Assembly (NCBI GenBank): GCA_016191815.1
Contig: JACPVI010000020.1
Location: 1-64,000 of the forward strand
Reading direction: 5' to 3'
DNA: 64,000 nt
Source: Myxococcales bacterium
GTDB taxonomy: Bacteria > Myxococcota > Myxococcia > Myxococcales > Myxococcaceae
In this document: one piece after another, positions 1 through 64,000 of the stretch
How the letters are laid out: every line of letters begins with the position of its first letter
How positions within the stretch are numbered: position 1 is the first letter of the stretch
The notes under the pieces: model-generated
What the model was told of the DNA's origin: nothing
The model's input: only the letters and a program-made list of their open reading frames with translations
The model's database searches: none
Translations under genes and position numbers: made by a program

Positions 1-96
1 AGCAGCGCAAGCGACGAGCCTGCGCCTCGCAGCGAGAGGATCGTTCGTCGCAGGTATCAGTACACCCTGGGCAGAGCACTAGCCCCCTTACGCTAG
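1..96 (+). CDS. Possible 3' end of a gene cut by the window edge
   Basis: The first 31 codons are open in frame 1 and end with TAG at 94-96. The peptide is arginine-rich and matches no family I recognise. It could be the C-terminus of an upstream gene, or chance, because frames stay open easily at this GC. The stretch from 97 to 214 shows nothing beyond a GGAGGAG at 131-137, which has no convincing start after it. Confidence 0.2.
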   Translation, partial: SSASDEPAPRSERIVRRRYQYTLGRALAPLR

Positions 97-214
97 CAAA
101 GCGGACCTGTAGGTCGTTATCCGCCATCCTGGAGGAGCGGGGCGAGCGTGCTGGCTGCGGCGTTTGACGCAACAGGGTGCGGGCGCTACAAGCCCCGGGC
201 CCACGGAGAAGCGC

Positions 215-1393
215 ATGCCTCGCTCGGACATCACCGACCTCTACCGAATCGACGAGCTTCTGAGCGACGAGGAGAAGGCCGCGCGGGATGTGGTGGCCGC
301 GTTCGTCGACCGCGAGTACTTGCCCAAGGCCGGGAAGTACTTCCGGCACGGCACCTTCCCGCTGGAGGTGATTCCCAAGCTGGCCGAGCTGGGGGTGTTC
401 GGCGCCACATTGGATGGGTACGGCTGCGCCGGAATGGGCAACGTGAGCTACGGGCTCATCCTCCAGGAGCTGGAGCGGGGCGACTCCGGGCTGCGCTCGT
501 TCGCCTCGGTGCAGAGCTCGTTGTGCATGTACCCCATTCACGCCTTCGGGAGCGACGAGCAGAAGGAGCGGTTCCTCCCGGGGATGGCGAAGGGCAAGCT
601 GATCGGCTGCTTCGGCCTGACCGAGCCCGACTTCGGCTCGGACCCGGGGGGAATGCGCACCCGCGCCCGGAAGGACGGCGACGGGTGGGTGCTCAACGGC
701 TCGAAGATGTGGATCACCAACGGCAGCATCGCCGACGTCGCGGTGGTGTGGGCCAAGACCGGAGAGGGCGGGGCGGAGTCCATCCGCGGGTATCTGGTGG
801 AGAAGGGAATGCCGGGCTTCACTGCCCGGGAGATCGAGGGGAAGTTCTCCCTGCGCGCCTCCTTCACCTCGGAGCTGGCGTTCCAGGACGTCCGGGTGCC
901 GGCGCGGAACGTGCTGCCGAAGGTGGAGGGGCTGAACGGGCCGCTCTCCTGCCTCAACCACGCGCGGGCCGGAATCGCCTTCGGGGCGGTGGGAGCGGCG
1001 ATCGCCTGCTTCGAGGCCGCGAGGGAGTACGCGCTCTCGAGGGTGCAGTTCGGCAAGCCCATCGCCGCCTTCCAGCTCACCCAGGCGAAGCTGGCGGACA
1101 TGCTGCAGGAGATCGTCAAGGCCCAGCTCTTGTCCCTGCGGCTGATGCGGATGAAGGATCAGGGCAAGGTGAGCGCGGCGCAGGTGTCGTTGGCCAAGCG
1201 GAACAACGTCCGGGTGGCGATGGAGATCGCCCGCTCGGCGAGGTCCATCCTGGGAGCGAACGGCATCACCGACGAGTACCCGGCGGTGCGGCACATGTTG
1301 AATCTGGAGTCGGTCTACACCTACGAGGGAACCCACGAGGTTCACACGCTGATCCTCGGCCGCGCCATCACCGGGATCGACGCTTTCTCCTGA
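215..1393 (+). CDS. gcdH: Glutaryl-CoA dehydrogenase (acyl-CoA dehydrogenase family)
   Basis: This FAD enzyme oxidises and decarboxylates glutaryl-CoA to crotonyl-CoA in lysine, tryptophan and aromatic-acid breakdown. The 392-residue length is typical. The acyl-CoA dehydrogenase signature GLTEPDFGSDPGGMRT is present near residue 147. The C-terminus reads TYEGTHEVHTLILGRAITG, which is diagnostic of the glutaryl-CoA subfamily; the Glu of YEG (about residue 371) is the catalytic base. I chose ATG 215 because the family N-terminus begins at about MPRSDITDLY and GGAG lies upstream. The TTG at 166 would add 17 atypical residues. A thioesterase gene follows after 32 bases on the same strand, so co-transcription is likely. 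The family call is firm; the physiological substrate is inferred from the subfamily. Confidence 0.93.
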   Translation: MPRSDITDLYRIDELLSDEEKAARDVVAAFVDREYLPKAGKYFRHGTFPLEVIPKLAELGVFGATLDGYGCAGMGNVSYGLILQELERGDSGLRSFASVQSSLCMYPIHAFGSDEQKERFLPGMAKGKLIGCFGLTEPDFGSDPGGMRTRARKDGDGWVLNGSKMWITNGSIADVAVVWAKTGEGGAESIRGYLVEKGMPGFTAREIEGKFSLRASFTSELAFQDVRVPARNVLPKVEGLNGPLSCLNHARAGIAFGAVGAAIACFEAAREYALSRVQFGKPIAAFQLTQAKLADMLQEIVKAQLLSLRLMRMKDQGKVSAAQVSLAKRNNVRVAMEIARSARSILGANGITDEYPAVRHMLNLESVYTYEGTHEVHTLILGRAITGIDAFS

Positions 1394-1425
1394 CCGCGGC
1401 CGAGGCGGCCCAACCCCCAAACCCG

Positions 1426-1851
1426 ATGGCCTACACCCAGCGCATCCCGGTCCGCTTCGACGACGTCGACTACGCGCAGATCGTCTACTTCCCCCGGTTG
1501 TTCGGCTACTGCCACTGGGTGTTCGAGGACTTCTTCGCCAAGGAAGTCGGGCACAGTTACGCCCAGGTGCTCTCGAAGCGGCGGATCGCCTTCCCCACCG
1601 TCCACTCCGAGGCGGACTTTCAGGCGCCGCTGCGCTTCGGTGACGTGTGCCGCGTGGTGATGGACACGGTGAAGCTCTCCAAGCGGTCGATCGCCAACCG
1701 CTACCGGCTCTACCTCGGCGAGACGCAGAGGTTGTGCGCCAAGCTCGAGCTGGTGACCGTGCCGGTGGGGCTCGACGACTTCAAGCCGGTGGAGTTACCG
1801 GAGGACATCCGGGTCGCCTTCCTCAATCACCTGGTGGGTCTGACGGTTTGA
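1426..1851 (+). CDS. Hotdog-fold acyl-CoA thioesterase (4-hydroxybenzoyl-CoA thioesterase type)
   Basis: This 141-residue protein should hydrolyse an acyl-CoA thioester in the cytoplasm. Residues 9-25 (VRFDDVDYAQIVYFPRL) match the 4HBT signature, with Asp15 at the position of the catalytic aspartate. The glycine usual in this motif (AGIVY) is replaced by Gln (AQIVY), so the active-site loop may differ slightly. The whole protein is a single hotdog domain of normal length. It starts 32 bases after the glutaryl-CoA dehydrogenase stop, which suggests it relieves CoA ester build-up in the same aromatic or lysine pathway. That link is inference; the exact substrate cannot be read from sequence. 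Confidence 0.85.
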   Translation: MAYTQRIPVRFDDVDYAQIVYFPRLFGYCHWVFEDFFAKEVGHSYAQVLSKRRIAFPTVHSEADFQAPLRFGDVCRVVMDTVKLSKRSIANRYRLYLGETQRLCAKLELVTVPVGLDDFKPVELPEDIRVAFLNHLVGLTV

Positions 1852-1897
1852 CCTCTTGGGGGGCGGTCGGCCGGCTGCGCTTGACCGCGACCCACAC

Positions 1898-2419
1898 CTA
1901 GGAGCGGGCGCCGCCGTCGTCCGAGGCCCCACCCAACTCCTCCTCGGCCTGCCGCCGCCTCAGCTCGTCCTCGGAGAGGAAACCCACCGGAGAGCCCGGC
2001 CGGTGGAGGAAGCGCACCGACTTCGGCGAGAGACGGGCCATCTGCTCGGCGGTGGCCGCGGGGACCAGCGAGTGCTCGATCTGAGCTGGCTCTTGGCGCT
2101 CCACCACCGCGAGCTTTCCCTCTTCGAGCGCCCGCGCTTGCTCCTCGCAGAGATCGAGGCGGCGGAGCTTCCCCTTGCGGGTGACGAAGTAGAAGGCGCG
2201 CGGCCCGGACTCGATTGTCACCTGAGAGGAGAGCACCAGTCCGAGGAGCTTCGAATCCAGCTCCCGCTGGCGCTGGGCTTCGAGGCGCTGGAGCGCCTTG
2301 CTCATAGGCGGCGGTTGCCCGCCAGGTGGGCCTGGGCGGGGCGGCTCGGCCTCCACCTCGCGCGCCTGCTCCTCGGTGACGAGCCCTGCCTTGATCAGCT
2401 TGTCCTTCAGGCCTTGCAT
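1898..2419 (-). CDS. DUF2058 family protein (YaiL-like)
   Basis: The 173-residue product begins MQGLKDKLIKAGLVTEEQA, the characteristic start of DUF2058 (YaiL-type) proteins. A short charged/proline-rich linker follows and then a basic domain with RKGKLRRLDL near residue 95. Function is unknown; YaiL has been called nucleoprotein- or polysaccharide-associated, without a demonstrated reaction. ATG 2419 was chosen because the family N-terminus begins there; the open frame runs further upstream only as non-conserved residues. The gene converges on the thioesterase gene (46 bases between stops) and is divergent from the lipoprotein gene at 2545, so 2420-2544 should hold both promoters. Confidence 0.75.
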   Translation of the reverse strand: MQGLKDKLIKAGLVTEEQAREVEAEPPRPGPPGGQPPPMSKALQRLEAQRQRELDSKLLGLVLSSQVTIESGPRAFYFVTRKGKLRRLDLCEEQARALEEGKLAVVERQEPAQIEHSLVPAATAEQMARLSPKSVRFLHRPGSPVGFLSEDELRRRQAEEELGGASDDGGARS

Positions 2420-2544
2420 GTGAGCGCCTTCTAGCTCGCCAGGCGTATGGCGCAAGCCCGCCGGCCCGACCATTGTCCGCCGCCGCCGGTGGCCCTTGCC
2501 CGCGCGCGCGGCCCCCACGTAGGGTCGGAGGTGGAGGAGCCGCT

Positions 2545-3537
2545 TTGAGAGCACCTGCGTTGACGCTGGCCGCCTGCGCGATCCTGATGGGGTGCAGCGA
2601 CGCTGTAGACAAGGCGGCGAAGCGGCGGATCTTCTCGCCGGAGGATCCTCCCAAGGCAGTGACCTCGGCGTCGGAGCGGCTGCCCCCCGAGAACGTGGCC
2701 GACGACTCCACAGTGGCCCGGAGGGTATTGGGCATGGGGGCGGCGGAGATCACCGAGCGCGTGGGACCGCACCGCTATTCGGCGAAGGTGAGCTTCGACT
2801 GGACCGGCGCCGGGCGGGGCACCCGGCTAGAGGAGACGCGGACGCTTTTCGCCGGGCCCGGAGGAGTGGCGGGCGATTTCCACGCCACCATCGAGAACTC
2901 GCGAGATCAGGGCCTGGAGGTGATGCGGGTTCGCGGGCAAGTGTACGCCCGGAGCCGCTACGGGAGGTTCCGCCAGAGGCTGCGCGACCGGGGGATGGCG
3001 GAGCGCGAGCGCGAGGAGGTGCAGGGAGCGGTGCGGGACTTCGATTCGCTCTTCCTGGGCAGGTTGAAGCTCTCGGCTCAGGGCTCGGCAGGCCACGAGG
3101 GGAGGACGGTCTGGAAGTACGTGGTCTCGCTCGGGCCGCCGGGGGCGGGCTCTCCGCCCAAGCTGCCTCCGCTCATCGAGCCGAAGGGCGGTCAGGACGA
3201 GACGACCAAGCGGCGGCGCGCTTTCTTGGAGCAGAGGCAGCCGCGCACGCTGGAGGGCGAGGTGTTGGTGGACGCAGAGACTTCGGTGGTGCTCAAGGCG
3301 CACCTGGTGGGGAGGCTGTCGGTGGAGGCGGACGCGGGGGTAGCCGAGCTGAGAATGGTGGTGGACTGCTCGCTCACCGAGGTTGGCCGGGAAGCTGCGC
3401 TGGCGCCGCCGAAGGAGTTCCTCCCGGACGAGGACAAGCCGCAGGGGATTGCGGACGCGCTGGACCGGTTCGGCATCCCCCGGGTGCGCTCGGACGCCGG
3501 GACGGGGGCGGAAGAGGTCCGGCCGGACGACGAGTAG
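2545..3537 (+). CDS. Putative lipoprotein of unknown function
   Basis: The predicted product has 330 residues. The start is TTG 2545, preceded at good spacing by GGAGGAG (2531-2537); translation from there gives a short signal peptide ending in a lipobox-like LMGC, so the mature protein should be lipid-anchored. The body has no motif I recognise. It contains several amphipathic stretches that look like beta strands and an acidic C-terminus ending PDDE. The lipobox has Met at -2, which is tolerated but uncommon. It is a stand-alone transcription unit, divergent from the DUF2058 gene. I cannot assign a function. Confidence 0.6.
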   Translation: MRAPALTLAACAILMGCSDAVDKAAKRRIFSPEDPPKAVTSASERLPPENVADDSTVARRVLGMGAAEITERVGPHRYSAKVSFDWTGAGRGTRLEETRTLFAGPGGVAGDFHATIENSRDQGLEVMRVRGQVYARSRYGRFRQRLRDRGMAEREREEVQGAVRDFDSLFLGRLKLSAQGSAGHEGRTVWKYVVSLGPPGAGSPPKLPPLIEPKGGQDETTKRRRAFLEQRQPRTLEGEVLVDAETSVVLKAHLVGRLSVEADAGVAELRMVVDCSLTEVGREAALAPPKEFLPDEDKPQGIADALDRFGIPRVRSDAGTGAEEVRPDDE

Positions 3538-3564
3538 GGCTGCTACAGCCCTGTGGCCGAAAAT

Positions 3565-3592
3565 TTGACCGACCCCTGCCCCCCCCTACAAT
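3565..3592 (+). promoter_or_regulatory. Sigma-70-type promoter candidate
   Basis: TTGACC (3565-3570) and TACAAT (3587-3592) are separated by 16 bases that include a C-tract. Both boxes fit the housekeeping consensus well. They lie about 80 bases upstream of the small ORF at 3671, leaving a leader of about 70 bases. No operator-like symmetry is visible. Confidence 0.5.
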
Positions 3593-3670
3593 CCCCATCC
3601 GTAGCGGGTCGGCCGCTCCGAGGCGGTTGGTGGTCGATATCGGGGCGGAACTCGAGCGAAGGAGAGCGAG

Positions 3671-3991
3671 ATGGAGCGCAAGGCTGCGAGCACGACGGTG
3701 GCGGTAACGGGGGCGCAGGTCCGGGGGGCGCTGTCCAGGGCCATCGCTTTGGCCTCCGACGAGGAGAAGGTCCTCAGGATGCGCTACGGCGTGGAGGGGG
3801 ACAGTCTCCACGCGCCGCTGCCCAGGGCCGCCGGTGGCAACGAGGAGCTGGCCGACGAGCTGTTGCTGATCGAGCTGCAGCTCTTGCGGGCCCACCGTGC
3901 CCAGCAGGCCCGGCTGGCCCCGGCGGCGAAGGCGGGGACGAGGAACGTGGCGAAGGAGAAGATTGTAAGGGCGCTGAGGAAGAAGCACTGA
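3671..3991 (+). CDS. Small protein with sigma-70 region 4.1-like motif
   Basis: This 106-residue protein contains SDEEKVLRMRYGVE at about residues 29-42, closely resembling the EEKVLRMRFG core of sigma-70 region 4.1. The second half of region 4, including the recognition helix and the RERIRQIE motif, is absent. It is replaced by a leucine-rich helix (ELADELLLIELQLLRAHRAQQ) and a basic tail ending RALRKKH. The start is supported by GGAG a few bases upstream and a sigma-70-like promoter at 3565-3592. A role in binding core RNA polymerase or its flap could be imagined, but that is only inference. It could also be a small DNA-binding or structural protein that shares a short chance motif. Confidence 0.6.
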   Translation: MERKAASTTVAVTGAQVRGALSRAIALASDEEKVLRMRYGVEGDSLHAPLPRAAGGNEELADELLLIELQLLRAHRAQQARLAPAAKAGTRNVAKEKIVRALRKKH

Positions 3992-3994
3992 CAC

Positions 3995-4010
3995 GCCCAC
4001 ACGCGTGGGC
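3995..4010 (+). terminator. Short hairpin after the sigma-4-like ORF
   Basis: GCCCAC (3995-4000) pairs with GTGGGC (4005-4010) across a 4-base loop, 4 bases after the stop at 3991. No T-tract follows, so at most it is a weak or factor-assisted terminator. Confidence 0.3.
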
Positions 4011-4150
4011 CGTCGGGCGGGAGGCGTGCCGAGGAGGTGCGCCTTGCGGCCGACGAGGTCGCCGCTGGACTGATTGAACCGAGCTGAGGGTGACTCCGCC
4101 GCGCCGTGGCGACGAGTCTCCGGGGCGCGTTTCGAAGAGCTGGCTCCGGC

Positions 4151-5710
4151 TCACGAGCCCATCACCTGGACCAACCGTCGCCCGGCTTCCGACAACGACA
4201 GTGGTCTCCCGCCCAGCTGACCAGCGAGGGCGCCTGCGTCGTCCCGCTGGCCGCGGGCGAACAGATCCTTGAGCCAACTCCCCGCCGCCGGGTTTCGCCA
4301 GAAGTCCTCGTTGTAGCGGTCCACCAAAACCTCGTACAGCCGCGCCTCGAAAGCCCAGGCCCGCAGGTAGCGGGTGGCGTAGAGCTGCGGATCCACGTCG
4401 TAGAGGTAGAAGCCGCGGTGCACCTTCACGGAGAGCGCCCGGGCCATCCGCTCCTCGTACTCTTCGGCGAGCGGCCGCTCCGGCCCCCGCGCGTACAGCT
4501 CCAGCTCGTAGGGGAGCTTCGCGGCGTAGCGCCTGAGCAGCCAGAGGTTGTTGAAGGCCGAGATGCGGGCCGCCTCCTTGGCGTTCGCGGTCGACAGGTG
4601 CAGATAGCGCCTGTGCCAGGCCGGATCGAGCAACAGGTGGTCGAAGAGGTAGGCGAAGCCTTCGGTGACCGAGAGGTCCCCAAGCCTCCGCTCCTCCACC
4701 GGGGCGTGCGGCGAGACGTGGGCGAGCTGCTGCGCGTGCCCGAACTCGTGGAGGAGCGAGAAGTAGTCGTCCAGGCCTCCGCCCGGCCGCACCACCAGCC
4801 GGATGTCGTCCGGCACCTTCAAGTCGGCCACGAACGCCCGCGAGGTCTTCCCCGGCCGTTCCTCGGTGTCGAGCAGGATTCGCCCCTCGGCGTTGGGCGG
4901 CAGCCCCATCTCGCCCAGACAGCGGGTGACGGAAGGGAGCAGGTCCTCCCGGCGAAAGTGCTGCGCCATCCAGGGGGCGGTCGCCGCCCGCTGGAGGTCG
5001 TGGCGCCGCGCGTTCCCCGCCGGCACCGGCCGCACGCCCGGGTCCACCTTCCTGAGCACGTACCCGAGGACGTCGCGGTAGGCGTCCTCGGTCTCGAGCA
5101 ACACCTTCTCGCACTCCTGCGCCAGCGCCTCGGCCGAGAAGCCGGTCACCGCGTCGCGCAGGGCGAGGTAGCTCGAGTAGCCCAGCGCCTCGGCAGTCTG
5201 GACCGCCGCCTCCCGCCGCCGGGCGTAGGGCGTCTGGTTCTCCCACAGCAGCTCGCCGATCCCTTGCTCCAGCATCCCCCTCCGCTCCCGCTCGGCCTCC
5301 CGGGGCAGCCGGGCCACCGCTTCCCGGAGGGCGAGCGGCTCGCGGTCGGTGGGGACGGTGGCGCTGGCCTCGAGGGTGGCGATCTCCTCCTGCGAGGGGG
5401 CGGCGATCGCCTCCTCCACCTGGCCGGCGAGGAACTCGAGCAACAGCCGCATCCTCGTCCGCTCGCGCTCGTCGGTGCGCTTGTCCTCCACCGACTCGCG
5501 CACCTGGCGAAACGTCTCCGGCCGGGTCAGCTCGGGGTATTCCCGGTACAGGTGCTCGACCGGCAGCTCCGTTGCCAGCCCCGCCCCATATCGGTAGTGG
5601 AGGCTGGCCAGGTCGAAGAGAAACGAATCGAGGCGCTTCGCCAGGGCGTTGATGGAAGTCTCCACGTCGCCTATGAGGCGCGCGGGAGCCGAATTAGTCA
5701 ACCCCACCAA
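4151..5710 (-). CDS. M3-like zinc metallopeptidase
   Basis: The 519-residue protein carries HEFGH at about residues 321-325, the HExxH zinc motif, followed about 25 residues later by VTEGFAYLFDHL, whose Glu is the expected third ligand. An all-helical N-terminal region and a YLRAWAFEARLYE segment near the C-terminus fit the oligopeptidase M3 (thimet/PepF-like) fold, with the N-terminal part shorter than in classical PepF. It is probably a cytoplasmic oligopeptidase, since no signal peptide is seen. The upstream-most start (TTG 5710) lies 2 bases from the start of the divergent RluA gene, so a later start such as GTG 5665 may be the real one. The family is clear; the peptide substrate is unknown. 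Confidence 0.8.
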   Translation of the reverse strand: MVGLTNSAPARLIGDVETSINALAKRLDSFLFDLASLHYRYGAGLATELPVEHLYREYPELTRPETFRQVRESVEDKRTDERERTRMRLLLEFLAGQVEEAIAAPSQEEIATLEASATVPTDREPLALREAVARLPREAERERRGMLEQGIGELLWENQTPYARRREAAVQTAEALGYSSYLALRDAVTGFSAEALAQECEKVLLETEDAYRDVLGYVLRKVDPGVRPVPAGNARRHDLQRAATAPWMAQHFRREDLLPSVTRCLGEMGLPPNAEGRILLDTEERPGKTSRAFVADLKVPDDIRLVVRPGGGLDDYFSLLHEFGHAQQLAHVSPHAPVEERRLGDLSVTEGFAYLFDHLLLDPAWHRRYLHLSTANAKEAARISAFNNLWLLRRYAAKLPYELELYARGPERPLAEEYEERMARALSVKVHRGFYLYDVDPQLYATRYLRAWAFEARLYEVLVDRYNEDFWRNPAAGSWLKDLFARGQRDDAGALAGQLGGRPLSLSEAGRRLVQVMGS

Positions 5711-5712
5711 AG

Positions 5713-6627
5713 ATGAAGCGTCGGACGTTCTCGGTCAGCTCGGCGGAGGAGGGCAGGCCCCTCAGCTCGGTCCTCGCCCGGGCGCTCGGCGTTCCTGAGG
5801 CAGACGCACGGCGGCTCGTCTCACACGGCGCCGCGTACGTGGGCGGACGGCGATGCCTGGACCCTCAGAGGCCCACGCACGCCGGAGCGGTCGTCACCGC
5901 GGTGCTCGAAGAGTCGGGGAGAAGCGCCCTCGAGCCGGCCGCGCCGCCTCCCAAGCTTCGGGTGCTCTTCGAAGACAGCGAGCTTTTCGCGGTGGACAAA
6001 CCGGCCGGGCTCGCCTCCCAGGCCACCGCGGGGAGAACGGGCGACAGCCTGTTGGATGCGGTCGCACGGCGGGTGGGGGTGGAGGCCGGCTTGGTGCACC
6101 GGCTCGACCGGGACACCTCCGGAGTGACGGTCTTCGGAAAGACCAAGCGGGCGACCTTGGCGCTCTCCGAGGAGTTCCGCCGCCGGACGGCGAGGAAGCG
6201 CTACCTCGCCGTGACGGGTCCCGGCTTGCCCGAGCGGTGCACGGTCGAGTTGCCGATTGCCAAGGACCCATCCAGGCCTGGCCGTTACCGTGCGGTGAAG
6301 GAGGGCCGTTCGGCGGTCACCGAACTGGAGCGCCTCTATGCGTCGGAAGAGTTTTGCCTGGCGGCGCTCTGGCCCCGCACCGGGCGGACGCACCAGCTCC
6401 GGGTGCACCTTAGGGCGCTGGGGGCGCCCATCCTGGGAGATTCCCTCTACGGCGGCGCCCCGGAGGCGGCGGGTCTTCCCGCACGAAGGTGCCTCTTGCA
6501 CGCGCAGGCGCTCGCCCTGAAACATCCGCGCACCGGCGAGGAGCTGGCGCTCGAGGCGCCGGTCCCCGAGGAAATGCTGGCCTTTTTCCGGCGCGCCAAG
6601 GTGGAGCCCCCTTCGGGCCGGCTTTGA
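5713..6627 (+). CDS. RluA-family pseudouridine synthase
   Basis: This 304-residue protein should convert specific uridines in rRNA or tRNA to pseudouridine. An N-terminal S4-like RNA-binding segment (residues 15-60) precedes the catalytic domain. HRLDRDTSGV near residue 133 contains the invariant catalytic Asp, and RTGRTHQLRVHL is the second conserved block. The order S4, then HRLDRxTSG, then RTHQIRxH is that of RluC/RluD proteins, but the target nucleoside cannot be settled. It is divergent from the M3-like peptidase gene. ATG 5713 has no good Shine-Dalgarno sequence, so an alternative start is possible. Confidence 0.9.
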   Translation: MKRRTFSVSSAEEGRPLSSVLARALGVPEADARRLVSHGAAYVGGRRCLDPQRPTHAGAVVTAVLEESGRSALEPAAPPPKLRVLFEDSELFAVDKPAGLASQATAGRTGDSLLDAVARRVGVEAGLVHRLDRDTSGVTVFGKTKRATLALSEEFRRRTARKRYLAVTGPGLPERCTVELPIAKDPSRPGRYRAVKEGRSAVTELERLYASEEFCLAALWPRTGRTHQLRVHLRALGAPILGDSLYGGAPEAAGLPARRCLLHAQALALKHPRTGEELALEAPVPEEMLAFFRRAKVEPPSGRL

Positions 6628-6663
6628 AGCTCACCCTGCGCTGCGGTTCCAATACGCCGCAAG

Positions 6664-7242
6664 CTAGGCGAACAGGTCGGCGACGGGGATTTCGACTCCG
6701 GGCAAGTGTCGAGGCACCAGCGTGTCGCCCGGGCGGACGGTGCGCGCCGTGGCGTACCGGCCCTCCGAGGACACCGGATCCGTGTAGATCTCCACGCACT
6801 TCTCCGCCACGTTGGCAATCCAGTACTCGGGGATGTTGGCTCGAGCGTATACGCGGCCCTTCAGGCTGCGGTCTTTTCTCAGCGAGTCGCCGGAGACCTC
6901 GGCCACCAACAGGGCGCTGCGCGGGTGAGCCGGCGCTGCGTCTTCCTCTGACTGCAGCACCACCGCCAGATCTGGCTCAGGCTCGCTGTCGTCGCTCAGC
7001 GTCAGCGGAAGTTGGATCCGTACGCTGTACTCTGGCGGCAGCGCGCGCGCCAGCTTCCCGGTCAAGGTCGTGATCACCCGCGCGTGCGGACGCTTCTGTG
7101 GTGTCATTTCGACGATTACTCCCTCGAGCAGCTCGACGTGCTCGTCCTCATCGAGGATGCCGGCCGTGATCAGTCGGTGGTACTCCTCGGTTCGGAAACG
7201 GCGAGCTGAAGCCAGGCCTTCGACACCTTCCAAGCTCCCCAT
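6664..7242 (-). CDS. Uma2-family PD-(D/E)XK nuclease-fold protein (DUF820)
   Basis: The 192-residue product is a full-length Uma2/DUF820 protein. Residues 18-45 hold the family start (FRTEEYHRL...ELLEGVIVEM), residues 90-95 EPDLAVV, and about 110-140 LLVAEVSGDSLRKDRSLKGRVYA with the predicted Asp/Glu/Lys nuclease residues, followed by IPEYWI. The family is abundant in cyanobacteria and some Myxococcota. A restriction-like nuclease activity is predicted from the fold but rarely proven. The gene is upstream of, and on the same strand as, the glycosyltransferase at 7341; the 98-base gap leaves co-transcription open. Confidence 0.85.
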   Translation of the reverse strand: MGSLEGVEGLASARRFRTEEYHRLITAGILDEDEHVELLEGVIVEMTPQKRPHARVITTLTGKLARALPPEYSVRIQLPLTLSDDSEPEPDLAVVLQSEEDAAPAHPRSALLVAEVSGDSLRKDRSLKGRVYARANIPEYWIANVAEKCVEIYTDPVSSEGRYATARTVRPGDTLVPRHLPGVEIPVADLFA

Positions 7243-7340
7243 GACGATCCTCCGCGATCATCATAGACAGCGGGACCGTGGGCGTGCACCGCCCGGCGCG
7301 GTCGAGTAGGCAGCCGAGCGGCCAGTGGAAGCTCCGATGG

Positions 7341-8351
7341 TCATGCGGCGCAGGTGAAGTGCCGGCCCTCCTGCCAACCCAAGCCAGAGAGGCGCTCGCG
7401 AATTTCCTGCCGCGCCCCTTTGGCCCCCACCGCGGCGACCAGGTGCAGCTCGCCCGGCGGACCGAGCGAGGCAGGAGCGACCACCGGCGCTCCCTCGATC
7501 CGCTGGCCGAGCTTCCTCGGGCTCACCTCGATGAACCGATCGGTGCCGAAGCCCTCGGCGCGAAGGAGCCGGGAGAGCGCTAGCCCGAGCTCGCCGGCGC
7601 CCCACACGATGCTGGGGCGCCCGCGAGGGAGCACCTCCCCGAGGTAGCGCGCCTTGAGGCGGAGGATGCTCCGCTTGGAGTAGCGCGGGTCGGTCCGGGT
7701 GAGCCTCGAGTCCCGGTCTCTCCAGCGCAGCAGCACCTCGGGCAGGTTCTTGAGCCCGAAGCCCCTGGAGAGGAGCTTGAGCCAGAGCTGCCAGTCCTCG
7801 GGGAAGTCTCCCTCTTCGAAGCCGCCAGCCGCCTCCAGCGCCGCTTTCCTCATGGTCACCGAGGGGTGACAGAGCGGGCTCTCCACCAGGCGGTCCGCGA
7901 ACAAGAGCTCGGGGGTGGTCAGCGAGCCTAGCCACCGCGCGCAGAGCTGCATGTTCGGGCTGACCGGACGGTCCTCGCGGAAGACCTCCACCGCAGTGCC
8001 CACCGCGGCGAGGCGCGGGTCGGCCTCCAGCGCCGCCACGCTCTTCTCGAGCCTGCTGGGCAGTGAGACGTCATCCGCGTCCATCCGCGCGAGGTAGGGA
8101 GCGCGGCAGTGGGGAAGCCCCGCCCACAGCGCACGTACCAGTCCCTGCCCGGGCCCCTGCACCAGCCGCGCGCGTGCGTCCTCCCGGGCGAGCCTCGCGA
8201 GGATTCGCCCCGTCTCGTCGCTCGAGCCATCGTCCACGGCGATCAGCTCGAGGTCTCGCAGGGACTGCTCGAGGATGCTCCGCGCGGCGCCCTCCACCGT
8301 CGGGGCCGCGTTTCGCGCCGGCATCAGCACCGAGATCAAGGGGGTCGTCAT
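7341..8351 (-). CDS. Family 2 glycosyltransferase with C-terminal Rossmann-like domain
   Basis: Residues 1-230 form a GT-A glycosyltransferase. ISVLMPARNAAPTV is the family start, VDDGSSDETG the nucleotide-binding loop, and ARMDADDVSLPSRL contains the DxD metal/nucleotide-sugar motif. EDWQLWLKL near residue 185 supplies the acidic base region. Residues 240-336 are a second domain beginning VWGAGELGLALSRLL, a GxGxxG-like motif that resembles the N-terminal Rossmann-like part of PglD-type acyltransferases. No membrane segment is visible, so it should act on the cytoplasmic face in polysaccharide or glycolipid synthesis. Neither the sugar nor the acceptor can be read from sequence. Confidence 0.85.
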   Translation of the reverse strand: MTTPLISVLMPARNAAPTVEGAARSILEQSLRDLELIAVDDGSSDETGRILARLAREDARARLVQGPGQGLVRALWAGLPHCRAPYLARMDADDVSLPSRLEKSVAALEADPRLAAVGTAVEVFREDRPVSPNMQLCARWLGSLTTPELLFADRLVESPLCHPSVTMRKAALEAAGGFEEGDFPEDWQLWLKLLSRGFGLKNLPEVLLRWRDRDSRLTRTDPRYSKRSILRLKARYLGEVLPRGRPSIVWGAGELGLALSRLLRAEGFGTDRFIEVSPRKLGQRIEGAPVVAPASLGPPGELHLVAAVGAKGARQEIRERLSGLGWQEGRHFTCAA

Positions 8352-8426
8352 CGCACCAGCGCCGCTGGTTGCTTAGCATCATCCTCCAAGGTTGCCCGCC
8401 GTGTTCGCGTGTAGACTGCCCAGCCC

Positions 8427-11400
8427 ATGCCTGGCCAGCGAGGAGCCAAGGACGGCAAGCCCGACGAAGGCCGCCATGACACCGTCCGGCTTCCGGAGTT
8501 TGCCGGCCTCGAGGAGGGGCGCTCCCTCGCCGACATGCACCGCTCGCTGGCGCTCGGCCTGCTCGGCGAGGGCGAGGTCGCCCGCGCCTTCAGCGAGCTG
8601 GTGCGGGCCTGCCGGGTGGCCCCGATGACCGGCCGGCTCGCCGCGATGGTGGTGCGCACTTCGCTCCGCGCGGGGACCGAGGCCGCCGCCATCTCCTTGC
8701 TCGAATCGGGACAGAAGGACGCCGACGGCGACGAGCGCGCCGCCGTGCTCCGCCAGCAGGCGCGGCTGCTTCGACGGCTGGGGGAGCTGGAGCGCGCCCG
8801 CGAAGTCCTGGTGCTGGCCCTCGCCGAGCGCCCCTCGGACCGCCGCGCGCGGGTGGCGCTCAACGCCGTCCTCCAGCAGGAGGGCCGCTGGGAGGAGCTG
8901 GACGCCTCCCTCGAGCGCGAGACCCGCGACGCCCTCGCGAAGAACCAGCTCTCTCGCGCCTCGCGGGCCACGCTCCAGCGCGCGCGACTGTGGGGAGAAC
9001 GGCTGGCCGATCACGGCCGCGCGGGCCCCAAGTACGAGAAGGCCGCCCAGCTCGCCGAGGAAGCCGGCGACGTGGAAGGCGCCTTTCACCTCCGACTGCT
9101 GTGGGTCCGCTCCCTGAGGGAATCGCGCGCCGCGCCTCGCGCCATGGAGGAGGCGGTGGAGAAGGCGGTCCGCACCGGCGAGCTCTTGGGCCGCGCCGAG
9201 CGTGCTCGGGCGATGGCCAAGGAGCTTGCCAGAGAGGTCCCCGCCTACGCCCCCAACGCCCCGCCGGGCAGCACCCCGGCCCCGTCCCGGCGGCAGACCC
9301 AGGCGATGCTGATCGCGGCCGCCGAGGACGCCCAGGCCCGCGGGCGTTCCAGCGAGGCGGCGGCCTTGCTGGGCGCCGCGGTGCAGGAGCGCGCCGACCC
9401 CGACACCGCCCGGAAGCTCGAGGCCCACTACGTCGCCCGCGGCGCCTGGCGAGAGCTGGCCCAGCACTACCGGGAGCGCGCCGCCAAGGCCCGCGGCGCC
9501 CCGGAGAAGCTGGAGGCCCTCTCCCACCTCGCCGAGGTCTTGGAGGACGAGCTGCACGACGGGCTCGGCGCCGCCAAGGTGTACGGGGAAATCGTCTCGC
9601 TGAGCGGCGACAAGCAGGCCCTGGCCGAGCAGGTGCGGCTGCTCTCCCAAAGGGAGGACCTCTCGGGCGTCCGGCGGGCGCTGGACCTCGCGGTGGAGAG
9701 GGCGGCGGATCCCAAAAGCCGCGGCAACGCGCTGGTCGCCAGGGCCGAAGCGAAGCTGGCCCGGAAAGATCTCGTCGGGGCTCGGGCGGACTTCGCCCAC
9801 GCGCTCGAGGAGTCCCCGGGGCTGATCGCCGCCCGCGCCGGGCTGGCGGAGGTGGCCCTCCAGCTCGGCGAGGCCGCGCCGCTGCACGCCTTTCGCGAGG
9901 CGCTCTCGGTCATCCCGCGCCGGCAGCCGGGCAGGGGAGAGATATTTCGGAGGCTCGGGCGGATGTGCGACTCCTCGCCTTCGGAGAAGCACCACGCCCG
10001 TGCCGCCTGGGCCGAGGTGTTGGCCGAGCTGCCCCAGGACGCGGAGGCGCAGTCCCGCCTGGGCGAGCTGGCGCGCGAGAGCGGCGACCTGGCGCAGCTC
10101 GAACGGGTCCTGCGCGCGCAGCTCAAGCGGGAGCCCCGCGGCCCCAACGCCAGGCAGGCCCGCATGGAGCTGGTGGCGATGCTCGAGCGCGCCGGACGGT
10201 CGAACGAAGCGCTCGCCGAGCTGCGCTCCGCGGCGCGCTTCGAGCCGGGACACAAGGAGGCCTGGCTGGCGCTCTCCGACCGGCTGGTGGACCGCTCCTT
10301 GAACGACGAGGCGGCGTGGGCGCTGGAGCAGGCGGCCACCGCCACCGAGGACGAAGCCGAGCGGCTTCGCACCTGGCAACGGCTGGCCGCTTTCTCCCGC
10401 GAGGTCCTGGGGGACGACGCGCGGGCAGAGCGGTACCACTCGCGCGCGGAGAACGTCCGCCTCTCCCTCGCCGAGCAGCAGCCTCCGCTCGCTTCATTGG
10501 CGCCCGCCCGCAAGCTGCCCCTGCCGGTGGCGGCCGCGGCCACCATCGCCGGGCCGATCACCATCCCTCCACCTCCAAGGGCCACCCACCCCTCGCAGGA
10601 GGCCGGCACCGACGAGACGGAGCAGACCTCTCCGGGCGATCTGGACCGCCACCAGACCGAGGAGCTGGAGGTGGTGGCGGCGCCCGGCGAGGAAGAGGAA
10701 TGGGAGGGCTCCACGGTCGGCAGGGAGTACGAGGGCGACGAGGACGGCGAGGAGGGCGGGGTGCTCGAGGTGACCACCGGCGACGTGGTGCCGATCTCCG
10801 ACGAGTGGGAGGCCCCACCCGGCGCGATGGACGAGCGCCACAAGACCGAGGAGATCCCCGTCGCCCTCGGCGACCCGTCGGTGGAGATCCTCCCCTCGAT
10901 CGTCCCCGCCATTCCCGCGAGGAAGCACACCGAGGACCGGGAGCGGCTGTTCCAGAAGGTGAGGGATGATCCGCTCGGCGCGGAGGCCCACCGGCAGCTC
11001 GCCGACTACTTCGACGGCGCCGGCGACGCGGCGAGGAGCGGGCTGATGGCGGAGATCGCCCTGGCGCTGGAGGGCGATCCGAACGCCGCACCGAGGACGC
11101 CCAAGCTCATCTGCTCCGCCACCGACCGCGCCGGGCTTCGGCACCCTGCCTTGCGCACCGAGGCGGGCGAGCTGTTCGCCCTCTGTGGGCTCGCACTTGC
11201 CAGGCTGTTCCCCGCCAAGGGCAAGGCGGCCGGGTCTCGAGACGAGTTCCGGCTCGACGCCGGGCGCGGGGCGCAGGCGGCGGCGGACGCTCTCTTGGCG
11301 GGGGTGCGGATTCTGGGCCTGAGGGCTCCCGACGTGCACCTGTCCGAGGACAACGGGCCTCCCTTCTCGTTGGTGTTCGCCAACGCGCCGAGGCTCTTGG

Positions 11401-11852
11401 TGGGCCGGCTGGCGGCGAAGCGGCAGCTCCCCGATTCCGAGCTGCGCTTCTTCGCGGGAAGGGCGCTCTTCACTTTGAACCCGGACCTGCTCTCCCTGCG
11501 CACCCTGCGCAAGGAGCAACTGGAGCGGGGGATGTCGGTCTTGGCGTCGGTGCTCCGGGGCTCGTCGCTCTCCGCGGAGGCGCGGGCGGTGCGCGACTCC
11601 TTGCCCCCGAAGGGGTTGGAGCGGATCCGCGAGCTGTTCGAGCGCAACGCGAAGTCACTCAGCCTGCGGGCACTGGCGGACGGGGCGAGGCACTCCTCCA
11701 ACCGGGCCGGGCTGGTGGTGTGCGGAGGAGTCGCGCCTGCCCTGGCCGCGCTCAGGGCGAAGAAGGCCCTGCAGAGCGAGATTGCCGAGCTGGTCCGCTT
11801 CGCCGCCTCGGAGCGCTACCTCCAGCTCCGCACTCGCAGGCTGGGCGGGTAG
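8427..11852 (+). CDS. Very large TPR-repeat protein
   Basis: The 1,141-residue protein has no signal peptide and is built of TPR-like helix pairs from about residue 30 to 690, shown by recurring A-A-L-E-x-x-P patterns. A proline-, threonine- and acid-rich linker (about 690-840) contains repeated HQTEELEV / HKTEEIPV / HTEDRERL phrases. A helical C-terminal domain of about 300 residues follows, ending YLQLRTRRLGG. It resembles large TPR scaffolds found in myxobacteria, whose functions are mostly unknown; such proteins usually organise complexes. The repeated KTEE-like motifs in the linker could be docking sites, but this is inference. It is a single-gene unit divergent from the glycosyltransferase gene. 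Confidence 0.75.
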   Translation: MPGQRGAKDGKPDEGRHDTVRLPEFAGLEEGRSLADMHRSLALGLLGEGEVARAFSELVRACRVAPMTGRLAAMVVRTSLRAGTEAAAISLLESGQKDADGDERAAVLRQQARLLRRLGELERAREVLVLALAERPSDRRARVALNAVLQQEGRWEELDASLERETRDALAKNQLSRASRATLQRARLWGERLADHGRAGPKYEKAAQLAEEAGDVEGAFHLRLLWVRSLRESRAAPRAMEEAVEKAVRTGELLGRAERARAMAKELAREVPAYAPNAPPGSTPAPSRRQTQAMLIAAAEDAQARGRSSEAAALLGAAVQERADPDTARKLEAHYVARGAWRELAQHYRERAAKARGAPEKLEALSHLAEVLEDELHDGLGAAKVYGEIVSLSGDKQALAEQVRLLSQREDLSGVRRALDLAVERAADPKSRGNALVARAEAKLARKDLVGARADFAHALEESPGLIAARAGLAEVALQLGEAAPLHAFREALSVIPRRQPGRGEIFRRLGRMCDSSPSEKHHARAAWAEVLAELPQDAEAQSRLGELARESGDLAQLERVLRAQLKREPRGPNARQARMELVAMLERAGRSNEALAELRSAARFEPGHKEAWLALSDRLVDRSLNDEAAWALEQAATATEDEAERLRTWQRLAAFSREVLGDDARAERYHSRAENVRLSLAEQQPPLASLAPARKLPLPVAAAATIAGPITIPPPPRATHPSQEAGTDETEQTSPGDLDRHQTEELEVVAAPGEEEEWEGSTVGREYEGDEDGEEGGVLEVTTGDVVPISDEWEAPPGAMDERHKTEEIPVALGDPSVEILPSIVPAIPARKHTEDRERLFQKVRDDPLGAEAHRQLADYFDGAGDAARSGLMAEIALALEGDPNAAPRTPKLICSATDRAGLRHPALRTEAGELFALCGLALARLFPAKGKAAGSRDEFRLDAGRGAQAAADALLAGVRILGLRAPDVHLSEDNGPPFSLVFANAPRLLVGRLAAKRQLPDSELRFFAGRALFTLNPDLLSLRTLRKEQLERGMSVLASVLRGSSLSAEARAVRDSLPPKGLERIRELFERNAKSLSLRALADGARHSSNRAGLVVCGGVAPALAALRAKKALQSEIAELVRFAASERYLQLRTRRLGG

Positions 11853-11912
11853 TGCTCGGTTGGGGTGGTCAGGCTTCGACGGCGCTCAGCCGGAGCGGAG
11901 TCGCGGACCGCG

Positions 11913-12749
11913 TCATCGCAGCTGGAGCCGGAAGGTGAGCGCGATGAGCCGCCCCCCTTCGCCGCCCAGCTCGTGGCGGTAGCCGAGGTCGAGCCCGCCG
12001 CCCTCCACCATCACTCCCACGCCCGCCGAAAGGTGGTGCCGGCCCTGCCGCGCGTCGTAGGTATAGCCGGCCCGAACCGGAAAGCCGCCGCCGGCGACGT
12101 ACTCCACCCCGCCGGAGTAGGCGAGCCTGAGCCCCCCTTCCGGCGCGACGTCGCCCTTGAGGTCCGCCGCCGCGGTGAAGAGGCCTCCGAGGAAGGCGAG
12201 CGAGAGCGCGTAGTAGCGCTCCAGCATCGGGTTTCCGAGGTCGATGAGATTGTGCCCGGAGAAGCCCAACACCAAAGCGTCGAGCGCCCGCACCAGCACT
12301 CCCGCGTCCATGGTCACGCCGTTGGTCTCGTAGGCGCCGCTCACCAGCACGTGGCGGGTCGAGGCGCCGATCAGCACGCTCGAGGACAGCGGCATCGAGA
12401 GTGCCAGGGTGGAAAGGTGCGAGAGCGAGCGGGCGTCGGCGCGGCCGGCGGAGACGAGGTAGTAGGAGACTCCGGCGGCGAGTTCGCTGGTGACGCTGTC
12501 CAGGACCGACACCGTGCCGAAGCCGAACTTGCTCTGCGCGTCCCACGCTCCCGACAGCTCGAGCTGGTAGCGCCGGTAGAGGGAGAGGGCCGCCGGATTT
12601 CCGAGGATGGCTTCCCCGCCCAGCCCGTGGGCCCGGTAGGCCCCGCCCATCGCGAAGTCGCGGGCGTGCATCAGCTCGCGCAGGGACAGCTCGGCTTGGG
12701 CCAGCGCCGCCGTGGGCAGGAGCAGGCAGAGGACGGCCAGTCGCGACAT
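11913..12749 (-). CDS. Outer-membrane beta-barrel protein (PorV/UPF0164-like)
   Basis: The 278-residue product has a clear signal peptide (MSRLAVLCLLLPTAALAQA). The AMGGAYRAHGLGGEAILGNPAAL segment after it is the hallmark of the PorV/UPF0164 group of outer-membrane barrels. The rest is alternating hydrophobic beta strands, and the last residues (LIALTFRLQLR) fit a C-terminal strand. Such proteins sit in the outer membrane and may bind lipids or assist secretion; the job of this one is unknown. It is divergent from galU, with a 56-base shared promoter region. The convergent gap with the TPR gene (11853-11912) shows no strong terminator. Confidence 0.75.
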   Translation of the reverse strand: MSRLAVLCLLLPTAALAQAELSLRELMHARDFAMGGAYRAHGLGGEAILGNPAALSLYRRYQLELSGAWDAQSKFGFGTVSVLDSVTSELAAGVSYYLVSAGRADARSLSHLSTLALSMPLSSSVLIGASTRHVLVSGAYETNGVTMDAGVLVRALDALVLGFSGHNLIDLGNPMLERYYALSLAFLGGLFTAAADLKGDVAPEGGLRLAYSGGVEYVAGGGFPVRAGYTYDARQGRHHLSAGVGVMVEGGGLDLGYRHELGGEGGRLIALTFRLQLR

Positions 12750-12805
12750 GGGCGCATCCTATCTGCCTTGAAGCGCCCGATGGCGGCCACTACATTCCGC
12801 CGCTC

Positions 12806-13690
12806 ATGTCCGAGCCCCTGATCCGCAAGTGCGTGGTCCCAGCAGCCGGCCTGGGGACCCGCTTCCTGCCTGCCACCAAGACCATCCCCAAGGAGATGCT
12901 CCCCATCGTGGACACTCCGACCCTCCAGTACATCGTGGAGGAGTCGGTGAGCGCGGGGATCGAGGACGTCATCCTGATCAACGGCCGGGGCAAGAGCTGC
13001 ATCGAGGACCACTTCGACCTGGCGGTGGAGCTGGAGGCGGTGCTCAAGGCCCGCGGCAAGGTGGAGGAGCTCCGCTCGCTCCGCGCCATCTCCGAGATGG
13101 CGAACATCGTGAGCGTCCGCCAGAAGGAGCCCTTGGGCCTGGGCCACGCGGTGCTCTGCGCGAAGAGCCTGGTAGGGGGAGAGCCGTTCGGGGTCATCCT
13201 GGGCGACGACATCATCGACGCCGAGGAGCCGGCCATCCGCCAGCTCGCGCTCGCCTACCACAAGCACAAGAAGGGCGTGGTGGCCCTGATGGAGGTGCCC
13301 GCGGAGGAGACCCACCTCTACGGCATCGCCGCCGGCGAGCGACTGGACGCGCGCACCATCCGCGTCAGCCAGATCGTCGAGAAGCCCAAGCAGAACCCGC
13401 CCTCCAACCTGGCGGTGATTGGCCGCTACGTGCTGCCGCCGTCGGTCTTCCCCATCTTGGAGACGCAGGAGCGCGGGGTGGGCGGGGAGATCCAGCTCAC
13501 CGACGCCCTGGCCAGGCTCGCCAAGACCGAAGGGCTGATCGGCTACCAGTTCGAGGGCCGGCGCTACGACGCCGGGGACAAGGTGGGTTACCTCAAGGCG
13601 AACATCGCCTACGCGCTCAAGCGAAAGGACATGCGCGGCCCGTTGCTCGCCTACCTCCGGCAGGTGGTGGAGGAGGCGGAGCGGGCGTGA
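12806..13690 (+). CDS. galU: UTP--glucose-1-phosphate uridylyltransferase
   Basis: This enzyme makes UDP-glucose, the sugar donor for polysaccharide and lipopolysaccharide synthesis. The 294-residue length is standard. VVPAAGLGTRFLPATKTIPK at the N-terminus is the nucleotidyltransferase signature, followed by KEMLPIVDTPTLQYIVEE. QKEPLGLGHAV, GDDIID and VGGEIQLTDAL are further GalU blocks, and RRYDAGDKVGYL closes the family pattern. The next gene begins 2 bases after the stop, so the two are probably transcribed together. ATG 12806 is the family start. Confidence 0.95.
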   Translation: MSEPLIRKCVVPAAGLGTRFLPATKTIPKEMLPIVDTPTLQYIVEESVSAGIEDVILINGRGKSCIEDHFDLAVELEAVLKARGKVEELRSLRAISEMANIVSVRQKEPLGLGHAVLCAKSLVGGEPFGVILGDDIIDAEEPAIRQLALAYHKHKKGVVALMEVPAEETHLYGIAAGERLDARTIRVSQIVEKPKQNPPSNLAVIGRYVLPPSVFPILETQERGVGGEIQLTDALARLAKTEGLIGYQFEGRRYDAGDKVGYLKANIAYALKRKDMRGPLLAYLRQVVEEAERA

Positions 13691-13692
13691 CG

Positions 13693-14445
13693 ATGAAGCG
13701 CGCCCTCCCGCTCGCCTCTTGCCTTTTGGCCGCCGCCGCGCAGGCATACATCCTTCCCTACTGGTCCATTCTTCGGGAGATGGCGGAGCGCCGGGACAAC
13801 CTCCAGCTCTCCACCTTGAAAGTGGAGGGGGGGTTCTCCTTCCACGGCCCGGGCGCCGAGGAGGCGAGCGCGGCCCTCGGAGTCCCCGCTGAAGGCGCCG
13901 AGCTGTCCGCGGACGGCGCCGTCTACTTGAGACTTCCCGGCCGCTGCCGAATCGAAGCCACCTCGCCGGTGGGGGGGGCCCCTTCGGCTTCGATCTTCGC
14001 GGGAGGGAAGGCCCGCTCGGCCGGGGGTGAGATATCCGCGCTCAAGGTCGCGGCGGCAGAAGTGTGCGCCTTCTTGGCGATGCGCTCCGGCTCCGAGCAG
14101 GAGGGCCGCGCGCTCATCGAGCGGCACCTCCAGCGCATCGGGGTGGACGTCAAGGAGACCTCGCTCGCGCGCTTCGCCGGACAGGTGGTGTACGTCTTGG
14201 GGCAGGCGAAGGCAGAGAAGCCGCAGGTTTGGATTTACAAGGAGAGCTTCCTCCCGGCCAAGGTGCGGCTCTCGGACGAGCAGGGAGCGAGCTGGGAGGT
14301 GCGCTTCGTGGATTACAGCTCTCCGGCGAGCGGCGAGTGGTTCCCTCGGACGCTCGAAGTCCACCGGGGCGGCGAGTTGTTGGTGAAGTTCACCGCGCAC
14401 CGTGCCGACGCGCGGGCCAAGCTGGACGAGAAGCTGTTCCAGTGA
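13693..14445 (+). CDS. Exported protein of unknown function, possibly LolA-like
   Basis: The 250-residue product starts with a signal peptide (MKRALPLASCLLAAAAQA) and is predicted to be periplasmic. The mature part begins with YWSILREMAERRDNLQLSTLKVEGG, reminiscent of the helix-then-strand start of LolA/DUF4292-type lipoprotein-sorting folds. Later strands include KPQVWIYKESFLPAKVRL and EWFPRTLEVHRGGELL. The LolA resemblance is weak, and I would not assign a transport role on it. The gene follows galU by 2 bases. Fourteen bases downstream lies a palindromic repeat (14461-14498) that may terminate transcription. Confidence 0.6.
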   Translation: MKRALPLASCLLAAAAQAYILPYWSILREMAERRDNLQLSTLKVEGGFSFHGPGAEEASAALGVPAEGAELSADGAVYLRLPGRCRIEATSPVGGAPSASIFAGGKARSAGGEISALKVAAAEVCAFLAMRSGSEQEGRALIERHLQRIGVDVKETSLARFAGQVVYVLGQAKAEKPQVWIYKESFLPAKVRLSDEQGASWEVRFVDYSSPASGEWFPRTLEVHRGGELLVKFTAHRADARAKLDEKLFQ

Positions 14446-14460
14446 GGCCGCCCATCCCGC

Positions 14461-14498
14461 CCCCTCCCGCTTGGCGGGAGAGGGAAAGGGTGAGGGTG
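14461..14498. repeat. Palindromic intergenic repeat, copy A (CCCTCCCG-CGGGAGAGGG type)
   Basis: A CCTCCCG arm pairs with CGGGAGAGG across a short loop and is followed by AAAGGGTGAGGG. The same core (GGAGAGGG, then AAAGGGTGAG or a variant) recurs at 29277-29310 and 30720-30756. The element stands 15 bases after the stop at 14445 and could act as a transcription terminator. It looks like a REP-type dispersed repeat. Confidence 0.6.
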
Positions 14499-14516
14499 GA
14501 CTTGCCCCGCTTTGCC

Positions 14517-15182
14517 TCAGCCGGTGATGGACACCAGTTGCTTGGGCAGACCGACCTGGGGCAGCACCTTGACCCACGGGGGCTGGATGATCGGCCAGGG
14601 CCGCCAGTTCGCGTCGCGGGTGAGCGTCTTCACGTCCGCGTCCGAGAAGTGCGAGTTGGAGAACTGCGCCTCCGGAGGAAGAGTGAAGGGGCCCTTCGCC
14701 TGAATCGTCTGGCCGGACCCACCGAGCGGGAACCAGCCGCGCGGGAGCGCCGGAGCCAAGTAGTACTGATTGGTATTGGGGTCCACGTAGGCGGTCTTGC
14801 CGTTCTTGAGCTGCACCTTCACCAAGGGCTCGCCCTCGGGCCCGCGGACCACTCCGTCCTTCCCGGTGGTGAGCTTCACGTCCTTGCCGAGCGCCATCCG
14901 CATGGTGTCCATGAGCGGGCTCTTGCGGGAGAGCACGTCGCTCAACCTGCGGGCGGTGAGGCGATCGGACCACTTGAGCGTGGAGCCGGGCTCCGCGGGA
15001 GGGAAGAGCGGCCGGAAAGGCGGCAGGCACCACCTGCTGGGCGGGCACCAGCAGCTATGCCCCCGGCCGGGGACCAGCAAGTTCCGGTCGATGGGAGCGG
15101 CGAGGCCCTTGTCCACGGTAGAGGCAGGGGAAGTCTGGGTGACGCCGACGTTCTGCACGGCGGGGTTGCGAGTGACCTTCAT
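14517..15182 (-). CDS. Hypothetical protein with Cys/Trp/Pro-rich segment
   Basis: The 221-residue product begins MKVTRNPAVQNVGVTQTS, has no signal peptide, and matches no family I know. A perfect AAGGAGG lies 7 bases upstream of ATG 15182, which fixes the start. Around residues 45-75 is an odd CWCPPSRWCLPPFRPLFPP segment. A middle part reads like a substrate-linked module (VKVQLKNGKTAYVDPNTNQYYLAP), and the C-terminus is tryptophan/proline-rich. The style, short and without signal peptide, resembles extracellular or virion-like small proteins, but no function can be claimed. It is a monocistronic unit. Confidence 0.6.
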   Translation of the reverse strand: MKVTRNPAVQNVGVTQTSPASTVDKGLAAPIDRNLLVPGRGHSCWCPPSRWCLPPFRPLFPPAEPGSTLKWSDRLTARRLSDVLSRKSPLMDTMRMALGKDVKLTTGKDGVVRGPEGEPLVKVQLKNGKTAYVDPNTNQYYLAPALPRGWFPLGGSGQTIQAKGPFTLPPEAQFSNSHFSDADVKTLTRDANWRPWPIIQPPWVKVLPQVGLPKQLVSITG

Positions 15183-15405
15183 CGTTTTCCTCCTTGGGGC
15201 CGGCTGGCGCCGGCGTATGCGATCGTTCTCGCCGCCCGGATTATTGGAGTTTGCAGGAGCCGAGAACGCCCTGTTCCCGGGCGGGTAGCGCGCCGTACAT
15301 GGTGGCGCTTCGTCCCACATCGAAAGGAACCTTCCAGCGGGAGGATTTTTTTCGCTTCGCCTTTGGGAAGCGGAAGTTGCGCGAAAGCCAGGTGGACGGG
15401 GCTTC

Positions 15406-15972
15406 CTACTCGCAGCCGAGGCCGCTGAGCGCCTGGTCCAGCTCTCGCTCGTAACGGCCGCCGGGCGCTTCTCTCCGGTGGCGCGCCCAGTGCCGGCAGG
15501 CGCGCTCTCGGTCGCGAAGCTGATACGTGAGGATGGATCCGAGCTCGAAGCTCAGCCGCTCTCGCGTCGCGGATGGAAGCGGCCGCAAGAGTGCGTCCTC
15601 GAGCACTCCCGCCGCCTCGCCGAAGCGCCCGCGGCTCCGCAGAAGCGCGACCGTGGCCAGCACCTGGTCAGCTCCGCTCACCGCGGGAGGCGATGACGGC
15701 AGCGGCCAGATCAGCGTTTGCCCGGGAGCCACCGCCACCTCGCGCCCGTCGGCGGCACGGAAGCGAATGGCCCCCTGGTGCAACGTCACCTCTCCCTCTG
15801 CGTCCCGCTGCACCACCGTGAAGCTCGTGCCCAGGACCTCGATGGCCCCGGCACAGACGTTGACCGAGTAGGGCGTTCGGCGAGAGTGCAGGTGCGTCAC
15901 CTCGATCCTGGCCGACCCGCGAACCAGCTCTGCGCCTGAGGCGACGCGCCGGATGACCGCACCGCCGCTCAC
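15406..15972 (-). CDS. FecR-domain protein, probably truncated at the N-terminus
   Basis: Residues 1-95 match the C-terminal half of a FecR domain: SGGAVIRRVASGAELVRG, then CAGAIEVLGTSFTVV and VAVAPGQTLIWPLP. The remainder is a helical TPR-like tail ending ALSGLGCE. FecR-like proteins are usually membrane-anchored anti-sigma or signalling factors, but here I see neither the N-terminal zinc-finger nor a membrane helix. The frame stays open upstream of GTG 15972 past 16200, without hydrophobic residues, and no sigma-factor gene lies next to it. A decayed gene or a frameshift near 15973-16030 are both possible. Confidence 0.55.
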   Translation of the reverse strand: MSGGAVIRRVASGAELVRGSARIEVTHLHSRRTPYSVNVCAGAIEVLGTSFTVVQRDAEGEVTLHQGAIRFRAADGREVAVAPGQTLIWPLPSSPPAVSGADQVLATVALLRSRGRFGEAAGVLEDALLRPLPSATRERLSFELGSILTYQLRDRERACRHWARHRREAPGGRYERELDQALSGLGCE

Positions 15973-16219
15973 CGATACAGGTCCTCGGCCCAGGCTTGCC
16001 GGCCTGCGCCGTAGCGCAGGCTCCAGCGGTACACCTCGCGCCGGTGCGCTGGCGCTCTGCGGGTGCGCGGGCCTGCCGCCGTTGCGCGACGAAGCGGTCC
16101 GGCCGACGCCGGAGGACGCCCGACCCTGCGAGCACGAGCTTTGCCGGTACTTCGTGCGCCGGGGCCCTCGATCTCCGGTTGGCCGCTGCTCGCTGATGCT
16201 CCCGGAGGCTTTCCGATGA
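15953..16219 (+). other. Possible small Cys-rich ORF or remnant opposite the FecR 5' end
   Basis: In this frame the last 47 codons read like protein: RPTPEDARPCEHELCRYF, then GRCSLMLPEAFR and a stop. The C-x4-C-R-Y pattern followed by C-[AS]-L recalls small myxobacterial sigma-like HTH proteins, but their helix-turn-helix part is missing. The N-terminal half of the frame is unconvincing and overlaps the FecR-like gene on the other strand. I list it as a possible remnant, not as a gene. Confidence 0.2.
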
Positions 16220-16338
16220 AGGCGCTCGGTCGGGGTGTGGCTCTCCTCGATAGCCGGGCACTCCGTTCGGCTCGAGAGGGAGTGGGGGCGGCCTCTCGAG
16301 CTTCGCTCGGAGGGACCGGTTGGCTCGGCGTGCTCCGG

Positions 16339-16821
16339 ATGAGCTCCGCACCTCTCACATTGATGGCCGCGCTGTCGGCTCTTCCCGCCTCGGCGGAGCG
16401 GGGGCTGATGGCCTTCTCGCTAGAGGCAGGGGTGGGCGTGGACGAGTTGGAGCGCGGTGGCCGGTTGCTGGGGGCGAGCGAGTACGGCGTCTCCGAGCGC
16501 TGGGCGGTGGCCTCCTCGGCCGGGCTGGAGTGGCGTGGCGGGCGCCGCCTGCTCTCGCTGGGACTCGGGCCGCGCTGGACGATGGTGCAGGGCGACTGGA
16601 CGAACGTGCACCTCTTCCTCTCGCCCGAGCTGCTGGTCGGGCTGACTCCCGGCACGCCGCTCGACCTTGCCGGACGTGGAGGCGTGGGAGTGCGCTACCA
16701 GCTCCTGTGGGGCATGGGGGTTTCGTTCCAGGGCTCGATCCGCGTGCGCAGCGGACAGCTCGGGGCGGAGGCACCGGCGGCCGAGGCGCTGCTCCTGGCC
16801 GGAATCTTCATCGAAGCGTGA
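16339..16821 (+). CDS. Small outer-membrane barrel-like protein
   Basis: The 160-residue product has a plausible signal peptide (MSSAPLTLMAALSALPASA) followed by repeated glycine/aromatic beta-strand patterns: SLEAGVGVDELERGG, RLLSLGLGPRWTM and LAGRGGVGVRYQLLWGMGVSFQG. This pattern fits a small outer-membrane barrel. I chose ATG 16339 because the signal peptide starts there. ATG 16216 is in frame, but the added 41 residues are arginine-rich and do not look like a leader. The propeller gene starts 15 bases after its stop, which suggests one transcript. Confidence 0.55.
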   Translation: MSSAPLTLMAALSALPASAERGLMAFSLEAGVGVDELERGGRLLGASEYGVSERWAVASSAGLEWRGGRRLLSLGLGPRWTMVQGDWTNVHLFLSPELLVGLTPGTPLDLAGRGGVGVRYQLLWGMGVSFQGSIRVRSGQLGAEAPAAEALLLAGIFIEA

Positions 16822-16836
16822 GGCGGAGGAAATCCG

Positions 16837-17603
16837 ATGGGGAAGACGCTCATGGCGGTCCTGCTCGCGCACTCTCTGGCGGGCGCTGAGGTGGGAGCGA
16901 GGTGGGTCGAGTGGACGATCGACGCCAGCGGTCAGATAGGCCAGCACGTGTCGCTGGCGCTCGACGCTCGCGGGAGGCCTCACCTCTGCTACTGCCGGTT
17001 CGTCGGTCCCGCCCGGCGGCAGCTCCGATACGCCCGCTGGACCGGCGAGGAGTGGGCGGTGCAGGTGGTTGACGCGTCGGGCGACGTCTGCGGGATGAGC
17101 TCCCTCGCGCTCGACGGCGCCGGGAAGGCGTGGATCAGCCACTACGACTACTCAAGCCAGAGCTTGAGTAGTCGCGCTGGGTCGGCTCCCGCTGGGAGAC
17201 CGAGGTCGTCGACGGGGAGGAGAGCGTCGGGCTGGACAGCTCGCTCGCGCTGGACAGCCGCGGCGAGCCGCACGTGAGCTACTACGACCTATCGAATCGA
17301 GACCTCAAGTACGCTCACCGCTCCAACGGTGTCTGGTCGATCGAGACGGTGGACGGCTTCGGCGAGGTCGGCCAAGGAACGTCGCTCGCCCTCGATCCCG
17401 CCGGCCACCCCCACGTGAGCGCTCAAGAGCCGGGAGGCGCGCTGAGGTATCTCGAGCGGAACGGAGGGACCTGGAGGATGCTTGAGCTGGAGGGGCTGCG
17501 CGAGGCGGCCTTCAGCGTCGCGCTAGCTCTCCGCGACCGCCACCAGCCCCTCCTGTGCTACTCTGACCTCGCTGAGCACGCCCTGCGCTGCGCTCGCCCC
17601 TGA
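16837..17603 (+). pseudogene. Frameshifted beta-propeller repeat protein
   Basis: Two overlapping frames, 16837-17277 and 17274-17603, together make one secreted protein of repeated units of about 50 residues with the pattern SLALD-x-x-G-x-PH-[IV]-x-Y-[YD]-D...LKYA...W. This is a propeller-type repeat common in Myxococcota and Chloroflexota. A signal peptide (MGKTLMAVLLAHSLAGA) starts the first frame. The frame is lost after YDYSSQSL at about 17164. From 17175 the other frame resumes the unit (RWVGSRWETEVVDG). The junction coincides with a perfect 12-bp palindrome at 17145-17174. The protein is exported if intact; as it stands it is truncated. A sequencing or assembly error is the main alternative. 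Confidence 0.7.
17145..17174. repeat. Perfect 12-bp inverted repeat at the frameshift
   Basis: CGACTACTCAAG (17145-17156) is exactly complementary to CTTGAGTAGTCG (17163-17174), with loop CCAGAG. The right arm replaces the codons expected for LKYA or LRYA of the repeat unit and shortens them by one base. The arrangement looks as if the right arm was copied from the left one. Confidence 0.8.
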
Positions 17604-17678
17604 GGTAGCCGCTCACGAATGGTGGCGCGAGCGCGCGCGGCGGGGCCTCATTCTGCTTCGCGCCCTTCGCCGGCCTCA

Positions 17679-18125
17679 TCACCCGCGAAGGTACTGCTGC
17701 GGAGTCATCAGACGCAGGTTCGTTCGACCAGCGAAGTCTCGCGTATTCCAGGTGACCAGCGTGCTCGTCGGGGGCCGGCAGGTCTCGGCGTGCCAGAGCA
17801 CCGTGGCGTCGCCAGCGCCCATTCTCCGGCTGGCGCGCTCGATGACCGCAGCGACGTCGAATTGGAAGATGCCGGTCGGCCACAAGCGCACGCCGTATCG
17901 AGGGGCGAAGTAGCGCACGAATGCGCGGAGCAGGTGGGGTGGCTGGACGAACGACATCACCCCGGCGACCTCCGCCAGACAGTAGACGCTGGTCACGCCC
18001 ACGCCGCGGCGGCGGATCAAGTCGAGGAATTTGCGGGTGAGCGGCGTCCGCGGATCTTTCGGGTGGGCGACATCGAGCGCGAAAACGACCGAGTCGAGGA
18101 AAACACCTGCTTCCCGCGCGACCAT
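17679..18125 (-). CDS. PIN-domain toxin (VapC-like)
   Basis: The 148-residue protein has the PIN nuclease layout. An early Asp in GVFLDSVVFALD (Asp11) is followed by an acidic residue in YCLAEVAGVM (about 52), by GAGDATVLWHAE (about 104) and by TWNTRDF (about 129). These are the expected metal-binding acidic positions of a ribonuclease. In known systems such toxins cut tRNA or rRNA and are held in check by a co-transcribed antitoxin. Here the Phd/YefM-type antitoxin gene lies just upstream and overlaps by 109 bases. The start is ATG 18125. Confidence 0.8.
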   Translation of the reverse strand: MVAREAGVFLDSVVFALDVAHPKDPRTPLTRKFLDLIRRRGVGVTSVYCLAEVAGVMSFVQPPHLLRAFVRYFAPRYGVRLWPTGIFQFDVAAVIERASRRMGAGDATVLWHAETCRPPTSTLVTWNTRDFAGRTNLRLMTPQQYLRG

Positions 18126-18376
18126 GCGAGGAACTCCTCTGGCGTGAACGGCGGCTGACGGCGCTCCGCGTTCGCGTAGATCTCGCGAAAAATGCGCTCC
18201 ATCTCTTCGTCCTCGCTGCGGAGATCGTCGAATGGGATCAGCGCGGCATACGGCTTGCCGCGCCGGGTGATGATCACACGCTCATGATCGCCGACCGCTC
18301 GCAACGCTTCTCCGGTCTTGTTCTTCAGCTCCCGCGCGCTGATGGTCCTGACTCGACGCTCGCCATATGTAGCCAT
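18017..18376 (-). CDS. Phd/YefM-type antitoxin
   Basis: This protein starts MATYGERRVRTISARELKNK and continues RAVGDHERVIITRRGKPYAALIPFDDL, which is the Phd/YefM DNA-binding fold of a prevent-host-death antitoxin. After the helical segment EEMERIFREIYANAERRQ the sequence PFTPEEFLAWSRG, around residue 80, is where family members usually end. Here the frame runs on for about 35 residues inside the toxin gene, giving 119 residues in all. The extension is serine/arginine-rich and looks like out-of-frame translation of the toxin. I take ATG 18376 as start. The gene probably represses its own promoter through the inverted repeat at 18392-18412. Confidence 0.75.
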   Translation of the reverse strand: MATYGERRVRTISARELKNKTGEALRAVGDHERVIITRRGKPYAALIPFDDLRSEDEEMERIFREIYANAERRQPPFTPEEFLAWSRGKQVFSSTRSFSRSMSPTRKIRGRRSPANSST

Positions 18377-18385
18377 TTCAATTCG

Positions 18386-18414
18386 ATAATAGCTACTTTC
18401 TATCCAAGTAGCCA
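18386..18414 (-). promoter_or_regulatory. Antitoxin promoter with overlapping operator palindrome
   Basis: Read on the minus strand, TGGCTA (18409-18414) and TATTAT (18386-18391) are 17 bases apart and fit a sigma-70 promoter. The spacer contains GCTACTT...AAGTAGC, a perfect 7-bp inverted repeat with a 7-base loop (18392-18412). Binding of the antitoxin there would block the promoter, which is the usual autoregulation of Phd-type modules. The transcript would begin only a few bases before ATG 18376. Confidence 0.55.
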
Positions 18415-18706
18415 CGCTCTGGGGCGCGGTCAGATCACGCCTCCCTGCCGGCACTCGATCCAGCGCTCGGGCCGGCACCGGGCGGCACGGGGGAGGGCGC
18501 TGGCGTGCCGCGCTCGGGCAACCGCTGGGCCGCGGAAGAGGTGCTCCGGCTGCGGCCGGGGGTACGCGCCGCGCTCGCGTTGGACCCCGACGGCTGTGCT
18601 GCGCCCGCCCAGGCGGAGCTTTCTCACGACTTTGAGCGCGGAGCCGTTGCCGAGTCCTCTTCTGTGCCACGGCTTGGCTCCCAGACGTCTAGAGTACGAC
18701 TCCACC
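18415..18706. other. Gene-free stretch between antitoxin and nucleotidyltransferase
   Basis: I see no convincing gene here. A plus-strand open frame from 18505 runs into the next gene out of frame and has no recognisable start signal. The stretch should hold the promoter of the nucleotidyltransferase gene, but no clear -35/-10 pair is visible. Confidence 0.5.
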
Positions 18707-19192
18707 ATGGATGCGCTGACCTTCAAGACCGAGCTTGAGGCGGTGCTCGACGCCCTCGCGCGCGAGCGGGTCCCTTTCGCGCTCTGCGGCGGTGTCGCGC
18801 TGGGAGTCCACGGCCTCGTTCGAGCGACCAAGGATTTCGACTTCGTCGTCCCCGAGAAGGACCTCTCGCGCGCGAAGGCGGCCGTGGCAGCAACTGGCTT
18901 CACCTTGCCGGCGGCGCCAATGACGTTCCAGAAAGGCCGGCCGGAGGAGACCGTGGTCCACCGCGTGTCGAAGCCGTTGGGCGACAGCGTGCTGACGGTC
19001 GATTTTCTGCTTGCCCGCGGCTACCTGGCCCAGGTGTTGAAAGGCTGCCAGGAAGTCGAGTGGTCGGGCCGGCGCGTGGCCGTGGCCTCGGCGGCGGATC
19101 TCATTATGATGAAGCGCGTCGCCGACCGACCACAGGATCGCGCCGACATTGCCAGGCTGGAGGCCATACTTCGTGGCGAATCGGAAGAATGA
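18707..19192 (+). CDS. Nucleotidyltransferase-fold protein (DUF6036/MNT-like)
   Basis: The 161-residue protein starts MDALTFKTELEAVLDAL and contains FALCGGVALGVHGLVRATKDFDFVVP at about residues 24-49. This has the glycine-rich turn and R-x-T-x-D-x-D pattern of small nucleotidyltransferases that lack a fused partner domain. A later Asp in VDFLLARGY (about 102) is the third expected carboxylate. Relatives act in toxin-antitoxin or abortive-infection pairs (AbiEii, MNT/HEPN), but others are of unknown role, and no HEPN toxin is seen here. The start is ATG 18707. The next small gene overlaps its end by 20 bases. Confidence 0.7.
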   Translation: MDALTFKTELEAVLDALARERVPFALCGGVALGVHGLVRATKDFDFVVPEKDLSRAKAAVAATGFTLPAAPMTFQKGRPEETVVHRVSKPLGDSVLTVDFLLARGYLAQVLKGCQEVEWSGRRVAVASAADLIMMKRVADRPQDRADIARLEAILRGESEE

Positions 19193-19343
19193 GACCGCGG
19201 TCGACATGAGCCCTCGCGCAGTCGAGCGCCGCATAGTGGAGATGTCGGGCCTGTACGAGCTGTGCGTCTCGCTGCAAACGGCGCGTCCCCTCCGCTCCCC
19301 CGGGGAGAGCGAGAAGCCGGCAGCTCCGGGCAAGCCGGCTTGA
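19173..19343 (+). CDS. Small protein coupled to the nucleotidyltransferase
   Basis: This 56-residue protein has GTG 19173 as start, supported by GGAGG at 19159-19163. It overlaps the end of the nucleotidyltransferase by 20 bases, which suggests translational coupling. The middle, MSPRAVERRIVEMSGLYELC, is a predicted amphipathic helix, followed by VSLQTARPLRS. I have the impression of similar tiny helical proteins after such nucleotidyltransferases, but I cannot name a family. It may be a partner subunit. An internal ATG at 19206 would give 45 residues. Confidence 0.45.
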   Translation: MANRKNETAVDMSPRAVERRIVEMSGLYELCVSLQTARPLRSPGESEKPAAPGKPA

Positions 19344-19393
19344 CGGTCTTGGAGGTGTGAGCGCGGAGGGCCAACCCCGCGGCTCAACGTGTC

Positions 19394-20806
19394 CTATCCG
19401 CGCCCGACGGGAATCAGCACCCGGAAGGTGGTTCCGCGCTCGGGAGAGGTCTCCACCGCAACCTCCCCTTGGTGCGCTTCCACGAACCTCCGCACCACCG
19501 CCAGCCCCAGCCCGGTGCCCGAGGCCTTGGTGGTGAAGAAGGGCTCGAAGAGCCGCATCGCCGACTCGGAGGGAATCCCCGGCCCGTCGTCCGAAACCTC
19601 GATCCGCGCGAACGGCTCCCCCCCGCGGGCCTCCTCGGAGGCGAGGACTCGCACCCTGCCGCCCCGGGGCAGCGCCTGCACCGCGTTGATCAACAAGTTC
19701 ACCAGCGCCTGGCGGATCATCCGCGAGTCCATCACTACCGCTCCCAGCCCGCGGACCTCGACCTGGAAGTCCACTCCCCGGTTGGGCACTGCCCGCCGGG
19801 CGGTCTCGATCGCCCCGAAGATGATCGGCTCCAGCGCCTCCGGCAGCAGGTTGGGCGGCTTGGGCCGGGCGAAGTCCAACAGGTCTCCCACGATGCGGTC
19901 GAGCCGGTCGGCCTCTTCCTCCATCATGTCCAAGAGCGCCGCGCCGTCGCGCACATCTCCCAGCAGCTTGCGGAGCGAGCCCAAGGAGTTGAACACCACT
20001 CCGAGCGGATTCCTCACCTCGTGCGCCATCACCGCGGCCAACTCTCCCACCGCGGCCAGCCGCTCCTTGGCGACCAGCTCGGCCTGCGTCCGCTCGAGGG
20101 TGCCGTAGCTGCGCTTGAGGTCGTCCAGGAGCAGCGCGTTGGACACCGCCGCCGCCGCGTGGCGCGCCGCCACCTCGAGGAACGAATCCCGATCCGCCGG
20201 CAGCTCGCAGTGGAAGGTGGTCTCCTCCTTCGCCTTCCGCATCAAGAGCAGCCCCGCCAGCTCGCCCGGCTTCCGCCACAGCGGCAACCACAGCACCACC
20301 CCCGGCTGCACCGGGCAGCCCGCCCTTTCGCAAAAGAAGTGTGAGAGGAGATCGAGCAGCGGTCCCGACCGGGGCAGCTCCTTCCTCGCCGCGGGCTCGG
20401 AGAGCACCCTTGGCGACGGCAGCTCGTCGGCGAACGCCCGATCCAGGGCGATGGCCCTCCCGGAAAGCTCTTCCTCGCCCTTCCCCTCGCGCCCGGGAAG
20501 GGCGAACACCGCCGCAGGGACCAGCCTGCCTCCCTGGACCAAGAGCCCGAGCCCCTGCTCGAATGGGAACAGCCCGGCGAGCATCTCGGAGAGGGCGCGG
20601 AGAATCTCCCCTGGCTCCGAAGCCCCTCCGGCCTCGAGCGCGAACCGGTTCAGGGCATGCGTCCGGCCGAGCTGCCGCTCCACCTCGCGGCGGGAGAGGT
20701 AGAGCTGCCGCTCCGCGCGGACCAACTGCTTCACCTGCTCGTTGAGCTCGCGGTTCTGCCGGATCAGCGTGGAGACTTCGTCCGGCGGTGGAGCGCGCGC
20801 GGGCAT
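19394..20806 (-). CDS. Cytoplasmic sensor histidine kinase
   Basis: The 470-residue kinase begins with a coiled coil (residues 10-50) and a GAF-like sensor region (about 60-235). The HisKA block follows: AVMAHEVRNPLGVVFNSL has His at about residue 265. The ATPase domain shows NLLINAVQALP (N box), DDGPGIP (G1) and FEPFFTTKASGTGLGLAVV (F and G2). No membrane segment is present, so the signal must be cytoplasmic. The start ATG is 2 bases after the stop of the FIST gene, so the two proteins are made from one transcript. The natural reading is that the FIST protein senses a small molecule and acts on this kinase. No response regulator gene is adjacent. Confidence 0.88.
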   Translation of the reverse strand: MPARAPPPDEVSTLIRQNRELNEQVKQLVRAERQLYLSRREVERQLGRTHALNRFALEAGGASEPGEILRALSEMLAGLFPFEQGLGLLVQGGRLVPAAVFALPGREGKGEEELSGRAIALDRAFADELPSPRVLSEPAARKELPRSGPLLDLLSHFFCERAGCPVQPGVVLWLPLWRKPGELAGLLLMRKAKEETTFHCELPADRDSFLEVAARHAAAAVSNALLLDDLKRSYGTLERTQAELVAKERLAAVGELAAVMAHEVRNPLGVVFNSLGSLRKLLGDVRDGAALLDMMEEEADRLDRIVGDLLDFARPKPPNLLPEALEPIIFGAIETARRAVPNRGVDFQVEVRGLGAVVMDSRMIRQALVNLLINAVQALPRGGRVRVLASEEARGGEPFARIEVSDDGPGIPSESAMRLFEPFFTTKASGTGLGLAVVRRFVEAHQGEVAVETSPERGTTFRVLIPVGRG

Positions 20807-20808
20807 CG

Positions 20809-22002
20809 CTAGGAGCCCCCTGCCCCGTACAGCGCGCAGAGGGCCAAGGTGTAGTTGTGGAAGTAGGCCCGCCCCTCCACCGGGGCGATCTCGCCGTAGG
20901 TGTGGAGCCCCAGCCAGGGCACCCCATTGCCGAAGACCCGCTGCACCGGCTGGATGGAGGCTTCGTTGGTCCGCTCGCCGAACAGCAGCCTTCCCCGTCC
21001 CGCGCAGTCGAACTGAAGCACCAGCAGCGGGTCTTCTCCGGGGTGCCGGGCGGCGATGCGGCGGGCAGAGGCCACCGCGCGCTCGCAGATCCGCTCCGGC
21101 CGGCGCATCGCCACGTGCACCCGGGTTCCCGCCTTGAGCCCGCCGGCGAAGAACAGCGCCCCGGTCTCTTTCTCCAGCTTGAGCGGCACCCGGATGATGT
21201 GCTCGCCGTAGTCCAAGTTGGCACGGGGCAAAAGCTCGGCCAGGCAGATGTGGGCCACGGTGAGCGCGTCCAGATCCTCGGCATCGGACTCCAGGTACTC
21301 CTTGAAGAAGGCCCACGCCGGCCGGCCTTCGATCTCGTAGACGAAGCCCCGCTCCGCCCGGGTGATGGTCTGCTCGAGGCCGATCAGATCGCAGCCGTGG
21401 CTGACCTCGATGTCGGGCCGGGCCTCCCCGCCGATCAGCACCGCCGAGACCGAGCCGGAGGCCACCCGGCCATCGCAGTACTGGTAGGTGCGCTTGAAGT
21501 TGAGCAGGTCGCCCGCCGTTCCGCCGACGATCGCCACCGGGTAGGGCAGCCGCTCCGTGAGGCCGGCCAATAGCTCGGTGCAGTTGGCGGTGAGCCCGTC
21601 CGCGAAAAGGAGAAGGAGCTTGCCGCCCGCGGGGGCAGCGCGGAGCTGCTCCGACAGGCGCTCTCCGCAAGAGCGCGGCTCGGCCGAGACATCGCCCGAA
21701 CTGAAAGTATCGAAGGTCAGCCGGTCCGAGGCGAGGGCCATCACTCCTATCGCGTGGCTGCCCTCGTCGGAGCCCTCGTGAGTGATCACCCCCTCGGCCG
21801 AGCATCCGGCGAGCGGGGAGCCGCCGGTCACCTCGGACACTCCGCGCAAGAGCTCCTCCTGGTCGTAGCCGGCGGTGGCGAACGCCAGCACCAGGCCCGG
21901 CTTGTGGCCGCCCAGGCCCGCGAGGGCACTTTCCGCCGCCGTGCTCCCGGCCGTGCGGCACCTGCGGTGCGTGCTCTTGCCTACTCCGACGGCTGTTCCC
22001 AT
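20809..22002 (-). CDS. FIST-domain signal sensor protein
   Basis: The 397-residue protein is a complete FIST/FIST_C pair. Residues 30-230 (GLVLAFATAGYDQEELL, GCSAEGVITHEG, ADGLTANCTELLAGL, IVGGTAGDLLNF) are the N-terminal part. Residues 235-390 (LSHGCDLIGLEQTIT-like strand, RPAWAFFKEYL, FDCAGRGRLLFG, PWLGLHTYGEIAPV) are the C-terminal part. FIST domains are proposed to bind small ligands, possibly amino acids, in signalling. It is co-transcribed with the histidine kinase 2 bases downstream. It has no membrane segment or signal peptide. ATG 22002 lacks a strong Shine-Dalgarno sequence. Confidence 0.88.
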   Translation of the reverse strand: MGTAVGVGKSTHRRCRTAGSTAAESALAGLGGHKPGLVLAFATAGYDQEELLRGVSEVTGGSPLAGCSAEGVITHEGSDEGSHAIGVMALASDRLTFDTFSSGDVSAEPRSCGERLSEQLRAAPAGGKLLLLFADGLTANCTELLAGLTERLPYPVAIVGGTAGDLLNFKRTYQYCDGRVASGSVSAVLIGGEARPDIEVSHGCDLIGLEQTITRAERGFVYEIEGRPAWAFFKEYLESDAEDLDALTVAHICLAELLPRANLDYGEHIIRVPLKLEKETGALFFAGGLKAGTRVHVAMRRPERICERAVASARRIAARHPGEDPLLVLQFDCAGRGRLLFGERTNEASIQPVQRVFGNGVPWLGLHTYGEIAPVEGRAYFHNYTLALCALYGAGGS

Positions 22003-22056
22003 TCGGCCCCCGAGGAAATGCGATTGTGTTCAGCCGCGGGCTGCGCGGCAAGAAGG

Positions 22057-22464
22057 TCACGAGGCGGCAGCCGCCACCAGGACGACGAACCCGAGGAAGC
22101 CCAAAAGGGTGAGGACCAGGCCGATGATCGGCCGCGAGCGCACCTCGCTCGCCGGAGGCTCCTTTGCCCGGGCGATGGCGATGATGTTGACGATCAGCGA
22201 GGCGATCTGCACCGCGGGCAGCGGGATCAGCGAGATGATCCCCAGCACCAGCCCGGCGGTCTGGAGGCGGGTGCCGGAGTGCTTTTGAGGCGCCACCGTG
22301 CGCGTGCGCAGCTCCCAGCAGGAGGGGCACATCGCGGCCGAGTCCGGGCGGACCCTCCGCTCGCAAGCAGGGCACATGAAGGCTCCGCAGCGCGGGCAGC
22401 ACTGGGTGGCCTTGGTGCCGGGGTGCCCGGCGCAGAACGCTCCGCTCAGCGCCCCGACGTCCAT
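22057..22464 (-). CDS. Zinc-ribbon membrane protein (DUF4190-like)
   Basis: The 135-residue product opens with cysteine pairs typical of a short B-box-like zinc ribbon: CAGHPGTKATQCCPRCGAFMCPACE, then MCPSCWE. Two hydrophobic segments follow (about 73-95 and 113-133), with GLVLGIISLIPL resembling DUF4190. It should be a small inner-membrane protein with a cytosolic zinc ribbon. Its ATG overlaps the stop of the upstream gene by one base (TGATG arrangement), so the two are coupled. The function is unknown. Confidence 0.65.
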   Translation of the reverse strand: MDVGALSGAFCAGHPGTKATQCCPRCGAFMCPACERRVRPDSAAMCPSCWELRTRTVAPQKHSGTRLQTAGLVLGIISLIPLPAVQIASLIVNIIAIARAKEPPASEVRSRPIIGLVLTLLGFLGFVVLVAAAAS

Positions 22465-22991
22465 CAGCCCGCCGCCTGCAGCCGGTTCACCCCGCCGGCG
22501 CGGAGGTGCCGCTCGATCTGCATCGCCGCCTCGCCGCTGGGGATCTTCAAGGTGGTGTGCCCCTTGGCGATCTCCACGCAGGCGACGCCCTTGCCGCGGA
22601 GGAACACCACGCCCACCGCGATCGGGACCGCCAGCGCGGCGAGCATGAGCACTCCGCCCAAAGGGCCGAGCTCGTTCGCCAGCGCGGCGATGCCTCCGAC
22701 GAGGGCGGCGAGGGCGAAGCCGATCGACAGCCCGAAGAGCACCCGGCCCTTTCGCCAGGCGGCGTAAGCCTCCTCGGTGAAGGGCAGCTCTCCCTTCACC
22801 CGCTTGGTGAGGATCATCGCCACGATGGCGGCGAGGAGCACGTTCACCAGCACCAGCACCACCACCCAGCGCGGGTACCAGGAGAACTTCACCGGCTTGA
22901 ACACCACTCCCTCGGTGGCGCCGGTCACCACGCACACCCGGGGGAGGTCGAACGAGTTCAGCTCGTTGTCGGGGATGACGATCTTGGCCAT
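22464..22991 (-). CDS. Predicted membrane protein of unknown function
   Basis: The 175-residue product starts MAKIVIPDNELNSFDLPRVC, a cytosolic strand-rich head with CVVTGATEGV. Three hydrophobic segments follow: about 43-62 (VVVLVLVNVLLAAIVAMI), 86-106 and 112-134. The C-terminal tail (CVEIAKGHTTLKIPSG) is soluble. It is the first gene of a run of four minus-strand genes (this one, zinc-ribbon, FIST, histidine kinase) with small gaps. I recognise no family. It is divergent from priA, with 66 bases shared upstream. Confidence 0.6.
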   Translation of the reverse strand: MAKIVIPDNELNSFDLPRVCVVTGATEGVVFKPVKFSWYPRWVVVLVLVNVLLAAIVAMILTKRVKGELPFTEEAYAAWRKGRVLFGLSIGFALAALVGGIAALANELGPLGGVLMLAALAVPIAVGVVFLRGKGVACVEIAKGHTTLKIPSGEAAMQIERHLRAGGVNRLQAAG

Positions 22992-23057
22992 GGAGCGCCT
23001 TCTACCCGCGATCGGCGGCGGGGAGAAGCGCCCGTGGGCTACACTCCGTCCTCCGCC

Positions 23058-25298
23058 GTGAGCTCCAAAGCCTTCGCCTCCGTTGCCGTCGGACGCCCGG
23101 TGCGCGGCGAGTTCACCTACCTGGTGCCCGCCTCCCTGGCCGGCCGCCTCTTGGTGGGACAGCGGGTGCTGGTGCCGTTCGGCCGCGGCAAGGCGCTGGC
23201 CTTCTACCTGGGGCCCGCCCCCGAGCCGGAGGCGGGGCTCAAGCTCAAGGCGATCGAGCGGCCGCTGGAGACGGAGCCGTCGCTCCCCGAGGACTTGATT
23301 GCCCTCTTGCGCTTCGCCGCCGAGCACTACCGCTACCCGTTGGGAGAGACGATCCGCTGCGCCCTGCCCCCGGGCTTGTCTTCGCCCGAGGAAGAGCGGG
23401 AGCCCGTCCCCGACGTGGTGCAGTTCGCCGTGGCCCAAGAGGGCGCGGACCCGAATCTCCTCCTGCGCGCCCCCGCCCAGCACGCGGCGCTCTCCTACCT
23501 CTTGGCGGTGGGCGGCCGCGCCCCTCTGGAGGAGCTGGATCGGGCCATCCCCGGCGCCAAGGAGGCGATGCGGAGGCTCTCGCAGCGAGGGCTGGCTCGC
23601 CTGGAGTCGGAGGCGGTCCGCCCCGGAGTGGCGGAGGGATTCGCCCAGGTCCGGCCGGAGAGGCTGACTGTGGAGCAGGAGACCTGCGTGGCAAAGCTCG
23701 AGGAGGCGCTGGAGCGCGGCGGGTTCCAGCCCTTCCTTCTCCACGGTGTTACCGGGAGCGGGAAGACCGAGGTGTACCTGCGGGCGGTGGAGATGGCGCT
23801 GGAGCGGGGATTGGGAAGCCTGGTGCTGGTCCCGGAGATCGCCCTCACCCCGCAGCTGGTGGGGCGCTTTAGGAGCCGCTTCGGGGCGGCGGTGGCGGTG
23901 TTGCACTCCGCCCTCAAGGACCGCGAGCGGCTGAGGCAATGGCGGGCCCTGCGCAGCGGCGAGGTGCGGATCGCCGTCGGGGTGCGCTCGGCGGTGTTCG
24001 CGCCGGTGAGGGAGCTGGGGGTGGTGGTGGTCGACGAGGAGCACGACGGCTCTTTCAAGCAGGAGGAGAAGCTGCGCTACCACGCGCGGGACTTGGCGGT
24101 GGTGCGCGCCAAGCAGGCCTCGGCGCTGGCGGTGCTGGGCAGCGCCACTCCCTCCTTGGAGACCCTGGAGAACGCGCGGCGGGGGAGGTATCAGCTGCTC
24201 GAGCTTCGCTCGCGGGTGGACGATCGGCCGATGCCCTCCATCGAGCTGGTGGACCTCAGGCTGACCCGGCCGCGCGAGGCACAGAGGCCGGCGGAGGAGC
24301 CGCCCATCCTCTCTTTGCCGCTGCTCGACGCGATGGGAGAGGTGCTCTCGCGCGGCCAGCAGGTCATCCTCTTCCTCAACCGGCGCGGGCACAGCACTTT
24401 CTTGCTCTGCGAGGTGTGCGGCGCCTCGGTGCGGTGCGCGGACTGCGACGTGTGCCTCACCCATCACCTCTCCGGGCGGAAGGTGATGTGCCACTACTGC
24501 GGGCGGCACTCGCCCGAGCCCGAGGGCTGCCCGGAGTGCGGCGGGCCGTTGCTCAGGCTGGGCGTGGGCACCGAGCGGGTGGAGGCGGAGGTCGCCTTCC
24601 GCTTCCCGATGGCGCGCGTGGCCAGGCTGGACAAGGACGCCGCCACCTCCGCGGAGAGGGTGACCGAGCTGTTGGCCTCCTTCGCCCGGCGGGAGCTGGA
24701 CGTGCTGGTGGGCACCCAGATGGTGGCCAAGGGGCACGACTTTCCCGGGGTGACCCTGGTGTGCGTGGTGCTCGCGGACACCTCGCTCGCCCTGCCCGAC
24801 TTCCGCGCTTCCGAGCGCACCTTCCAACTGCTCACCCAGGTGGGTGGCCGTGCCGGGCGGGGCAAGGACCCAGGAAGGGTGCTGGTGCAGACCTACAACC
24901 CGCAGAGCGAGCCGGTGGTGCGGGTGCTCTCGCACGACTTCTCCGGCTTCTCCGCGCGGGAGCTGGAGCGGCGGCGCGCCCTGGCCTACCCGCCCTTCAC
25001 CCGGATGGCGGCCATCCGCGTGGAGGGGGCTCACCCAGCCCAGACTGCCGACGTCGCCCGGTGGCTCGGCCAGCGCACCGCGGCGAGGCTCCCTCCGTCC
25101 TCCCGCGGAGTGAGGCTGCTCGGGCCGGCGCCGGCGCCTTTGAGCCGCATCAAGGGGAAGAGCCGCTGGCAGCTCCTCCTCAAGGGGCCGACGCATCTGG
25201 CGCTCTCCGGCCCGCTGGCCGAAGTGGAGGCGTGCCTCGCCAAGGTGCCGCCCAGCGTGAGGGTGGTCATCGACGTGGACCCGGGCGCGATGCTGTAG
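23058..25298 (+). CDS. priA: Primosomal replication restart helicase PriA
   Basis: PriA reloads the replisome at stalled forks. The 746-residue protein has an N-terminal 3'-DNA-binding domain (residues 1-100), then Walker A in HGVTGSGKTEVYLRA at about residue 229 and DEEH in VVVVDEEHDGSFKQEEKLRY. Eight zinc-binding cysteines follow (CEVCGASVRCADC, then CHYCG...GCPECGG). C-terminal helicase motifs TQMVAKGHDFPGVTLV and QVGGRAGRG are also present. GTG 23058 is the most upstream start that keeps the family N-terminus. A degenerate copy of the last 129 bases lies downstream at 26104-26231. Confidence 0.95.
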   Translation: MSSKAFASVAVGRPVRGEFTYLVPASLAGRLLVGQRVLVPFGRGKALAFYLGPAPEPEAGLKLKAIERPLETEPSLPEDLIALLRFAAEHYRYPLGETIRCALPPGLSSPEEEREPVPDVVQFAVAQEGADPNLLLRAPAQHAALSYLLAVGGRAPLEELDRAIPGAKEAMRRLSQRGLARLESEAVRPGVAEGFAQVRPERLTVEQETCVAKLEEALERGGFQPFLLHGVTGSGKTEVYLRAVEMALERGLGSLVLVPEIALTPQLVGRFRSRFGAAVAVLHSALKDRERLRQWRALRSGEVRIAVGVRSAVFAPVRELGVVVVDEEHDGSFKQEEKLRYHARDLAVVRAKQASALAVLGSATPSLETLENARRGRYQLLELRSRVDDRPMPSIELVDLRLTRPREAQRPAEEPPILSLPLLDAMGEVLSRGQQVILFLNRRGHSTFLLCEVCGASVRCADCDVCLTHHLSGRKVMCHYCGRHSPEPEGCPECGGPLLRLGVGTERVEAEVAFRFPMARVARLDKDAATSAERVTELLASFARRELDVLVGTQMVAKGHDFPGVTLVCVVLADTSLALPDFRASERTFQLLTQVGGRAGRGKDPGRVLVQTYNPQSEPVVRVLSHDFSGFSARELERRRALAYPPFTRMAAIRVEGAHPAQTADVARWLGQRTAARLPPSSRGVRLLGPAPAPLSRIKGKSRWQLLLKGPTHLALSGPLAEVEACLAKVPPSVRVVIDVDPGAML
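25170..25298 (+). repeat. 3' end of priA, copy 1 of a direct repeat
   Basis: These 129 bases encode the PriA tail QLLLKGPTHLALSGPLAEVE...VDPGAML plus stop. They recur in diverged form at 26104-26231, 0.9 kb downstream, on the other side of the DUF2461 gene. The first 21 bases of the two copies align without a gap, and the last 27 are identical or nearly so. Confidence 0.8.
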
Positions 25299-25398
25299 GG
25301 CCAGTGCGACTGCCCGGGGGCCAGGGCACCGCGTGAAGTCGGCTCTTTACTCCGGCCGCCGGCTCGGCTCATCGTGCGCCCTTCGACGGGAGGCGCAC

Positions 25399-26100
25399 AT
25401 GGCGATGGCAGCGAGAGCCAGGGCGAACCGGGCCGGCCACTTCGGGCCCGGCCTGTTCGAGTTCCTGCGGGAGCTAAAGCAGAACAACGAGCGCGAGTGG
25501 TTCAAAGAGAACCAGCACCGGTACGAGGCGGAGGTGAAAGCGCCGCTGCTGCGCTTCATCGGCGACCTGAACGATCGGCTCGCGCCGGTGAGCCGCGAGT
25601 TCGTCGCCGACGCGCGCCCGGTGGGCGGGTCGATGTTCCGCATCTACCGCGACACGCGCTTCTCCAAGGACAAGAGTCCCTTCAAGACCGCCGCGGCGGC
25701 GCACTTCCCCCACCGCCGCTGCGGCAAGGACGTCCACGCGCCCGGGTTCTACCTTCACCTCGAGCCCGGCGAATCCTGCGGCGGAGGCGGACTGTGGCAT
25801 CCCGACGCCCCGTCGCTCAAGAAGGTGCGCGACGCCTTCGTGAAGAAGTCCGCCGAGTGGAAGGCAATCCGCTCGAAGGTGGGCAAGATCGAAGGCGAAA
25901 CGCTCAAGCGACCTCCCCCGGGATACGACCCCGGCCATCCCTTCATCGAGGACCTCAAGCGCAAGGACTTCTACGTGATGGTGCCCTTCTCCGACCGCGA
26001 AGTCTGTTCAGCAGACTTCCTCGATCGCTACGTCCAATCGTGCCGCAAATGCGGCCCCCTGGTGGCGTTCCTCACCAAGGCAATGGGCCTGGCTTTCTGA
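25399..26100 (+). CDS. DUF2461 / TIGR02453 family protein
   Basis: The 233-residue protein shows the DUF2461 pattern: LFEFLRELKQNNEREWFKEN, then RPVGGSMFRIYRDTRFSKDK with the conserved R-x-x-R-x-x-R/K strip, then GFYLHLEPGE and KRPPPGYDPGHP. The family function is unknown. ATG 25399 is chosen because GGGAGG (25388-25393) lies at good spacing; the frame also opens 22 residues earlier without ribosome signal. It is flanked by two copies of the priA 3' end, which suggests it was brought here by a duplication or insertion next to priA. Confidence 0.8.
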   Translation: MAMAARARANRAGHFGPGLFEFLRELKQNNEREWFKENQHRYEAEVKAPLLRFIGDLNDRLAPVSREFVADARPVGGSMFRIYRDTRFSKDKSPFKTAAAAHFPHRRCGKDVHAPGFYLHLEPGESCGGGGLWHPDAPSLKKVRDAFVKKSAEWKAIRSKVGKIEGETLKRPPPGYDPGHPFIEDLKRKDFYVMVPFSDREVCSADFLDRYVQSCRKCGPLVAFLTKAMGLAF

Positions 26101-26103
26101 GAG

Positions 26104-26231
26104 CAGATGCTCCTCCAGGGGGCGACCCACACGGCGCTCTTAGGCCCGCTGGCCGAGGTGGAGGCGCGCCTCGCGAAGGTGCCACCGGCGTGAGCGGGGT
26201 CTTCGACGTGGACCCGGGCGCGATGCTGTAG
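26104..26231 (+). pseudogene. Decayed fragment of the priA 3' end
   Basis: The reading QMLLQGATHTALLGPLAEVE and the final DVDPGAML match the PriA C-terminus, but a one-base deletion after KVPP breaks the frame and gives an early TGA. The stretch is a non-functional partial duplicate. Identity to 25170-25298 remains high along the whole length, so the event is not very old. Confidence 0.8.
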
Positions 26232-26247
26232 AGTCCTAGCCGCTGAA

Positions 26248-29200
26248 ATGGGCGCTCCGGTCCTTTTGGTGCATGACGACATCGCGACCATCGCCGCGGT
26301 CCGGCGGCTCCTGGCGCGGGAAGGACATGAAGTCGTGCTCGCCACTTCGGCGGCCGACGCGCTGATCGCCTTCGGCCACTACCTCCCCTCGCTCATCGTG
26401 CTGGCGCCCTCGGTCGAGCAGGGGCGCGGCCAGGTGGTGCTGGAAGAATTGGCCCAGCACCCCGACGCCAGGCTTGCCCGGGTGCTGCTCTTGGGCGAAT
26501 CCATTCCCGGGTTCGGCGCGCCGGTGGTGCCCCTCCCTTTGGATGGGGCCTCCTTCCTCCGGATGGTGGAGGAGACCATGCGGGCGTCCTCCGACGCGGA
26601 CCAGTGGCAGGTGCTGGAGCTGCCGCGATTCGCCGAAAGCGTCGCAGCTCCACCCGTCGAGCTGGAGGACTGGCGGGCCACCGCCCCTACGCCCGCCGAC
26701 GACGAATTGAAAAGGCTTGAGCAGGAGGTGCTCGCCGAAGCCGCCCGAAGAAGGCGCCAACGAGAGGCTCCCAGGGAGACTCCCGCGACTCCCCCTCCGC
26801 AGGAGGCGGACGAGGAGGCCTCTTTCGCTGGAATCGCCGACGAGCCGTCGTTGCCCCCCGACTTGGCCGAGCTCATCTCCACGCCGCCCACCTACCGCGC
26901 CGAGCAGCCGGCGCCCACCGTCGAGGAGGTGACACCGCTGGACCAACAAGACGCCCAGGCCGGGGCCGAGGAGTGGACTGAGGAGCCGGCCGCGGACGAG
27001 GCTGCTGGTTCGCCGGAGGCGATCGAGACGGCAGACGGGGTGGCGCCAGCCGCTGAGCCACTCCCCGAAGGCATTGATTGGGCCGGCACAGCCAGTCCAG
27101 CCCCGGATGACGCCGCCTTCTCGGCCGGAATGGCCTCCAGCTTGCCGGAGTATCCCCAGGCTGTGGAGCCGGCCGAAGTGCTCGGACCGCTTCCCTCGGA
27201 GCAGCTCGATATGAGCGAGCCCGCCGGTAGCGCCGAGGAGGCAGAGACGCTTGTCGGCAGCGAGCCCGCCGGTAGCGCCGAGGAGGCAGAGACGCTTGTC
27301 GGCGGTGAGCCCCCCGGCGGCAGCGGAGAGCCCTATGCCAGCACCGGGTTTTCTGGCACTGCCGAGGAAGCCCCGCACCTCGACGGCGCCGAGCCGGTGG
27401 GCGCCGCCGAACCCGAGCCGTTTGCCGCCGCCGAGCGTCCCGGCGGGCCCCAGCTCGCCGAAGAAGCCCACCTTGAGGCGGCCGAGGAAGTCGCCCTCCT
27501 CGAGCGCGCGCGCCTAGAGGCGCTCGAGCGCGAGCGCAGCGCCGCGGCGGAGGCTGCCGAGAGGGAGATCGAGGCGGCACGGGCGAGGGAGAAGGCGGAG
27601 GAGCTGGCCGCGCTCGAGCGCGACGCGCTGGAGACGGCTGCCCGGGCCGCGGCGATCGCCGAAGCCGCCGAACACGACGCCTTTGAGCGCGCCCAGCGCG
27701 CGCGCGAGGAGGCAGAGGAGGCCGAGCGGCGGCTGCTCGAGGAGCGCGCCGAGAAGGAGCGGCTCGCCTTCGAGCTCGAGGCCGCGCGAATCACCGCCGA
27801 GGAGCAGGCCCAGGCCCTCGCGCTCGAACGCGAGGAGCAGGCGCGGAAGGCCGCCGAAGAGCTGGCCCTTCTCGCGCGCGAGCGCGATCAGGCCAAGGAG
27901 CGGGAACGGGCCATGGCCGCGGAGGCCGCGGAGCGGGAAATAGAGGCCGGAAGGGCGCACGCTCGCGCCGAGGAGCTGGCGCAGAGTGAGCAAGAGGCCC
28001 GAGAAGCCGCCGCGCGGGCGCTCTCCGCCGTGGAGGAGGCGGAGCGGGAGGCGCGCGAGCGGCAGGAACGCGACCGGGCCGAGGCCGAACATGCGGCGGA
28101 GGTGATGCGCCGCGAACGCGAGGAGAAGGAGAAGCTGGCCTTCGAGCTCGAGGCGGCTCGGCTTGCCGCCCAGCGGGCCCGCGAGGAGGCCAGGGAAGCC
28201 TCGAAGCGGGCGGAGAAAGCCATCGTCCCGCTGTCGATTCCGGGTCGGCCCGCCCTGGGAGCTCCGGCAGCCGGAAGCGTGGAAGTGGAGAAGCTGGCCG
28301 GGCTGGTAGCGCAGCTCTGCCTGTCGCGGGCCGAAGTGAGGTTGGAGCTCCGCTCGCCCGAGGTGCTGAGGGTGCTGTGGCTCCGGAGGGCCCAGGTGGT
28401 GGCGGCGACCTCTTCGGCGCCCTACGAGTCGATGCTCGACCGGGCCCGCCGCGACGGGCTGATCGACGGCCGGCAGGAGGAGCAGCTGCGGCTGCTGCGG
28501 GCGGCCTCCAGCGCCGAGCTGCTCGAGGTCCTAAAGTCCCGCGGCCACCTGCGGGAGGCGGAAGTGGTGCCGCTGGTCCAGCGGTACACCGAGCAGATCG
28601 CCCTCGAGGCCCTGAGCGAGCCGCAGAGCCTCTACCGGCTGGCGCAGGAGGCGCCTCCGGCCGACGTGGCGCTCGCGGCCTCTCCGCGGCCGGCGCTGAA
28701 CATCGCAGTGGAGGCGCTCCGCCGCGCGCTGGAGGTGGAGTCGATGCTCGAGGGGCTGGGAGGGCTCGCCGCCGTTCCCGGGCCGCTGGAGTCGGATCTG
28801 GACGCGCGCGCGCTGGGTTTCTCGGAGCGCGAGCGGAAGCTCCTCTCGGCGGTGGACGGCGAGTCCACGGTGGAGGATCTCCTCCTGGCGGTGGGGATCC
28901 GGCAGGACCTGGGGCTCAAGGCGATCACGGTGGCGCGCTGCCTGGGACTCATCGAGGTCCGCCCGCCGACATCCAAGGCGCAGGTGCCCCCGGACCTCGA
29001 CCTCAAGCGGCTGGAGGCGAAGTACGAGCAGGTGCAGGAGGCCGACTACTTCGGCATCCTCGGGGTGCCTCGCTCGGCGGGAGCGGAGGAAGTCCAGCGG
29101 GCCTTCCAGGTGCTGGCGGCAGAATTCCACCCGATGAAGTACTCCGGGCACGCCGACCCCGCCCTCCAGCACCGCGCCCAGCGGATCCACGAGCTGCTCT

Positions 29201-29268
29201 CCGAGGCGGCGCAGGTGCTCCAGGACGACCGCTTGCGGAGCGAGTACGCGCGGCACCTGATCGACTAG
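26248..29268 (+). CDS. Pseudo-receiver / coiled-coil / DUF4388-like / J-domain-like protein
   Basis: The 1,006-residue protein begins with a response-regulator-like fold (VLLVHDDIATIAAVRRLLAR), but the normal phosphoacceptor strand reads PSLIVLAPS with no Asp, so it should not be phosphorylated there. Acidic linkers (about 120-400) contain an exact 15-residue tandem repeat. A long charged coiled coil runs from about 405 to 660. Residues 670-910 resemble DUF4388/PATAN modules, and the last 75 residues (DYFGILGVPRSAGAEEVQRA...FHPMKYSGHADP) resemble a J-domain with the HPD motif replaced by HPM. It is cytoplasmic and probably a scaffold of cell-polarity or signalling type. That role is inference. 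Confidence 0.75.
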   Translation: MGAPVLLVHDDIATIAAVRRLLAREGHEVVLATSAADALIAFGHYLPSLIVLAPSVEQGRGQVVLEELAQHPDARLARVLLLGESIPGFGAPVVPLPLDGASFLRMVEETMRASSDADQWQVLELPRFAESVAAPPVELEDWRATAPTPADDELKRLEQEVLAEAARRRRQREAPRETPATPPPQEADEEASFAGIADEPSLPPDLAELISTPPTYRAEQPAPTVEEVTPLDQQDAQAGAEEWTEEPAADEAAGSPEAIETADGVAPAAEPLPEGIDWAGTASPAPDDAAFSAGMASSLPEYPQAVEPAEVLGPLPSEQLDMSEPAGSAEEAETLVGSEPAGSAEEAETLVGGEPPGGSGEPYASTGFSGTAEEAPHLDGAEPVGAAEPEPFAAAERPGGPQLAEEAHLEAAEEVALLERARLEALERERSAAAEAAEREIEAARAREKAEELAALERDALETAARAAAIAEAAEHDAFERAQRAREEAEEAERRLLEERAEKERLAFELEAARITAEEQAQALALEREEQARKAAEELALLARERDQAKERERAMAAEAAEREIEAGRAHARAEELAQSEQEAREAAARALSAVEEAEREARERQERDRAEAEHAAEVMRREREEKEKLAFELEAARLAAQRAREEAREASKRAEKAIVPLSIPGRPALGAPAAGSVEVEKLAGLVAQLCLSRAEVRLELRSPEVLRVLWLRRAQVVAATSSAPYESMLDRARRDGLIDGRQEEQLRLLRAASSAELLEVLKSRGHLREAEVVPLVQRYTEQIALEALSEPQSLYRLAQEAPPADVALAASPRPALNIAVEALRRALEVESMLEGLGGLAAVPGPLESDLDARALGFSERERKLLSAVDGESTVEDLLLAVGIRQDLGLKAITVARCLGLIEVRPPTSKAQVPPDLDLKRLEAKYEQVQEADYFGILGVPRSAGAEEVQRAFQVLAAEFHPMKYSGHADPALQHRAQRIHELLSEAAQVLQDDRLRSEYARHLID
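27214..27303. repeat. Exact 45-bp tandem repeat inside the pseudo-receiver gene
   Basis: Two identical 45-base units (27214-27258 and 27259-27303) encode SEPAGSAEEAETLVG twice, in frame. Their perfect identity at the DNA level shows a recent duplication or replication slippage. Confidence 0.9.
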
Positions 29269-29276
29269 GAGGACAC

Positions 29277-29310
29277 CTCTTTCGCCAGCGGGAGAGGGTT
29301 GGGGTCAAGG
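29277..29310. repeat. Palindromic repeat, copy B (GGGAGAGGG type)
   Basis: The right part of the repeat (GCGGGAGAGGG, then TTGGGGTCAAGG) is present, but the left CCCTCTCCC arm is reduced to CCTCTTTCGC. It lies just after the stop at 29268 and before the def gene at 29360, in an intergenic stretch of 91 bases. Confidence 0.55.
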
Positions 29311-29846
29311 TGGCAGCCGCAGTTGCCGCGCCAGCGGGCCGGCACTAGAAAAGGGCCCGATGGTTCGGGAGATCATCATCTGGCCGGACCCGGTGCTCAA
29401 GAAGAAGGCGGCGCCGGTGAAGAAGGTCGACGCCGAGGTCCGCGCGCTGGTCGACGACATGTTCGAGACGATGTACGCCGCCGACGGGGTGGGCCTGGCC
29501 GCGCCGCAGATCGGCGTCCTCCAGTGCGTGGTGGTGCTCGACACCACCCCGCGGCAGCCGGACTCCAAGCCGGTGGCGATGATCAACCCGGTCATCCTCT
29601 CCACCGAGGGCACCACCATCTACAGCGAGGGGTGCCTCTCCATCCCGGGCGAAGCGGAGGAGGTGGAGCGGGCGGCGGTGGTGACGGTCGGCTACCTCGA
29701 TGCGAGCGGCAAGGAGCAGACCCTGCGGGCGGAGGGGCTACTGGCGATCGCCATCCAGCACGAGACGGACCATCTCCAGGGGAAGATGTTCGTGGACCAC
29801 ATCTCGGCCCTCAAGCGCGAGATGATCCGCAAGCGCATGAAGCGGC

Positions 29847-30563
<717 letters not shown>

Positions 30564-30619
30564 CGCCGCCCACCATAGCGCCCGGGGCGGCGCGCGTCCG
30601 TGCTACCCTCGGGGAGTCC

Positions 30620-31516
30620 ATGCGAGTCGCCGCTCTCCTCGCCGTGCCGGCCCTGGCGGCCTGCGCCGCTCCGAGGGGCGAGCGGATGAGCTTTAGGGAA
30701 GCCCTCGGCGACTCGCCCGCCCCTCTCCCCGCCAGCGCGGAGAGGGAAAGGGTGAGCGCCGTCGGGCCTGCTCGGGTTTTTGTGAGGGCGGCGCTCGAAC
30801 GCTTCGCGCAAAAGTCTCGGGCCCTCCGCGAGTCCGCGCCCCGCGGGAGCCCGATGCCGAAGGAGCACGCGGAGAGCTGGGAACGGCTGCTCGCCGCGAT
30901 CGACGACTTCGCGCGGCGGAGACCGGCCGAGGGGGAGCTCGCCTTCGCGAGCGATCGGCTCGAGGCCGAGCTCTCCGCGGACGCCCAGACCTTCGGCGAT
31001 TTCCCTCCGCTCCTCGCCGAGGCCGCTTTGGAGCGGGTGGGCCGGCTCGCCCTCAGGCTCGCCCAGCTCCGCCGCGCCCGCGCTCCCAAGCGGCCGGCCC
31101 TCTCCTGGCCTCTCTTGCCGGTGCGGATCACCAGCCTCTTCGGGCGGAGGGTGGACCCGCTCAGCGGCGCCTACCGGCTGCACTTCGGCCTCGACCTCGC
31201 TGCCGAGCCCGGGCAGCTCATCACCGCGGCGGCAGATGGCACCGTGGCCTTCGCCGGGTGGAACGGCGCCCACGGCCGGCAGGTGGCGATCAGCCACCCC
31301 GGTGGCCTCATGTCGCGCTACAGCCACCTCTCCCAGCTCCTGGTGGTGACGGGCTTCTCGGTGGAGCAGGGAGCGCCGGTGGGGCTTGCTGGCTCCAGCG
31401 GCAAGAGCACCGGAGTGCACCTGCACTTCGAGCTATTGAAAGACGGCGCGCCCGTCGATCCGCTGGACGAGCTGGAACCTCCAGACGAGGACGACCGCCA
31501 GGTGGCAGTCCGGTGA
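30620..31516 (+). CDS. M23 (LytM-type) peptidase lipoprotein
   Basis: The 298-residue product has a lipoprotein signal (MRVAALLAVPALAACAA). A helical linker leads to a LytM domain from about residue 170: HFGLDLAAEPG (HxxxD zinc motif), then PGGLMSRYSHLSQL, and HLHFEL with the terminal HxH. It probably cleaves peptide cross-links in peptidoglycan in the periplasm. Between residues about 33 and 46, SPAPLPASAERERVSA is encoded by a palindromic repeat (30720-30756), which seems to have inserted in frame. The next gene overlaps it by a GTGA. Confidence 0.85.
   Translation: MRVAALLAVPALAACAAPRGERMSFREALGDSPAPLPASAERERVSAVGPARVFVRAALERFAQKSRALRESAPRGSPMPKEHAESWERLLAAIDDFARRRPAEGELAFASDRLEAELSADAQTFGDFPPLLAEAALERVGRLALRLAQLRRARAPKRPALSWPLLPVRITSLFGRRVDPLSGAYRLHFGLDLAAEPGQLITAAADGTVAFAGWNGAHGRQVAISHPGGLMSRYSHLSQLLVVTGFSVEQGAPVGLAGSSGKSTGVHLHFELLKDGAPVDPLDELEPPDEDDRQVAVR
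30720..30756. repeat. Palindromic repeat, copy C, inside the M23 gene
   Basis: CCCTCTCCCCGC pairs with GCGGAGAGGG around a short CAGC loop, followed by AAAGGGTGAG exactly as in the copy at 14461-14498. The element lies inside the coding frame of the M23 lipoprotein and encodes PLPASAERERVS. Confidence 0.75.
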
Positions 31517-31893
31517 CCACTCCACCGGAGCCGGCTCTCGCGGCAGTCCTGGCCCGGGCCTTCCACCGTGCCCGGGCCGCCGACGCCAACCGGGAGATCG
31601 CCAAGGTCCGCCGGGAAGAGGGCGGGGAGGGCAAGGAGCACCTGAGCTACGAAATCCTGCTGCCCCCGACCGAGCCCTTGCGGCACCTCCTGGAGGTGGT
31701 GTTGCCCAGGATGGTGTACTTCCTCGACTGCCGCGGGGCGAAGCTCCCCGCCGCCGCGGGGGTGTTCACCTCCATCTTCGTGGGCGAGGAGATTTTCTTC
31801 GTCCGGGCAGGGGACCTCCTCGAAGAGCTGCGCCGCCTCGCCGGCCTCGCCCCCGGCGAGATGGTGGCCAGGTGGGGCGCCGCCAGCGTGTAA
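31513..31893 (+). CDS. Hypothetical cytoplasmic protein
   Basis: The 126-residue product starts at GTG 31513, overlapping the stop of the M23 gene as GTGA, so translation is coupled. It has no signal peptide or membrane segment. The N-terminus is helical and the C-terminal half reads as alternating strands and helices (VFTSIFVGEEIFFVRAGDLLE). I recognise no family. The stop TAA at 31891-31893 lies inside the T-tract of the HU terminator on the opposite strand. Confidence 0.6.
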   Translation: MTTPPEPALAAVLARAFHRARAADANREIAKVRREEGGEGKEHLSYEILLPPTEPLRHLLEVVLPRMVYFLDCRGAKLPAAAGVFTSIFVGEEIFFVRAGDLLEELRRLAGLAPGEMVARWGAASV

Positions 31894-31917
31894 AAAAAAG
31901 GGCGGCCGAAGCCGCCC
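31892..31917 (-). terminator. Rho-independent terminator of the HU gene
   Basis: On the minus strand GGGCGGC and GCCGCCC pair around a TTCG tetraloop, followed by eight T residues. This is a textbook intrinsic terminator 23 bases after the HU stop. The plus strand has an A-tract on its upstream side, so for the plus-strand gene only the hairpin applies. Confidence 0.9.
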
Positions 31918-31939
31918 CCGAGAATGCCCCCAACCGCCC

Positions 31940-32209
31940 CTACAGCGTCTGCTTGAGCTCCTTGGCCGGCCTGAAGCCGATGGTCTTCGAGGCCTTGAGC
32001 TTCATCAGCTCGTTGGTCTGCGGATTGCGGATCTTCCGCGCCTTACGGTTCCTCACCGACCAGGTCCCGAAGCCGGGATAGGAGAACCGGTTGTCCTTCT
32101 TCACCGCCTTGCCCACGGTGTGGAAGACGACCTCCAGGATCTCCGCCGCCGCCTTCTTGGTCAGATTGGACTGCGCCGCCACCGCTTTCACCAGCTCTGC
32201 CTTGGTCAT
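31940..32209 (-). CDS. hup: HU-family DNA-binding protein
   Basis: This 89-residue histone-like protein bends and compacts DNA as a dimer. It begins MTKAELVKAVAAQSNLTKKA and has the DNA-binding arm pattern FSYPGFGTWSVRNRKARKIRNPQT, followed by KASKTIGFRPAKELKQTL, the HU C-terminus. ATG 32209 is preceded by GGGAGGG. An upstream frame extends further but adds non-family residues. It is a single-gene unit with its own promoter candidate and terminator. Confidence 0.95.
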   Translation of the reverse strand: MTKAELVKAVAAQSNLTKKAAAEILEVVFHTVGKAVKKDNRFSYPGFGTWSVRNRKARKIRNPQTNELMKLKASKTIGFRPAKELKQTL

Positions 32210-32249
32210 TGTCCCTCCCGGACGCGTTGCCCAGATAAAAGGCGTGCTT

Positions 32250-32278
32250 TGGTAACAAATCGTGATCCACTCTGTCAA
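32250..32278 (-). promoter_or_regulatory. Promoter candidate for the HU gene
   Basis: A perfect -35 box TTGACA lies at 32273-32278 on the minus strand. The -10 is uncertain: TTACCA at 32250-32255 gives a 17-base spacer and TGTTAC at 32252-32257 gives 15. Either way transcription would start about 30 bases before ATG 32209. Confidence 0.5.
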
Positions 32279-32295
32279 CGCCCCTTAGAACATAT

Positions 32296-32362
32296 GCGAC
32301 AATTACACTGTTCTCATGATCCAGTTCCGATCAAAACCGCTGTTGTTTGGATCATTTGTCGC
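32296..32362. promoter_or_regulatory. AT-rich nested inverted repeat upstream of HU and the beta-helix gene
   Basis: GCGACAA (32296-32302) pairs with TTGTCGC (32356-32362), and ATGATCCA (32316-32323) pairs with TGGATCAT (32348-32355). The segment is strikingly AT-rich against the rest of the window. It lies between the two divergent genes and may bind a regulator or be part of their promoters. The rest of 32210-32456 shows only the HU promoter and a GGGGAGG ribosome site at 32447-32453 for the next gene. Confidence 0.55.
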
Positions 32363-32456
32363 GACGTTTCGATCGCGTTCCCCGGGGCTTGGGAAGGCAA
32401 CCCGATCGAAACAGGCAGGCGACGGATCGCCCGGGAGGCTCTAGGCTGGGGAGGTC

Positions 32457-33932
32457 TTGCGCCCCCTTCTCCCCATCGCCCTGGCGGGGCTCGTCTGTTG
32501 TCAACCGGCGCGCGGTCCGGCTCCGCCGCCTCCGGCGCAAGATCGCCCGAGGGCCGAGCGGTGGGTGGACGCCTCGGCGCCGCCGGGGGGCGACGGAAGT
32601 CGAGGCCGCCCTTTCCGGGAGCTTCTGCCGGCCCTGCTCGAGGCCGAGGCGGGGCCGGCGGTGGTCCACCTTTCGAGCGGGCTCTACGAAGGTCCCTTCG
32701 AGCTTCCCTCCCGGGTGTCGCTGGTGGGCCATGGAGCAGTGGTGCTCTACAGCGAGCAGCGGTCGGCGCCGCTCCTCAAGGCGAAGGGCGGCGCGAACCT
32801 CGAGGGGCTGATGTTGCAGGGCGGAGCGGTGGGGCTGTCGGTGGGAGGAGGCGAGGTGGCGCTCTCGGAGGTGAAGCTGAGCGGCTTTCGGCAGGCGGGC
32901 ATCGCGGTGGAGGAAGGCGAGCTTCGGGCCAGGGGGCTCGAAGTCTCTGGGACGCTCTCGGGGACGCGGGGAGTATCGGTCGGCCCGCTCGGCTCGGCGC
33001 AGCTTGGCTCCAGCGCCTTTCTCGGCGCGCTCGGCCGCGCGGTGGAGGTGCGCGGCGGGAGCGCCAAGCTGGAGCGCTGCCGCTTCGAGGGCCCGGCGGT
33101 GGGCCTCCACGCCGTGGGCGGGGAGGCCGAGGTGTCCGACTCCAGCTTCTCCGGCGGCCGGGGCCCGGCTCTCTTCGCCGCCAAGGCGACCCTGCGGGTG
33201 GCGCGCACCTTGGTGCACGGGCACGAGTACGGGCTCCAGGCCGGGGAGTCGGCCCGGCTCGAAGTGTCGGACTTCACCTCGGTGCGGGCGGAGCGCGCGG
33301 CGGTCGCCCTCACCGGCGCCCGGGGCCGGATGGAGGACGTGCTGGCGATCGAGGCTGGCAGCTTCGGGGGCGTGCAGTTGGCAGAGGCGGAGGTGCAGAT
33401 GCGCCGCCTCTTCGTCCACCGCGCGGTGGGGCAGGGGCTGTTCTCCCGAGGAGGGAAGCTCTGGCTCGCCGGCGCCCAAGTCGTCGCCGTCCGGGCGGAC
33501 GGGGAGGGCTCCCACCAAAGCGGAGGCGACGGCCTGCGGCTTCACGGAGGTGAATCGCGCATCGAGGACGTGACGGTCCGCGACGTGGATGGGGCCGGGC
33601 TGGTGGCGCTCTCCGCGGCGGTGGCGGCAGTCCGGGAGTTCGACTGCGAGCGATGCCGCCTCGGGGGGGTGTCGGCCGACACCGGCTCGTCGGTGGACGC
33701 GGTTTCCCTTCGGGTGAGCGAATCGCCCTCGGCCCTGGTGGTGGGTGGCGAGGCGAGGGTGCGAGTGGACCAGCTCACCGCGAGGGGCACCTCCGAGGTG
33801 GTGTGGGCGGAGTGCGGGCAAGGGGTGCAGGTGCTGATCGGCCGCCACCAGGCGGAGGTGCCGCTCAGGCTGGGAGGGTGCGTGGGCGTCTGGGATTCCC
33901 CCGGGCTGCCTTGGCCACCGCCGCCGCCCTGA
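32457..33932 (+). CDS. Right-handed beta-helix lipoprotein
   Basis: The 491-residue product starts at TTG 32457 with GGGGAGG just upstream and has a lipoprotein signal (MRPLLPIALAGLVCC). After a proline linker the whole remainder is composed of short repeated beta-strand rungs with G-V and A-V pairs (GGEVALSEVKLSGFRQAGIAVEEGELRA and so on), the pattern of a right-handed parallel beta-helix, as in pectate lyase-like or periplasmic copper-binding NosD-like proteins. No catalytic motif is visible, so it may be structural or a binding protein on the cell surface. Codon use fits its neighbours. Confidence 0.7.
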   Translation: MRPLLPIALAGLVCCQPARGPAPPPPAQDRPRAERWVDASAPPGGDGSRGRPFRELLPALLEAEAGPAVVHLSSGLYEGPFELPSRVSLVGHGAVVLYSEQRSAPLLKAKGGANLEGLMLQGGAVGLSVGGGEVALSEVKLSGFRQAGIAVEEGELRARGLEVSGTLSGTRGVSVGPLGSAQLGSSAFLGALGRAVEVRGGSAKLERCRFEGPAVGLHAVGGEAEVSDSSFSGGRGPALFAAKATLRVARTLVHGHEYGLQAGESARLEVSDFTSVRAERAAVALTGARGRMEDVLAIEAGSFGGVQLAEAEVQMRRLFVHRAVGQGLFSRGGKLWLAGAQVVAVRADGEGSHQSGGDGLRLHGGESRIEDVTVRDVDGAGLVALSAAVAAVREFDCERCRLGGVSADTGSSVDAVSLRVSESPSALVVGGEARVRVDQLTARGTSEVVWAECGQGVQVLIGRHQAEVPLRLGGCVGVWDSPGLPWPPPPP

Positions 33933-33999
33933 GGCCGACCTTTGGCCGCCAAACTTGTTATGGTGTCCCCTTCCGCTCGCGCTGGAGGCCGGAGAGGTG

Positions 34000-34824
34000 G
34001 TGAAGCTGCGCAAGCTGATGTTCGTCCTTCCCAACCTCTTCACCGTCACCTCCATCTTCTGCGGCTTCTACGCCATCACCCTCTGCGCCGGAGAGGCGAG
34101 CCCGGCGCAGCTGTACCAGGCGGCCCTGGCCATATTCTTCGCCATCTTCTTCGACGGCTTCGACGGGAGGGTGGCCCGGCTGACGAAGACCCAGACCCAG
34201 TTCGGGGTGGAGTTGGACAGCCTGGCGGACGTCGTCTCGTTCGGGGTGGCGCCGGCCATGCTGGTGTTCAAGTGGGCGCTGCAGGACTTGGGCTTCGTGG
34301 GCGTCTTCGTGGCCTTCGCCTTCGCGGCGTGCGGGGCGCTAAGGCTGGCCCGCTTCAACGTGCTCGCCCAGCGGAACAACTCCGGGCCTTCGCGCTTCTT
34401 CATCGGCCTGCCCATTCCCCTGGCGGCGGGGATGATCGTCTCGATGGTGATCGCCCACCACGGCGCCAAGGGCGGCCCGGTGGGCGCCTCCGCCCAGCTG
34501 CCGATCGCCATCGCGGTGGTGCTGCTCGCGGTGCTGATGGTGTCCACGGTCCGCTACCGGACCTTCAAGGACTTGCAGCTGTCCACCAAGTCGGCCACCG
34601 CCTTCATGGTGGTGGTGGCGGGCGGGGTGGTGGTGGCCACCCAGCTCCACCCGGCCTTCGTGCTCTTGGCGTACTTCTCCGTCTATCTTGCGTTCGGGCT
34701 GGTCGAGTCGGTGTTCCTCTTGAGGCGGCACTTGCTCGCGCGCAAGGCGGCGCCGGCGCCCTCCGAATCCGAGGAAGAAGAGGACGAAGAGCCGAGCGAC
34801 GTGGACGAGCAGGAGTATCTGTAG
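34000..34824 (+). CDS. pssA: CDP-diacylglycerol--serine O-phosphatidyltransferase
   Basis: This inner-membrane enzyme makes phosphatidylserine, the precursor of phosphatidylethanolamine. The CDP-alcohol phosphatidyltransferase motif is complete: DGRVARLTKTQTQFGVELD with the following SLAD, that is DG-x2-AR-x8-G-x3-D-x3-D. About eight hydrophobic segments span the protein, and the C-terminus is a charged tail (SEEEEDEEPSDVDEQEYL). I take GTG 34000 (274 residues), because GGAGG lies 11 bases upstream and the family N-terminus LRKLMFVLPNLFT follows. The longer frame begins at TTG 33955. Confidence 0.93.
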   Translation: MKLRKLMFVLPNLFTVTSIFCGFYAITLCAGEASPAQLYQAALAIFFAIFFDGFDGRVARLTKTQTQFGVELDSLADVVSFGVAPAMLVFKWALQDLGFVGVFVAFAFAACGALRLARFNVLAQRNNSGPSRFFIGLPIPLAAGMIVSMVIAHHGAKGGPVGASAQLPIAIAVVLLAVLMVSTVRYRTFKDLQLSTKSATAFMVVVAGGVVVATQLHPAFVLLAYFSVYLAFGLVESVFLLRRHLLARKAAPAPSESEEEEDEEPSDVDEQEYL

Positions 34825-34860
34825 ACGGCCCTCGCGCCCCGGGTACACTCCGCGCCCTCC

Positions 34861-36117
34861 GTGCGCGTCGAAGTCCTCTGCACAGGCGACGAGCTGTTGA
34901 CCGGGCTGACTCCGGACACCAACGGGCAGTACTTCGCCGAGCGGCTGTTGGAGTCTCTGGGGATTCGGCTCGCCCGCATCACCACCGTGGGCGACGAGGT
35001 GGAGGACATCGAGTCGGCGCTGCGCGAGCTTTCGGCGCGGGCCGACGCGGTGCTGGTCTCCGGAGGGCTCGGGCCGACCGCCGACGACCGCACCGCCGAG
35101 GCGGCGGCTCGCGCCCAGGGCGTCGCGCTGGTCGAGGACGGGCGGGCGCTGGAGCACATCCGGCGCCGGTTCGCCGAGCGGGGGGTGGCCTTCACCCCCA
35201 ACAACGCCCGGCAGGCGCTCGTGCCCCAGGGCGCCGAGGCGATCATCAACCCGGTGGGCACGGCGCCGATGCTGGTGCAACGGTTGGGGAGATGCACGCT
35301 CTTCTACCTCCCCGGTGTCCCCTCGGAGCTTCGCCACCTGGTGGAGCGGCAGGTGCTGCCCCGGCTCCGCGAGCTGGCCGCGGGCGAGGGGAAAAGGACC
35401 TTCAGGGCACTTGGGGTGCTCAAGACGGTGGGGCTGCCCGAGTCACACCTGGACGCGCTGGTCGCTCCGGTGGTGGTGCGCCACCCGAAGGTGGAGTTCG
35501 GCTTCCGCACCCACGCGCCCGAGAATCACCTCAAGCTGCTCGCCGAGGGGGAGGCCGAGCACGTCGCGATCGAGGCCCTCGAGGCAGCCGCCGCCGACTG
35601 CCGCGAGGTGCTGAGAAGGTGGCTTTTCGCCGAGGATGAAGACACGCTTCCGGGAGTGCTCGCGGAGGCGCTGAGGGCGCGCGGCCAGACGGTGGCGGTG
35701 GCGGAGAGCATCACCGGAGGGCTGGTCTGCCAGCTCTTGACGGAGCCGGCTGGCGCGACCGCCTACTTCAAAGGAGGAGTGGTCGCCTACCACGACATCC
35801 TCAAGCGGCGGTGGGCCCATGTCTCAAAGGAGGCGCTGTCGACGGGAGGCGCCGTCTCGGCCGAGGTGGCGCGGCAGATGGCGAGGGGCATCCGAGAGGA
35901 GCTGTCCGCCACCTACGGCCTTTCGCTCACCGGATTTGCCGGGCCGGATGGAGGCACCGAGGCGGACCCGGTGGGCACGGTGTACCTCGCGCTTGCCTTC
36001 GAGGGCGGCGAGGAGCACGAGCGCTCGCTCTTCCGGGGAAGCCGCGAGCGGGTCCGCCAGTTCGCCGCCCACACGGCGCTGGACATCTTGCGCCGCCGCG
36101 TCCTAGGAGGCGGCTAG
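34861..36117 (+). CDS. cinA: CinA-family nucleotide pyrophosphatase/amidase
   Basis: The 418-residue protein is a two-domain CinA. An N-terminal MoaB/MogA-like domain starts VEVLCTGDELLTGLTPDTNG and contains VSGGLGPTADD. The C-terminal nicotinamide-nucleotide amidase domain starts VAVAESITGGL and ends in ALDILRRRVLGGG. Characterised CinA proteins hydrolyse ADP-ribose and deamidate NMN. The start is GTG 34861. It lies between pssA (36 bases away) and the next gene (3 bases away), so all three are probably one operon. Confidence 0.93.
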   Translation: MRVEVLCTGDELLTGLTPDTNGQYFAERLLESLGIRLARITTVGDEVEDIESALRELSARADAVLVSGGLGPTADDRTAEAAARAQGVALVEDGRALEHIRRRFAERGVAFTPNNARQALVPQGAEAIINPVGTAPMLVQRLGRCTLFYLPGVPSELRHLVERQVLPRLRELAAGEGKRTFRALGVLKTVGLPESHLDALVAPVVVRHPKVEFGFRTHAPENHLKLLAEGEAEHVAIEALEAAAADCREVLRRWLFAEDEDTLPGVLAEALRARGQTVAVAESITGGLVCQLLTEPAGATAYFKGGVVAYHDILKRRWAHVSKEALSTGGAVSAEVARQMARGIREELSATYGLSLTGFAGPDGGTEADPVGTVYLALAFEGGEEHERSLFRGSRERVRQFAAHTALDILRRRVLGGG

Positions 36118-36120
36118 CAA

Positions 36121-37683
36121 GTGGGCCGAAAGAAGCGCACAAAGGAAGCGGCGAAGGGAGGGCCGCCCCCACCTTCGCTCGGGCCGAGCGGGGGAAATGC
36201 CGAGCCCGCTGGCGATGCCGTTCGCCCCGAACCCGGTGGCCCGGCCGTTCAGCCCGAGCCCATCGAGGGGGAGCGGCGGCAGGCTCCCGAGCCCGCGGCG
36301 GTGGCGGCGATGCCGGCCTCTCCGCTCTGGGCCGCCGCGCGGGCGTGGACCGCCGCCACCAAGGTGGAGCTTGTTCTGTTCGCGGTGAGCTACGCCCTCT
36401 TGGCGAGCTTCTCCTCGCAGCGCTTCCTCAGGCAAAGCGAGGCCCCGCACTTCGTCTACCAGGCCAAGGCGTGGCTCGACGGCCGGCTGGATCTGGATCC
36501 GGACGGATTGCCCGAGCGCACCGAGCTCAAGCCCCCGCTGCCGACGGTGATCGGGCGGATGCCCTTCTTCGAGGACTGGGCCTGCGTCCGGCTGGTGGAC
36601 GGCAAGAAAGTGCGCTGCGAGGGACCGGTGCGAGCGGGAGACCGCTTCTACTCGAGCTTCCCCGCCTTCCCCTCGGTGGTGATGCTGCCGTTCGTCGCCA
36701 TCCACGGCTACCAGCTCAACGACACCTCCTTCGGGGTGCTGGTGGGGGCCCTGGCGGTGGCGCTCTTCTATTCGCTCCTGCGCCGGATGACGTCTTTGGG
36801 CGAGTCGCAGCGCGGGCAGGCAGAGAACGCGGCGCTCGCCTTGCTCCTCGGCTTCGGGACGCTCTTCTTCTACTGCGCCATCCGGGGCGAGGTCTGGTTC
36901 TCCGCCGAGGTGATGGGGGTGGCGCTCACCTGCCTCTACGTCCGCTGCTCCATCGGCGGCCGGCAACCCATCTTGGCCGGGCTGTTCTTCTCCATGGCGG
37001 TGCTCACCCGCACCCCGCTGCTCTTCGCCGGGGTGTTCTTCCTCGTCGAGGCGGTCTGCCCGGGGCCCAATCGCCTGGAGCAATTGCGGAAGCTCGGGGA
37101 GGGCTTCCGCCCGGTCCTCAAGAAGCTCGGGCTGTTCGCGGCCGGGGCCGCGCCGCTCGGGCTCTTGGCCGCCGTCTACAACCAGGTGCGGTTTGGCAGC
37201 TTCACCGAGTTCGGCCACCGCTTCATCTACTTCAACCGGGTGAACGCGGACATCGACCGCTTCGGCCTCTTCGACTTCGCCTACCTCAAGCGCAACATCG
37301 AGGCCGCGTTCCTCAAGCTTCCCGACGTGAGCCTGAATCCTCCCCGGCTGGGCTACGACCCGCATGGGATGTCGCTCTTGGTCACTCTTCCGCTCATTCC
37401 CTTCCTGTTCTTCCCGAGGGAGAAGCAGCGGCTCTCGTGGCCGCTGTGGCTCGCGGTGGCAGCCTGCGCGGTGCCGGGGCTCTTCTACCAGAACACCGGC
37501 TACATGCAGTTCGGCTTCCGCTTCAGCCTCGACTACACGCCCTACCTCCTCCTGCTCTTCGCGGTGGGAGGCTCCTCGCTCAAGAGCCGCTGGGTGATGG
37601 CGGCCGCCGCCCTCGCGGTGGCGGTGAACTTCTGGGGAGCAGCGGCCTTCCGCGGCTACACCGAGATGGTCCGCGGCTGGTGA
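36121..37683 (+). CDS. Polytopic membrane protein, GT-C-like
   Basis: The 520-residue product has an N-terminal proline/charged tail (residues 1-70) and then about ten membrane segments. A periplasmic loop contains SEAPHFVYQAKAWLDGRLDL, and there are DxD-like acidic residues near residue 120. The layout resembles GT-C glycosyltransferases or mannosyltransferase-like proteins that use lipid-linked sugars. No motif allows a substrate call, and transport or other roles remain possible. Start GTG 36121 follows the cinA stop by 3 bases. Confidence 0.6.
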   Translation: MGRKKRTKEAAKGGPPPPSLGPSGGNAEPAGDAVRPEPGGPAVQPEPIEGERRQAPEPAAVAAMPASPLWAAARAWTAATKVELVLFAVSYALLASFSSQRFLRQSEAPHFVYQAKAWLDGRLDLDPDGLPERTELKPPLPTVIGRMPFFEDWACVRLVDGKKVRCEGPVRAGDRFYSSFPAFPSVVMLPFVAIHGYQLNDTSFGVLVGALAVALFYSLLRRMTSLGESQRGQAENAALALLLGFGTLFFYCAIRGEVWFSAEVMGVALTCLYVRCSIGGRQPILAGLFFSMAVLTRTPLLFAGVFFLVEAVCPGPNRLEQLRKLGEGFRPVLKKLGLFAAGAAPLGLLAAVYNQVRFGSFTEFGHRFIYFNRVNADIDRFGLFDFAYLKRNIEAAFLKLPDVSLNPPRLGYDPHGMSLLVTLPLIPFLFFPREKQRLSWPLWLAVAACAVPGLFYQNTGYMQFGFRFSLDYTPYLLLLFAVGGSSLKSRWVMAAAALAVAVNFWGAAAFRGYTEMVRGW

Positions 37684-37699
37684 GGCCGCGGGGAGGACG

Positions 37700-37718
37700 G
37701 GCGGCCCCGGCGGCCGCC
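37700..37718 (+). terminator. GC hairpin after the GT-C-like gene
   Basis: GGCGGCC (37700-37706) pairs with GGCCGCC (37712-37718) around a 5-base loop, 16 bases after the stop at 37683. No T-tract follows. The rest of 37719-37872 shows no convincing gene; a minus-strand stub ends at 37736. Confidence 0.35.
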
Positions 37719-37872
37719 AACCGTCGCGAAGGCGGTCAGTCGCATCCGGTGGCGACCGCGAGCGCGCGGCAGACCTCTCTCATTCGCTCCCGCGAGAGGC
37801 TGCCGCCGAAGGTGGGGGCCGTTCACCCACCGGGTCTCGGCTTCCCTTGAAAGGAGCGGTGCTGAACCGCGC

Positions 37873-38094
37873 CTAGGGCTGCGCCCGGGGCGGAACTCTC
37901 ACCCGGGCGCCTCCCACCCGCCGGTCCCACTCTGCCGGGGCGCCGCCCCATCCTCGTACCGTGCCCGGAGGCGCCTGGAGGCCCGCAGGTGGCAAGCAAA
38001 CCGCGCCTTGCGGTTCCCTCCTCGAGGCGAGGCCGAGGCCGGCCGCCCCGCACGCGGCGGTGGCCAGCGCCGCGAGGAGCCAGCCCCCTCTCAC
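37873..38094 (-). CDS. Small exported protein overlapping the recA stop
   Basis: GTG 38094 overlaps the recA stop (GTGA), with GGAGGAGG inside the end of recA at ideal spacing, so translation is coupled. The 73-residue product begins [23 protein letters not shown], a signal or anchor segment, possibly a lipoprotein (TAAC). It continues with a short Arg/Pro-rich tail. I recognise no family. It could be real or a chance open frame at high GC; the start signals favour real. Confidence 0.4.
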
Positions 38095-39113
38095 GCCGCC
38101 TCCTCCACCGCCGGCTTCGCCGGTCCGGAGTGGGAGAGGATCTGCGCCGCCAGCTCCTCCAGCACCGAAGAGTGCTCGCGGAGCCATTCCGCCGCGCGCT
38201 CCCGCCCCTGGCCGATCCGCTCGCCCCGGAAGGAGAAGTGGCTGCCCGACTTCTCCAACAGCCCGAACTGGACGCCCAGATCGAGCACCTCTCCCGCGCG
38301 GGAGATGCCCTGCCCGTAGAGGATGTCGAACTCGGTCTCCTGGAATGGCGGGGCCACCTTGTTCTTCACCACCTTCACCTTGGCCCGGGTGCCGATCACG
38401 CTCTCCCCGTCCTTGATGTTGCCGGTGCGGCGGATCTCGCAGCGGACCGAGGAGTAGAACTTGAGCGCGTTCCCTCCGGTGGTGGTCTCGGGGTTGCCGA
38501 ACACCACGCCGATCTTCATGCGGATCTGATTGATGAAGATGATGCAGGTGCCCGACCGGCTCACCGCCCCGGTCAGCTTCCGGAGCGCCTGGCTCATCAG
38601 CCGCGCCTGCACGCCCATGTGCGCGTCCCCCATCTCGCCCTCGATCTCCGCCCGCGGCACCAGCGCCGCCACCGAGTCGATCACGATCAGATCCACCGCC
38701 CCGGAGCGGACCAGGTGCTCGGTGATCTCCAGCGCCTGCTCCCCCGTGTCCGGCTGCGAGACCAGCAACTCCTCCACCCGCACCCCGAGCTTGCGCGCGT
38801 AGCTCACGTCCAGCGCGTGCTCGGCGTCGATGAAGGCGGCCACTCCGCCCTGCGCCTGCACCTGGGCGATCGCGTGGAGCGTCAGCGTCGTCTTCCCCGA
38901 CGACTCGTTGCCGAAGATCTCCACCACCCGCCCGCGCGGGTAGCCGCCCACTCCGAACGCCCGGTCCAGGCCGACCGAGCCCGATGGGATCACCGCGATC
39001 TTTTGATCCACCGCATCGGCCCCGAGCTGCATCACCGCGCCGCGCCCGAACTGCTTCTCGATCGCCGCCACCGCCGCCGCCACTGCCTTCAGCTTCTCGT
39101 TCATCTTGCTCAT
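38091..39113 (-). CDS. recA: Recombinase RecA
   Basis: This is the DNA strand-exchange protein that also triggers LexA cleavage. The 340-residue length is standard. Walker A is GNESSGKT (68-75; Asn where many family members have Pro). Other landmarks are [40 protein letters not shown] for loop L2, and [22 protein letters not shown] 39113 follows GGGAGAG. I saw no LexA-type box upstream, so regulation is not visible. A small gene overlaps its stop. Confidence 0.97.
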
Positions 39114-39444
39114 CTCTCCCTCGCCTCCCACTCTCCTGGAAGGAATGCCCGCGGGTGGATTCCCGCGCGGTCCTTCGCCCGCCCCGAGCAACGCACGTGC
39201 CGCCAGTGCCTCCTCTGGACCGAGAGCCCGCACCGTCTCGGAGGGCTCGCCCCGTCCGAGAGCCCGGAGCGGCACCGATGTCTCTCGCTCTAAGAGAAGG
39301 CGAGGCCCGGCCGGCCCCTCTGGCGTCACTGTCGCGGTAGGAGCCCCGAGGCGCCGCGTCATCGAAGCGGAAGTCCGCGTAGGGGCTGGAAAAAACCTGG
39401 TCCGGTCCTTGCTGCACCCGAGGGAGGCCAGGAGGTTGTGCCTG
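39114..39444. other. Gene-free stretch upstream of recA
   Basis: These 331 bases separate the divergent recA and lipoprotein genes. I see no gene with a supported start. The 11-base motif CCGAGAGCCCG occurs twice, at 39220-39230 and 39256-39266, with a partial inverse (CGGAGGGCTCG) between them. This could fold into a hairpin or be an operator. No clear -35/-10 pair and no LexA box were found. Confidence 0.5.
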
Positions 39445-40917
39445 ATGCGGTGGTCAGCGGTGGTGCTATTGGGGGTGGGGGCAGTGGCGTGCGAGCGGCC
39501 GCCGGCGCCCGAGGAGATCGCGGCTCGCACCGCGTCCAAGGCTTCGGAGCTGATCCGGGGGGCGAATGAGGCAGCGCAGTCCGCCAACGGGGCCAGCTCG
39601 CTCTCGAGCGTGACCGCGGCGGTGAACGCGATGAGGGGGAGCTTCGACTCGGTGCCGGTGAGCGGCGAGGCGAGGTGTCCGCCTGGGGCGACCTGCGCCA
39701 CGGTGGAGGCGCGGCCTCCCACCGCGCCGGCCCAGCAAGAGGTGGAGAGCGCCACCGAGAAGATGGCGCGCTTCCTTGGTGAGCGGGTGTTCACCAAGGA
39801 GAACGTCGAATCGACCGAGCCCGGCGGGGCAGTGTTCCGCCTGGAGGGGACGGATCTGTGCACCAACGGCGAGCAGGTGCCCACGCCGGAGTGCATCGAG
39901 GAGGTCGACCGCCTCGAGGTACGGGTCCGCGCGGTGACCGGCCCGGGCGAGGCGGTGGACTTGTATCTTTGGATCGGCCCCGACCGCCGCCAGCCGCTGG
40001 TCCTCAAGATAAGGGAGGGGAGCCTCTCGGCCGCGGTGGATCTCGCGGAGCTCAAGGCGGTCCTCGAGCTGGCGCAGGCGGGCGGCAGCTCCGCGGCGCT
40101 CCCGGTGATGAGCGGCCAGCTCGAGCTGCTCTTGGAGCGGCACGGCGAAGGCGATTACGGGCTGGGGCTCTCGGTGCTCAAGGAGATCTCCATCGTCGCC
40201 ACCGACGAGGTGGGGGCGACCCGCAGCTTCATCACCGCGGCGAAGACGCCGGTGTGGGCGTTCCGCATCGAGGGGCCGCGACGCCGGATCACCTTCGACC
40301 TCGACCTGGGGGTGACGCAGTACACCTTCCCTTACGCGCCGGACGTGTCGGCGTTCGGGCGCGCCGGCCAGCAGATGACGCTGCACTTGAGCGGGCTGTC
40401 GTTCGCCTTCTCCGCGGAGGAAGGCCAGCGCGACTTCGTGGTCGCCCACCTGGGGCTGGGCGAGGCGCAGAGCTACCTCACCTTGGACAAGCACACCCTC
40501 TTCACCGCGGATCTCAACCGCCTGTCCGGGCGGCACTTCGACGTGAGCATGGAGGCCGGAGCCGACGGGCTTCCCGCCATCCGGGTGCTCCCGGAGCTGG
40601 ACCTGTCGGCCGGCTTCTTCCTCCGTCCCCTGATGGTGGATCCCGACGCCTACGTGCCTTCGTTCTACGAGGACGAGCGTTACCGGCTGAGGTTGTCGGG
40701 TGGCTCGGCGCCGGCGGTGAAGCCGTTGCGGCCTGCGCCGGAGAAGGGCTTCCCCGGCGGGCTGGAGGTCCTCTCCGGAGAGCTTCGGCTGGAGACGGAC
40801 CGCGCTGGAGTCCCGCCGGTGGTGGTCAAGCAGGGGCAGTGCCTGCTGGACAGGAGCTCGATCGATCCGTCGGCGCATCCCCTGCTCGGTCACTTCGAGG
40901 TCCGCGCCTGCCCGTGA
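39445..40917 (+). CDS. Large putative lipoprotein of unknown function
   Basis: The 490-residue product has a lipobox ([16 protein letters not shown]) with GGAGG (39431-39435) upstream of ATG 39445. After a helical linker (residues 17-60) the mature part is rich in beta strands; it contains several Cys pairs ([37 protein letters not shown]) that may form disulfides. It lacks a family I know. Its stop is 6 bases from the end of the convergent comM gene. Confidence 0.6.
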
Positions 40918-40923
40918 GCCGCG

Positions 40924-42513
40924 CTACTGGGCGCGCGCGCCTGGCTCGAAGGGAACGCTGGGCACCTGGTCCCTGTGGAGCCAGGTCTTCCGGTCGAGGA
41001 CTCGGCAGCTGATGGCGAAGCGCATGTCGTCGCCTTCGATGCGGGCGTGGCCCGAAAGGTCGGCCCGGGTGAGCGCCAGCTTGAGGATGCGGTCGTGGGC
41101 CCGGGCGGAGAGGCCGAGCTGCCAGACTGCCGTCTCCAGGTCGGCCTGGGCCTTGGGGCTGATCTGGCAGTAGCGGCGGAGCTGGCGCGGCGACATCTGG
41201 GCGTTGCAGTAGGTGCCCGCCTCGGGTCGAAACCGGAAGCGCTGGCGGTCGCGGGCCTGCTCCACCCTGGCCCGGTAGTACGTGGAGGGCCGCTCCGCCG
41301 AGTCCAGGGCGGTGAGGTGCCGGAGCTCCACCGGGCGCGTCTCCAGGGTGATGTCGATTCGGTCCAAGAGCGGCCCGCTCACCTTCGCGTGGTACTCGGC
41401 CACCCTAAGGCGGTTGCAGCGGCAGTCGCGCTCGATGACGTTGTAGTAGCCGCATGGGCAGGGGTTCATCGCGGCCACCAGCATCACCCGGCAGGGGTAG
41501 GAGACGTTGTGCGCCGCGCGCGCCAGGCGGACCACGCCCTCCTCCAAGGGCTGCCTCAGCACCTCGAGGACGTTCTTCCGGAACTCGGGCAATTCGTCTA
41601 GGAAGAGCACTCCGTGGTGGGCCATCGAAAGCTCGCCGGGGCGAGTTTGCGGCCCGCCTCCCACCAGGCCGGCGTCGGAGATGGTGTGGTGCGGTGAGCG
41701 GAACGGCCTGGACTGCACCAGCGCCTGGCCTTCTCCGAGCAGGCCCAGCACCGAGTAGATCTTGGTCACCTCCAGCGCTTCCTGGAAGCTCATCGGAGGG
41801 AGGATGGTGGGGAGCCTCCGGGCGAGCATCGTCTTCCCGGAGCCGGGCGGCCCGCACATCAGCATGTTGTGGCCTCCCGCGGCCGCCAGCTCGAGAGCGT
41901 CCTTCACCTCGGACTGGCCTCGGACGTCGGACATGTCCAAGGACGGGGCCTGTCCGGGAGGGGCCGGAGGCTCTTCGCCGCGGCAGAAAGGGGCGACCGG
42001 TGCAGCTCCGTTCAGGTGTTCCACCGCCTCGCGCACCTGAGAGACCGGGATGACTTCGATCCGGTCGACCAGCGAAGCCTCGGCGGCGTTTGAGAGGGGG
42101 ACCATCACTCCCTTGAATCCGCCGTCGCGCGCGGCGAGGGCGAGCGGAAGCACCCCGCGGATCGGCTTCACCGCGCCGTCCAGCGACAGCTCCCCGCCGA
42201 ACAGGTAGTGCCCAAGCGGCTCCTCCTCGAGGAGGCGGGCGGCGGCGAGCACTCCGAGGGCGAGGGGAAGCTCGAAGGCCGCGCCCTCCTTCTTGATGTC
42301 GGCGGGCGCGAGGTTGACGGTGACGCGCTTGTGCGGGAGCTGGTAGCCGGAGTTCTTCAGCGCGGAGAGCACCCGCACCTTGCTCTCCTTGACCGCGCCG
42401 TCGGGCAGGCCGACCACGTTGAAGTACGGCAGCCCGATAGACATCTCCACCTCCACCTCCACCACCACGGCGTCGATGCCCATCAACGCCCCGGACCTCA
42501 CCCTCGCAAGCAT
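40924..42513 (-). CDS. comM: YifB/ComM-family Mg-chelatase-like AAA ATPase
   Basis: The 529-residue protein has an N-terminal Lon-like S5 fold (MLARVRSGALMGIDAVVVEV), Walker A in CGPPGSGKTMLARRL at about residue 222, and Walker B LFLDELPEF. A zinc-like NPCPCGY segment and a C-terminal Mg_chelatase_C region (TYCNAQMSPRQLRRYC, then RAHDRILKLALT) follow. In competent bacteria ComM is a branch-migration helicase that helps integrate transformed DNA; in others the role is unknown. The start is ATG 42513. The upstream region holds a large inverted repeat. Confidence 0.92.
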   Translation of the reverse strand: MLARVRSGALMGIDAVVVEVEVEMSIGLPYFNVVGLPDGAVKESKVRVLSALKNSGYQLPHKRVTVNLAPADIKKEGAAFELPLALGVLAAARLLEEEPLGHYLFGGELSLDGAVKPIRGVLPLALAARDGGFKGVMVPLSNAAEASLVDRIEVIPVSQVREAVEHLNGAAPVAPFCRGEEPPAPPGQAPSLDMSDVRGQSEVKDALELAAAGGHNMLMCGPPGSGKTMLARRLPTILPPMSFQEALEVTKIYSVLGLLGEGQALVQSRPFRSPHHTISDAGLVGGGPQTRPGELSMAHHGVLFLDELPEFRKNVLEVLRQPLEEGVVRLARAAHNVSYPCRVMLVAAMNPCPCGYYNVIERDCRCNRLRVAEYHAKVSGPLLDRIDITLETRPVELRHLTALDSAERPSTYYRARVEQARDRQRFRFRPEAGTYCNAQMSPRQLRRYCQISPKAQADLETAVWQLGLSARAHDRILKLALTRADLSGHARIEGDDMRFAISCRVLDRKTWLHRDQVPSVPFEPGARAQ

Positions 42514-42674
42514 CGTCGGCCTCCTCCGGGTGGGCCCAAGCAACCAGCGTACCCGGGAGGGCCGGCTCGGCACGTCAGAGGCATTTCTCAATTGCTGAAG
42601 TGACGCGGGACAAAGATGCCGCTCCGAGAATGGAGACGGCCGTCCAGGTCGCGACGGCTGATTGGTGACAAAGT

Positions 42675-42855
42675 ACAACCGCCGGGTGCGGTACCGGGAC
42701 CGGGTGCGGCTTCGGGCGCGGGGACGGGAACGACTCACGGCGGCGGGGACGGCGAACGCGGGGGAACCCAGCCTACCGCGCACCTGCCCGCCACCGTCCC
42801 CGTACCCCTGCCCGTTCCCGAGGCCGAACCCGGTCCCGGTACCGCACCCGGTTGT
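42675..42855. repeat. Large inverted repeat downstream of the exbD genes
   Basis: A perfect 23-bp arm at 42683-42705 is complementary to 42828-42850, and imperfect pairing extends the arms to 42675-42714 and 42816-42855. The loop of 122 bases has GTACCC/GTTCCC-like six-base repetition. It lies just after the stop of the second exbD gene (minus strand) and 162 bases upstream of comM. It may end the Ton operon transcript or be a dispersed repeat. No gene is visible in 42514-42862. Confidence 0.75.
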
Positions 42856-42862
42856 TCCGCCT

Positions 42863-43354
42863 TCAGGGCGACGGGGCGGGAGCGAGCGGCGCACTCGGCT
42901 CAGGCGAGGGCGCGTTGCGCTCGGGAAGCTCGGTCATCATCCCCAGGGTCTCGGCCCCGGCCTGCTTCGCGCCGTCGAGCGCGGTCACCAGCTTGCCGTA
43001 GTTCGCGCGATCGTCGGCCATGAAGAACACCAGCCGGTCGCCGATGCGCTTGGCGGCGAGGATGCGGCGCAGCCGATTCACGTAATCGGCCGGCTCGATC
43101 TTCTCGGTGTTGATGGTCAGCTCGCCCTCGGCGGAGAGGCCCACCACCAACTGGTCGGGAGGGACCTCGGAGATCTCCTCCACCTGCTCGGTGGTCGGCA
43201 CCCGAACCTCGATGTCCTTCTCCATCAACGGCGTCACCACCATGAAGATGATGAGCAAGACCAGCACCACGTCGACCAGCGGCGTGACGTTGATCTCCGA
43301 GTTGGGCTTGCCCGCCGGCTGGACCGCAAACTTCCTTTTCCGGGGCAAGGCCAT
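42863..43354 (-). CDS. exbD: ExbD/TolR-type biopolymer transport protein (second copy)
   Basis: The 163-residue protein has a short N-terminal cytosolic tail, then SEINVTPLVDVVLVLLIIFMVVTPLM, the ExbD membrane helix with the essential proton-carrying Asp. A periplasmic domain ends in a proline-rich tail (PSPEPSAPLAPAPSP). It is the fourth gene of a minus-strand operon after tonB, exbB and another exbD (6 bases from the latter). Two different ExbD proteins per motor occur in several Myxococcota and some other bacteria. Its C-terminal tail distinguishes it from the first copy. Confidence 0.9.
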   Translation of the reverse strand: MALPRKRKFAVQPAGKPNSEINVTPLVDVVLVLLIIFMVVTPLMEKDIEVRVPTTEQVEEISEVPPDQLVVGLSAEGELTINTEKIEPADYVNRLRRILAAKRIGDRLVFFMADDRANYGKLVTALDGAKQAGAETLGMMTELPERNAPSPEPSAPLAPAPSP

Positions 43355-43360
43355 CGGACG

Positions 43361-43780
43361 CTATTTCTCCTTCAGCTCCTCGACGCCCAGGGCCACGCCC
43401 TTGGTCCCCGCCTTGCGGGCGAGGTTCATCACCCGCCGCACGTCCCCGAAGGTCAGCACCTCGTCTCCCTTGAGGAGTACCTTCCTCCCCGGCGCCGCGG
43501 CGAGCCGCGACCTCAGCGCCTCCTCCAGGAGCGCCTCATCGAAGGCGTCGGCCTCCAAGAAGATCCGCTTGTCCGGGGTGACCGAGAGGACGATCGGATC
43601 TGCGCTCTTCTCTTCTTTTTCGATCTTGCTCGCCTTCGGAAGCCGCACGTCCTTGCCGCGCTGTAGCATCGGGGTGACCACCATGAAGATGATCAAGAGG
43701 ACCAGCACCACGTCCACCAGCGGCGTGACGTTGATCTCGCTCTTGATGCCGCCGGAGCCTCCGCCGACTGACATCGCCAT
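43361..43780 (-). CDS. exbD: ExbD/TolR-type biopolymer transport protein (first copy)
   Basis: The 139-residue protein contains SEINVTPLVDVVLVLLIIFMVVTPML almost identical to its neighbour, followed by a periplasmic domain (VLLKGDEVLTFGDVRRVMNLARKAG). It forms the inner-membrane proton channel with ExbB. It starts at ATG 43780, with MSVGGG at 43774 as an alternative. It is 16 bases after exbB and 6 bases before the second exbD, so the operon order is tonB-exbB-exbD-exbD. Confidence 0.9.
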   Translation of the reverse strand: MAMSVGGGSGGIKSEINVTPLVDVVLVLLIIFMVVTPMLQRGKDVRLPKASKIEKEEKSADPIVLSVTPDKRIFLEADAFDEALLEEALRSRLAAAPGRKVLLKGDEVLTFGDVRRVMNLARKAGTKGVALGVEELKEK

Positions 43781-43796
43781 GGCCTTTTTTGCTCCG

Positions 43797-44471
43797 CTAC
43801 TGGCCCGAGTGGCCGGCCGCCTGCTTGGCCACCACGTCGAGGAACTCGTTGGACGACTCCGAGATGGCCACCGCGCGGGCGTCGACCCAGCCCTGCAGGA
43901 AGTTGTAGGCCATCACCGCGGGGATCGCCACCAAGAGGCCGAAGGCGGTCGTCACCAGGGCCTCGGCGATTCCCGCCGACACCGTGCCCAGGCCTCCCGA
44001 GCCGGCCTTCGCCATCTGCTGGAAGGCGGTCACGATGCCCATCACCGTCCCGAGCAGCCCCACGAAGGGCGAGGTGGAGCCGATGGTGGCCAGCACCGAG
44101 AGGCCCCGCTTGAGGCTCTGCACCTCGCGCTGGGCCTGTCGTTCGAGGGCCCGCGCCACCGATTCTACCGCCACCTCCCGCTCGCTCCGGGGCGAGACCC
44201 TCCAGGCGGTGAGCCCGGAGCCGATCACCCGGCCCAGGTGGCCGACCTTCTGCCCCAGGTTGGACCCCGAGGCGCTCGCGAGGTCTCCCTTGGCGAGCAT
44301 CGCCGCCATCTTCGCGGCGAAGCTCCTGGACTCGCCGCTGGACCGGTTGAACACCACCAACCGCTCCGCCATCACAATCAGCGAGGCCACCGACATCACC
44401 CCGAGGACGACCACGATTCCCCGGGCGAATAACCCCATGTGTCCCCAAAGATCAGTCAGCGTGAATTGCAT
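43797..44471 (-). CDS. exbB: ExbB/TolQ/MotA-type proton channel protein
   Basis: The 224-residue protein has three membrane segments: about 15-35 (ARGIVVVLGVMSVASLIVM), about 125-150 (GSTSPFVGLLGTVMGIVTAF) and about 168-190 (EALVTTAFGLLVAIPAVMAYNF). The last two carry the MotA/TolQ/ExbB signature. It provides proton-driven energy to TonB. ATG 44471 is used. It lies between tonB (57 bases) and exbD on the same strand. Confidence 0.92.
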   Translation of the reverse strand: MQFTLTDLWGHMGLFARGIVVVLGVMSVASLIVMAERLVVFNRSSGESRSFAAKMAAMLAKGDLASASGSNLGQKVGHLGRVIGSGLTAWRVSPRSEREVAVESVARALERQAQREVQSLKRGLSVLATIGSTSPFVGLLGTVMGIVTAFQQMAKAGSGGLGTVSAGIAEALVTTAFGLLVAIPAVMAYNFLQGWVDARAVAISESSNEFLDVVAKQAAGHSGQ

Positions 44472-44528
44472 GGCTCCTCTGTCGCCCGGTAATCGTGCCG
44501 CGCGCCGGCGCTTTGGCTCGTCATACCG

Positions 44529-45266
44529 CTAGCGGTTTGGAAGGACCAGCCTGATGGTGATGGTGTAGTCCACCGAGACTGGCCGCCCCTGATACTTCAC
44601 CGGGGTGTACTTCCAGTTCGACAGGGCCTCGAGCACCGCCTTCTCCATGTGCGGCAGCGGCTTGACGATGCGGCAGTTCTGGAGCGTCCCCTCCACGGTG
44701 ATCACGCACTTCACCAGCATCACTCCCTGGATCCTCGCCGCCAGCGCTTCGTGCGTGTACCGAGGAGGCTCCCCCGAAACCCGCTCCGGCCGCGTCATTC
44801 CCTCGCCGAACGGCAGCACCTCGGAGCCGAGCTGCCCTCCGAGCTGGCCGCCCAGGGTGCCGCCCACCACTCCGCCGACCACTCCTCCCTCCACTCCGCC
44901 TTCCACGCCCCCTTCCACATCTTCCTCGGTCTCCTCCTCCGCCTCGGGCTCTGGGTCCGCCTCGGGGGGCTTCTCGGTGGGAATCTCCTTGGGCTGGACG
45001 ATGGTCTCCGGCTTGGGGATGACTTTCTTCTCCGCCTTCTTCTCCACCTTGGGCTTCGACCCGCCCTTCGGCGGAGGCGGCGGGGGCGGAGGAGGTGGGG
45101 CCGCGAAGAAGGTGACCATCGCGTCGTTCTTCTGCGCCGATTGAGGGCTGGAGGAAATCCACAGCGCGGCCGCGAATAGCAACAGGTGCGCCCCCACCGA
45201 GATGAGGGTCCCGGTGCCAAGCCGGCTCTTGGGGGTCTGCCCGCGATCGAGGACCGAGTCGAACAT
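44529..45266 (-). CDS. tonB: TonB-type energy transducer
   Basis: The 245-residue protein has one N-terminal membrane anchor (LISVGAHLLLFAAALWIS). A poly-proline/lysine periplasmic linker with ten consecutive Pro follows, then an acidic part and a GG-x-x repeat series (VEGG three times, then VVGG, TLGG, QLGG). The C-terminal TonB domain ends in NWKYTPVKYQGRPVSVDYT. I prefer ATG 45266 over the upstream TTG 45275. It heads the Ton operon and faces the TonB-dependent receptor. The glycine-repeat spacer is unusual for classical TonB but I think it common in myxobacterial ones. Confidence 0.88.
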   Translation of the reverse strand: MFDSVLDRGQTPKSRLGTGTLISVGAHLLLFAAALWISSSPQSAQKNDAMVTFFAAPPPPPPPPPPKGGSKPKVEKKAEKKVIPKPETIVQPKEIPTEKPPEADPEPEAEEETEEDVEGGVEGGVEGGVVGGVVGGTLGGQLGGQLGSEVLPFGEGMTRPERVSGEPPRYTHEALAARIQGVMLVKCVITVEGTLQNCRIVKPLPHMEKAVLEALSNWKYTPVKYQGRPVSVDYTITIRLVLPNR

Positions 45267-45376
45267 GCCGCTCAAGCTCCGCCGACTGTTGACACCCGCC
45301 GCCCCCCCCGCCGTTCCCTCAACATATACCCGGCCGGTCGCGGCCGGCGAAGTGCAAAGTCCGCGTCAAACTCCTG

Positions 45377-45404
45377 TTGACACGCGGAAGTCCCCGAGTA
45401 TGTT
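45377..45404 (+). promoter_or_regulatory. Strong sigma-70 promoter of the TonB receptor gene
   Basis: TTGACA (45377-45382) and TATGTT (45399-45404) are 16 bases apart. They lie 44 bases upstream of the receptor start GTG 45448, which has GGAGGGGG in front. A second TTGACA at 45289 has no properly spaced -10. No iron box (Fur) is recognisable. Confidence 0.65.
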
Positions 45405-45447
45405 GCGCCGCCAGTCTTCGTAGCCTACCGCTTGGAGGGGGTTCTCC

Positions 45448-48400
45448 GTGCGCATCAATCGCAATCGTGGTGTAGCGCGAATCGTGCGAGCATCGTTGCT
45501 CGCCGGCTCGCTCTTCGGCTCTGCCGCGCTCGCGCAGGGCACGGCGGTGCTCACCGGCACCGTCAATGACGCTGCCACCAAGCAGCCGGTCGGCGACGTG
45601 GTCGTCACCGCGACCTCTCCCTCGCTGCAAGGCGAGCAGGTGGTGGTGACCGACGACACCGGCCTCTACCGCATCCCCAACCTGCCGCCGGGCGCGTACA
45701 CCATCCGGCTGGAGAAGGAAGCCTACAAGCCCTTCTCCCGCGGCGACATCAACGTCCGGATCGACCGCACCATCCGCGTCAACGTGGAGCTGTTGCCCGA
45801 GGCGCTCAAGGGCGAGGAGGTGGTCGTGGTCGGCCGCGCGCCCACCATCGACATCGGCTCCACCTCGACCGGGGTCAGCGTGGGCTCGGAGTTCATCCGC
45901 AACATCGCGGTGGCCAGGCCGGGCGGGAAGAACTCGGCCTCGCGCTCCTTCGAGTCGTTGGCCGACATCGCCCCCGGCGCCAACGCCGACCTCTACGGGG
46001 TGTCGTTGAACGGCACCACCTCGCCGGAGAACAACTTCGTGGTGGACGGGCTGTCGGTGAACGACCCGGCCTACGGCCTGCTCGGCACTCCGCTCACGGT
46101 GGACTTCATCCAAGAGGTGAACGTCATCTCCGGCGCCTTCATGCCCGAGTATGGCCGCGCCACCGGCGGCATCATGAACGTGGTCACCAAGAGCGGCTCC
46201 AACGAGTTCCACGGCTCGGTGTTCGGCAACATCACTCCCGGCGCGCTCGAGGGGGAGACCCCTGACATCAAGCGCGAGGGCACCGTCATCGCCACCAAGA
46301 CCACCCTGTGGAACCAGGGCGACTTCGGTGCCGAGATGGGCGGGCCGGTCCTCAAGGACAAGCTGTGGTTCTACGCCGGCTTCGCCCCCTCGTTCACCCG
46401 CTATCGGCTCTTGCGGAGCTTGAACCAGATTCGCTACCCCACCAGGCCCGATGGGACGAACTACACCCCGCAAGAAATCCGGTCGCAGGGAATCCAGTCG
46501 GTCAAGGACGAGACCGGCTTCACCCTCACCGATCCCATCACCGGCACCGAGCAGTCGTACTTCGCCGACATGCGCAGCTTCCAGTACATCGGGAAGCTCA
46601 CCTACCTGCTCTCGGCGGACCACAACCTCACCCTGTCGGTCTACGGCACTCCGACCACCTCGGGCGGGCAGAACCGCTTCGGCATCGATCCCCAGGACGG
46701 CTCGGTGGAGGTCGGCAACATCGTCGGCCACATCGCCGCGCTGGCCCACCGCTACACCGCCAACGCCAACGACGTCTCCCTCAAGTGGTCTTCCTCGTTC
46801 ATGGACAAGCACGCCTTGCTCGACATCGCCTTGGGTTGGCACCACCAGGACTCCGGGGTCGCTCCAATGGACGGCTCGCGGGTGGGCGGCACCCAAGGCT
46901 TGGCTGGGAACCCGGGGGTCATCTACCGGCGAACCCAGGCCCACTCCATCGCCGAGTTCGAGGACTTGCCGGCGGGCTCCCTCTGCGAGGACGCCGCCAC
47001 CGCCGCGTCCACCGCGGTGCGGGGCGCGAAGTACTGCCCGGTGACCAACTACCGCATCGGCGGGCCGAGCTACCTTGATGAGGCCGCGCTGGACCGCTAC
47101 CAGGGCAAGATTGTCGGCACCTACCTCTTCAGCGCGGTGGGGCACCACGAGGTCAAGGCCGGCCTGGACTTCGAGACCATGTCCTACAAGCACGACAAGG
47201 GCTACTCGGGCGGCTATCTGCTCCGCGAGTCGACCAGCGGCACCAACTTCGCAGACATCCGGCAGTACGGCTACGTCACCGAGCCGGACGTGACCACCCA
47301 GCAACTGCTCGCCACAGCCCGGTCGACCTCGGTGACCGGCGGCGGCTTCATCCAGGACAGCTGGAAGGTGCTCGACCTGTTCGCCTTGAACTTCGGCGTC
47401 CGCTACGACCAGCAGACCATCTACGGCAACAACGGCGGAGTGGGCATGGCGCTCAATGGCCAGGTCTCCCCGCGCGTGGGCTTCGTCTACGACTTCACCC
47501 AGCAGGGCCGGTCGAAGATCTTCGGCAACTACGCCCGCTTCTTCGAGGGCGTGCCGCTGGACGTCGGCGACCGCTCCTTCGGCGACGAGCGGCAGTTCAT
47601 GCGGATCCGCTTCCGCAGCGCGACCGCGTCGAGGAAGGGCTGCGACCCGCTCAAGGGCTACGACCGCACGACCGGCGAAGCGCCGCAGACCAAGAACGAG
47701 TGCCTCGATCCCAACAACTACGCCACGCTGGGCGGGTCGACGGACCCGAGTCAGCTGCTCTTCGTCACCGGTGGCGGCGACCGGACCCCGGTGGATCCCA
47801 ACCTCCAACCCCAAAGCTCCGATGAGATCGTGGTCGGCGGCGAGTACGAGGTCGTCCCCGACGGGAGCGCGGGCATTACCTACACCAAGCGCTACATGGT
47901 GAACGTGATCGAGGACATGAGCCGCGACGAGGCTAACACCTACTTCATCGGGAACCCGGGGTCCGGCATTGCCTCCGACTTCCCCAAGGCGGTGCGCGAC
48001 TACGACGCGGTGACGCTCTTCTTCACCAAGGCCTTCAGCGACAACTGGCTGGCCCAGGCCAGCTATACCTGGTCGACCCTGACCGGCAACTACGCGGGCC
48101 TGTTCCGGCCGGAGACCGGGCAGCTCGACCCGAACATCAACTCCGACTTCGACCTCATCTCGCTGCTCGACAACCGGCTCGGGCCGCTGCCGGGCGATCG
48201 CACCCACCAGATCAAGGTCTACGGCGCGAAGGAGTTCGTCCTCTCCGGCTCGATGGCCTTCAACCTCGGCCTTTCCTACCGGGGCCGTTCGGGCACGCCG
48301 CTCAACTACTACGCCTCCCACCCCATCTACGGGACGGACGAGGTGTTCGTGTTCCCCCGCGGCTCAGGCGGGCGGCTCCCCTGGCGGCACGACGTGGATA

Positions 48401-48726
48401 GCCACCTCGGCTTCACCTACAAGATCACCAAGGAGAACGCGGTCACCGTCTCGGTGGACGTGTTCAACCTGTTCAACTTCGCCGGGGTGGCCGGGCGCGA
48501 CCAGCGGTTCACCAACTCCGATTTGCAACCCTTCGTGAACAAGGACCCAAGCAAGACGCCGCAGGAGGCGGCCTGCATCGCCGGCTCGGACGCCAAGTGC
48601 GCCACGCCGCTGGTGCACACCGACGGCTCACCGTTCGAGATCTCGGAAATCAACCCCAATTTCAAGAACGTGTCCGCCTACCAGGCCCCCCGGAGCGTGC
48701 GCTTCGGGGCCAAGGTGACGTTCTAA
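45448..48726 (+). CDS. Oar-type TonB-dependent outer-membrane receptor
   Basis: The 1,092-residue protein has a signal peptide (cleavage after AALAQ, about residue 30), a carboxypeptidase-regulatory-like domain (GTVNDAATKQPVGDVVVTATSP, residues 35-115), a TonB plug (about 120-250, with FVVDGLSVNDPAYGLLGTP and GRATGGIMNVVTKSGSNEFHGS) and a large barrel to the C-terminus, ending RSVRFGAKVTF. This is the architecture of Oar from Myxococcus, which is needed for development and protein secretion. It is the partner of the divergent Ton operon. The ligand is unknown. Confidence 0.93.
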   Translation: MRINRNRGVARIVRASLLAGSLFGSAALAQGTAVLTGTVNDAATKQPVGDVVVTATSPSLQGEQVVVTDDTGLYRIPNLPPGAYTIRLEKEAYKPFSRGDINVRIDRTIRVNVELLPEALKGEEVVVVGRAPTIDIGSTSTGVSVGSEFIRNIAVARPGGKNSASRSFESLADIAPGANADLYGVSLNGTTSPENNFVVDGLSVNDPAYGLLGTPLTVDFIQEVNVISGAFMPEYGRATGGIMNVVTKSGSNEFHGSVFGNITPGALEGETPDIKREGTVIATKTTLWNQGDFGAEMGGPVLKDKLWFYAGFAPSFTRYRLLRSLNQIRYPTRPDGTNYTPQEIRSQGIQSVKDETGFTLTDPITGTEQSYFADMRSFQYIGKLTYLLSADHNLTLSVYGTPTTSGGQNRFGIDPQDGSVEVGNIVGHIAALAHRYTANANDVSLKWSSSFMDKHALLDIALGWHHQDSGVAPMDGSRVGGTQGLAGNPGVIYRRTQAHSIAEFEDLPAGSLCEDAATAASTAVRGAKYCPVTNYRIGGPSYLDEAALDRYQGKIVGTYLFSAVGHHEVKAGLDFETMSYKHDKGYSGGYLLRESTSGTNFADIRQYGYVTEPDVTTQQLLATARSTSVTGGGFIQDSWKVLDLFALNFGVRYDQQTIYGNNGGVGMALNGQVSPRVGFVYDFTQQGRSKIFGNYARFFEGVPLDVGDRSFGDERQFMRIRFRSATASRKGCDPLKGYDRTTGEAPQTKNECLDPNNYATLGGSTDPSQLLFVTGGGDRTPVDPNLQPQSSDEIVVGGEYEVVPDGSAGITYTKRYMVNVIEDMSRDEANTYFIGNPGSGIASDFPKAVRDYDAVTLFFTKAFSDNWLAQASYTWSTLTGNYAGLFRPETGQLDPNINSDFDLISLLDNRLGPLPGDRTHQIKVYGAKEFVLSGSMAFNLGLSYRGRSGTPLNYYASHPIYGTDEVFVFPRGSGGRLPWRHDVDSHLGFTYKITKENAVTVSVDVFNLFNFAGVAGRDQRFTNSDLQPFVNKDPSKTPQEAACIAGSDAKCATPLVHTDGSPFEISEINPNFKNVSAYQAPRSVRFGAKVTF

Positions 48727-48746
48727 GGAAAGGCACGGGGCAAACC

Positions 48747-49535
48747 ATGAAGCTACGAATCATCGGAATCGTCGCTGGCCTCATCGGAGTGGCGGCCTAC
48801 GTGGGCGCGTGCAACGTCCCACAGCCCTCGCCCGGCTGTCCGGTGGGACACGGTCCCTACGCGGTGAAGTTCACCAAGGTGACGGGGACCGGCCCCTGCT
48901 CGCAGATCCCCGGCGATCTGGTCGGGCTGGAGAAGTACGTGGTGCCCGGCGCCGCGGACGGGAAGGTGGCCATCCGCGTCAACACCCTCGGCTCGCTCTG
49001 GGCCGACGTGGGGCGGGTAGACCCGGCCGACCCCGACGGCAAGAAGATCAACGCCCTGGGGAAGATCGGCCTGGAGCCCGGCGGGGACAACTTCTGCCCC
49101 ATCACCGGCGTCTCCGCAGCGGAGCAGGCCTTCGAGGAAATCCCAGCGACGCCGAACCCCGACGGAGGCGCTGACCTGGATCCAGGCGCCCCGGCGCTGT
49201 CCATCAAGTACCAGTGGAAGAACTTCAAGGTGTACGCCACCGCGCTCGCTCCCGGCACCCAGTTCGCCAGCGACCTCACCTACACCGAGGACACCTGCAC
49301 CGCCGAGTACAAGGCCTGGGGCGTGTGGCCGCCGGTCGCCTGCGCCGGAGAGGACGCGGACGGCAACCCGGTTCCCGACGAGTCCCTCTGCCATCCCAAC
49401 CCGGACGCCGGTCAGCGGTCGGCTTGCGATCCCAATTCCGGCTTCTGCCTCAACTCCGACTTTGACGTGACCTGCGACAAGGACCTCATGCTCTGTGTCC
49501 TCAAGCAGGAGCCTCCCTCGCTGCTCAAGAAGTAG
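48747..49535 (+). CDS. Cysteine-rich lipoprotein downstream of the TonB receptor
   Basis: The 262-residue product has a lipoprotein signal (MKLRIIGIVAGLIGVAAYVGAC). The mature part holds ten further cysteines, which suggests disulfide bonds (CSQIPGD, FCPITG, DTCTAEYK, VACAGED, LCHPN, ACDPNSGFCLN, TCDKDLMLC). It starts 20 bases after the receptor stop and is followed by a strong terminator, so the receptor and lipoprotein form one transcript. By position it may be a surface-exposed accessory that hands substrate to the receptor, as SusD does for SusC, but it shows no SusD similarity. Confidence 0.7.
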   Translation: MKLRIIGIVAGLIGVAAYVGACNVPQPSPGCPVGHGPYAVKFTKVTGTGPCSQIPGDLVGLEKYVVPGAADGKVAIRVNTLGSLWADVGRVDPADPDGKKINALGKIGLEPGGDNFCPITGVSAAEQAFEEIPATPNPDGGADLDPGAPALSIKYQWKNFKVYATALAPGTQFASDLTYTEDTCTAEYKAWGVWPPVACAGEDADGNPVPDESLCHPNPDAGQRSACDPNSGFCLNSDFDVTCDKDLMLCVLKQEPPSLLKK

Positions 49536-49557
49536 CCTGCCAGCAGAGCCTTCACTC

Positions 49558-49597
49558 GAGGCCTCGGCTCCTTCCGGGAGCCGGGGCCTCTTCGTAT
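49558..49597 (+). terminator. Terminator after the receptor/lipoprotein operon
   Basis: GAGGCCTCGGCTCC (49558-49571) pairs with GGAGCCGGGGCCTC (49577-49590) with one T-G wobble and a 5-base loop, followed by TTCGTATT. It stands 23 bases after the lipoprotein stop and is a good intrinsic terminator. Confidence 0.75.
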
Positions 49598-49628
49598 TCG
49601 GCGCCCTCGTCTGTTATTGGGAGCGCCG

Positions 49629-51164
49629 ATGGCCGGAAGGAACGAGCTCTTCGAGCGGGCCCGCCGGCAGCTCTCCCGCGAGGAGGGCGCCCTCCGCAAG
49701 GAGGCGCCCCGAAGGGTCGCGCTCTGCTACCCGAGCCCCTACTTCGTGGGCATGAGCTCGCTCGGCTTCCAGACCATCTACCGGGAGATCAACCTCAAGG
49801 AAGGCTGGAGCGCCGAGCGCTGCTTCCTCCCGGAGGAGCTGGAGGAGCACCGAAAGAGCCGCACGCCGCTCCTGGCCCTCGAGTCCCAGTCCCCGCTGAC
49901 CGCCTTCCCGCTGGTTGCCTTCTCGGTGGCGTACGAGCTGGAGCTGCCGGGCCTTTTCGCCATGCTGGAGCTGGCGGGACTCCCCGTCCTCGCCTCGCAG
50001 CGCAACGAGTCCCACCCGCTGGTGGTGGTGGGCGGCCCGCTCACCTTCTCCAATCCGGATCCGCTCGAGCCGTTCATCGACGTGCTGGTGCAAGGGGAGG
50101 CGGAGGTGCTGATCGGAGACCTCCTCGATGCGGTGGAGCAGGCCACGAGCCGCGAGGAGCTCCTGACCAAGCTGGCGGTGACGCCCGGCTTCAGGGTGCC
50201 CCATCGCTCACCCGAGGGCACCCGGCACTTCGTGGCCAAGGCTCCGGATTCGGCGCTCCCGGCCCGCTCGCAAGTAATCACCCCCGACACCGAGCTGCGC
50301 TCGATGTTCCTCATCGAGCCGGAGCGCGGCTGCTCGAGGGGCTGCCACTACTGCGTGATGCGGCGGAGCACCAACGGCGGGATGCGCGCGCTCCCCCTCG
50401 AGCAGGTGCTGGAGCTGGTGCCCGCGGCGGCGCGAAAGGTGGGTCTGGTGGGCGCGGCGGTGACCGACCACCCGCGCATCGCTGAGCTGATAGAGGCGCT
50501 GGTGGCCTCCGGCCGGCAGGTGGGAATCTCCTCGCTCCGGGCGGACCGGCTGAGCGCGAGGCTGACAAAGGCGCTCCGGGCGGGCGGAGCCCGCGTGCTC
50601 ACCGTGGCGGCGGACGGCGCCTCCCAGAGGCTCCGCGACCTCATCGACCGGCGACACACCGAGGAGCAGCTCCTCGCCGCGGCGAAGCTCGGACGAGAGG
50701 CGCGAATGGAGCGGCTGAAGCTGTACTGCATGGTCGGCCTCCCCCACGAGAGCGAGGAAGATATCGACGAGCTTTCGCGACTTTCGGCGGAGCTGTCCCA
50801 AATCCTGCCGCTGTCCCTGGGAGTGGCTCCCTTCGTGGCCAAGCGCCAAACCCCGCTCGACGGCGCGCCCTTCGCCGGCGTGGAGGTGGTGGAGGAGCGG
50901 CTCTTAAGGCTCCGGCGGGGCTTGCGGGGAAAGGCCGAGGTGCGCCCCACCAGCGCCCGCTGGGCCTTCGTGGAGTACATGCTGGCCCAGTGCGGACCGG
51001 ACGCGGGACTGGCAGCGTACGATGCCTACCGCGCGGGCGGCTCCCACTCGGCCTGGAGGAGAGCCTTCGAGGAGCGGGGAGTGCGGCCCTACCTGGCTCG
51101 CCGCGTGGAGGACGGCCGGCGGACGCCCACCTCCTGGCCCACCGTGGAGAGCCCTGTCTCCTGA
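49629..51164 (+). CDS. Radical SAM protein with B12-binding-like N-terminal domain
   Basis: The 511-residue protein begins with a Rossmann-like domain (VALCYPSPYFVGMSSLGFQTIYREIN, residues 30-175), comparable to B12-binding radical SAM enzymes, though I do not see the DxHxxG cobalamin motif. The radical SAM domain starts near residue 222 with EPERGCSRGCHYCVMRRS, giving the CxxxCxxC cluster ligands. YCMVGLPHESEEDIDEL is the SAM-binding block. A C-terminal TRAM-like part is absent. The substrate is unknown; homologous groups modify proteins or lipids. It starts at ATG 49629 and overlaps the convergent gene by 76 bases. Confidence 0.85.
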   Translation: MAGRNELFERARRQLSREEGALRKEAPRRVALCYPSPYFVGMSSLGFQTIYREINLKEGWSAERCFLPEELEEHRKSRTPLLALESQSPLTAFPLVAFSVAYELELPGLFAMLELAGLPVLASQRNESHPLVVVGGPLTFSNPDPLEPFIDVLVQGEAEVLIGDLLDAVEQATSREELLTKLAVTPGFRVPHRSPEGTRHFVAKAPDSALPARSQVITPDTELRSMFLIEPERGCSRGCHYCVMRRSTNGGMRALPLEQVLELVPAAARKVGLVGAAVTDHPRIAELIEALVASGRQVGISSLRADRLSARLTKALRAGGARVLTVAADGASQRLRDLIDRRHTEEQLLAAAKLGREARMERLKLYCMVGLPHESEEDIDELSRLSAELSQILPLSLGVAPFVAKRQTPLDGAPFAGVEVVEERLLRLRRGLRGKAEVRPTSARWAFVEYMLAQCGPDAGLAAYDAYRAGGSHSAWRRAFEERGVRPYLARRVEDGRRTPTSWPTVESPVS

Positions 51165-51679
51165 GCGGGCAGCGAGTGCGCCGGGCGGTGGCGGATGGCT
51201 CCGGGCACCTCGGCGAGCACTTTCCTCACCGGCACCACCGCTCCCACGGTGGTGTAGCAGCTCTTCCCGGTCCGGGTCCGGGTGGCCTTCAAGGGGAATT
51301 GCTTGGCCCTCTGGAGAAACCACTCCCTGAGCTTCGCGAGCGGCAATTCGTGCACCTCTCTGCGCTCGAGGAAGACGTAGAGGAGGAGGTCGGCCACGCT
51401 GTAGAGGAAGCAGCCGGGGGTGTCCTTCTCGAGGTTGGAGATCAGCTCGAGGAAGTAGTTGCCCCTCCGGCCCTGCCGATCTCCCTTCACCTCCACCCCC
51501 ACCACCGCGCCGGAGGAGCGCTCCCAGAGGAGATCCACCCCGCGGTGCTGGAAGCGGGGGTCCTCCTGCACGTCGTGGATCCGGCCGCCCGGCTCGGTGT
51601 GGAGCAGGTGAGCTCTCGCCAGGGACACTGCCCGCGCCGCGGCGGGCATCACCCCGCGCATGCTGTAGCTGCGGGGCAT
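51089..51679 (-). CDS. Hypothetical protein with PD-(D/E)XK-like motif
   Basis: The 196-residue protein contains RGVDLLWERSSGAVVGVEVKGDRQGRR at about residues 46-72. The Asp...(x)n...E-V-K pattern recalls a restriction-endonuclease-like PD-(D/E)XK fold. Later segments (LISNLEKDTPGCFLYSVADLLLYVFLERRE) are helical. No methylase is nearby. It follows the DUF4920 gene by 6 bases. Its end overlaps the convergent radical SAM gene by 76 bases, so the last 25 residues, basic and non-conserved in look, may be spurious. Confidence 0.5.
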   Translation of the reverse strand: MPRSYSMRGVMPAAARAVSLARAHLLHTEPGGRIHDVQEDPRFQHRGVDLLWERSSGAVVGVEVKGDRQGRRGNYFLELISNLEKDTPGCFLYSVADLLLYVFLERREVHELPLAKLREWFLQRAKQFPLKATRTRTGKSCYTTVGAVVPVRKVLAEVPGAIRHRPAHSLPAQETGLSTVGQEVGVRRPSSTRRAR

Positions 51680-51685
51680 CGGCGC

Positions 51686-52138
51686 TTACTTCTTCGCCGC
51701 GCGCAACTCCACGCCGGTGGCCACCAGCTGCACCTCGCGCGCCTTGCCGTCCGGGCTGCGGGCGATGAAGGCACCTTCGGACTCGTAGTGCTTGGCGTCC
51801 TCTTCGGACAGCTCCCTCACTTTCACCTCGCCCTCCACCTTGGCCAGCTTGCCCGCCGAGTCGAGGGGGACGAAGAAGCCATAGTCCTTGAAAGTGACGC
51901 GCACGCCGGGGCCCTTCTCCGAGTCGGCCAGCTCCATCCAGCAGCCCTTCCGCTCGCAGTTCTTCCGCACCTTGCCTTCGAGGCAGAGGGTCTTCCCCTC
52001 GTGCTTCTGCGGCGCCTTGAGGACTTCGGCCAGGGTGACCGCGGGAGCGCCTTTCAGCTTCTCGCCGCGCTTCACCACCTCTTCGGCGCTGGCGGGAAGG
52101 GCCAAGAGGAGGAGCGCCACCGGGATGAGCTTTCGCAT
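51686..52138 (-). CDS. Periplasmic DUF4920 protein
   Basis: The 150-residue protein has a signal peptide (MRKLIPVALLLLALPASA). It then shows the DUF4920 pattern VTLAEVLKAPQKHEGKTLC, GKVRKNCERKGCWMEL, and RVTFKDYGFFVPLDSAGK. Three cysteines (LC, NC, GCW) may bind a metal or form a disulfide. It belongs to a family of small exported OB-like proteins of unknown role. It is followed 6 bases later by the possible PD-(D/E)XK gene. Confidence 0.85.
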   Translation of the reverse strand: MRKLIPVALLLLALPASAEEVVKRGEKLKGAPAVTLAEVLKAPQKHEGKTLCLEGKVRKNCERKGCWMELADSEKGPGVRVTFKDYGFFVPLDSAGKLAKVEGEVKVRELSEEDAKHYESEGAFIARSPDGKAREVQLVATGVELRAAKK

Positions 52139-52225
52139 GGCGCGGCTCTACCCAAAAGCCCTTGCGCGATCAAGCCGGCCCCCGCGACCTGACCGGGCTA
52201 GAGTGGCGGGTCCGGAGGGGATTCG

Positions 52226-53146
52226 ATGCAGGCCCGTTGCCCTTACTGCTCCCATGTCTTCGAGACCGGGAGCCACGGAATCCAGTTCTGCCCAAACCCA
52301 AGCTGTGGCCAGCAAGTGAATGTGCCGGCCCCGGCGGGGGCGCCGGCGGCTGGACCGGCGTGTGCGCTCCACCCGGACCGGGCCTCCACCGGGCCGTGCG
52401 CGCGCTGCGGCAGCTTCATGTGCGAGGAGTGCAGCCTGGGCCGGCAGAGCCAGCTTTGCCCCAAGTGCCGGGCGCTGGCTGGAGGGGAGCGCGAGCCCAC
52501 TCCCTGGGAGCGGAGGGCGGAGCTGGGCCTGGTCCAGGCGCTCTGGCAGACCTGGAAGAAGACCATCCTCACGCCGGAGAAGTTCTGGGTGGCGCTCAAG
52601 CCGGATGGGTCGGTGGGCGAGGCGTTTCTCTACGCGTGGATCCTCTCTTCCTTGGGCGCGGTGATGCAGTTCCTCATGGGCATCATCAACGTGGGCGGGG
52701 GAAAGGAGCAGCTGGAACAGGCGCTCCGGCAGGCGCGCGACCTCCCCTCGGAGATCGAGGGGCCGCTCCGGGCGCTGCTGGACAACTACATGGCCCTGAT
52801 GGTCGGCATCCTGATTGGCTCGGTGGTGCTCTACCCGCTGAGCTACATCATCGGAGCTGCGCTCTTGCACCTGGGGGCGCTCATCTTCGGCGCGGCGAAG
52901 AACGGCTTCGGCGCTACCGCCCGGGTGGCGGCGTACGCGGCGGCTCCGGCAGTGCTCGCGTGGATTCCGTTCGTGGGCGGGCTGATGTTCATCTACATCC
53001 TCATCCTCCAGGCCTGGGGCATCATGAAGGCGCAGGAGACGACGGTGGGGAGAGCCATCGGAGCGGTGCTCTTCTTCCCGCTGCTCGTCTGCTGCTGTGC
53101 CTGCGGAATCGGAGTGTTCGCGGGGTTTGCCGCAGCCCGGCATTGA
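52226..53146 (+). CDS. Zinc-ribbon Yip1-family membrane protein
   Basis: The 306-residue protein has an N-terminal zinc-ribbon/B-box region (CPYCSHVF...FCPNPSCGQQ, then CALHP...CARCGSFMCEECS...LCPKCR, residues 5-85). A Yip1-like domain with five hydrophobic segments (about 130-300) follows. Yip1 proteins act in membrane trafficking in eukaryotes; in bacteria the role is unknown. The start is ATG 52226. A GGAGGGG upstream supports it. Confidence 0.8.
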   Translation: MQARCPYCSHVFETGSHGIQFCPNPSCGQQVNVPAPAGAPAAGPACALHPDRASTGPCARCGSFMCEECSLGRQSQLCPKCRALAGGEREPTPWERRAELGLVQALWQTWKKTILTPEKFWVALKPDGSVGEAFLYAWILSSLGAVMQFLMGIINVGGGKEQLEQALRQARDLPSEIEGPLRALLDNYMALMVGILIGSVVLYPLSYIIGAALLHLGALIFGAAKNGFGATARVAAYAAAPAVLAWIPFVGGLMFIYILILQAWGIMKAQETTVGRAIGAVLFFPLLVCCCACGIGVFAGFAAARH

Positions 53147-53174
53147 GGGGACGCTTCTGTGTAGAGTCCTGCGC

Positions 53175-53600
53175 GTGCGCCTCCGCTGGCCCGCCCCCAA
53201 CCGCAGCTTCGGCTTCCTCGACGCGCTGGGCGTGACCGGAGCGGTGGCCTTCCTGGTCGCCCGATTCGTGCCGGTGGACCGGATTCCTTTCTGGGGTTGC
53301 GCGCTGAGGAAGGCCACCGGCTGGCCGTGTCTGGGTTGCGGGCTGACCCGGGCCTTCCAGCGGCTCGCGCGCGGGGAAGTGCTCGGGGCGCTGGATGCCA
53401 ATCCGCTCGGGGCGCTCTGTGCGGCGGCGCTATTCGGCATTTCGCTCTTGGCGCTGTTGCACCTGGCCTTCAGGCTTCCGGTTCCGGAGCTGTCGCTCGA
53501 GCCCCGCCAGGCGCGGCGGGTGCGAATCGGTCTCGGAGTGGCGCTGGCGCTGAACTACGCCTTCGTGCTCTTACGCACGCGCTTTTCGGGCCTCTCGTGA
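53175..53600 (+). CDS. DUF2752 membrane protein
   Basis: This 141-residue protein begins at GTG 53175. It shows the DUF2752 motif FWGCALRKATGWPCLGCGLTRAFQRLARGEVLGALDANPLG, with the C-P-x-C-x-G-C-G-x-T-R hallmark at about residues 43-58. Three membrane segments follow. The family is a small inner-membrane protein of unknown role. It starts 28 bases after the Yip1-like gene and plsY follows after 7 bases, so the three are probably one transcript. Confidence 0.85.
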   Translation: MRLRWPAPNRSFGFLDALGVTGAVAFLVARFVPVDRIPFWGCALRKATGWPCLGCGLTRAFQRLARGEVLGALDANPLGALCAAALFGISLLALLHLAFRLPVPELSLEPRQARRVRIGLGVALALNYAFVLLRTRFSGLS

Positions 53601-53607
53601 GGGCGGC

Positions 53608-54189
53608 GTGTACCCGGTAGCGCTGGTGGCGCTTGGCTACCTCGCGGGCTCGGTGCCCTTCGGGGTGCTGCTCACCCGGTGGGTGAAAGGAAAGGACGTC
53701 CGGTCCGAGGGGAGCGGGAACATCGGCGCCACCAACGTGGCCCGCGTGGCGGGGAAGAAGCTGGGAGTGGTGGTGCTCTTGCTCGACGCCGCCAAGGGGG
53801 CCTTACCGGTGCTGCTGGCGATGCAGCTTTTGCCCGAAGCCTTGCGGCTCCACGCGGCGGTGGGGCTGGCCGCGTTTGTGGGGCACGTCTTCCCGGTGTG
53901 GTTAAGGCTCAAGGGAGGCAAAGGCGTGGCCACCGCGTTCGGGGTGCTACTGGTGTTGGCGCCCGCCGCGGCGCTGGCCGGAGGGCTCGTCTACGGGGCG
54001 CTGGTGCTCGCGCTCAGGGTCAGCTCGATCGGCTCTTTGGCCGGAGGGGCGGCCACCGTCGCCGCCGCCTTCCTCTTGCGCCGGCCGCTCGAGTACGCGG
54101 TGCTCGCCGCGGTCCTCTACGGGCTGATGCTCTTCACCCACCGGGGAAACATCGCGCGGCTGGTGAGGAGGAGTGAGCGAAGGCTGTAG
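53608..54189 (+). CDS. plsY: Acyl-phosphate glycerol-3-phosphate acyltransferase
   Basis: PlsY makes lysophosphatidic acid, the first step of membrane phospholipid synthesis, at the inner membrane. The 193-residue protein carries SEGSGNIGATNVARV (motif 1), LKGGKGVATAFG (motif 2, glycerol-3-phosphate binding) and a C-terminal third motif, within about five membrane segments. The start is GTG 53608. It ends at the edge of a repeat-rich intergenic stretch. Confidence 0.94.
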   Translation: MYPVALVALGYLAGSVPFGVLLTRWVKGKDVRSEGSGNIGATNVARVAGKKLGVVVLLLDAAKGALPVLLAMQLLPEALRLHAAVGLAAFVGHVFPVWLRLKGGKGVATAFGVLLVLAPAAALAGGLVYGALVLALRVSSIGSLAGGAATVAAAFLLRRPLEYAVLAAVLYGLMLFTHRGNIARLVRRSERRL

Positions 54190-54199
54190 AGAGTCGTGG

Positions 54200-54333
54200 G
54201 TCGAGCGTCGAGTGTCGAGCGCCTCGTCGAGCGACCGTCCAGCGCCCAGGACGCTTCTCCGTCGACCGGAAGACCGTCGAGCACTCGACGCCACTCGACG
54301 GGCGCACTCAACCCTCGACTCTCGACGCTCGAC
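54200..54333. repeat. GTCGAG-type inverted repeat between plsY and the kinase
   Basis: The 20-base arm at 54200-54219 (GTCGAGCGTCGAGTGTCGAG) is complementary to 54314-54333 with one mismatch in 20. Between them lies the palindrome GTCGAGCACTCGAC (54276-54289) and further CTCGAC units. The two genes on either side converge, so the element may end both transcripts, or belong to a dispersed TCGA-repeat family. A short related copy is at 61601-61617. Confidence 0.75.
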
Positions 54334-54340
54334 TGCAGCT

Positions 54341-55882
54341 CTACGGTTCCGGCCGCTTCAGCTCCGAGCTGCTCTCGGCCGGCGTCGAGTCTTCCTCAGC
54401 GGCCTCCGGCTCCTCGTCGTCCAGCCGCGCCGCGGAGGCTCCCTGCGCCGGGCTCTTCGCCTTGGTGGGACGGACCCGCCGCTTCGGCTCCGGCTTGATC
54501 GCTTGGAGCTTTTGCAACAACTCCACTCTCGGCCCCGGAGCGCTCGCCGTGAAGGAGAGCGGATGGTGCCCCTGCAAGCTCAGCGCCAGCGACGCCGAGG
54601 CCCGACCATCCGGCCCTGACGGGAGGTCCAGCTCCACCGGCGTGGTGCCGATCACCTTCCCCGCCACGGCGACTCTGGCGCCCTGCGGCAGGCTGTCGAT
54701 CCGGAAGCGAACCGTCGCCGGCGAGGTGAAGGCCACTTTCCGCTCCGGCTCCGGCTCCGGCAGCTGCCGGACTACAGGCTTCGCCAAAAGCGCCGCTCCC
54801 AGGTTCACCCGACTCACCAGCTCGGCGAGCGCGGAGGGAGCCGTCATCCACTGGGCGGCGAGGACTCCTCCGCCCCCGAGCGCCGCCGAGGCGGCGAGCA
54901 TCAGCGGCACCGCCCAGCGCCTCCTCCGCCGCGGCCGGCGACGCTCCGGCGCCCCCGCCCGCTGCAGCGCCTCCAGCACCTCGTCCATCGACTGGAAACG
55001 GCGGTCGGGATCCTTCTCCAGGCAGCGCGCGACCAGCGCGTGCACCGGCGGCGGGATGGCAAGCTCCGGCCTCGGCGGCGCCATCGGCGGAGGTCGCTCC
55101 GACAGGTGCCGGCTCACCACCTCCAGCACGCTCTTGCCCGTGAAGGGGGGCTTGCCGGTCAGAGACTCGTACAGGAGCACCCCGAGCGAGTAGATGTCGC
55201 TGCGCGGATCCGCCTGGTTGTGCTCCGCCTGCTCGGGCGCGACGTAGTGGGGCGAGCCCAGGAAGACCCCCTGCTGGGTGATCGCCTGCACCGGCACGCT
55301 TTGCCCCCCAGGGATGAACGACTTCACCAACCCGAAGTCCAGCACCTTCACCTGATCGGTGTCCGAGTCCGAGCTGAGCAGCATCACGTTCGCCGGCTTG
55401 AGGTCCCGGTGCACCAGCCCCAGGTTGTGCGCCTCGCGGAGCGAACGGCAGATCTGCGCCGCGATGAACAGCGCCCGCTCCCAAGGGAGCGCCTCCACCC
55501 GGTCGAGCAGCTCCTCCAGGGTCTCGCCCGAGAGGTACTCCATCGCCAGGTAGTAGACGCCCTCGCGGGTGCAGCCATAGTCGATGACCGTGACCGTGTT
55601 GGGGTGCCGGAGCTTCGAGGTCAGCGCCGCCTCGAGCAAGAATCGCTTGCGGAAGGCCGGGTCGCTCGCCAGAGCCGCCGACTTGTCCAGCACCTTGAGC
55701 GCCACCGGCCGATCGAAGGGGGCCTGCACCGCCCGGTACACCCGCCCCATCGCGCCCGCGCCGATCGGCTCGACGATGCGGAACCTCCCGTCGAGCGTCC
55801 TGCCGATCAGCTCGTCACTGCCGGGCGAGGTGACCCGCTCGTTCTCGGAGACGACTCGCAGCACGTTGGACCTTGGCCCCAT
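54341..55882 (-). CDS. Ser/Thr protein kinase with TM and PEGA-like C-terminus
   Basis: The 513-residue protein is a Hanks-type kinase: glycine loop IGAGAMGRVYR, ALKVLD with Lys, HRDLKPANVML, DFGLVKS and SPHYVAPEQAEH. A membrane segment follows at about 325-345 (RWAVPLMLAASAALGGG). The C-terminal external part has a PEGA-like strand set (SLPQGARVAVAGKVIGTTPVELDL) and ends in a Lys/Glu-rich tail. All catalytic residues are present, so it should be active. It is the last gene of a three-gene minus-strand operon. Confidence 0.92.
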   Translation of the reverse strand: MGPRSNVLRVVSENERVTSPGSDELIGRTLDGRFRIVEPIGAGAMGRVYRAVQAPFDRPVALKVLDKSAALASDPAFRKRFLLEAALTSKLRHPNTVTVIDYGCTREGVYYLAMEYLSGETLEELLDRVEALPWERALFIAAQICRSLREAHNLGLVHRDLKPANVMLLSSDSDTDQVKVLDFGLVKSFIPGGQSVPVQAITQQGVFLGSPHYVAPEQAEHNQADPRSDIYSLGVLLYESLTGKPPFTGKSVLEVVSRHLSERPPPMAPPRPELAIPPPVHALVARCLEKDPDRRFQSMDEVLEALQRAGAPERRRPRRRRRWAVPLMLAASAALGGGGVLAAQWMTAPSALAELVSRVNLGAALLAKPVVRQLPEPEPERKVAFTSPATVRFRIDSLPQGARVAVAGKVIGTTPVELDLPSGPDGRASASLALSLQGHHPLSFTASAPGPRVELLQKLQAIKPEPKRRVRPTKAKSPAQGASAARLDDEEPEAAEEDSTPAESSSELKRPEP

Positions 55883-55926
55883 TCCAGCGCTCGAACGCCC
55901 AGGCTATGGAAGCGGGAAGGAGAAAT

Positions 55927-57096
55927 TCAAGGCGCGCCGAGTCGAGAGGCGCCCCCGCGCGACGGGTAGAGCAACAGGCGGCACTCGATCGGCCCGTTCC
56001 ACAGCCTCCGCCGCTCCTTCGGGCGCGCGTGGAAGGCGCTCTCGAAGGCCGGATTCCCCGAGAGGATCGCCATTCGCCAGCCCTCCCAGCGCGAGAGGCT
56101 CTCGCCCAGCTTGAAGTAGAAGGCCTTCATCCCCTTCTGGCCCTCCCCCCCGAGCCGGGCGCCATATGGAGGGTTGGTGGCGATGAGCCCCGGCGGGCCC
56201 GGAGGCGGAGAGAGAATGGTCGCGTCCCCCGCCTCGAGGCTTATCTCCTTCTCGAGCTTCGCCGCCCTGGCGTTATGGCGGGCCGCCTCCAGCGCCTCGG
56301 GGCTCCGGTCGAAGCCGCAGATGGGAAACGGCGCCGCGCGGATGGCTTGCCGCGCTTCCTCGCGCAGCTCCGACAGGTGCCGCCGCGCTATCTCTCCGAG
56401 GTGAGGCCACTTCTCCACCGAGAGCGGGCGGGACAGTGACGGCGCCCGGCGCGTGGCGATGAGGCCGGCCTCGATGCAGAGCGTGCCCGAGCCGCACATC
56501 GGGTCGGCCAGCGGCTCCTCGCCCTGGTAGCCGGCGGCGGCGAGGATCGCGGCGGCCAGGGTCTCCTTGAGCGGCGCCTCGGTCTGGCGGACCCGGTAGC
56601 CGCGGCGGTGCAGTGGCTCGCCGCAGAGATCCAGCGAGAGCGCCAGCCGCGTCTGTGCGAGGTGCGCCACCACCCGCACCTTGGGGTGGCGCGTATCCAC
56701 GTCGGGCCGGGCGCCCAGCTTGTCGCGCAGCCGGTCGGCGATGGCGTCCTTCACCTTGAGGGCGACGAAGCCAGAGTGGGTGTGCTCCGCGCCGCGGAGC
56801 GTCGCCTCCACCGAGAAGGTGGAGCGGGTGTCCAGGTGCTCTTCCCACGGCACCGCCGCCGCGGCGCGGTAGAGACCCTCGGCGCCTTTCGCTTCCGCCT
56901 CCGCTAGCGGGTAGAGCACCCGCATCGCGATCCGCGTCCACAGGCAGACCCTCAGCGCCTCGCGCAGGTTGGCCGAGAAGCGCACCCCCCCGCGATCCTG
57001 CCGGACCTTGCGCGCGCCCAGGCCTTCCAGCTCCTGGGCCAGCAGGTCCTCGGTGCCGCGGCTCGCGGTGGCGAAGAGGGCGAATCGCTCGGGCAT
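55927..57096 (-). CDS. THUMP-domain RNA methyltransferase (RlmL N-terminal type)
   Basis: The 389-residue protein starts with a THUMP RNA-binding region (FALFATASRGTEDLLAQEL, residues 5-160). A class I methyltransferase follows with ADPMCGSGTLCIEAG (SAM binding) and ATNPPYGARLGG (NPPY catalytic motif). It matches the N-terminal half of E. coli RlmKL, which makes m2G2445 in 23S rRNA; the C-terminal RlmK half is absent. It lies 44 bases upstream of the kinase gene and 4 bases after the next gene. The target guanine is inferred from the family. Confidence 0.9.
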   Translation of the reverse strand: MPERFALFATASRGTEDLLAQELEGLGARKVRQDRGGVRFSANLREALRVCLWTRIAMRVLYPLAEAEAKGAEGLYRAAAAVPWEEHLDTRSTFSVEATLRGAEHTHSGFVALKVKDAIADRLRDKLGARPDVDTRHPKVRVVAHLAQTRLALSLDLCGEPLHRRGYRVRQTEAPLKETLAAAILAAAGYQGEEPLADPMCGSGTLCIEAGLIATRRAPSLSRPLSVEKWPHLGEIARRHLSELREEARQAIRAAPFPICGFDRSPEALEAARHNARAAKLEKEISLEAGDATILSPPPGPPGLIATNPPYGARLGGEGQKGMKAFYFKLGESLSRWEGWRMAILSGNPAFESAFHARPKERRRLWNGPIECRLLLYPSRGGASRLGAP

Positions 57097-57100
57097 GGCC

Positions 57101-57781
57101 TTACGGGCGGTAGCCCTCGAGCCGCTCGAGCTTGGGGAGCAAGAGCGCCTCGATGCTCTCGCGGTCGTCGAAGCCCACCCCCACGAACGAGACGTTGAAA
57201 ATCTTCGTCCCCTGGCGGGCGATGAAGAAGTTGCCGGCCGGCTGGCCCTGGTTGTCTTGCAGAAGCTCGTGGCGGGACTGCTCGCCCCAGCGGATGAGGT
57301 CGTCCCGCCTCACCGTCTTGCCCTCGCCGCCGAGCATCAGGGCGAAGCCGGCCCTCCCGGCGACGTCCATCCCTGCATACGCCCCGATGGTGCTGTCGAG
57401 GTCGTCGTCCACCGAGACCGACGAGTCGAGGAACAGCCCGCCGGAGTCGCTGGCGTCGTACTCGTAGCGGACCTCGTAGCTGCCGTCGCGCAGCTTCCCC
57501 TTGGTGAGCTTCCCGAGGTGCGGCTGGGGCTCGAGGCCGGCGCCCAGCTCGGCCAGCTCCTCTGCGGTGAGCACGATCGCGCGCTCCTCCTCGGTGACCG
57601 GCAGCTCCTCCACCACCTTGGAGAGGATGAGCCCCACCCCGAACAGCGCCACCAGGCCGCCGATGGGGAGGGCGATCAGCAAGGCGATCGCCAAGAGCCA
57701 CATCCTGGCGCTCGAGCGCCTAGGCGGCGTCTGGCCTGGCGGGTTGAGGGGCGGCCGCGGGAGGTAGGGGTCCGGGGTCAT
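57101..57781 (-). CDS. Single-pass membrane protein of unknown function
   Basis: The 226-residue protein has a short proline-rich cytosolic N-terminus, one membrane segment (about 28-52, WLLAIALLIALPIGGLVALF) and an external domain without known motif. It contains YEVRYEYDASDSGG and NFFIARQGTKIFNVSFVGV. It is the first gene of the operon with the THUMP methyltransferase and kinase, with a gap of 4 bases. Its function is unknown. Divergent from higB, it shares an 81-base upstream region. Confidence 0.65.
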   Translation of the reverse strand: MTPDPYLPRPPLNPPGQTPPRRSSARMWLLAIALLIALPIGGLVALFGVGLILSKVVEELPVTEEERAIVLTAEELAELGAGLEPQPHLGKLTKGKLRDGSYEVRYEYDASDSGGLFLDSSVSVDDDLDSTIGAYAGMDVAGRAGFALMLGGEGKTVRRDDLIRWGEQSRHELLQDNQGQPAGNFFIARQGTKIFNVSFVGVGFDDRESIEALLLPKLERLEGYRP

Positions 57782-57827
57782 TGCGAATGGGGCAACGCTA
57801 GCCCAAGCAGCCGGAAGAGGATGGCTT

Positions 57828-57856
57828 TTGAACGTTTGGCGTTAAAGCGTTAATAT
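57828..57856 (+). promoter_or_regulatory. higBA promoter with GCGTTAA operator repeats
   Basis: TTGAAC (57828-57833) and TAATAT (57851-57856) are separated by exactly 17 bases. The spacer and -10 contain GCGTTAA twice (57839-57845 and 57847-57853). The predicted start point lies at or near GTG 57863, so the higB transcript is likely leaderless. HigA binding to the repeats would close the promoter. Confidence 0.7.
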
Positions 57857-57862
57857 CGTGGC

Positions 57863-58153
57863 GTGATCAGGAGCTTCGCGGATGAAGCTACCAAGGACAT
57901 CTTTGACGGCGTCGATTCGAGGCTTGCTCGAACCCTCCCCAAAGTCCTTTGGCCAGTGGCGAGGAGAAAGCTCGACATGTTGAATGCCGCAACGAGCCTC
58001 AAGGACATCGCGGCTGCTCCAGGAAACCGGCTGGAGAAGCTCAAGGGTCGGCTCGCGGGGAAGTACAGCATTCGCGTGAACGACCAGTACCGCGTCGTTT
58101 TCGAGTTCGAGAACGGCGAAACGCTCAACGTCCAGATAACCGACTATCACTGA
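57863..58153 (+). CDS. higB: HigB-type toxin (RelE superfamily)
   Basis: The 96-residue protein is a RelE-fold mRNA interferase: MIRSFADEATKDIFDGV, LDMLNAATSLKDIAAAPGNR, KLKGRLAGKYSIRVNDQYRVVFEFEN and a final HigB-like DYH. Toxins of this family cut mRNA on the ribosome. HigA follows after 13 bases. The start is GTG 57863, which lies at or near the predicted transcription start. Confidence 0.92.
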   Translation: MIRSFADEATKDIFDGVDSRLARTLPKVLWPVARRKLDMLNAATSLKDIAAAPGNRLEKLKGRLAGKYSIRVNDQYRVVFEFENGETLNVQITDYH

Positions 58154-58166
58154 GGAGCAACCGCGC

Positions 58167-58457
58167 ATGCTGCCGAAGAACAGGACTCCTACTCCTCCGG
58201 GCGAGGTGCTGGCGGAGGAGTTCCTCGCGCCGCTCGGGATGACTCAGACCGAGCTCGCGCAGAAGATGGGGGTTCCGGTCCAGCGAGTGAACCTCCTGGT
58301 CAACGGGAAGCGGGCCATCACCGCCGAGACCGCGCTGCTGTTGGCGCGCATCTTCGAGGCGAGCCCGGAGTTCTGGATGAACCTGCAAGCGGCCTACGAT
58401 CTCTGGCAGGCGCGGGAGCGGATGGAGAGAGCCAAGCAGAGGGCTGATAGAGGCTGA
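58167..58457 (+). CDS. higA: HigA-type antitoxin
   Basis: The 96-residue protein has the HigA pattern PPGEVLAEEFLAPLGMTQTELAQKMGVPVQRVN, a Cro/C1 helix-turn-helix (TQTELAQKMGV...RVNLLVNGKRA). It then reads ARIFEASPEFWMNLQAAYDL. It neutralises HigB and represses the operon. The order toxin-first is the usual HigBA order. It ends 21 bases from the convergent ftsK. Confidence 0.93.
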   Translation: MLPKNRTPTPPGEVLAEEFLAPLGMTQTELAQKMGVPVQRVNLLVNGKRAITAETALLLARIFEASPEFWMNLQAAYDLWQARERMERAKQRADRG

Positions 58458-58478
58458 GGCCCGCTCGGCGCGGGAAGA

Positions 58479-61469
58479 CTACATCGCCCCGGCGCCGGGC
58501 ATCTCCCCCACCGGGCGGATCAGCACCTCTCTGGGCTTGGCGCCGTCCGCCGGGCCCACCAACCCGTCGCGCTCCATGCGCTCGATCATCCGCGCGGCGC
58601 GGTTGTAGCCGATGCGCATCTTCCGCTGGAGCATCGAGATGGACACCGTCCGCATCTCCGCCACCACCGCCAGGGCCTGGTCGTACAGCTCGTCCGACAG
58701 CTCGTCGTCCTCCCCGCCGCCCTCCAACTCCTCGTCGCGCGGCTTGAGGATTGACTCGTCGTAGACCGGCTTGCCCTGAGCCTTGAGGTGGTCCACCGCG
58801 CGCTTGATCTCCGTCTCGGAGACGAACGCCCCATGCACCCGCTGCAAGTGGGCGGAGTTGGGCGGCATGATCAGCATGTCCCCCATCCCGAGCAGCGCCT
58901 CCGCGCCCACCGTGCCGAGGATGGTCATCGAGTCCGGCTTGGCCCTGAGCATGAAACTCACCCGGGTGGGGAAGTTCGCCTTGATCACCCCGGTCACCAC
59001 GTCGGTGGAGGGCCGCTGCGTGGCCAGCATCAGGTGAATGCCGGCGGCGCGCGCCATCTGCGCCAGCCGGGCGATGTACGTCTCCACCTCGCGCGAGGCC
59101 ACCATCATCAGATCTGCCAGCTCGTCGATGATCACCACGATGTAGGGCAGCTTCTTCCGCTCCGGCTTGCCACCGCCCGCCTCGGCGCTTTCGGCGGACT
59201 CCGCCGAGAGCGTCGCCTCGTCCACCCGGATCTGCCCCTCCGCCTCGGCCGCCGCCACCTCCGCCTCCACCGCCTCCACCGCCTCGCGAATCTCCTCCGG
59301 CCGATTCGGCGAAGGGACACCCACCTGCCCACCCTGGTTGGCCCTCGCCAAGGCCTCCTCCTCGCTCTCGCCCTCCGCCACGTCCACGATGAGCAGCTTC
59401 TTCTTTGGCTTGGCAGGAGCGGCGGGTTTCTTCTCCGGCTCGGCCTCTTTCTTGGGCTTGGGCTCGGCCTCCTCCGACCCCTGCTCGACCTGCTTGTTGT
59501 ACCCGGCGATGTGCCGGACCCCGGCCTCGGAGAGCAGGTGGTAGCGCCGCTCCATCTCCTCCACCGCCCACCTCAGCGCCAGCGCCGCCTTCTTCGGGTC
59601 GGTCACCACCGGCAACAACAGATGCGGGATGCCCTCGTACACCGACAGCTCGAGCATCTTCGGGTCCACCATGATGAAGCGGACCTCCTCGGGCGTGCTC
59701 TTGAGGAGGATGCTCATGATCATCGAGTTCACCGCCACCGACTTCCCCGAGCCGGTGGTGCCGGCGATGAGCAGGTGCGGGGCCTTGGCCAGGTCGAGCA
59801 CGTAGGGCATCCCTTCGATGTCCTTGCCTACGCACATCGTCAGCCGCGAGGTCGACTTCTGGAAGGCGTCCTGCTCGGCGATCTCCTTGAGGTAGACCGT
59901 CTCCCGGTCGCGGTTCGGCACCTCGATGCCCACCACTCCCTTGCCCGGGATGGGCGCCACGATGCGCACCCGCATCGCCTCCATCGCCATCGCCAGATCG
60001 TCGGCCAAAGAGGCGATCTTGGAGATCTTGATCCCCGGCCCGGGGAGGAACTCGTACATCGTCACCACCGGCCCCGGGCGGATCTCCACTACCTCCCCGT
60101 CGATCCCGAAGTCGGCCAGCTTGGCCCTTAGCCTCTCCGCGGTGCTGAAGAAGGCCTCCTTGTCCAGGGCCGAGCGCTCCTTGCGGTCGAATTCCAGTAC
60201 CTCGATCGGCGGCGGGGTGAAGCTCTTTCGGTCGCCCACGAACTCGAACTGCTCTTGCTCCTTCTTCCGCGAGGGCTTGGGCGGCGCTTTCGGCTCGACG
60301 ATCACCGGAGTCCTCGCCGCAGCCGCGATCGCCCTTGGCGTCGCCAGCGCCGGCGATGGCGGAGGCAAGGCCAGCTCGAGCAGCGGCTTGGCTGGTTCCA
60401 CGGCCAAAGGCGGCGCGGGCGCGGGCTTCGGACCGGGCGGCGGCGCCTCGGCTGCCGGCTCCGGCGACAACGCGAGGATTGGCGACCTTCGCTTCTTGGG
60501 AGGCTGGGACTCCGCCCTCGGCGGAGGAGCGAGGGACGCGGCCCAGGCCGGATCGGCTCCCGGCCCGAGCAGGGTGAGGCCGAGCGAAGGCGGCGGCTCG
60601 CTCATCCTCGCCTCCTCCTTCTCGCGCTTTCTCTGGGCCCTTGCCTCCTCCGCGGCGCGCGCCAGGCGGTGGGCTTCCTCGGCGACTTGCTCCGCCTCGG
60701 CGGCCTCCCTCTCGGCTTCGAGCACCTTCTCCTCGTCGGCCTCCAGGGAGGCCAGGAAAGCGGCCTCCTCCTCCCGGGCCTTCTGGGCCGCCTCGCGGCG
60801 CGCCCTCAGCGCCTCCCTCTGCGCCGCATAGGCCGCCGCCAAGAGCTCTCCCGACCTTCGCGCGGCCGCGGCAGTCCACCGCCACAGCACTGCGCAGGCC
60901 CGGAGGAAGCCGAGCCGCGTCCCCACGATGAGCGCCGCCACGCACAGCGCGCTCACCACCACCACCGTGCCCACCACGGAGAACAGCCCGCAGAGCACCT
61001 CGGCCACCGAGCGGCCGATCGCTCCACCCGGCGGATGGCTCGCCTCCGGCGCGCCGCCCATCACCAACTGGGCGAGGACCGCGCCCCCCACCGACAGCAC
61101 CGCCAGGCAGGCGAGCTGTGGCCACCTCCTCCTCTCGCGCGAGCCCAAGAGGGCCGCCAAGGCGGCGTACAGGCCGGCCGCCGGCAACAAGTACGCGCAC
61201 ACGCCCCAGAGCCCTCGCAGGGCCTCCGCCATCGCGTGCCCTACCGGGCCTACCGCGTTGTGGAAGCCAGGGCCGACCCGGTCCTGGGCGTCGTAGGTGC
61301 CGACCGCCAAGAGGCAGAGAATCGACGCCGCCGCGAGGAAAACCGCCGCGATCGCCCGCCTGCCGACCCCGGGGGCTTTCAGCTTCTGGTCCTGGATGGC
61401 CCGCTTCCGGACAGCAATCCGCTGCCTGGAGAGGACCGACTTCTCCGCCCTGGCACGCCTGGCCGCCAT
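58479..61469 (-). CDS. ftsK: DNA translocase FtsK
   Basis: The 996-residue protein has four N-terminal membrane segments (about 40-180), a charged coiled-coil and proline linker (about 210-470), and the alpha-beta-gamma motor. Walker A is AGTTGSGKSVAVNSM near residue 567. Walker B is VIIDELADLMMV near 781. The gamma domain with SISMLQRKMRIGYNRAARMIERM is at the C-terminus. It pumps DNA at the septum and activates XerCD. Between Walker A and B there is an insertion of about 80 residues, low-complexity (KPKKEAEPEKKPAAPAKPKK). I chose ATG 61469; it lacks a strong Shine-Dalgarno sequence. Confidence 0.94.
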   Translation of the reverse strand: MAARRARAEKSVLSRQRIAVRKRAIQDQKLKAPGVGRRAIAAVFLAAASILCLLAVGTYDAQDRVGPGFHNAVGPVGHAMAEALRGLWGVCAYLLPAAGLYAALAALLGSRERRRWPQLACLAVLSVGGAVLAQLVMGGAPEASHPPGGAIGRSVAEVLCGLFSVVGTVVVVSALCVAALIVGTRLGFLRACAVLWRWTAAAARRSGELLAAAYAAQREALRARREAAQKAREEEAAFLASLEADEEKVLEAEREAAEAEQVAEEAHRLARAAEEARAQRKREKEEARMSEPPPSLGLTLLGPGADPAWAASLAPPPRAESQPPKKRRSPILALSPEPAAEAPPPGPKPAPAPPLAVEPAKPLLELALPPPSPALATPRAIAAAARTPVIVEPKAPPKPSRKKEQEQFEFVGDRKSFTPPPIEVLEFDRKERSALDKEAFFSTAERLRAKLADFGIDGEVVEIRPGPVVTMYEFLPGPGIKISKIASLADDLAMAMEAMRVRIVAPIPGKGVVGIEVPNRDRETVYLKEIAEQDAFQKSTSRLTMCVGKDIEGMPYVLDLAKAPHLLIAGTTGSGKSVAVNSMIMSILLKSTPEEVRFIMVDPKMLELSVYEGIPHLLLPVVTDPKKAALALRWAVEEMERRYHLLSEAGVRHIAGYNKQVEQGSEEAEPKPKKEAEPEKKPAAPAKPKKKLLIVDVAEGESEEEALARANQGGQVGVPSPNRPEEIREAVEAVEAEVAAAEAEGQIRVDEATLSAESAESAEAGGGKPERKKLPYIVVIIDELADLMMVASREVETYIARLAQMARAAGIHLMLATQRPSTDVVTGVIKANFPTRVSFMLRAKPDSMTILGTVGAEALLGMGDMLIMPPNSAHLQRVHGAFVSETEIKRAVDHLKAQGKPVYDESILKPRDEELEGGGEDDELSDELYDQALAVVAEMRTVSISMLQRKMRIGYNRAARMIERMERDGLVGPADGAKPREVLIRPVGEMPGAGAM

Positions 61470-61566
61470 CTGCACCTCGCGTCTGCTCGGCCGCTTGCAG
61501 GGCCGTAGCAGCCTGTAGTCGCCGACCGCTGCGAGTGTAGGAGGGGGGTGAGGTCCGGCAAGTTTT

Positions 61567-61600
61567 CGGCGGCGCGTAAAGGTCGGCGGCGCGTAAAGGT
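61567..61600. repeat. Perfect 17-bp tandem repeat in an intergenic region
   Basis: CGGCGGCGCGTAAAGGT occurs twice head-to-tail (61567-61583 and 61584-61600), followed by CGACGCTCGACGGTCGA. It lies 59 bases upstream of the zinc-ribbon gene start and 98 bases from ftsK. It could be a regulator site, but slippage is as likely. Confidence 0.75.
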
Positions 61601-61658
61601 CGACGCTCGACGGTCGAAGGGATAGGTTCAAAGCCCCCAAGGAGGGAAGACCAGCTCC

Positions 61659-63155
61659 ATGGATGTCCGCTGTGAGCGGTGCAAGACCGAGTACGAGTTC
61701 GACGACGCGCGAATCACCGAGGCGGGCGTCACGGTCAAGTGCACCACCTGCGGGCACGTCTTCAAGGTGAAGAAGAAAGCCCTGGTCTTCACCGTGCCGG
61801 TCAAGCCCGGCGAGGCGGAGTCCGAGCAGGGAAGGCCGGCGGCCCCGCCTCCTCCGCCCCAGCGCGAGTGGAAGGTGCGCCAGGCCAACGGCAACGTCTT
61901 CACCTTCAAGGAGCTGACCACCCTCCAGAAGTGGATCGTCGAGCGGAAGGTGAGCCGCGACGACGAGATCAGCCTCACTGGAGAGAGCTGGAAGCGGCTG
62001 GGGAACATCGCCGAGCTGGCCAGCTTCTTCCAGGTGGTCGACGAGGCGCAGAAGGCCTCGCAGCTCGCCGCGCTGCAGAACCAGGCCATGCTCGGGTACG
62101 GTGCCCCGTTGGTCACCCCGGCCGGCGGCTACCCGATGCCGAAGGTTCCCGGCGCCCCGGAGCCGACGCCTCCCTACCAGAACCAGGCCTACCGCGCCCC
62201 CACCCCGGTGCAGTTGACCCCGGCGGTGGCCGCTCCACAGCTTGCCCCGGTGGCTCCGGTCCCGGTGGCGCCCGCGCCTCAAGCGCCCTTGCCGACTCCC
62301 GCCCCGATGCCGCTTTTGCAGCCGGCGGTGGTGGTACTCCAGCAACCTTTGGCCCAGGCTCCCGCCGCACCGGGCCCCTCGGCCATCGGGCGGCCTCACC
62401 GGGACTCGCGGGAGCCGGCCTTCGTCCACTCGCGCTCGATGGCCGCCGAGGACGACGACCTCGAGGCCGCCTTCCGCAAGAAGGGCGGCGCGGGAAAGTG
62501 GATCGTCCTGTTGCTCTTGCTGGCCGGCGGCGGCGGCGGCGGTTACTGGTACTACTTTCACTACCTCCCCCAGCAGCAGGCGGCGGCCGAGGCCGAGAAG
62601 GCCAGGCTCGAAGCCGAGCGGCTGGCCGAGGAGCGCGCCCAGGAGGAAGAGCGGGCCCGCGCCGAGCAGGAGCGCAAGAAGAAGGAGGAGGCGGAGCGGG
62701 CGGCAAAGCTGGCAGCGGCGGATGCGGGCGCCGACGCGGGGACGGTCCTGGCGGCGGCGAGCGACGCCGGGGTCAAGCCCAAGCCCGAGCCGGTGCGCGA
62801 CTTCGACTACTGGCTGGCGCAGGCGGACCGGCTGCGAGAGCGCGAGCGTTCCGAGGCGGCCCTCGAGGCCTACGGCAAGGCGGCGGACCTCGCCCCGGAC
62901 CGGGCGGAGCCGATGGCGGGGAGGGGGATGGCCCTCTTGGACATGGGCCAGACGCTCCAGGCGGAGGCGGCCTTCCAGCAGGCCCTCAAGGCCAACTCGC
63001 GCTACGGCGTGGCGCTGATGGGGCTGGCGGAGGCGTACCGGGCGCAGGGGAAGAAGGAGCAGGCCGTCCGCTATTACGAGAAGTACCTCGACGTGCTGCC
63101 CAACGGCGCCGAAGCCCCGGTCGCCAGGAACGCCATCGAGAGGCTGAAGCAGTAG
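61659..63155 (+). CDS. Zinc-ribbon / GYF-like / TM / TPR protein (GltJ-like layout)
   Basis: The 498-residue protein starts with an MJ0042-type zinc ribbon (MDVRCERCKTEYEFDD, Cys5, 8, 28, 31). A GYF_2/DUF4339-like module (REWKVRQANGNVFTFKELTT...LQKWIVERK, residues 69-125) and a proline-rich linker follow. A membrane helix lies at about 280-300 (WIVLLLLLAGGGGGGYWYY). After an alanine/glutamate coil there are TPR-like repeats (about 380-495). The order zinc ribbon, GYF, TM, periplasmic part resembles GltJ of the Myxococcus gliding machinery, but other proteins of this class exist. AGGAGGG is upstream, 12 bases from the ATG. Confidence 0.7.
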   Translation: MDVRCERCKTEYEFDDARITEAGVTVKCTTCGHVFKVKKKALVFTVPVKPGEAESEQGRPAAPPPPPQREWKVRQANGNVFTFKELTTLQKWIVERKVSRDDEISLTGESWKRLGNIAELASFFQVVDEAQKASQLAALQNQAMLGYGAPLVTPAGGYPMPKVPGAPEPTPPYQNQAYRAPTPVQLTPAVAAPQLAPVAPVPVAPAPQAPLPTPAPMPLLQPAVVVLQQPLAQAPAAPGPSAIGRPHRDSREPAFVHSRSMAAEDDDLEAAFRKKGGAGKWIVLLLLLAGGGGGGYWYYFHYLPQQQAAAEAEKARLEAERLAEERAQEEERARAEQERKKKEEAERAAKLAAADAGADAGTVLAAASDAGVKPKPEPVRDFDYWLAQADRLRERERSEAALEAYGKAADLAPDRAEPMAGRGMALLDMGQTLQAEAAFQQALKANSRYGVALMGLAEAYRAQGKKEQAVRYYEKYLDVLPNGAEAPVARNAIERLKQ

Positions 63156-63174
63156 CAAACGACGGAGACGCGGG

Positions 63175-63501
63175 ATGCCCGAGTTCGAGAAGCCCTCCAG
63201 CCTGGAAGACGAGTACTTCGCGCGCGAGGAGATCGAGAAGAAACGCAAGCTGGCGCTCAAGCAGGCCGACGAGCTGGCCGCCCGGGAGCGCGAGGAGCGC
63301 AAGAAGCTGCACTTCATGAAGTGCCCCAAGTGCGGAATGGACCTGCAAGCCCTGAAGAAGGGGCCGGTGGAGATCGACACCTGCTTCAACTGCAAGGGCA
63401 TCTGGCTGGACTCGGGCGAGCTGGAGCAGCTGCTCTCCGCCGGCCCGGAGCAGAGCGGCGGGGTGATGCGGGCGGTGCTCGGCATCTTCCGGAAGAAATG
63501 A
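63175..63501 (+). CDS. TFIIB-type zinc-ribbon protein
   Basis: The 108-residue protein has an N-terminal basic helix (EKKRKLALKQADELAAREREERKKL), then CPKCGMDLQAL...DTCFNCKGIWLDSGEL, which is the zf-TFIIB domain with four cysteines and the conserved GIWLD motif. A short C-terminus follows. The role is unknown, although zf-TFIIB proteins are widespread. Its stop overlaps the gatC start (ATGA), and the preceding gene ends 19 bases before it, so it is in the operon with gatCA. Confidence 0.85.
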   Translation: MPEFEKPSSLEDEYFAREEIEKKRKLALKQADELAAREREERKKLHFMKCPKCGMDLQALKKGPVEIDTCFNCKGIWLDSGELEQLLSAGPEQSGGVMRAVLGIFRKK

Positions 63502-63785
63502 GGCTCACCCTCGAGCAGGTCCGGCACGTCGCCGGCCTGGCCAGGCTAAAGCTCGGCCCCGAGGAGGAGCAGCGCTATCAGCAGCAGCTCTCCGCCATCC
63601 TGGAGGCGATGGAGAAGCTGCGGGAGCTGGACACCGAGTCCGTCGAGCCGACCAGCCACTCCACCCTGTCGGGCTTCCTCTGGCGCGAAGACCTCTCCCG
63701 CCAGAGCCTGGAAGTGGAGAAGGCCTTGGCCAACGCTCCGGAGAAGGTGGGCACCGCCTTCTCGGTGCCGAAGATCATCGAGTAG
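63498..63785 (+). CDS. gatC: Aspartyl/glutamyl-tRNA amidotransferase subunit C
   Basis: GatC stabilises the GatCAB complex that converts Glu-tRNA(Gln) or Asp-tRNA(Asn) to the amide. The 95-residue protein begins MRLTLEQVRHVAGLARLKLG and continues with the family TESVEPTSHSTL and LREDLS-like WREDLSRQSL. ATG 63498 overlaps the stop of the zinc-ribbon gene. gatA starts 3 bases later. Confidence 0.93.
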   Translation: MRLTLEQVRHVAGLARLKLGPEEEQRYQQQLSAILEAMEKLRELDTESVEPTSHSTLSGFLWREDLSRQSLEVEKALANAPEKVGTAFSVPKIIE

Positions 63786-63787
63786 CC

Positions 63788-64000
63788 ATGCAGCTTTTCG
63801 AACTCAGCATGCTCGAGCTGGCCTCGAAGCTCGCATCTGGCGAGGTGAGCAGCGTGGAGGCCACCCGGGCTTGCCTCCGGCGCGTCGCCGAGGTGGACGG
63901 GAAGGTGAAGGCCTTCCTCCACGTGGACGAGAAGGGCGCCCTGGCGGCGGCCGAGGCCTCCGACGCGCGGCGGAAGGGCGGCAAGCCCGCCGGCCCGCTC
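63788..64000 (+). CDS. gatA: Amidotransferase subunit A, N-terminal part (cut by window end)
   Basis: The visible 71 codons read MQLFELSMLELASKLASGEV...SSVEATRACLRRV, then VKAFLHVDEKGALAAAEASDARR, which matches the GatA N-terminus before the amidase signature. The rest lies beyond the window. It directly follows gatC, as usual. Confidence 0.9.
   Translation, partial: MQLFELSMLELASKLASGEVSSVEATRACLRRVAEVDGKVKAFLHVDEKGALAAAEASDARRKGGKPAGPL

Follow-up and report, generated by a model that had tools for sequence, protein, structure and literature searches.

A perfect inverted repeat (positions 17145-17174) that coincides with the frame change of a Myxococcaceae propeller gene appears to have been left by a single short-range template switch, i.e., a quasipalindrome correction, a reading to which we assign a probability of about 0.84 on the basis of sequence comparison. 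The repeat lies in the window, the whole stretch of 64,000 nucleotides that was analysed, which is part of a 97,920-bp contig in a draft genome of 6.77 Mb and 89 contigs. It can be written as CGACTACTCAAGC-CAGA-GCTTGAGTAGTCG, with 13-bp arms that are 100% complementary and a 4-nt loop; the initial annotation was right in calling it perfect and had given it 12-bp arms and a 6-base loop, the same structure being in fact one pair longer. No longer perfect hairpin with a loop of 3-12 nt occurs in the window. A sample of 442 kb from this genome yielded nine perfect short-loop hairpins with arms of at least 11 bp, among which this one is the longest and has the arms lowest in G+C. The positions of the palindrome parts, of the two parts of the gene and of the neighbouring remnants are collected in Table 1.

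Table 1. Features at and around the frame change of the propeller gene (positions in the window).
Feature	Position	Strand	Basis
FecR-type gene without its N-terminal part	15406-15972	-	PF04773, E 5.5e-7; matches the L042 homologue (287 aa) over residues 102-285
ECF sigma factor remnant adjoining the FecR-type gene	15978-16049	-	24 aa, 71% identity, E 2e-7, to L042:9982-10548
Propeller gene, 5' part, original frame	16837-17166	+	P0001 translation; 60% / 44% identity to L003 / L004; GC3 0.90
Palindrome left arm, putative template	17145-17157	+	Codon-by-codon alignment with the orthologues
Palindrome loop CAGA	17158-17161	+	Within the conserved CAG AGC (Gln-Ser), orientation unchanged
Palindrome right arm, putative copy	17162-17174	+	17164-17174 (11 nt) against 12 nt in the orthologues, giving the frameshift
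TAG stop of the downstream frame, within the right arm	17169-17171	+	Frame reading of the sequence
Propeller gene, 3' part, shifted frame	17175-17603	+	P0002; 62% and 57% identity to the orthologues, one in-frame gap; GC3 0.86

The propeller gene (16837-17603, plus strand) is one protein encoded in two frames, and two intact orthologues, each a single ORF, were found in Myxococcaceae/Myxococcales metagenome-assembled genomes, namely L003 in genome G017 (369 aa) and L004 in genome G035 (351 aa). FecR-type homologues lie near both of them, about 2-3 kb off in G017 and about 7 kb in G035, and a homologue of the outer-membrane-type upstream neighbour of the window gene lies near the G017 copy; this locus-wide comparison of neighbours was made by filtered tblastx, the unfiltered run being dominated by G+C-rich noise. 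As for closer orthologues, a scan of GTDB genome contigs with P0002 gave no match, a search with the three-sequence alignment gave two contigs only, apparently those of the two orthologues, and the 98 relatives and 96 family genomes included no genome of the same genus. The G017 protein carries the Pfam domain BNR_4, and the predicted structure of the L004 protein is all-beta (29 strands and no helix, pLDDT 85, pTM 0.85), with PLL/PHL lectins as its best PDB matches (E 1e-13, TM about 0.67) and sialidases also matched, so that the label of propeller gene given in the initial annotation proved correct. PLL/PHL lectins are seven-bladed. Seven four-stranded blades are likewise found in the model, by which the intact protein is predicted to be a seven-bladed beta-propeller with a BNR_4-like or PLL-lectin-like fold. 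The product of the gene is secreted.

Reading from the ATG at 16837, frame 0 encodes propeller sequence through AGC-TTG (17161-17166), and the propeller resumes at CGC TGG (17175) in a shifted frame, one base short compared to the orthologues. The frame therefore changes inside the right arm, in agreement with the earlier claim that frameshift and palindrome coincide. The window matches the orthologues codon by codon through GAC TAC TCA AGC CAG AGC, and at the site itself both orthologues encode Q-S-L-[KR]-L-A-R without the hairpin; no hairpin of at least 5 bp is present at the orthologous site in either of them. The 12 nt used by the orthologues for L-[KR]-L-A correspond in the window to the 11 nt TTGAGTAGTCG, all of which fall within the reverse complement of the left arm. 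The right arm had been proposed to stand in the place of L-[KR]-Y-A and to be one base shorter; its position and length were confirmed, the residues were not, since the orthologues have L-[KR]-L-A. On each side the flanks align to the orthologues without gaps over 120 nt, at 62-75% identity, whereas the right arm shares only 4-6 of 11 positions with them even when a gap is allowed, compared with 8 of 12 between the two orthologues over the same interval. The left arm is identical to the orthologues at 6-8 of 13 positions and contains the rare codon TCA. The prediction that orthologues would be intact and free of the palindrome thus held for two sequences, both in frame, from which the right-arm interval diverges while both flanks align; they are, however, too distant for dating the changes.

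The right arm is also far from what the gene would be expected to encode there. In frame 0 it holds two AGT codons in tandem, a codon used only 16 times among the 15,842 that the clear genes of the window contain (1.0 per 1000). All back-translations of L-[RK]-[LY]-A-R are at least three edits away from the observed bases, or two if the alanine was already a serine, and with weighting by codon usage the mean distance from the expected coding sequence to the right arm is 5.7-7.3 edits. One copy from the left arm explains why the interval is shorter, why its bases differ and why the arms pair perfectly, and this argues for a single template switch. Quasipalindrome correction is recognised where the mutation lies in an inverted repeat with near-perfect or perfect arms and a short spacer, where the other arm predicts all the changed bases and where colinear flanks bound a local replacement; the locus shows 13 of 13 paired bases around a 4-nt spacer, 11 replaced nucleotides all contained in the arm, and gapless flanks of 120 nt with an identical CAG AGC. 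The initial annotation had suggested this mechanism, and it is supported by the intact non-palindromic orthologues, the colinear flanks and the several edits that separate the right arm from the expected coding sequence. An inversion of the loop was considered and rejected, because both orthologues share CAG AGC with the window in the same orientation, which points to arm correction and not to spacer inversion.

The proposed event would have started from a partial inverted repeat around CAG AGC. Once the growing strand had extended through the left arm and the loop into the start of the right arm, it would have folded back on itself, and the polymerase would have taken the left arm as template over up to about 11 bases; after unfolding, the strand would have rejoined its proper template near CGCTGG with its register shifted by one base. 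That a single event took place is inferred, as is the ancestral sequence, whose right arm was deduced from orthologues at about 60% protein identity. The left arm most likely served as template, with copying from left to right, because it is the right arm that holds the frame defect, the codon register being preserved in the left; some doubt on the direction of copying comes from the divergence of the left arm itself, including its rare TCA.

The strongest remaining rival is an assembly or library artefact, in which a hairpin chimera or a draft consensus error would have made both the palindrome and the frameshift. Hairpins are trouble spots in sequencing, and the genome is a draft in many contigs. 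The contig is, however, otherwise clean, with 32 ORFs of at least 200 aa that have high GC3, the longest of about 5 kb, which indicates that the assembly is not error-rich. Moreover, a chimera would not normally be limited to 11 swapped bases followed again by colinear sequence, and the locus shows independent decay (loss of two blades and the neighbouring remnant), so that we consider an artefact unlikely.

The complementary arms could also be explained by chance, through a separate one-base deletion and several substitutions in a decaying gene, where substitutions and indels are to be expected because the loss of blades indicates a gene probably under relaxed selection. Against this, the GC3 of the two parts (Table 1) is still high, a sign that little neutral drift has accumulated. 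In simulations of a deletion with random substitutions (0 to 0.75 per site) the full 13-bp arm arose in at most 2 of 400,000 runs, and 13-bp hairpins are expected by chance at a mean of 0.07 per 64 kb, i.e., per window (30 dinucleotide shuffles). This makes an origin by chance quite improbable.

A functional hairpin that directs programmed -1 ribosomal frameshifting, or the production of the two parts as separate, coupled proteins, would be in line with the strong fold of the 70 nt at the hairpin (minimum free energy -35.6 kcal/mol, z -4.3) and with the overlap of the TGA at 17275 with a GTG of the downstream frame at 17274 (GTGA, 17274-17277), a pattern of coupled genes that here is probably due to chance. 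No XXXYYYN slippery heptamer is present in 16837-17290, and the downstream frame is closed by a TAG within the right arm, so that a slip would need to come after the hairpin and not before it; a programmed -1 frameshift site was rejected on these two grounds. Two separate proteins would split a blade, while the orthologues are single ORFs, which renders a coupled design unlikely. A function of the hairpin in either form is therefore very improbable. Near the hairpin neither a terminator-like tail nor a promoter-like site was found, and the lack of such a tail led us to reject a terminator. Lastly, many bacteria carry short hairpin repeats, and the insertion of a small mobile or repetitive element was weighed; it can hardly account for the palindrome and is refuted in the main by the fact that one base was lost and no length gained; the palindrome is also single-copy in the genome even when up to three mismatches are allowed, and the window gave no match in Rfam.

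The template switch that we favour has well described counterparts, and the mechanism is already known from laboratory bacteria and yeast, the window offering a tidy natural instance. In quasipalindrome-associated template switching of Escherichia coli the nascent strand serves the polymerase as template and the quasipalindrome becomes perfect or more perfect (PMC7202029). At the E. coli thyA hotspot and in lacZ QP reporters (Dutra and Lovett, 2006; Klaric et al., 2020, PMC7202029), as here, an imperfect repeat becomes perfect with a frameshift through intramolecular copying of an arm; there the mutation was observed directly in the laboratory, whereas in the window it is deduced from a fixed genome sequence and breaks a gene. 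The quasipalindrome correction model of Ripley (1982) and the genome-level argument of van Noort et al. (2003), as they are relayed in PMC10434271 and PMC6649704, likewise tie a frameshift to the perfecting of an inverted repeat; they provide a model and a genome-level argument, whereas the window provides one case with intact orthologues. In yeast coding DNA, Abraham and Hazkani-Covo (2021, PMC8604942) report nonsynonymous substitutions due to template switching, placed on a strain phylogeny, and describe, like the present case, arm homogenisation that leads to a multinucleotide change in a coding gene. The yeast changes reported there are nonsynonymous substitutions, while that of the window is a one-base loss that gives a pseudogene and is compared with distant orthologues only.

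Ordinary annotation would record a one-base frameshift at this site, whereas about a dozen bases were probably replaced in a single step. Events of this kind bear on the reconstruction of mutation rates and of pseudogene histories, and the case suggests a simple screen in which the frame changes of pseudogenes are searched for perfect hairpins; the propeller gene itself has no special importance. It seems doubtful that pseudogenes commonly arise by short-range template switching in G+C-rich myxobacteria, with this locus as one recent case among many annotated as plain frameshifts.

The frameshift leaves a pseudogene, since frame 0 meets a stop at 17275-17277, which cuts off the final part of the protein. 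Its GC3 (0.90 and 0.86 in the 5' and 3' parts, respectively) remains near that of the orthologues (0.92-0.93), suggesting that the gene was probably coding until recently. The cluster is decaying and carries at least three lesions, the frameshift among them. The 3' part lacks about 92 aa, corresponding to two blades, in frame near 17370 (17360-17400) and at in-phase repeats; given that both orthologues keep these blades, their loss by recombination between the repeats is likely. Upstream, the FecR-type gene is truncated and a 24-residue sigma factor remnant adjoins it, whereas in the G017 locus the ECF sigma factor gene precedes FecR; a deletion has thus probably removed the beginning of FecR along with the greater part of the sigma factor and joined the two.

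Just downstream of the propeller gene, a toxin-antitoxin-like pair was observed on the minus strand (17679-18376), comprising a Phd/YefM antitoxin (PF02604, E 3e-11) and a 148-aa ORF that has no Pfam match and could be a PIN-type partner judging by position only. Further on, 18707-19192 holds a weak nucleotidyltransferase or AbiEii-like ORF, with matches to PF14907 (E 2e-4) and PF08843 (E 3e-4) that are under the curated cut-offs.
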